Assembly (NCBI GenBank): GCA_945931735.1
Contig: CAMEPN010000016.1
Location: 1-13,476, forward strand
DNA from: an uncultured Clostridia bacterium
GTDB lineage: Bacteria; Bacillota; Clostridia; Oscillospirales; Ruminococcaceae
Reading direction: 5' to 3'
Length of the DNA: 13,476 bases
Made by a program: the position numbers and the translations under genes. The notes under the pieces are model-generated. The model worked only from the letters and a program-made list of their open reading frames with translations, searched no databases and was not told where the DNA came from. Of the stretch, positions 1-13,476 are shown one piece after another (within the stretch, counting starts at the first letter, position 1; each line of letters begins with the position of its first letter).

Positions 1-1985
1 TCGCCCTCGTTGAGGGAAACGGCGCGCAGACCCATCTTGCGGACATTCTTGTATTCGGAGAGCCTTGTGCGCTTTATCATGCCGTTTTTGGTGATACAGA
101 TAAAGTACTTATTCTCCGCAAAGTCCATTGTGGTCATCATTGCGGCAACTCTTTCGCCCTCGGAAAGCTGGAGCAGATTTACTATATTCATTCCGCGCGA
201 CTGCTTGCTGCCTTCGGGGATCTCGTAGCACTTCATGCGGAACATATTGCCCTTGTTCGTGATATAGAGAATATTTTCATGCGACGACGCGATGAACATA
301 TTCTCGACGAAATCCTCCTCGCGCTGCTTCATGCCGCTTACGCCTCTGCCGCCGCGCTTCTGGATATTGTACACCTCGACGGGCTGGCGCTTGACATAGC
401 CGAGATTTGTATAGGTAACAACGCAGTCCTCCTCGGGGATAAGATCCTCAATATCCACCTCGCCGCTGACCGGCTCGATAGCAGTCCTGCGCTCGTCGCC
501 GTACTTTTTCTTCATAACGGCAAGCTCGTCGCCAATAACCTTAAGGAGTTTATTGTTATCTGCGAGCAGCTCGAGCATTTCCTTGATAAGCGCGCGTTTT
601 TCGGTGAGTTCATCTTCGACCTTGCTCTTTTCCATTCCCGTGAGGGCGCCCAAGCGCATCTGCACGATTGCGTCAGCCTGCGCCTCGGAGAGCGAGTAGG
701 TATGCTCCTCGAAAAATCCCGTCTGCGAAACGTCGATATTCCTAAAGCGCTCAATAAGGCGCTCCTTGCCCTCTGGGATACTCTTACTGCTTCTCAGTAT
801 CGCGATAACCTCGTCGATAAAATCAATAGCGAGCAGGAAGCCCTCAAGGATATGAGCGCGCTCCTGTGCCTTCTCGAGATCATATTTCGTTCTTCTGGTA
901 ACGACGTCTACCTGATGGTCAAGGTACAGCTCGAGCATATTTTTCAGCGTGAGTATCTTCGGCTCGCCGTTTACCAGCGCGAGCATGATAACTCCTACCG
1001 TATCTTGCAGTTGAGTATAGCTATACAGCTTGTTAAGTACAACATTCGCGTTTGCGTCGCGCTTCAGTTCGATTACAATGCGCATACCATTTCTGTCCGA
1101 CTCGTCGCGCAGAGCGGAAATGCCCTCAACACGCTTGTCGCGGACAAGGTCGCCGATATTCGCAAGCAGGCGCGCCTTGTTCACCATATACGGTATCTCG
1201 TCAACAATAATTCTCGTATGAGAATTTTCCTCGACAATATTAGCCCTGCCGCGGAGGATTATCTTTCCTCTTCCGGTATAATATGCGGAGCGGATACCGC
1301 TGTAACCCATTATAATGCCGCCCGTCGGGAAATCGGGGCCTTTTATGCAGGTCATAAGCTCCTCAACGGAAACGTCGCGGTTGTCAATCATCATGAGCAG
1401 CGCGTCGATTACCTCGCCGAGATTATGCGGCGGGATATTTGTCGCCATGCCGACAGCAATACCGTTACTTCCATTTACAAGCAGATTTGGAAATCTTGAG
1501 GGAAGAACAACAGGCTCAAGCAGCTTATCGTCGTAGTTTGTTGTGAAATCCACGACCTTTTTATTGATGTCCGCGGTCATTTCGTTGGACATTTTCGCAA
1601 GTCTAGCCTCGGTATAACGGTAAGCCGCAGGCGGGTCGCCGTCGACGGAGCCGAAGTTTCCGTGTCCGTCGATAAGCGGGTATCTCATTGAGAAGTCCTG
1701 CGCAAGCCTTACGAGCGCGTCGTAAACGGACGCGTCGCCGTGGGGGTGATATTTACCGAGAACCTCGCCGACGGTGTATGCGCACTTTCTGAACGGCTTG
1801 TCCGCGGTATTTCCCGCCTCGTTCATCGTGTAGATGATACGCCTGTGAACAGGCTTCAATCCGTCGCGCACATCTGGTAACGCGCGCGAAGTTATAACTG
1901 CCATCGAATATTCGATGAAAGAGAGCTTCATCGTTTCTTCGAGGTCAATATCATGCAGCTTTTCCTGGCTGAAATCTATATCCAT
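1..1985 (-). CDS. gyrA: DNA gyrase subunit A, 3' end cut by window edge
   Basis: This is the breakage-reunion subunit of DNA gyrase, which pairs with GyrB to introduce negative supercoils. The reading frame is open from ATG 1985-1983 to the left edge, giving 661 complete codons. The family is usually 800-850 residues, so the last propeller blades are missing. A GGAGGA ribosome site lies just upstream of the ATG. The N-terminus reads DGLKPVHRR. The catalytic tyrosine is Tyr124 in RYTEARL. The quinolone-contact region reads [11 protein letters not shown], with Ala85 and Asp89 at the E. coli Ser83 and Asp87 positions. The GyrA box is QKRGGRG at residues 542-548 (342-362), so the enzyme should wrap DNA and supercoil, which argues against ParC. 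It is the last gene of a gyrB-(YcxB-like)-gyrA unit, 22 bases after the preceding stop. Identity is certain. Confidence 0.97.
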
Positions 1986-2007
1986 TTTTCCTCCAAACTA
2001 CCTTCTG

Positions 2008-2649
2008 TCAGTTGCCCTCAAGCTTTTCCGTAAGAAGATCGCGTGTCTTTTCCTCCTGCTCCGCCGTAAGGCACCGCTTAGGAAAGCAGTATATCTGCCG
2101 CCTGTTGAACACAAGCAGCAGCGATTCGTCGTTTTCCGTAAAATTAAGAAGGTCCTCGTCGAACTTAAATACGCTTTTCAGCGGGGAAATAATTTCCTTG
2201 TCGGCGTCCTCGTCTATCTGGACGTTCACTTCGTTGACTTTAGGCTTAATTACCGTTTCAAGCTCTATCCTGTCGGGATAAATCGCGGCGGTATATTCCT
2301 CGGGGTTCATATCCTTTAGCGCCTCGATGGTTTTCTTACGCGCGCGCTTTTTGTCCGTAATGCTGTAAACAAAACCGAAGCCGCAGAAAAGCAGCGCGGC
2401 GTATGCAAATACAGAGGTCGGATTTAATATTATTGCGGCAATAACCGCACAGGTGAGCAGCGCGTAAGCTATTATGGAAATAAGCCCTTTTTTCGAGGCA
2501 TAGCGCTGCTGAAAGGTTTTCATCGCGCCGTCTATTTCGTCGAGCGTATTGTCGTAGCTGAACGATACGACAGGCTCTGCGGGGACATTTTTCTCCCCGC
2601 CCTCAAGCTCGTCGATATCGGGTAAAAGACCTTTAGAAATAATGACCAC
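2008..2649 (-). CDS. YcxB-like two-helix membrane protein between gyrB and gyrA
   Basis: A 213-residue protein of unknown function. Residues 1-55 are polar and probably cytoplasmic. Two hydrophobic helices lie at about 56-75 and 79-97, separated by an NPTS turn and followed by a basic KKRARKK stop-transfer stretch. Residues about 118-212 resemble the YcxB-like C-terminal domain, a beta-rich cytosolic module ending in a FPKR...LTAEQEE...LL segment. That family call comes from pattern memory and has no assigned biochemistry. The start is GTG at 2649-2647, eight bases after the gyrB stop. A GAGGG motif abuts the GTG with almost no spacing, and an in-frame stop lies just upstream, so either initiation is poor or an ATT a few codons in is used. 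It is cotranscribed with both gyrase genes, which are usually adjacent, so an insertion into the operon is inferred. Confidence 0.85.
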   Translation of the reverse strand: MVIISKGLLPDIDELEGGEKNVPAEPVVSFSYDNTLDEIDGAMKTFQQRYASKKGLISIIAYALLTCAVIAAIILNPTSVFAYAALLFCGFGFVYSITDKKRARKKTIEALKDMNPEEYTAAIYPDRIELETVIKPKVNEVNVQIDEDADKEIISPLKSVFKFDEDLLNFTENDESLLLVFNRRQIYCFPKRCLTAEQEEKTRDLLTEKLEGN

Positions 2650-2657
2650 CCCTCAAA

Positions 2658-4643
2658 TCAAATATCAAGATTTACCGCAAGCTTTGCGTTTGCTTCGATA
2701 AATTCGCGCCTCGGCTCAACCTTATCTCCCATGAGAATAGTCATGATCTCGTCTGCCTTAGCCGCGTCCTCGACGGAAACGCGGAGCATCGTGCGTGTTT
2801 CGGGATTCATTGTTGTTTCCCAAAGCTGCTCGGGATCCATCTCACCAAGACCTTTGTATCGCTGAACATCGGTCTTTCCGCCGTCTGCGCCTAGCTCTGC
2901 TATAAACTCATCGCGCTCCTCGTCGGAGAAAGCGTATCTTACCTGCTTTCCTCGCGAAACCTTAAACAGCGGAGGCTGTGCGATATACACATGACCCTGC
3001 TCCAGCAGCGGCCTCATAAAGCGGAAGAAGAACGTCAGCATGAGCGTTCTGATATGCATACCGTCGACATCGGCATCTGCCATGATGACAACTCGCCCAT
3101 AGCGGAGCTTTGTTATATCGAAATCCTCTGCAATTCCCGTTCCGAGCGCCTTTACAACCGGCGACAGCTTATCGTTATTGTAAACCTTGTCCGCGCGCGC
3201 CTTTTCTACGTTGAGCATTTTGCCCCACAGCGAAAGGATAGCCTGAAAGCGCCTGTCGCGGCCGCTCTTTGCGGAGCCGCCCGCAGAATCTCCCTCGACG
3301 ATATAAATTTCCGTCTTGGACGGGTCGCTTTCGGAGCAGTCGGCAAGCTTTCCGGGCAGACCGTTGCTGTCCATTATAGACTTGCGCTTTGCCTCCATTG
3401 CTTTCTTTGCCGCGTCGCGCGCCGCCTGGGAATTTATCGCCTTGTTCATGATTATCTGAGCAGTTTCGGGGTGTTCCTCGAAATAATAGGTGAGCTGCTC
3501 GACGGCGATTTTATATACAACGGGCTGAACCTCGGGGTTGCCGAGCTTTCCCTTTGTCTGACCCTCAAATTCGCACTCGGGGAGCTTTACGGAGATTATC
3601 GCGTTGATTGCCTCGCGTATAGCCTCGGGGCTGAAGCCGGTAAACGGCTTTTCTTCCTCGCCCTTCTTTGCGGACTTTTTCTTGACCTTATTTTTCTCGT
3701 TATTTTCCTTATAAGCCTTGGCGTAGTCGTTTATTACCTTGCTGAGCGCCTTTTTGAAGCCTATCTCATGCATACCGCCCTCGCCGGTGTGGATATTGTT
3801 CGCAAAGGAACGGAAAATCTCGCTGTTGAAGTCGGTGGTATACTGGAATGCGATTTCGACGTTGATATCGTTCAGCGTTCCGCTGAGATAAATTATATCG
3901 GGGTGGAGCACCTCTGCCCCGCGCTTTTTGTTGAGCCATTCGATATAGCTGCAAATTCCGCCCTCATACTGCATTACCTCGTTTACGGGGTTTTCCGCGT
4001 CGCGCAGGTCGTGCAGGTTTATTTTCAGACCCGCGTTGAGGAACGCCTGCTCGCGCAGCCTTTCCTGTAACGTTTCGTAGCTGAATACAGTGGTATGGAA
4101 TATCTCTCCGTCGGGCTTGAATGTTACCTGTGTTCCGGTATGGTCGGTCTGACCGATTATCTTGATAGGCTCCTTGTATTCGCCGCGGTCGAAGTGCTGG
4201 AAGTGGACGTTCTTACCGTCGTGTATCTCCACCTCAAGCCACTCGGACAGCGCATTTACGACGGAAGCGCCGACGCCGTGCAGACCGCCGGACACCTTAT
4301 ATCCTCCGCCGCCGAACTTACCGCCCGCATGGAGCACGGTAAACACGAGCGTAGCCGCAGATATCCCCTCGGAATGATTTATAGCGGTAGGCACGCCGCG
4401 CCCGTTATCTATTACGCGGATAACGTTGTCCGGCAGGATAGACACGTCTATCTCGGTGCAGTAGCCCGCCAGAGCCTCGTCTATCGCGTTATCGACTATC
4501 TCGTAAACGAGGTGATGCAGACCGCCCTCGCCCGTCGAGCCGATATACATACCGGGGCGCTTTCTTACAGGGTCAAGTCCCTTGAGCACCTGTATGTCGT
4601 CGGCGCCGTAATTCGCGTCCAATGCCTTTTCGTTTTCAGCCAT
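2658..4643 (-). CDS. gyrB: DNA gyrase subunit B
   Basis: This is the ATPase and TOPRIM subunit of gyrase, 661 residues from ATG 4643. That start is preferred over the upstream in-frame ATG at 4682 because GGAGGA sits 5-6 bases before it and the protein then begins MAENEKALDANYGADDIQVLKGL, as the family does. GHKL ATPase motifs: EIVDNA 48-53 (catalytic Glu48, Asn52), DNGRG 79-83, GGLHGVGASVVN 119-130. The transducer has GQTK 361-364, whose Lys contacts ATP. TOPRIM has Glu450 in VEGDSAGG and the metal-binding DADVD at 523-527. Residues about 313-333 form a lysine- and glutamate-rich stretch that looks longer than usual in the transducer. The QRDR reads ILSLWGKMLNVEKAR, where Pro would be expected instead of Ser471. 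First gene of the gyrase operon. Confidence 0.97.
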   Translation of the reverse strand: MAENEKALDANYGADDIQVLKGLDPVRKRPGMYIGSTGEGGLHHLVYEIVDNAIDEALAGYCTEIDVSILPDNVIRVIDNGRGVPTAINHSEGISAATLVFTVLHAGGKFGGGGYKVSGGLHGVGASVVNALSEWLEVEIHDGKNVHFQHFDRGEYKEPIKIIGQTDHTGTQVTFKPDGEIFHTTVFSYETLQERLREQAFLNAGLKINLHDLRDAENPVNEVMQYEGGICSYIEWLNKKRGAEVLHPDIIYLSGTLNDINVEIAFQYTTDFNSEIFRSFANNIHTGEGGMHEIGFKKALSKVINDYAKAYKENNEKNKVKKKSAKKGEEEKPFTGFSPEAIREAINAIISVKLPECEFEGQTKGKLGNPEVQPVVYKIAVEQLTYYFEEHPETAQIIMNKAINSQAARDAAKKAMEAKRKSIMDSNGLPGKLADCSESDPSKTEIYIVEGDSAGGSAKSGRDRRFQAILSLWGKMLNVEKARADKVYNNDKLSPVVKALGTGIAEDFDITKLRYGRVVIMADADVDGMHIRTLMLTFFFRFMRPLLEQGHVYIAQPPLFKVSRGKQVRYAFSDEERDEFIAELGADGGKTDVQRYKGLGEMDPEQLWETTMNPETRTMLRVSVEDAAKADEIMTILMGDKVEPRREFIEANAKLAVNLDI

Positions 4644-4693
4644 ATTTATCCTCCGTTGAGCAGTAAATCTTAAATGAACCATATATTATATAT

Positions 4694-4722
4694 AGTATAC
4701 CACAAAATCGCGATAATTTCAA
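4694..4722 (-). promoter_or_regulatory. Sigma-A promoter of the gyrB operon
   Basis: On the minus strand TTGAAA (4717-4722) is followed after exactly 17 bases by TATACT (4694-4699), and TG lies one base before the -10, making an extended -10 box. Transcription would start near 4687, about 44 bases before the gyrB ATG. It lies directly downstream of the remB terminator, so gyrase can be expressed independently of the dnaN-recF group. Supercoiling control of gyrase promoters is known in other bacteria, but nothing here proves it. Confidence 0.8.
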
Positions 4723-4801
4723 GTGTTTTATCCATTTGAGGGCTAAATATCCTCGGAAAAGCATTGTTTTTTTAGACAAAAAACACCGCACAAATATGTA
4801 C

Positions 4802-4837
4802 AAAAAAACCGCCGCAAATCATCGCGCGGCGGCGGTT
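4802..4837 (-). terminator. Rho-independent terminator after remB
   Basis: A perfect 9-bp GC-rich stem, AACCGCCGC (4829-4837 read on the minus strand) with GCGGCGGTT (4807-4815), encloses a 13-base loop and runs into a T tract (4802-4808 on the minus strand). It starts two bases after the remB stop codon. It should end the dnaN-yaaA-recF-remB transcript before gyrB. Confidence 0.88.
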
Positions 4838-4838
4838 A

Positions 4839-5093
4839 TCACATGATGTCGTTTTTCGCCCTTTTGTTTATCGTATCGTTTGAAACATTGGATATATAAA
4901 CGCTGTCGGAGCAGACTATAAAGCTTTTCGGCATATCCTCGGACACGTTCCGCACCAGCCCGCTTTTCTGGCATTTGTTCAGATAATCGGCGGTTATTCG
5001 GCTGACGGAGCATTCCTCAATGTCAAATATCCCTATGACATCGCAGCTCCTCACCGACACATCTCCCCCGAGGAAAAGATAAACATTTTTCAT
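4839..5093 (-). CDS. remB: RemB-like (DUF370) regulator
   Basis: A small 84-residue protein of the RemA/RemB DUF370 family. In Bacillus subtilis, RemA and RemB promote extracellular matrix (biofilm) gene expression, RemA as a DNA-binding protein; the role here is inferred from family and position. Recognisable features are the N-terminal YLFLGGDVSV strand, DVIGIFDIE, and KSFIVCSDSVYISNVSNDTINKRA, which correspond to the B. subtilis YaaB pattern IHLGDD...IVGIFD...KSIVV...YYSPLSSSTLKKRA. I chose ATG 5093 over the longer in-frame ATG at 5141 because it matches the family N-terminus and lies just after the recF stop (5095-5097), with an AGAGG site inside the end of recF. The recF-remB order is the conserved Firmicute arrangement. 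A strong terminator follows. Confidence 0.85.
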   Translation of the reverse strand: MKNVYLFLGGDVSVRSCDVIGIFDIEECSVSRITADYLNKCQKSGLVRNVSEDMPKSFIVCSDSVYISNVSNDTINKRAKNDIM

Positions 5094-5094
5094 A

Positions 5095-6222
5095 TCAGAC
5101 CTCTGTAAAGCATCCGTTTTCCGTCCGCCATGTCTTTCCATTTTTCAGCGCGGACAGGTCTTCAATATTACAACAAGTAATAAACACCTGAGATTTTTCA
5201 ATATTGTTTACAACATATCCCCTGCGGACAAAATCCAGCTCGCTCAGAATATCGTCCAGAATGACCACAGGACAGGTCTTGTTTCTTCGGCGTATAATTT
5301 CCGCTTCGGACAGCTTAAGGGCCAATGCGGCGCTTCTGAGCTGCCCCTGCGACGCAAACTCTCTCGCCGCCATTCCGTTGATAAAGAAATTCACGTCGTC
5401 GCGGTGAACTCCCGCAGTCGTATATCTGAGCTTCATCTCCGTTTCGAGATTTTTTGACAGCTCGTCGATATATTTATTATACAATTCGTTTACATTATCA
5501 AAATTAATACTGTCCGTCTTGAAAATTGAACTGTAATATTCCATTTCAAGCTTTTCCGCGCCGTCGGTAAGCTCTGAATAAATCCCCGAAGCATATTCCT
5601 TAAGGAACGCGAAATATTTGAGCCTGCCGTAGGTGACGTTTATCCCCTCGCTCGCGAGAACTCCGTCCCAGACGGAAAGCTGCGCGGCGAGCGCCTGCGG
5701 GTCTGTTGTATTGTTAAACGCGAGGATATTGTTACGCTGCTTTAGCCCCTTGTTATAACGCGCGAGCTTTTTCAGGTGAGTTTTCGTCTGCATGACCGCA
5801 ACGTCGTCGAGGTAATTCCGACGAAGCTCGGGCGCGCCCTTTATCAAATTAAGGTGTTCCGGTATAAAAACAACATATTTTAACACTCCGTATAATTCCG
5901 CAGCGTCTTTCATTTTCAGCCCGTTATATTTTACAGTAAGAACACCTTTACTTATAGTATAATCTATAATATTTTCACGCTCGGTATTATCATCTTTGAA
6001 ATAAAGCTGTATCACGACGTCGGCGCCGGGGTCGTCTGCGGGGATATACTGAGAAAAACGCACATGGCGGAAGCTGCCGCCAAGACAGACGGAAACAGCC
6101 TCCATGAGATTAGTCTTGCCCTGTGCGTTTTTTCCCACGAAGATATTCAGATTTTTGTCGAAATTCAGCTCCGCCTCTTTTATGTTGCGGAAGCCTCGTA
6201 TATACATTTTTGTGATATACAT
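5095..6222 (-). CDS. recF: DNA replication and repair protein RecF
   Basis: An SMC-like ABC ATPase that helps load RecA at single-stranded gaps with RecO and RecR. It is 375 residues, the usual length. Walker A is GKNAQGKT at 30-37. Other family blocks are MEAVSVC just after it and GVHRDD at 271-276. The ABC signature is SQGQLRS at 291-297, and Walker B VVILDDILSELD lies at 319-330. The ATG at 6222 directly follows the last base of the S4-protein stop codon (6223), so the two are probably translationally coupled. The N-terminus MYITKMYIRGFRNIKEAEL fits the family and supports this start over the internal Met6. Its place between the S4 gene and remB is typical of Firmicutes. Confidence 0.97.
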   Translation of the reverse strand: MYITKMYIRGFRNIKEAELNFDKNLNIFVGKNAQGKTNLMEAVSVCLGGSFRHVRFSQYIPADDPGADVVIQLYFKDDNTERENIIDYTISKGVLTVKYNGLKMKDAAELYGVLKYVVFIPEHLNLIKGAPELRRNYLDDVAVMQTKTHLKKLARYNKGLKQRNNILAFNNTTDPQALAAQLSVWDGVLASEGINVTYGRLKYFAFLKEYASGIYSELTDGAEKLEMEYYSSIFKTDSINFDNVNELYNKYIDELSKNLETEMKLRYTTAGVHRDDVNFFINGMAAREFASQGQLRSAALALKLSEAEIIRRRNKTCPVVILDDILSELDFVRRGYVVNNIEKSQVFITCCNIEDLSALKNGKTWRTENGCFTEV

Positions 6223-6471
6223 TTATTCGGGCTTGCTTTCTTCCTCGACAACGGCGTTCTCGTCGAGAGCGACCTTGTATTTCTTTCCCTTGAACTCAAT
6301 AACGTCGCCGGGCTTTATCTTCTTTCCTCTTTTTGTGCAGCATTCTCCGTTGACGTTGAACTCGCCGAGATCAATGAGTATGCGCGCTCTGGCTCCCGTT
6401 TCGGCAAGCCCCGCGAACTTCACGAGCTGGTCAAGCTTAATAAAAGGTGTGACTATTTTTATTTCTTCCAT
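6223..6471 (-). CDS. yaaA: S4-domain RNA-binding protein YaaA
   Basis: An 82-residue protein carrying an S4-type RNA-binding fold: IKLDQLVKFAGLAETGARARILIDLG is the helix-turn motif, and NVNGECCTKRGKKIKPGDVIEF the basic beta hairpin. The acidic tail (residues about 70-82, EENAVVEEESKPE-like) looks disordered. Proteins of this type sit between dnaN and recF in most Firmicutes; a link to ribosomal RNA or 50S assembly has been proposed for the family, but I see nothing here that fixes the target. The start at 6471 has an AAGGAAGG ribosome site 6-7 bases upstream. The stop codon abuts the recF start. In the sense used here YaaA is the B. subtilis dnaN-recF intergenic gene, not the E. coli peroxide-stress gene of the same name. 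Confidence 0.9.
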   Translation of the reverse strand: MEEIKIVTPFIKLDQLVKFAGLAETGARARILIDLGEFNVNGECCTKRGKKIKPGDVIEFKGKKYKVALDENAVVEEESKPE

Positions 6472-6514
6472 TTGTAACCTTCCTTGAGTAACTTATATTA
6501 TTTTATGTATTAAA

Positions 6515-7615
6515 TTATTTCAATCTCATCGGGAGCAGCAGGAACGTAAACTCTCTGCCCTCCATGGGGACAATTATTATCGGCGAAACAGAGGACTGCG
6601 TCATCTCCATTTTTACCATATCGGTATCCGCCGCCTTGAACGCGTCCATAAGGTATTTTGCGTTAAATCCTATAACGATAGGGTCGCCGTTGTATTTTAT
6701 CGCTATCTTGTCGCTTACCTTTCCGAGCGCGGTGGTGCAGCTCATGGAGAGGCTGTCGTCCGCAAATTCGCAGCGCACGGGGCACTTGTTCTTCTCGTTT
6801 ATTATCAGCATACAGCGGTCGAGCATTTCGATGACCTCGCGGCAGTTTACCTCCGCGCATATAGGTCTTTCTCCCTCGAGATGCTTTTTATAGGAAATAA
6901 ATTCTCCGTCGATAAGGCGGGAGATCATGGTATAGCTTCCGACCTCGAAGGATATCTGATTTTTATCTATACAGAGAGTAACTTCCTTATCACTTTCATC
7001 TGAGAGTATATGAGTTAATTCCTCAAGCGACTTCAGCGGAACTATAAATTCTATATTATCATAAACAACAGGCTCCTGCCTGAGCGCTATTCTAATTCCG
7101 TCGACCGCGACAACGTTGAGCATATTGTTATCTATCTCAAACTTGCAGCCCATGAGCGCGGGCTTGGAATCGTTGAGAGAGCAGGCGTATTTTGTCTGAT
7201 TTATCATGCTCTTAATCAGCTTCTGCGACATTGTGAAGCTGGTTTCGGGGTTTACTGAGGGAACGGTCGGATAATCCTCCGCGTTCATGCACATTACGGA
7301 AACCTCTGTGTCCCTGTTTACTATTACCGCCATATTCGAGGGGTCGCAGGAGAAGGTTATCTCGCCCGAGGGCATTTTTCTTATGATATCGCCCGCGATT
7401 TTCGCATTGACGATCGTGCTGCCGTCCTCCGCGCCGCTTACGGGTATTTCGGTTCTTATTCCTATATCAAGATCGTAGCCCGTGATCGTGAGCAGATCTC
7501 CTTCGAGCCGGAGCAGAACTCCCTCCAGCGCCGAGATCGTGCTTTTTGAAGCCGCAGCCTTTGATGTCGTAAGGACTGCGTTGAGCAGTATATCCTTTGG
7601 GCAGCTGAATTTCAT
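6515..7615 (-). CDS. dnaN: DNA polymerase III beta subunit (sliding clamp)
   Basis: The ring-forming processivity clamp that tethers the replicative polymerase and recruits clamp-binding proteins. It is 366 residues, the standard length. The start MKFSCPKDILLNAVLTTSKAAASK and the internal ISALEGVLLRLEGDLLTITGYDLDIGI block are diagnostic. The middle domain carries SLNDSKPALMGCKFEID and NVVAVDGIRIALR, and the C-terminus ends FTFLLLPMRLK, the conserved clamp terminus next to the peptide-binding pocket. AAAGGAG lies 8 bases upstream of the ATG. It leads the dnaN-yaaA-recF-remB unit and is separated from dnaA by the 364-base putative unwinding region. I found no convincing sigma-A promoter of its own, so partial read-through from dnaA is possible. 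Confidence 0.97.
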   Translation of the reverse strand: MKFSCPKDILLNAVLTTSKAAASKSTISALEGVLLRLEGDLLTITGYDLDIGIRTEIPVSGAEDGSTIVNAKIAGDIIRKMPSGEITFSCDPSNMAVIVNRDTEVSVMCMNAEDYPTVPSVNPETSFTMSQKLIKSMINQTKYACSLNDSKPALMGCKFEIDNNMLNVVAVDGIRIALRQEPVVYDNIEFIVPLKSLEELTHILSDESDKEVTLCIDKNQISFEVGSYTMISRLIDGEFISYKKHLEGERPICAEVNCREVIEMLDRCMLIINEKNKCPVRCEFADDSLSMSCTTALGKVSDKIAIKYNGDPIVIGFNAKYLMDAFKAADTDMVKMEMTQSSVSPIIIVPMEGREFTFLLLPMRLK

Positions 7616-7689
7616 TATAAAAACTCCTTTCTAAAACAAAACGAAATTTTTCCGAAGGAAAAATCAAACCAAAAAATAAGATTTAAATT

Positions 7690-7711
7690 TAATAATAATA
7701 ATAATAAAGGC
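7690..7711 (+). promoter_or_regulatory. Putative DnaA-trio element with GC spacer
   Basis: Six perfect TAA trinucleotides (7690-7707) are followed by one A and then GGC. Read 3' to 5' on the plus strand away from the boxes at 7712-7862, this gives repeated 3'-AAT-5', which fits the published DnaA-trio consensus 3'-(G/A)A(T/A)-5'. The strand and direction fit DnaA loading from the box cluster onto one strand towards dnaN. An ordinary AT microsatellite would look similar, so position and orientation carry the argument. Confidence 0.55.
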
Positions 7712-7862
7712 AGTTGAAACTGTGGATTTTCAGAAAAACGGCTTGTACATTGATTTCAAAGCGAATATTTTTTCAACACCGAATGTTGACAACAAAGTAA
7801 AATGTGAAAAAAACTCCGATTTTTCAACGTTATGTTGAAAACCAATAAAAAGATGTTGATAA
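7712..7862. repeat. DnaA-box-like cluster, dnaA-dnaN side
   Basis: Nine-mers related to TTTTCAACA and TTATCCACA: GTTTCAACT (minus, 7712-7720), AAATCCACA (minus, 7721-7729), TTTTCAACA (plus, 7770-7778), TTGTCAACA (minus, 7784-7792), TTTTCAACG (plus, 7821-7829), TTTTCAACA (minus, 7833-7841) and TTATCAACA (minus, 7854-7862). The last differs from the canonical TTATCCACA by one base. The first two directly adjoin the GC spacer and trio. Assignment to DnaA is inferred from position and resemblance. Confidence 0.65.
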
Positions 7863-7897
7863 TTCGGGCAGAAAACGCCGTTTTTTGCCGCAGCCTC

Positions 7898-7955
7898 CCC
7901 AAAAATAAAGGCAATCATTTAGGAGCAAGAATTATCCCTTTCCTAAAGCAATTGC
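7898..7955 (-). terminator. Possible weak terminator after dnaA
   Basis: An imperfect hairpin starts about 24 bases after the dnaA stop. Arms GCAAT and TTTAGGA (minus strand, 7941-7955 with an internal TGC) pair with TCCTAAA and ATTGC (7911-7924), enclosing a 16-base loop. The minus strand then reads CTTTATTTTT. The stem is AT-rich and broken by a small internal loop, so it may only attenuate transcription into dnaN. The plus-strand side is also T-rich. Confidence 0.35.
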
Positions 7956-7979
7956 TTTTATTTTATGATTGACGCTGTA

Positions 7980-9338
7980 TCACTGATTAGCCTTGATATT
8001 CTTAATAATATCCTCGACAACGGAGCGGAAGCTGCTGTCCTTTTCCATTTCTTCCTTTACGGATTTAATGGCATAAACCACGGTGGAATGATCTCTGCCG
8101 TTGAACTCGTTGCCTATCGCCTCATAGGGAAGCCCGGTGACGTCCTGTATAACATATATAGCCACCTTGCGCGCCTGCGAGATGTTTGCTGTGCGGCGCT
8201 GCGAGCGCATATCCTCGGGTTCGATGTTGTATATCTTGCCGACTTCGCTGATTATCTTGTCGACGGTGACGGGTATCGGCTGATGATCCGTCACGATATC
8301 CTTGATAACGTTCTGCGCAACAGCTATCGTGGGCTTTACCTGAGAAACCATGTAAAGCGCGTTGAGCTTTGTAACGACGCCCTCTATCTGACGAATATTC
8401 GATTTGAGCTTTGTCGCTATGTAGTCGATAACGTCCTCGCTTATATTAAAGTGGAGAAGCTCCGCCTTGCGCTGTATTATCGCGAGGCGCGTTTCATACT
8501 CCGGAGGCTTCACGTCGGCGATAAGTCCGCTGCTGAACCTTGTGCGGAGTCTGTCGGATATCGACTTTATCTCCTTCGCGGGTCTATCCGACGTCAGAAC
8601 GATAACCTTATTCTGATTATAAAGCTCGTTAAAGATATGGAAGAATTTCTCCTCCGTCTGCTCCTTGCCAGCGATGAACTGGATATCGTCTATCAGCAGG
8701 GCGTCGGCGCTCCTGTACTTTTCGTCGAACACCTCGACGTTGTTCGCAGATATCGAATGCAGAAACTCGTTCGTAAATGTTTCCGCAGGTATATATATAA
8801 TGTTGATGCCGGGGTAGTTCTTCTGCATTTCGTGCTGAATAGCGGAAAGCAGGTGGGTCTTTCCCAGACCGGAATCACCATATATAAAGAGGGGGTTATA
8901 TTTCTCGTGCTGCTTCTGTGAAACTGCCTTTGCGGCGGCGAAAGCAAGGTTATTTGACGGGCCGACGATAAAGTTGTCGAAGGTATAGGTTATCTTCCTG
9001 TCAATAATATCCATTTCCTTGTTGACAGGCTCTGCGTTTATAATTTCGGAGATAGGCTGCTTTGGCGAGCCTATTTCGCTGTCGACAACGATCTCCACCT
9101 TCATCGGCACCCCGAGGATCACCTTGAACTGTTCTTCTATGTACGGGAGATAAAGGTTATTGAGCGTTTCTCTTTTAAATTCGACATTTGTTGCGAGGGT
9201 TATTTTATTTCCCTCCATTTTTACCGGCTCAAGCGGGTCGAGCCACAGCTCGCGCGCGGGGCCGGAGATATCATACACCTTTACGCAGTTATCCACCACG
9301 CATTTGTAGATGTCGGCAAGAGAAGACAAAGAGTTCAT
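7980..9338 (-). CDS. dnaA: Chromosomal replication initiator DnaA
   Basis: The AAA+ initiator that binds oriC and opens the duplex. It is 452 residues from ATG 9338. I prefer this to the in-frame ATG at 9350 because GGTGA, complementary to the 16S tail, lies 5 bases before it and the length then matches the family. Domain I is about residues 1-85 and the linker 86-112. Domain III has Walker A GDSGLGKT at 154-161, Walker B LLIDD at 214-218, sensor I LTSDRP at 248-253, the RLRTRF arginine-finger region at 263-268 and sensor II RQIEG at 316-320. Domain IV carries the DNA-binding signature GRDHSTVVYA at 414-423, canonical in spite of the unusual box sequences nearby. It lies between two box clusters, which suggests autoregulation. 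It transcribes towards the putative unwinding region, as in B. subtilis. Confidence 0.97.
   Translation of the reverse strand: MNSLSSLADIYKCVVDNCVKVYDISGPARELWLDPLEPVKMEGNKITLATNVEFKRETLNNLYLPYIEEQFKVILGVPMKVEIVVDSEIGSPKQPISEIINAEPVNKEMDIIDRKITYTFDNFIVGPSNNLAFAAAKAVSQKQHEKYNPLFIYGDSGLGKTHLLSAIQHEMQKNYPGINIIYIPAETFTNEFLHSISANNVEVFDEKYRSADALLIDDIQFIAGKEQTEEKFFHIFNELYNQNKVIVLTSDRPAKEIKSISDRLRTRFSSGLIADVKPPEYETRLAIIQRKAELLHFNISEDVIDYIATKLKSNIRQIEGVVTKLNALYMVSQVKPTIAVAQNVIKDIVTDHQPIPVTVDKIISEVGKIYNIEPEDMRSQRRTANISQARKVAIYVIQDVTGLPYEAIGNEFNGRDHSTVVYAIKSVKEEMEKDSSFRSVVEDIIKNIKANQ
9289..9297 (+). promoter_or_regulatory. Near-canonical DnaA box inside dnaA
   Basis: TTATCCACC is one base from the consensus TTATCCACA and lies within the first codons of dnaA (the Val-Val-Asp-Asn stretch). 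It may belong to the dnaA promoter/origin cluster, but the codons alone could explain it. Confidence 0.3.
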
Positions 9339-9404
9339 TTTTTTCACCATTCCATATATATTCCGTTATTCCGTAATTATCGGCGGACAATGACCCGATA
9401 AAAT

Positions 9405-9433
9405 TTTATACCATCAGACCCGTATTTTGACAG
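9405..9433 (-). promoter_or_regulatory. Extended -10 promoter of dnaA
   Basis: On the minus strand TGGTATAAA gives an extended -10 (hexamer TATAAA, 9405-9410), with a weak -35 CTGTCA (9428-9433) 17 bases upstream. Transcription would start near 9398, about 60 bases before the dnaA ATG. The leader holds a 6-bp TATCGG/CCGATA stem of unknown significance. A DnaA-box-like pair (9497-9519) lies about 65-85 bases upstream of the -35, a plausible autoregulation site. Confidence 0.6.
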
Positions 9434-9496
9434 ACTAATAATTTGAATGATATAAGCTTTTTTCTACTGAAAACAGAACAGTAGATATATCTTAAA

Positions 9497-9519
9497 TTTT
9501 CAACATACGGTGTGGAAAA
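9497..9519. repeat. DnaA-box-like pair upstream of dnaA
   Basis: TTTTCAACA (plus, 9497-9505) and TTTTCCACA (minus, 9511-9519) face each other across 5 bases. The second is one base from canonical TTATCCACA. They lie between two candidate dnaA promoters. Confidence 0.6.
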
Positions 9520-9533
9520 ATAAAAGTTCACTT

Positions 9534-9565
9534 ATTATAATAACATAAAAGTTGATATTTTTCAA
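9534..9565 (-). promoter_or_regulatory. Second candidate promoter upstream of dnaA
   Basis: TTGAAA (9560-9565) on the minus strand is followed after 17 bases by TATTAT (9537-9542). A perfect TATAAT overlaps it at 9534-9539 but would have a 20-base spacer. A transcript from here would run through the 9497-9519 box pair, so bound DnaA could block it. Confidence 0.4.
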
Positions 9566-9605
9566 GCACAAATCCTCATAAAATAAACGGCTCAATATGT
9601 GAATA

Positions 9606-9911
9606 TTAAACAAACTGATATGCCGCAAGGCATACTGCTGCGCTTATCAGAGCGCCTGCCGCAGCTCCTGCGACTATTTTTATACGCTGTGTTATTTTTG
9701 CGGCATTTATAAATGACGGCGGCTGTCCGTTAAGGCTGAGCGCCATTTCTCTCCTTAAAGTTTCCTCGTCGGGAATTGGGCAGTCGGATCTCAGCACAAC
9801 GATCGCCCTTTCAAAATATTTGCTGTCCATATTGTTTATTTCTATTATGTTTCTTGTAACTCCTCTTATCACTTTTCTGTTTTCCTTTCTGCTTATCTTT
9901 TTCAACTTCAT
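9606..9911 (-). CDS. Small single-helix membrane protein of unknown function
   Basis: A 101-residue protein I cannot name. The first 20 residues are very basic (MKLKKISRKENRKVIRGVTR). The middle is a mixed segment, NIIEINNMDSKYFERAIVVLRSDCPIPDEETLRREM. Residues about 78-101 form one Ala/Val-rich hydrophobic helix that ends at the stop, giving a tail-anchored topology with a cytosolic N-terminus. The VTR..IEI.....YFERAI.V.R pattern recalls small conserved proteins of Oscillospiraceae that databases loosely label hypothetical or initiation factor; that is memory only. ATG 9911 lacks a clear ribosome site. GTG 9872 (Val14), with AAAGGA upstream, is an alternative start. A TATAAT lies just upstream. 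It sits alone upstream of dnaA, inside the origin region, where rpmH often lies. Confidence 0.7.
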   Translation of the reverse strand: MKLKKISRKENRKVIRGVTRNIIEINNMDSKYFERAIVVLRSDCPIPDEETLRREMALSLNGQPPSFINAAKITQRIKIVAGAAAGALISAAVCLAAYQFV

Positions 9912-9930
9912 TATCGGCTGTAAGTATTAA

Positions 9931-9959
9931 ATTATACATGAATTTATTTATTTTTTAAC
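9931..9959 (-). promoter_or_regulatory. Candidate promoter of the 9606-9911 gene
   Basis: A perfect TATAAT (9931-9936, minus strand) with GTTAAA (9954-9959) 17 bases upstream. The predicted start near 9924 leaves only about 12 bases before the ATG at 9911, which fits the missing ribosome site, or favours the internal GTG start. Confidence 0.4.
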
Positions 9960-9996
9960 CAAACTATGTTATAAGAGCAAAAACAGACAGTATAAA

Positions 9997-10013
9997 CGGT
10001 TGAAAATCAACCG
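9997..10013. repeat. Palindromic DnaA-box-like element
   Basis: CGGTTGA-AAA-TCAACCG is a perfect 7-bp inverted repeat around AAA, made of two overlapping GGTTGAAAA-type half sites. It lies 4 bases before the TGTTGAAAA at 10017, and the two further sites 10029-10037 and 10038-10046 follow in the same orientation. Confidence 0.7.
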
Positions 10014-10259
10014 AATTGTTGAAAACCCTGTGGAAAATGTGAAAAAGTCGTTTTAACAGCTTGTTTTTTTATATTTTCTTTCAACCTTATTTTTGAGTTC
10101 CGGTTGAAATCACGGTTTATTTTCTGTTTAATCGACATTATTATACTCCCGGTTAAATATTTCTGCTCACCATTTTATAATATTTTCCGTCAATTTCAGT
10201 AATAATTACTTTTTTATATGTTGAAAACTTCTTCACAGCGGGTTTTCACCAACTTTTTA

Positions 10260-10319
10260 AACATAGTTTTCAACAAATGAAATTGTGGAAAGCCCGATTT
10301 TACTGTTGAAAACTATGTT
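10260..10319. repeat. 16-bp perfect inverted repeat in the origin region
   Basis: AACATAGTTTTCAACA (10260-10275) and its exact reverse complement (10304-10319) flank a 28-base spacer. Each arm contains one TTTTCAACA box plus the extra word AACATAG. The spacer holds CTTTCCACA (minus, 10284-10292). The 10-base end of the arm, AAACTATGTT, recurs at 9961-9970. It may be a paired DnaA site, a cruciform, or a site for another protein. Confidence 0.85.
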
Positions 10320-10494
10320 GAATATGTTAAAATTCCGCATTTTCAAAACAACGGAAGGCTTCGGTTGATAAGTGGGAACAGGGGTTGAATATCTGTTAAA
10401 ACATAATGGAAAACAAAATACTCAACTTTTTTCGGTTGATTGTTGAAATGAAAAAATCATCTTATCACGGTTTAATGCGGTAAATTTTTCTCTC

Positions 10495-10531
10495 TTAACA
10501 TTCGTGTAAAATATTTTACAAAAACTTTACA
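10495..10531 (+). promoter_or_regulatory. Putative PhoP box upstream of pstS
   Basis: TTTACA at 10515-10520 and 10526-10531 are direct repeats spaced 11 bases apart, with TTAACA at 10495-10500. The B. subtilis PhoP half-site is TT(A/T/C)A(C/T)A, repeated about every 11 bases. The nearer repeats lie about 45-61 bases before the predicted pstS start, the usual activator position. TGTAAAAT/ATTTTACA (10505-10520) is also a perfect 16-bp palindrome, so a dimeric repressor is an alternative reading. Confidence 0.5.
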
Positions 10532-10540
10532 TTATCCCTC

Positions 10541-10569
10541 TTTTCGGCTTAACAACCGTAGCATATAAT
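10541..10569 (+). promoter_or_regulatory. pstS promoter, perfect -10 without a good -35
   Basis: TATAAT at 10564-10569. The hexamer 17 bases upstream (TTTTCG, 10541-10546) matches TTGACA poorly, as expected for an activator-dependent promoter. Predicted start near 10576; the leader is about 47 bases long and ends with the AAGGAG ribosome site at 10607-10612. Confidence 0.6.
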
Positions 10570-10622
10570 ATGACCGTACCCGAAAGTGAGTAAACAAACG
10601 AAATTTAAGGAGAAAAACAACT

Positions 10623-11603
10623 ATGAAAGCAACAAAGGTAATTTCCATACTTACGGCGGCAATGATGCTGACCGCATTTGCGGGCTGCTCCAACGGAACA
10701 ACATCCGAATACGGCAGCTCCGACAGCTCCGCTTCTTCCGCGGACAATTCCTCTAAGGAAAGCAAATCCGACAGCTCCGCTGCGGCTGATAACTCCTCTG
10801 AGGAAACCAAGGCTACTCTGACCGACGACATCACCGTTATCTCCCGCGAGGAAGGCTCCGGAACAAGAGGCGCGTTCGTCGAGCTTATGGGCATCCAGCA
10901 GGAGAACGACAAGGGTGAAAAAGAGGACATGACGACCGAGAACGCCGAGATAACCTCCTCCACCTCCGTAGTGCTCCAGTCCGTTGCGGACAACAAGGAC
11001 GCGATCGGTTACATCTCCCTCGGTTCTCTGAATGACACCGTAAAGGCGATAAAGGTAGACGGCGTTGAGCCTTCTGTTGAGGACATACTTAACGGAAGCT
11101 ATGCAGTAGCTCGTCCCTTCGTTGTATGCTATAAGGAAGGCGAGCTGAGCGAGCTTGCCGCAGACTTCATGACCTTTATCATGAGCGAGCAGGGACAGGC
11201 GATAATCACCGACAACGGCTACATCTCCGAAGGTAACGACGGCGCTTATACAGGCTCGGGAATGTCCGGCAGCCTGACGCTTTCCGGCTCCACCAGCGTA
11301 TCCCCCGTAATGGAGAAGATCGCCGACGCATATAAGGAGATCAACCCCGACACCGTTATTGAAGTTCAGCAGACAGGTTCCAGCGCAGGCATTACCGCTG
11401 CTACCGAGGGCGCTTGCGACCTGGGTATGAGCTCCAGAGCGCTCAAGGACACCGAGCTTGAAAAGGGTCTTACCGCAAAGACCATCGCAAACGACGGCAT
11501 CGCAGTCATCGTAAACCACGAGAACCCCGTTGACGACCTCACCTCCGAGCAGATCATGAAGATCTACACCGGCGAGATAACCAACTGGGCAGATCTCGGC
11601 TGA
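10623..11603 (+). CDS. pstS: Phosphate-binding lipoprotein PstS, circularly permuted
   Basis: The extracellular phosphate receptor of the Pst importer, 326 residues. A signal peptide ends in a lipobox (FAGC, Cys22), followed by a Ser/Asp/Lys-rich tether to about residue 64. The mature order is unusual. Residues 68-202 match the C-terminal half of ordinary PstS: REEGSGTR 75-82 (phosphate loop), AIGYISLGSLNDTVKAIKVDG, ARPF 163-166, FIMSEQGQAI and GYIS. After a GSGMSG linker, residues 216-326 match the N-terminal half: SGSTSVSPVMEKIADAYKE from 221, TGSSAG 251-256, GMSSRALKD from 268, DGIAVIVN 291-298 and TGEITNWADLG to the stop. Both halves carry their ligand motifs, so the protein looks functional rather than truncated. 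AAGGAG lies 10 bases before the ATG. A Pho-type promoter precedes it; pstC follows after a hairpin. Confidence 0.93.
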   Translation: MKATKVISILTAAMMLTAFAGCSNGTTSEYGSSDSSASSADNSSKESKSDSSAAADNSSEETKATLTDDITVISREEGSGTRGAFVELMGIQQENDKGEKEDMTTENAEITSSTSVVLQSVADNKDAIGYISLGSLNDTVKAIKVDGVEPSVEDILNGSYAVARPFVVCYKEGELSELAADFMTFIMSEQGQAIITDNGYISEGNDGAYTGSGMSGSLTLSGSTSVSPVMEKIADAYKEINPDTVIEVQQTGSSAGITAATEGACDLGMSSRALKDTELEKGLTAKTIANDGIAVIVNHENPVDDLTSEQIMKIYTGEITNWADLG

Positions 11604-11662
11604 TAAAGCTTCCCTTCCTATCCGCAGCATAAAACCGCAGCGGACAGTTTTCTCCCGGAATG

Positions 11663-11691
11663 GCGCCGGACAAAGTTCGGCGCTATTTTTA
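11663..11691 (+). terminator. Intercistronic terminator between pstS and pstC
   Basis: GCGCCGGAC (11663-11671) pairs with GTTCGGCGC (11675-11683) through nine base pairs including one G-U, with an AAA loop, followed by TATTTTTA. It lies 59 bases after the pstS stop and 33 before the pstC start. In pst operons a hairpin here typically lets the binding protein be made in excess of the permease; partial read-through is inferred, as no separate pstC promoter is evident. Confidence 0.78.
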
Positions 11692-11724
11692 CAGGTATAC
11701 GAATGTTAAATTAAGGTGGTCCGA

Positions 11725-12615
11725 ATGACAGCGACAACAACAAAAGCAAAGCCGCAGATGACAAAGCAGCGCTTCACCGACATATTCATGCGCGTGATAT
11801 TCACGCTGTGCGCTTGTGTTTCCATCCTCGCGGTGGTATTTATCTGCATATACATATTCGCGGGCGGATTTCCCGCGATAAGGGAGATCGGCATATTCGA
11901 CTTTCTTTTCGGAATGAAGTGGAAGCCCTCGAGCGGGTATTTCGGGATATTCCCGATGATCGTCGGGAGTATAGTCGTTACGGGTATCGCAATAATCGTC
12001 GGAGTTCCGATAGGTATACTCTGCTCGGTTTTCATGGCGTATTACTGCCCCGCATGGCTCTACCGCTTCATAAAGCCCGCCGTTAATCTGCTGGCGGGAA
12101 TACCCTCTATCGTTTACGGCTATTTCGGTCTTATGGCTATGGTGCCCGCGATGAAGGATATTTTCGGCGGCTCGGGAAAAAGTATGCTGACGGCGGGGAT
12201 ACTGCTGGGGATAATGATACTCCCGACGATAATCGGCGTATCGGAAACCTCGCTCCGCGCCGTTCCTAAGTCCTATTACGAAGGCTCGCTCGCGCTGGGC
12301 GCAACGCATGAGCGCAGCGTATTCTTCGCGTCGCTGCCCGCGGCGAAGTCGGGAATACTCGCCGGAGTGATACTCGGCGTCGGGCGCGCTATCGGCGAAA
12401 CTATGGCAGTAGCAATGATCGCGGGAAACCAGGCAAGGCTCCCGGAAAGCATAACCGACGGAATAAGAACGCTGACCTCTAACATAGTTATCGAGATGGG
12501 CTACGCGGCAGAGGGAATACACCGCGATTCGCTTATAGCGACCGCCGCTGTGCTGTTCGTGTTCATACTTATAATAAACCTCTGCTTCTCCGTTCTTAAG
12601 CGCAGAAAGGACTGA
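11725..12615 (+). CDS. pstC: Phosphate ABC transporter permease PstC
   Basis: One of the two membrane subunits of the Pst phosphate importer, 296 residues. I chose ATG 11725 over an in-frame GTG at 11716 because AAGGTGG (11713-11719) is a good ribosome site for the ATG and would overlap the GTG. Six hydrophobic segments lie at about 24-46, 75-97, 118-140, 154-174, 212-232 and 268-290. The cytoplasmic coupling loop that contacts the ATPase (EAA loop) is at about 174-207: ETSLRAVPKSYYEGSLALGAT. AGIPSIVYGYFGL and GRAIGETMAVAMIAGN are typical PstC blocks, the latter distinguishing it from PstA. It ends four bases before pstA, so the two are co-translated. Confidence 0.95.
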   Translation: MTATTTKAKPQMTKQRFTDIFMRVIFTLCACVSILAVVFICIYIFAGGFPAIREIGIFDFLFGMKWKPSSGYFGIFPMIVGSIVVTGIAIIVGVPIGILCSVFMAYYCPAWLYRFIKPAVNLLAGIPSIVYGYFGLMAMVPAMKDIFGGSGKSMLTAGILLGIMILPTIIGVSETSLRAVPKSYYEGSLALGATHERSVFFASLPAAKSGILAGVILGVGRAIGETMAVAMIAGNQARLPESITDGIRTLTSNIVIEMGYAAEGIHRDSLIATAAVLFVFILIINLCFSVLKRRKD

Positions 12616-12619
12616 CATC

Positions 12620-13476
12620 ATGACGAACGAAACTGCCGCAAAGGCTGTTATATCTGAGCCTGCTCCCGAAAAATACATTAACAAGGTGACCTTGAAGCAG
12701 AAGCTGCTCAGATACAGGCGCAGCCCGCTTTCCCTTGTACTTATGATACTTGTCATGCTCTCGGCGCTGTTCGCTGTTGGTATACTGCTTTACCTTATCG
12801 GGTTCATTCTTATTAAGGGCATACCCGCGCTCTCGTGGGAGCAGTTTGAATGGAAATACACCGCCGAAAACGTATCCATGATACCCGCGATAATCAACAC
12901 GGTTATAATGGTAGTGCTGACGCTGGTGCTCGCCGTTCCTATCGGAATTTTCTCGGCGATATACCTTGTCGAATACGCAAAGCGCGGGAGCAAGCTCGTT
13001 AAGCTTGTCAGAATAACCACCGAAACGCTTTCGGGCATTCCGTCGATAGTATACGGTCTGTTCGGATTTCTGATGTTCGTTATCGGCTTCGGTTGGGGCT
13101 ATTCGCTTATATCCGGCGTTATCACGCTTGCGATAATGGTGCTTCCGACTGTAATAAGAACGACCGAGGAGGCGCTGCTCGCCGTGCCCGACAGCTACCG
13201 CGAGGGCAGCTTCGGCTTGGGCGCGTCGAAAACCAGAACTGTTTTTAAGGTAATTCTCCCCTCGGCTATCCCCGGAATAATGTCGGGCGTGGTGCTTTCG
13301 ATAGGAAGAATAGTCGGAGAGAGCGCGGCGCTTATCTTCACTGCCGGAACCTATGCCGCCATACCCAACGCGGACAATTTCCTGTTCTCCTCGACGAGAA
13401 CGCTCGCGGTGCATATGTATGCGCTGTACAGCGAGCGTCTTTATACGCGGCAGGCGAATGCGACGGAGGTTATTCT
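12620..13476 (+). CDS. pstA: Phosphate ABC transporter permease PstA, 3' end cut
   Basis: The partner permease to PstC; 285 codons are present and the frame is open to the right edge, close to the usual full length of about 290-310. AAAGGA lies 8 bases upstream of the ATG. A polar N-terminal tail of about 35 residues precedes the first membrane helix at 38-66. Further helices lie at about 90-116, 138-157, 163-180 and 215-240. The EAA coupling loop is at about 181-215: TTEEALLAVPDSYREGSFGLGASKTRT. ETLSGIPSIVYGLFGF and IGRIVGESAALIFTAG are typical PstA motifs. pstB, and perhaps phoU, would be expected next outside the window. Confidence 0.95.
   Translation, partial: MTNETAAKAVISEPAPEKYINKVTLKQKLLRYRRSPLSLVLMILVMLSALFAVGILLYLIGFILIKGIPALSWEQFEWKYTAENVSMIPAIINTVIMVVLTLVLAVPIGIFSAIYLVEYAKRGSKLVKLVRITTETLSGIPSIVYGLFGFLMFVIGFGWGYSLISGVITLAIMVLPTVIRTTEEALLAVPDSYREGSFGLGASKTRTVFKVILPSAIPGIMSGVVLSIGRIVGESAALIFTAGTYAAIPNADNFLFSSTRTLAVHMYALYSERLYTRQANATEVI

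What the first reader, a model, noticed from the sequence alone, without database searches (positions are those of the whole stretch)
10623..11603. Circularly permuted PstS phosphate-binding lipoprotein
In ordinary PstS the order is SGSTS...GSSAG...GMSSR...DGIAVIVN...ITNW, then SREEGSGTR...AIGYISLG...ARPF...GQAI...GYI. Here the second block comes first (residues 68-202) and the first block second (216-326), joined by a short GSGMSG-type linker. The protein stops at TNWADLG, exactly where the normal chain would run on into the GSGTR segment. All ligand motifs are kept once, so this is a permutation rather than a duplication or truncation. The lipid tether is thereby moved to the GSGTR side of the fold, which could change how the receptor docks on PstC/PstA. 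I recall similarly ordered PstS in other Clostridia, but know of no dedicated description.
Basis: partly seen in the sequence, partly recalled or inferred. Interest (0 to 1): 0.75.

Follow-up and report, generated by a model that had tools for sequence, protein, structure and literature searches.

The report
Circularly permuted phosphate-binding lipoprotein (PstS)
This gene encodes a phosphate-uptake receptor whose two halves are in swapped order, a rearrangement that seems to have happened once and is carried, together with its own lineage of partner permease, by many Clostridia and some unrelated bacteria; a public crystal structure already shows the same order.

The parts
10623..11603 (+). 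pstS, circularly permuted phosphate-binding lipoprotein, 326 aa
   Evidence: ORF; families; collinear with 4h1x
10623..10688 (+). lipoprotein signal peptide ending in lipobox Cys22 (residues 1-22)
   Evidence: sequence; Cys22 invariant in 25 aligned homologues
10689..10823 (+). low-complexity Ser/Ala/Asp/Glu tether, residues 23-67
   Evidence: pLDDT below 50 for residues 9-62
10824..11231 (+). block B (canonical C-terminal half: SREEGSGTR, IGY, RPF), residues 68-203
10902..10937 (+). approximate extent of the loop with conserved D102-x-T104 that is specific to the permuted clade
   Evidence: BA-specific columns; GSGTR-IGY spacing 44 vs 34
11232..11261 (+). short linker joining the old C and N termini, residues 204-213
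   Evidence: lies between the block B and block A definitions used for the HMMs
11262..11600 (+). block A (canonical N-terminal half: SGSTSV, GSSAG, GMSSR, ITNW), residues 214-326
11716..12615 (+). pstC, permease of the clade that accompanies permuted pstS
   Evidence: TIGR02138 283 bits (cut-off 196); trees
12620..13474 (+). pstA-like permease, runs off the contig end
   Evidence: PF00528 79 bits; open ORF; second permease hit

Best explanation
The gene encodes a working PstS phosphate receptor that is a natural circular permutant. The old N and C termini are joined by about 10 residues, and new termini open between the ITNW end of block A and the VISREEGSGT start of block B. The lipid tether therefore attaches on the GSGTR side (inferred to be lobe 2) instead of the usual N-terminal lobe, while the phosphate cleft keeps its main motifs. 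It hands phosphate to the PstC/PstA encoded just downstream. Shown: order, fold match, operon, single clade, co-inherited PstC clade. Inferred: phosphate binding by this protein, lobe assignment, origin by tandem duplication followed by loss of the first A and the last B.
Against: No binding or transport was measured for this protein. The model is moderate (mean pLDDT 75.1, pTM 0.63; two of five models below 50). In the quick PstS trees the split has only 80-94 support. One chosen outgroup row, L150, did not fall with the other two, so the rooting rests on two rows. The SSR motif (S271, R272) is invariant in 25 permuted homologues but did not reach the shared threshold with canonical rows. The hybrids P0032 (ABA), P0110 (BAB) and P0136 (BABA) are each listed from one contig and could be assembly chimeras or later recombinants rather than ancestral steps.
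Confidence: 0.93

Rival explanations
1. The order is an assembly artefact or a damaged, truncated tandem PstS in this metagenome-assembled genome.
For: The genome is fragmented: 377 contigs, about 70% complete.
Against: Near-identical full-length proteins are listed from other contigs (P0002-P0006, 97-100% identity). The same order is seen in 80 of 80 named loci kept, in complete plasmid records and in a crystal structure.
Confidence: 0.01
2. The permutation arose more than once, by separate local duplications in different Clostridia.
For: Tandem and hybrid architectures (BABA, ABA, BAB) show that the locus may rearrange.
Against: One split in every PstS tree built, whole-domain and block trees; a shared loop of about 10 residues; a single PstC clade.
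Confidence: 0.05
3. The permuted receptor has left phosphate and binds another ligand (for example phosphonate, molybdate or another anion).
For: RefSeq names two relatives only 'substrate-binding domain-containing protein', and no ligand was measured here.
Against: Two cleft motifs are conserved across both orders; operon with pstC, pstA, pstB and phoU; the Pst2 system of pneumococcus transports phosphate; no canonical PstS over cut-off in 31 of 31 permuted genomes of the family sample.
Confidence: 0.03

Closest known systems
Streptococcus pneumoniae PstS2 (SP_2084), PDB 4H1X
   Same: Same B-A order, collinear over the whole domain, 46% identity in the structural alignment; groups inside the permuted clade
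   Different: Different class (Bacilli, by recall), and its species also has a separate PstS1 (4EXL) that matches as two stretches. The text term '4H1X' gave 0 papers.
Canonical Clostridium PstS, PDB 4GD5 and 4Q8R
   Same: Same two blocks, same GSGT and GSS.G motifs
   Different: A-B order. Canonical PstS as a group have a shorter GSGTR-IGY spacing and other PstC lineages; these two proteins were not in those sets
Tp0684 / TpMglB-2 of Treponema pallidum ('Type Ic' or 'Cluster Bc', PMC4990184)
   Same: Circularly permuted, lipid-tethered substrate-binding protein; its authors report the topology also in Gram-positive gut bacteria and suggest a link with tethering (passages)
   Different: Glucose/galactose family of the Type I fold; different cut site; an unrelated event
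Glycine-betaine-binding proteins OpuAC (2B4L) and ProX, with molybdate-binding proteins and CysB (CPSARST paper, PMC2395249)
   Different: Remote in sequence (14% identity) and ligand

Membership tests
PstS phosphate-binding protein (TIGR02136 / PF12849) | Both halves of the PstS domain present | tested here: met
   Two stretches each; TIGR02136 206.8 bits vs cut-off 206.6, PF12849 132.8 vs 27
PstS phosphate-binding protein (TIGR02136 / PF12849) | Canonical A-B order of the halves | tested here: not met
   B-A order; this is the usual family layout, so the claim is 'permuted PstS', not 'canonical PstS'
PstS phosphate-binding protein (TIGR02136 / PF12849) | Conserved cleft motifs GSGT and GSS.G | tested here: met
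   S79, G80, T81, S253, G256 shared by 39 permuted and 42 canonical rows; their role as phosphate contacts is recalled from E. coli PBP
PstS phosphate-binding protein (TIGR02136 / PF12849) | Conserved SSR motif | tested here: inconclusive
   S271 and R272 invariant in 25 permuted homologues, but not over the shared threshold in canonical rows
PstS phosphate-binding protein (TIGR02136 / PF12849) | Encoded in a pst operon | tested here: met
   pstC and pstA-like downstream in the window; pstB and phoU not in the window but present in relatives
PstS phosphate-binding protein (TIGR02136 / PF12849) | Binds inorganic phosphate | not testable with these tools
   Needs purified protein
Permuted PstS clade (4H1X type) | Collinear with 4H1X and inside the same clade | tested here: met
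Permuted PstS clade (4H1X type) | Extra D-x-T loop in block B | tested here: met
   GSGTR-IGY spacing 39-44 in 112 permuted vs 34-39 in 37 canonical ORFs that hold both motifs; D102/T104
Permuted PstS clade (4H1X type) | PstC of the matching clade next door | tested here: met
Type Ic permuted sugar-binding proteins (TpMglB-2) | Member of the glucose/galactose Type I family | tested here: not met
   No sugar-binding Type I family among the six Pfam matches at E up to 1; best fold match is PstS

The most novel reading that the evidence does not exclude
One ancient permutation founded a self-contained phosphate importer subfamily: the receptor's tether moved to the other lobe, and receptor and permease have since been locked together, so that permuted PstS works well only with its own PstC/PstA lineage. 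This would explain why no mixed receptor-permease pairing was found among the 72 operons and why whole operons, not single genes, appear to have crossed into Actinomycetota and Spirochaetota.
Probability: 0.3. Interest if true: 0.65.

Novelty: new variant of a known kind. Interest (0 to 1): 0.5.

Why it matters
PstS is a textbook receptor, and about a quarter of the genomes sampled in the window's family (31 of 119) carry a topologically rearranged version with no canonical one over cut-off. Because its halves match family models separately, annotation can miss it: two RefSeq relatives inside complete pst operons are called only 'substrate-binding domain-containing protein'. Since both orders occur in one protein family with solved structures, it is a natural experiment on whether the attachment side of a membrane tether matters for delivery to an ABC importer. 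With the published permuted MglB-2 (PMC4990184) it suggests that tethered binding proteins of treponemes and Gram-positive gut bacteria have been permuted at least twice.

Tried and rejected
Tether compensation: I expected a longer arm in permuted proteins. Cys-to-domain length does not differ among loci (93 permuted, median 19; 35 canonical, median 22; p = 0.79). With all proteins, near-copies included, the medians are 25.5 (300 permuted) and 15.5 (60 canonical); a lipobox was not found in 12 permuted and 1 canonical. I lean on the less redundant loci, but the result depends on sampling.

Hybrid proteins as fossils: P0032 (A-B-A) looked like the expected intermediate. Its first A block is 99% identical to a canonical protein (P0142) and the rest 99-100% to a permuted one (P0121), so it is better read as a recent recombinant or chimera.

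Mixed tandem arrays (canonical and permuted next to each other) were looked for as a source of hybrids: 0 of 206 loci, a set with overlapping duplicates.

Phage carriage: phage-collection hits with the permuted order (H31-H35) are unannotated fecal 'Bacteriophage sp.' records, probably bacterial DNA; not followed up.

The family count was read by eye from a match list that the tool truncated at weak matches. Three further genomes (G116, G149, G178) show only one block or blocks on different contigs and were not counted as permuted; G178 also has a canonical match over cut-off, so if its lone A block belongs to a permuted gene it would hold both. G066, G158 and G160 carry, beside the permuted gene, a weaker match in canonical order below the cut-off. 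Outside the family both forms coexist in some genomes (G030; G268, canonical match just below cut-off). The class sample (196 genomes) was not counted because its match list was cut.

Rows dropped: 4 of 23 canonical loci are not in the PstC tree (L150, L156, L159 no hit; L160 short) and the permuted rows were thinned to 31 by similarity. In one search, 8 of 80 loci with a two-block PstS had no PstC hit in range (L150, L151, L156, L159, L160, L161, L178, L186), and L211 was left out because only block A was recognised. L088, L089, L092, L102 (A only) and L145 (B only) were left out of the earlier PstS tree; 368 rows were thinned to 80. In one search the spacing could be read in 112 of 125 permuted and 37 of 84 canonical ORFs, the rest lacking one of the two motifs as written.

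Full report
What is there. ORF 10623-11603 (+) encodes 326 aa with a lipoprotein signal ending at Cys22, a low-complexity tether, then block B (residues 68-203), a linker of about 10 residues and block A (214-326), stopping at ITNWADLG. It is followed by pstC (11716-12615; TIGR02138) and a pstA-like ORF that runs off the contig (12620-13474). The window's genome, about 70% complete in 377 contigs, shows no other PBP_like_2 protein.

How common is it? Of the 120 listed homologues (of 7,996 scored), 118 have the B-A order. Of 239 proteins from two searches, block HMMs give 209 BA, 25 AB, one each of ABA, BAB and BABA, and 2 BA proteins with a split B match. In genome samples drawn without regard to order, the permuted signature appears in 3 of 61 genomes of the phylum, the window's own included (G000, G023, G030; G060 unclear), and in 31 of 119 of the window's family, again with its own (counted by eye). 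In the family, 45 genomes have a canonical match over the cut-off and none has both (Fisher p = 3.5e-8); G178, canonical over cut-off, also has a lone A block. Incomplete genomes and a truncated list of weak matches limit this. Permuted operons also occur in Adlercreutzia and Parvibacter (Actinomycetota, L045 and L069), an Acidaminococcaceae MAG (L053), and on the Treponema saccharophilum replicon pTS2 (Spirochaetota).

One origin. With blocks trimmed and joined in one order, a careful tree of 39 permuted and 42 canonical proteins puts all permuted ones on one side of a branch (100/95; 100% of 200 bootstrap trees; 27.2 changes on average for shuffled labels). Rooted on Ilyobacter and Bacteroides PstS, the permuted clade is nested inside canonical ones, so canonical order is ancestral; the third chosen outgroup, Salinivibrio L150, fell inside the ingroup on a long branch. 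Block-A and block-B trees each show the single split (80 and 94), as does an 80-row quick tree (93). A marker unrelated to order agrees: GSGTR-to-IGY spacing is 39-44 residues (median 44) in 112 of 125 permuted ORFs and 34-39 (median 34) in 37 of 84 canonical ORFs, the rest lacking a motif as written; the set holds overlapping loci. The difference is a loop whose D102 column is D in all 39 permuted rows and a gap in 38 of 42 canonical rows.

Receptor and permease go together. PstC from 36 permuted and 36 canonical operons splits into two groups by receptor order with support 100 (quick tree). Of the 36 permuted rows, 18 come from 20 loci that I picked from the order-blind genome samples, 15 from the named scan, 2 from plasmid records and one is the window. 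The Actinomycetota and Treponema rows lie inside the permuted clade. A smaller tree, 31 vs 19, gave 99. Both orders occur in the same taxonomic families (f1, f2), so this is inheritance or transfer of whole operons. Whether the pairing is also a mechanical need is open; tether length gives no consistent support.

How it probably works. The GSGTR and GSSAG motifs are conserved across both orders, and GMSSR among permuted proteins; from recalled knowledge of E. coli PBP these are phosphate-contacting stretches, so cleft chemistry should be largely unchanged. The new termini lie in what I infer to be lobe 2, so the lipid arm leaves the opposite lobe from that of canonical PstS. Experimental support comes from pneumococcus: Pst1 or Pst2 suffices for phosphate uptake at 1 mM, and one of the two is required in encapsulated strains (PMC4913102, passages read; that its PstS2 is the 4H1X protein I take from the name). 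That paper's text has no match to 'permut'.

How it arose. Permutation by duplication (AB-AB, loss of the outer A and B) is the standard route and is inferred here. Tandem permuted genes exist (L013, L025, L037), tandem canonical genes exist (L149), and a single-ORF BABA protein is listed (P0136). The ABA and BAB proteins are better explained as recombinants between the two forms.

What is known. Ten paper searches over the open full-text library (in one search only 15 of 29 papers were listed) brought up no description of a permuted PstS. I saw listings only, except passages in PMC4990184, PMC2395249, PMC9732360, PMC4913102 and PMC12421899. Subscription journals are mostly not held. Natural permutation of binding proteins is known: TpMglB-2 (PMC4990184) and relations among glycine-betaine and molybdate binding proteins and CysB (PMC2395249). 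The 4H1X structure was released in 2012, so the topology is public even if no account of it was found.

Verdict. The gene is an ordinary member of a permuted PstS clade; the clade as a whole is a new variant of a known kind.

Noticed in passing
window 2658-9350: Minus-strand ORFs that look like gyrB (2658-4682), recF (5095-6222), an S4-like protein (6223-6471), dnaN (6515-7615) and dnaA (7980-9350), names by recall: the pst operon sits beside the presumed replication origin. DnaA-box-like TTATNCACA with up to one mismatch: 15 in the window vs 8.9 expected, 3 of 200 shuffles as many.
   Followed up: partly
window 9606-9911 (-): 101 aa ORF between dnaA and pstS with no Pfam match at E 0.001.
   Followed up: no
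P0032, P0110, P0136 (proteins): Hybrid or tandem PstS proteins with A-B-A, B-A-B and B-A-B-A architecture; the first two join canonical-type and permuted-type blocks, pointing to recombination between the two forms, or to assembly chimeras.
   Followed up: partly
phage collection H31-H35 (MT838544.1, MT837962.1, MT837530.1, MT838145.1, MT837061.1): Permuted pstS-like matches on short unannotated fecal 'Bacteriophage sp.' records, probably bacterial contigs deposited as phage.
   Followed up: no
L013, L025, L037: Two permuted pstS genes on one strand upstream of pstC; in L037 they lie nearly 4 kb apart and one copy is very divergent.
   Followed up: no
G156:C13: Five PstS-like matches in canonical order in long open frames (862-1627 aa) along about 16 kb of one contig: large proteins with a binding domain, function not examined.
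   Followed up: no
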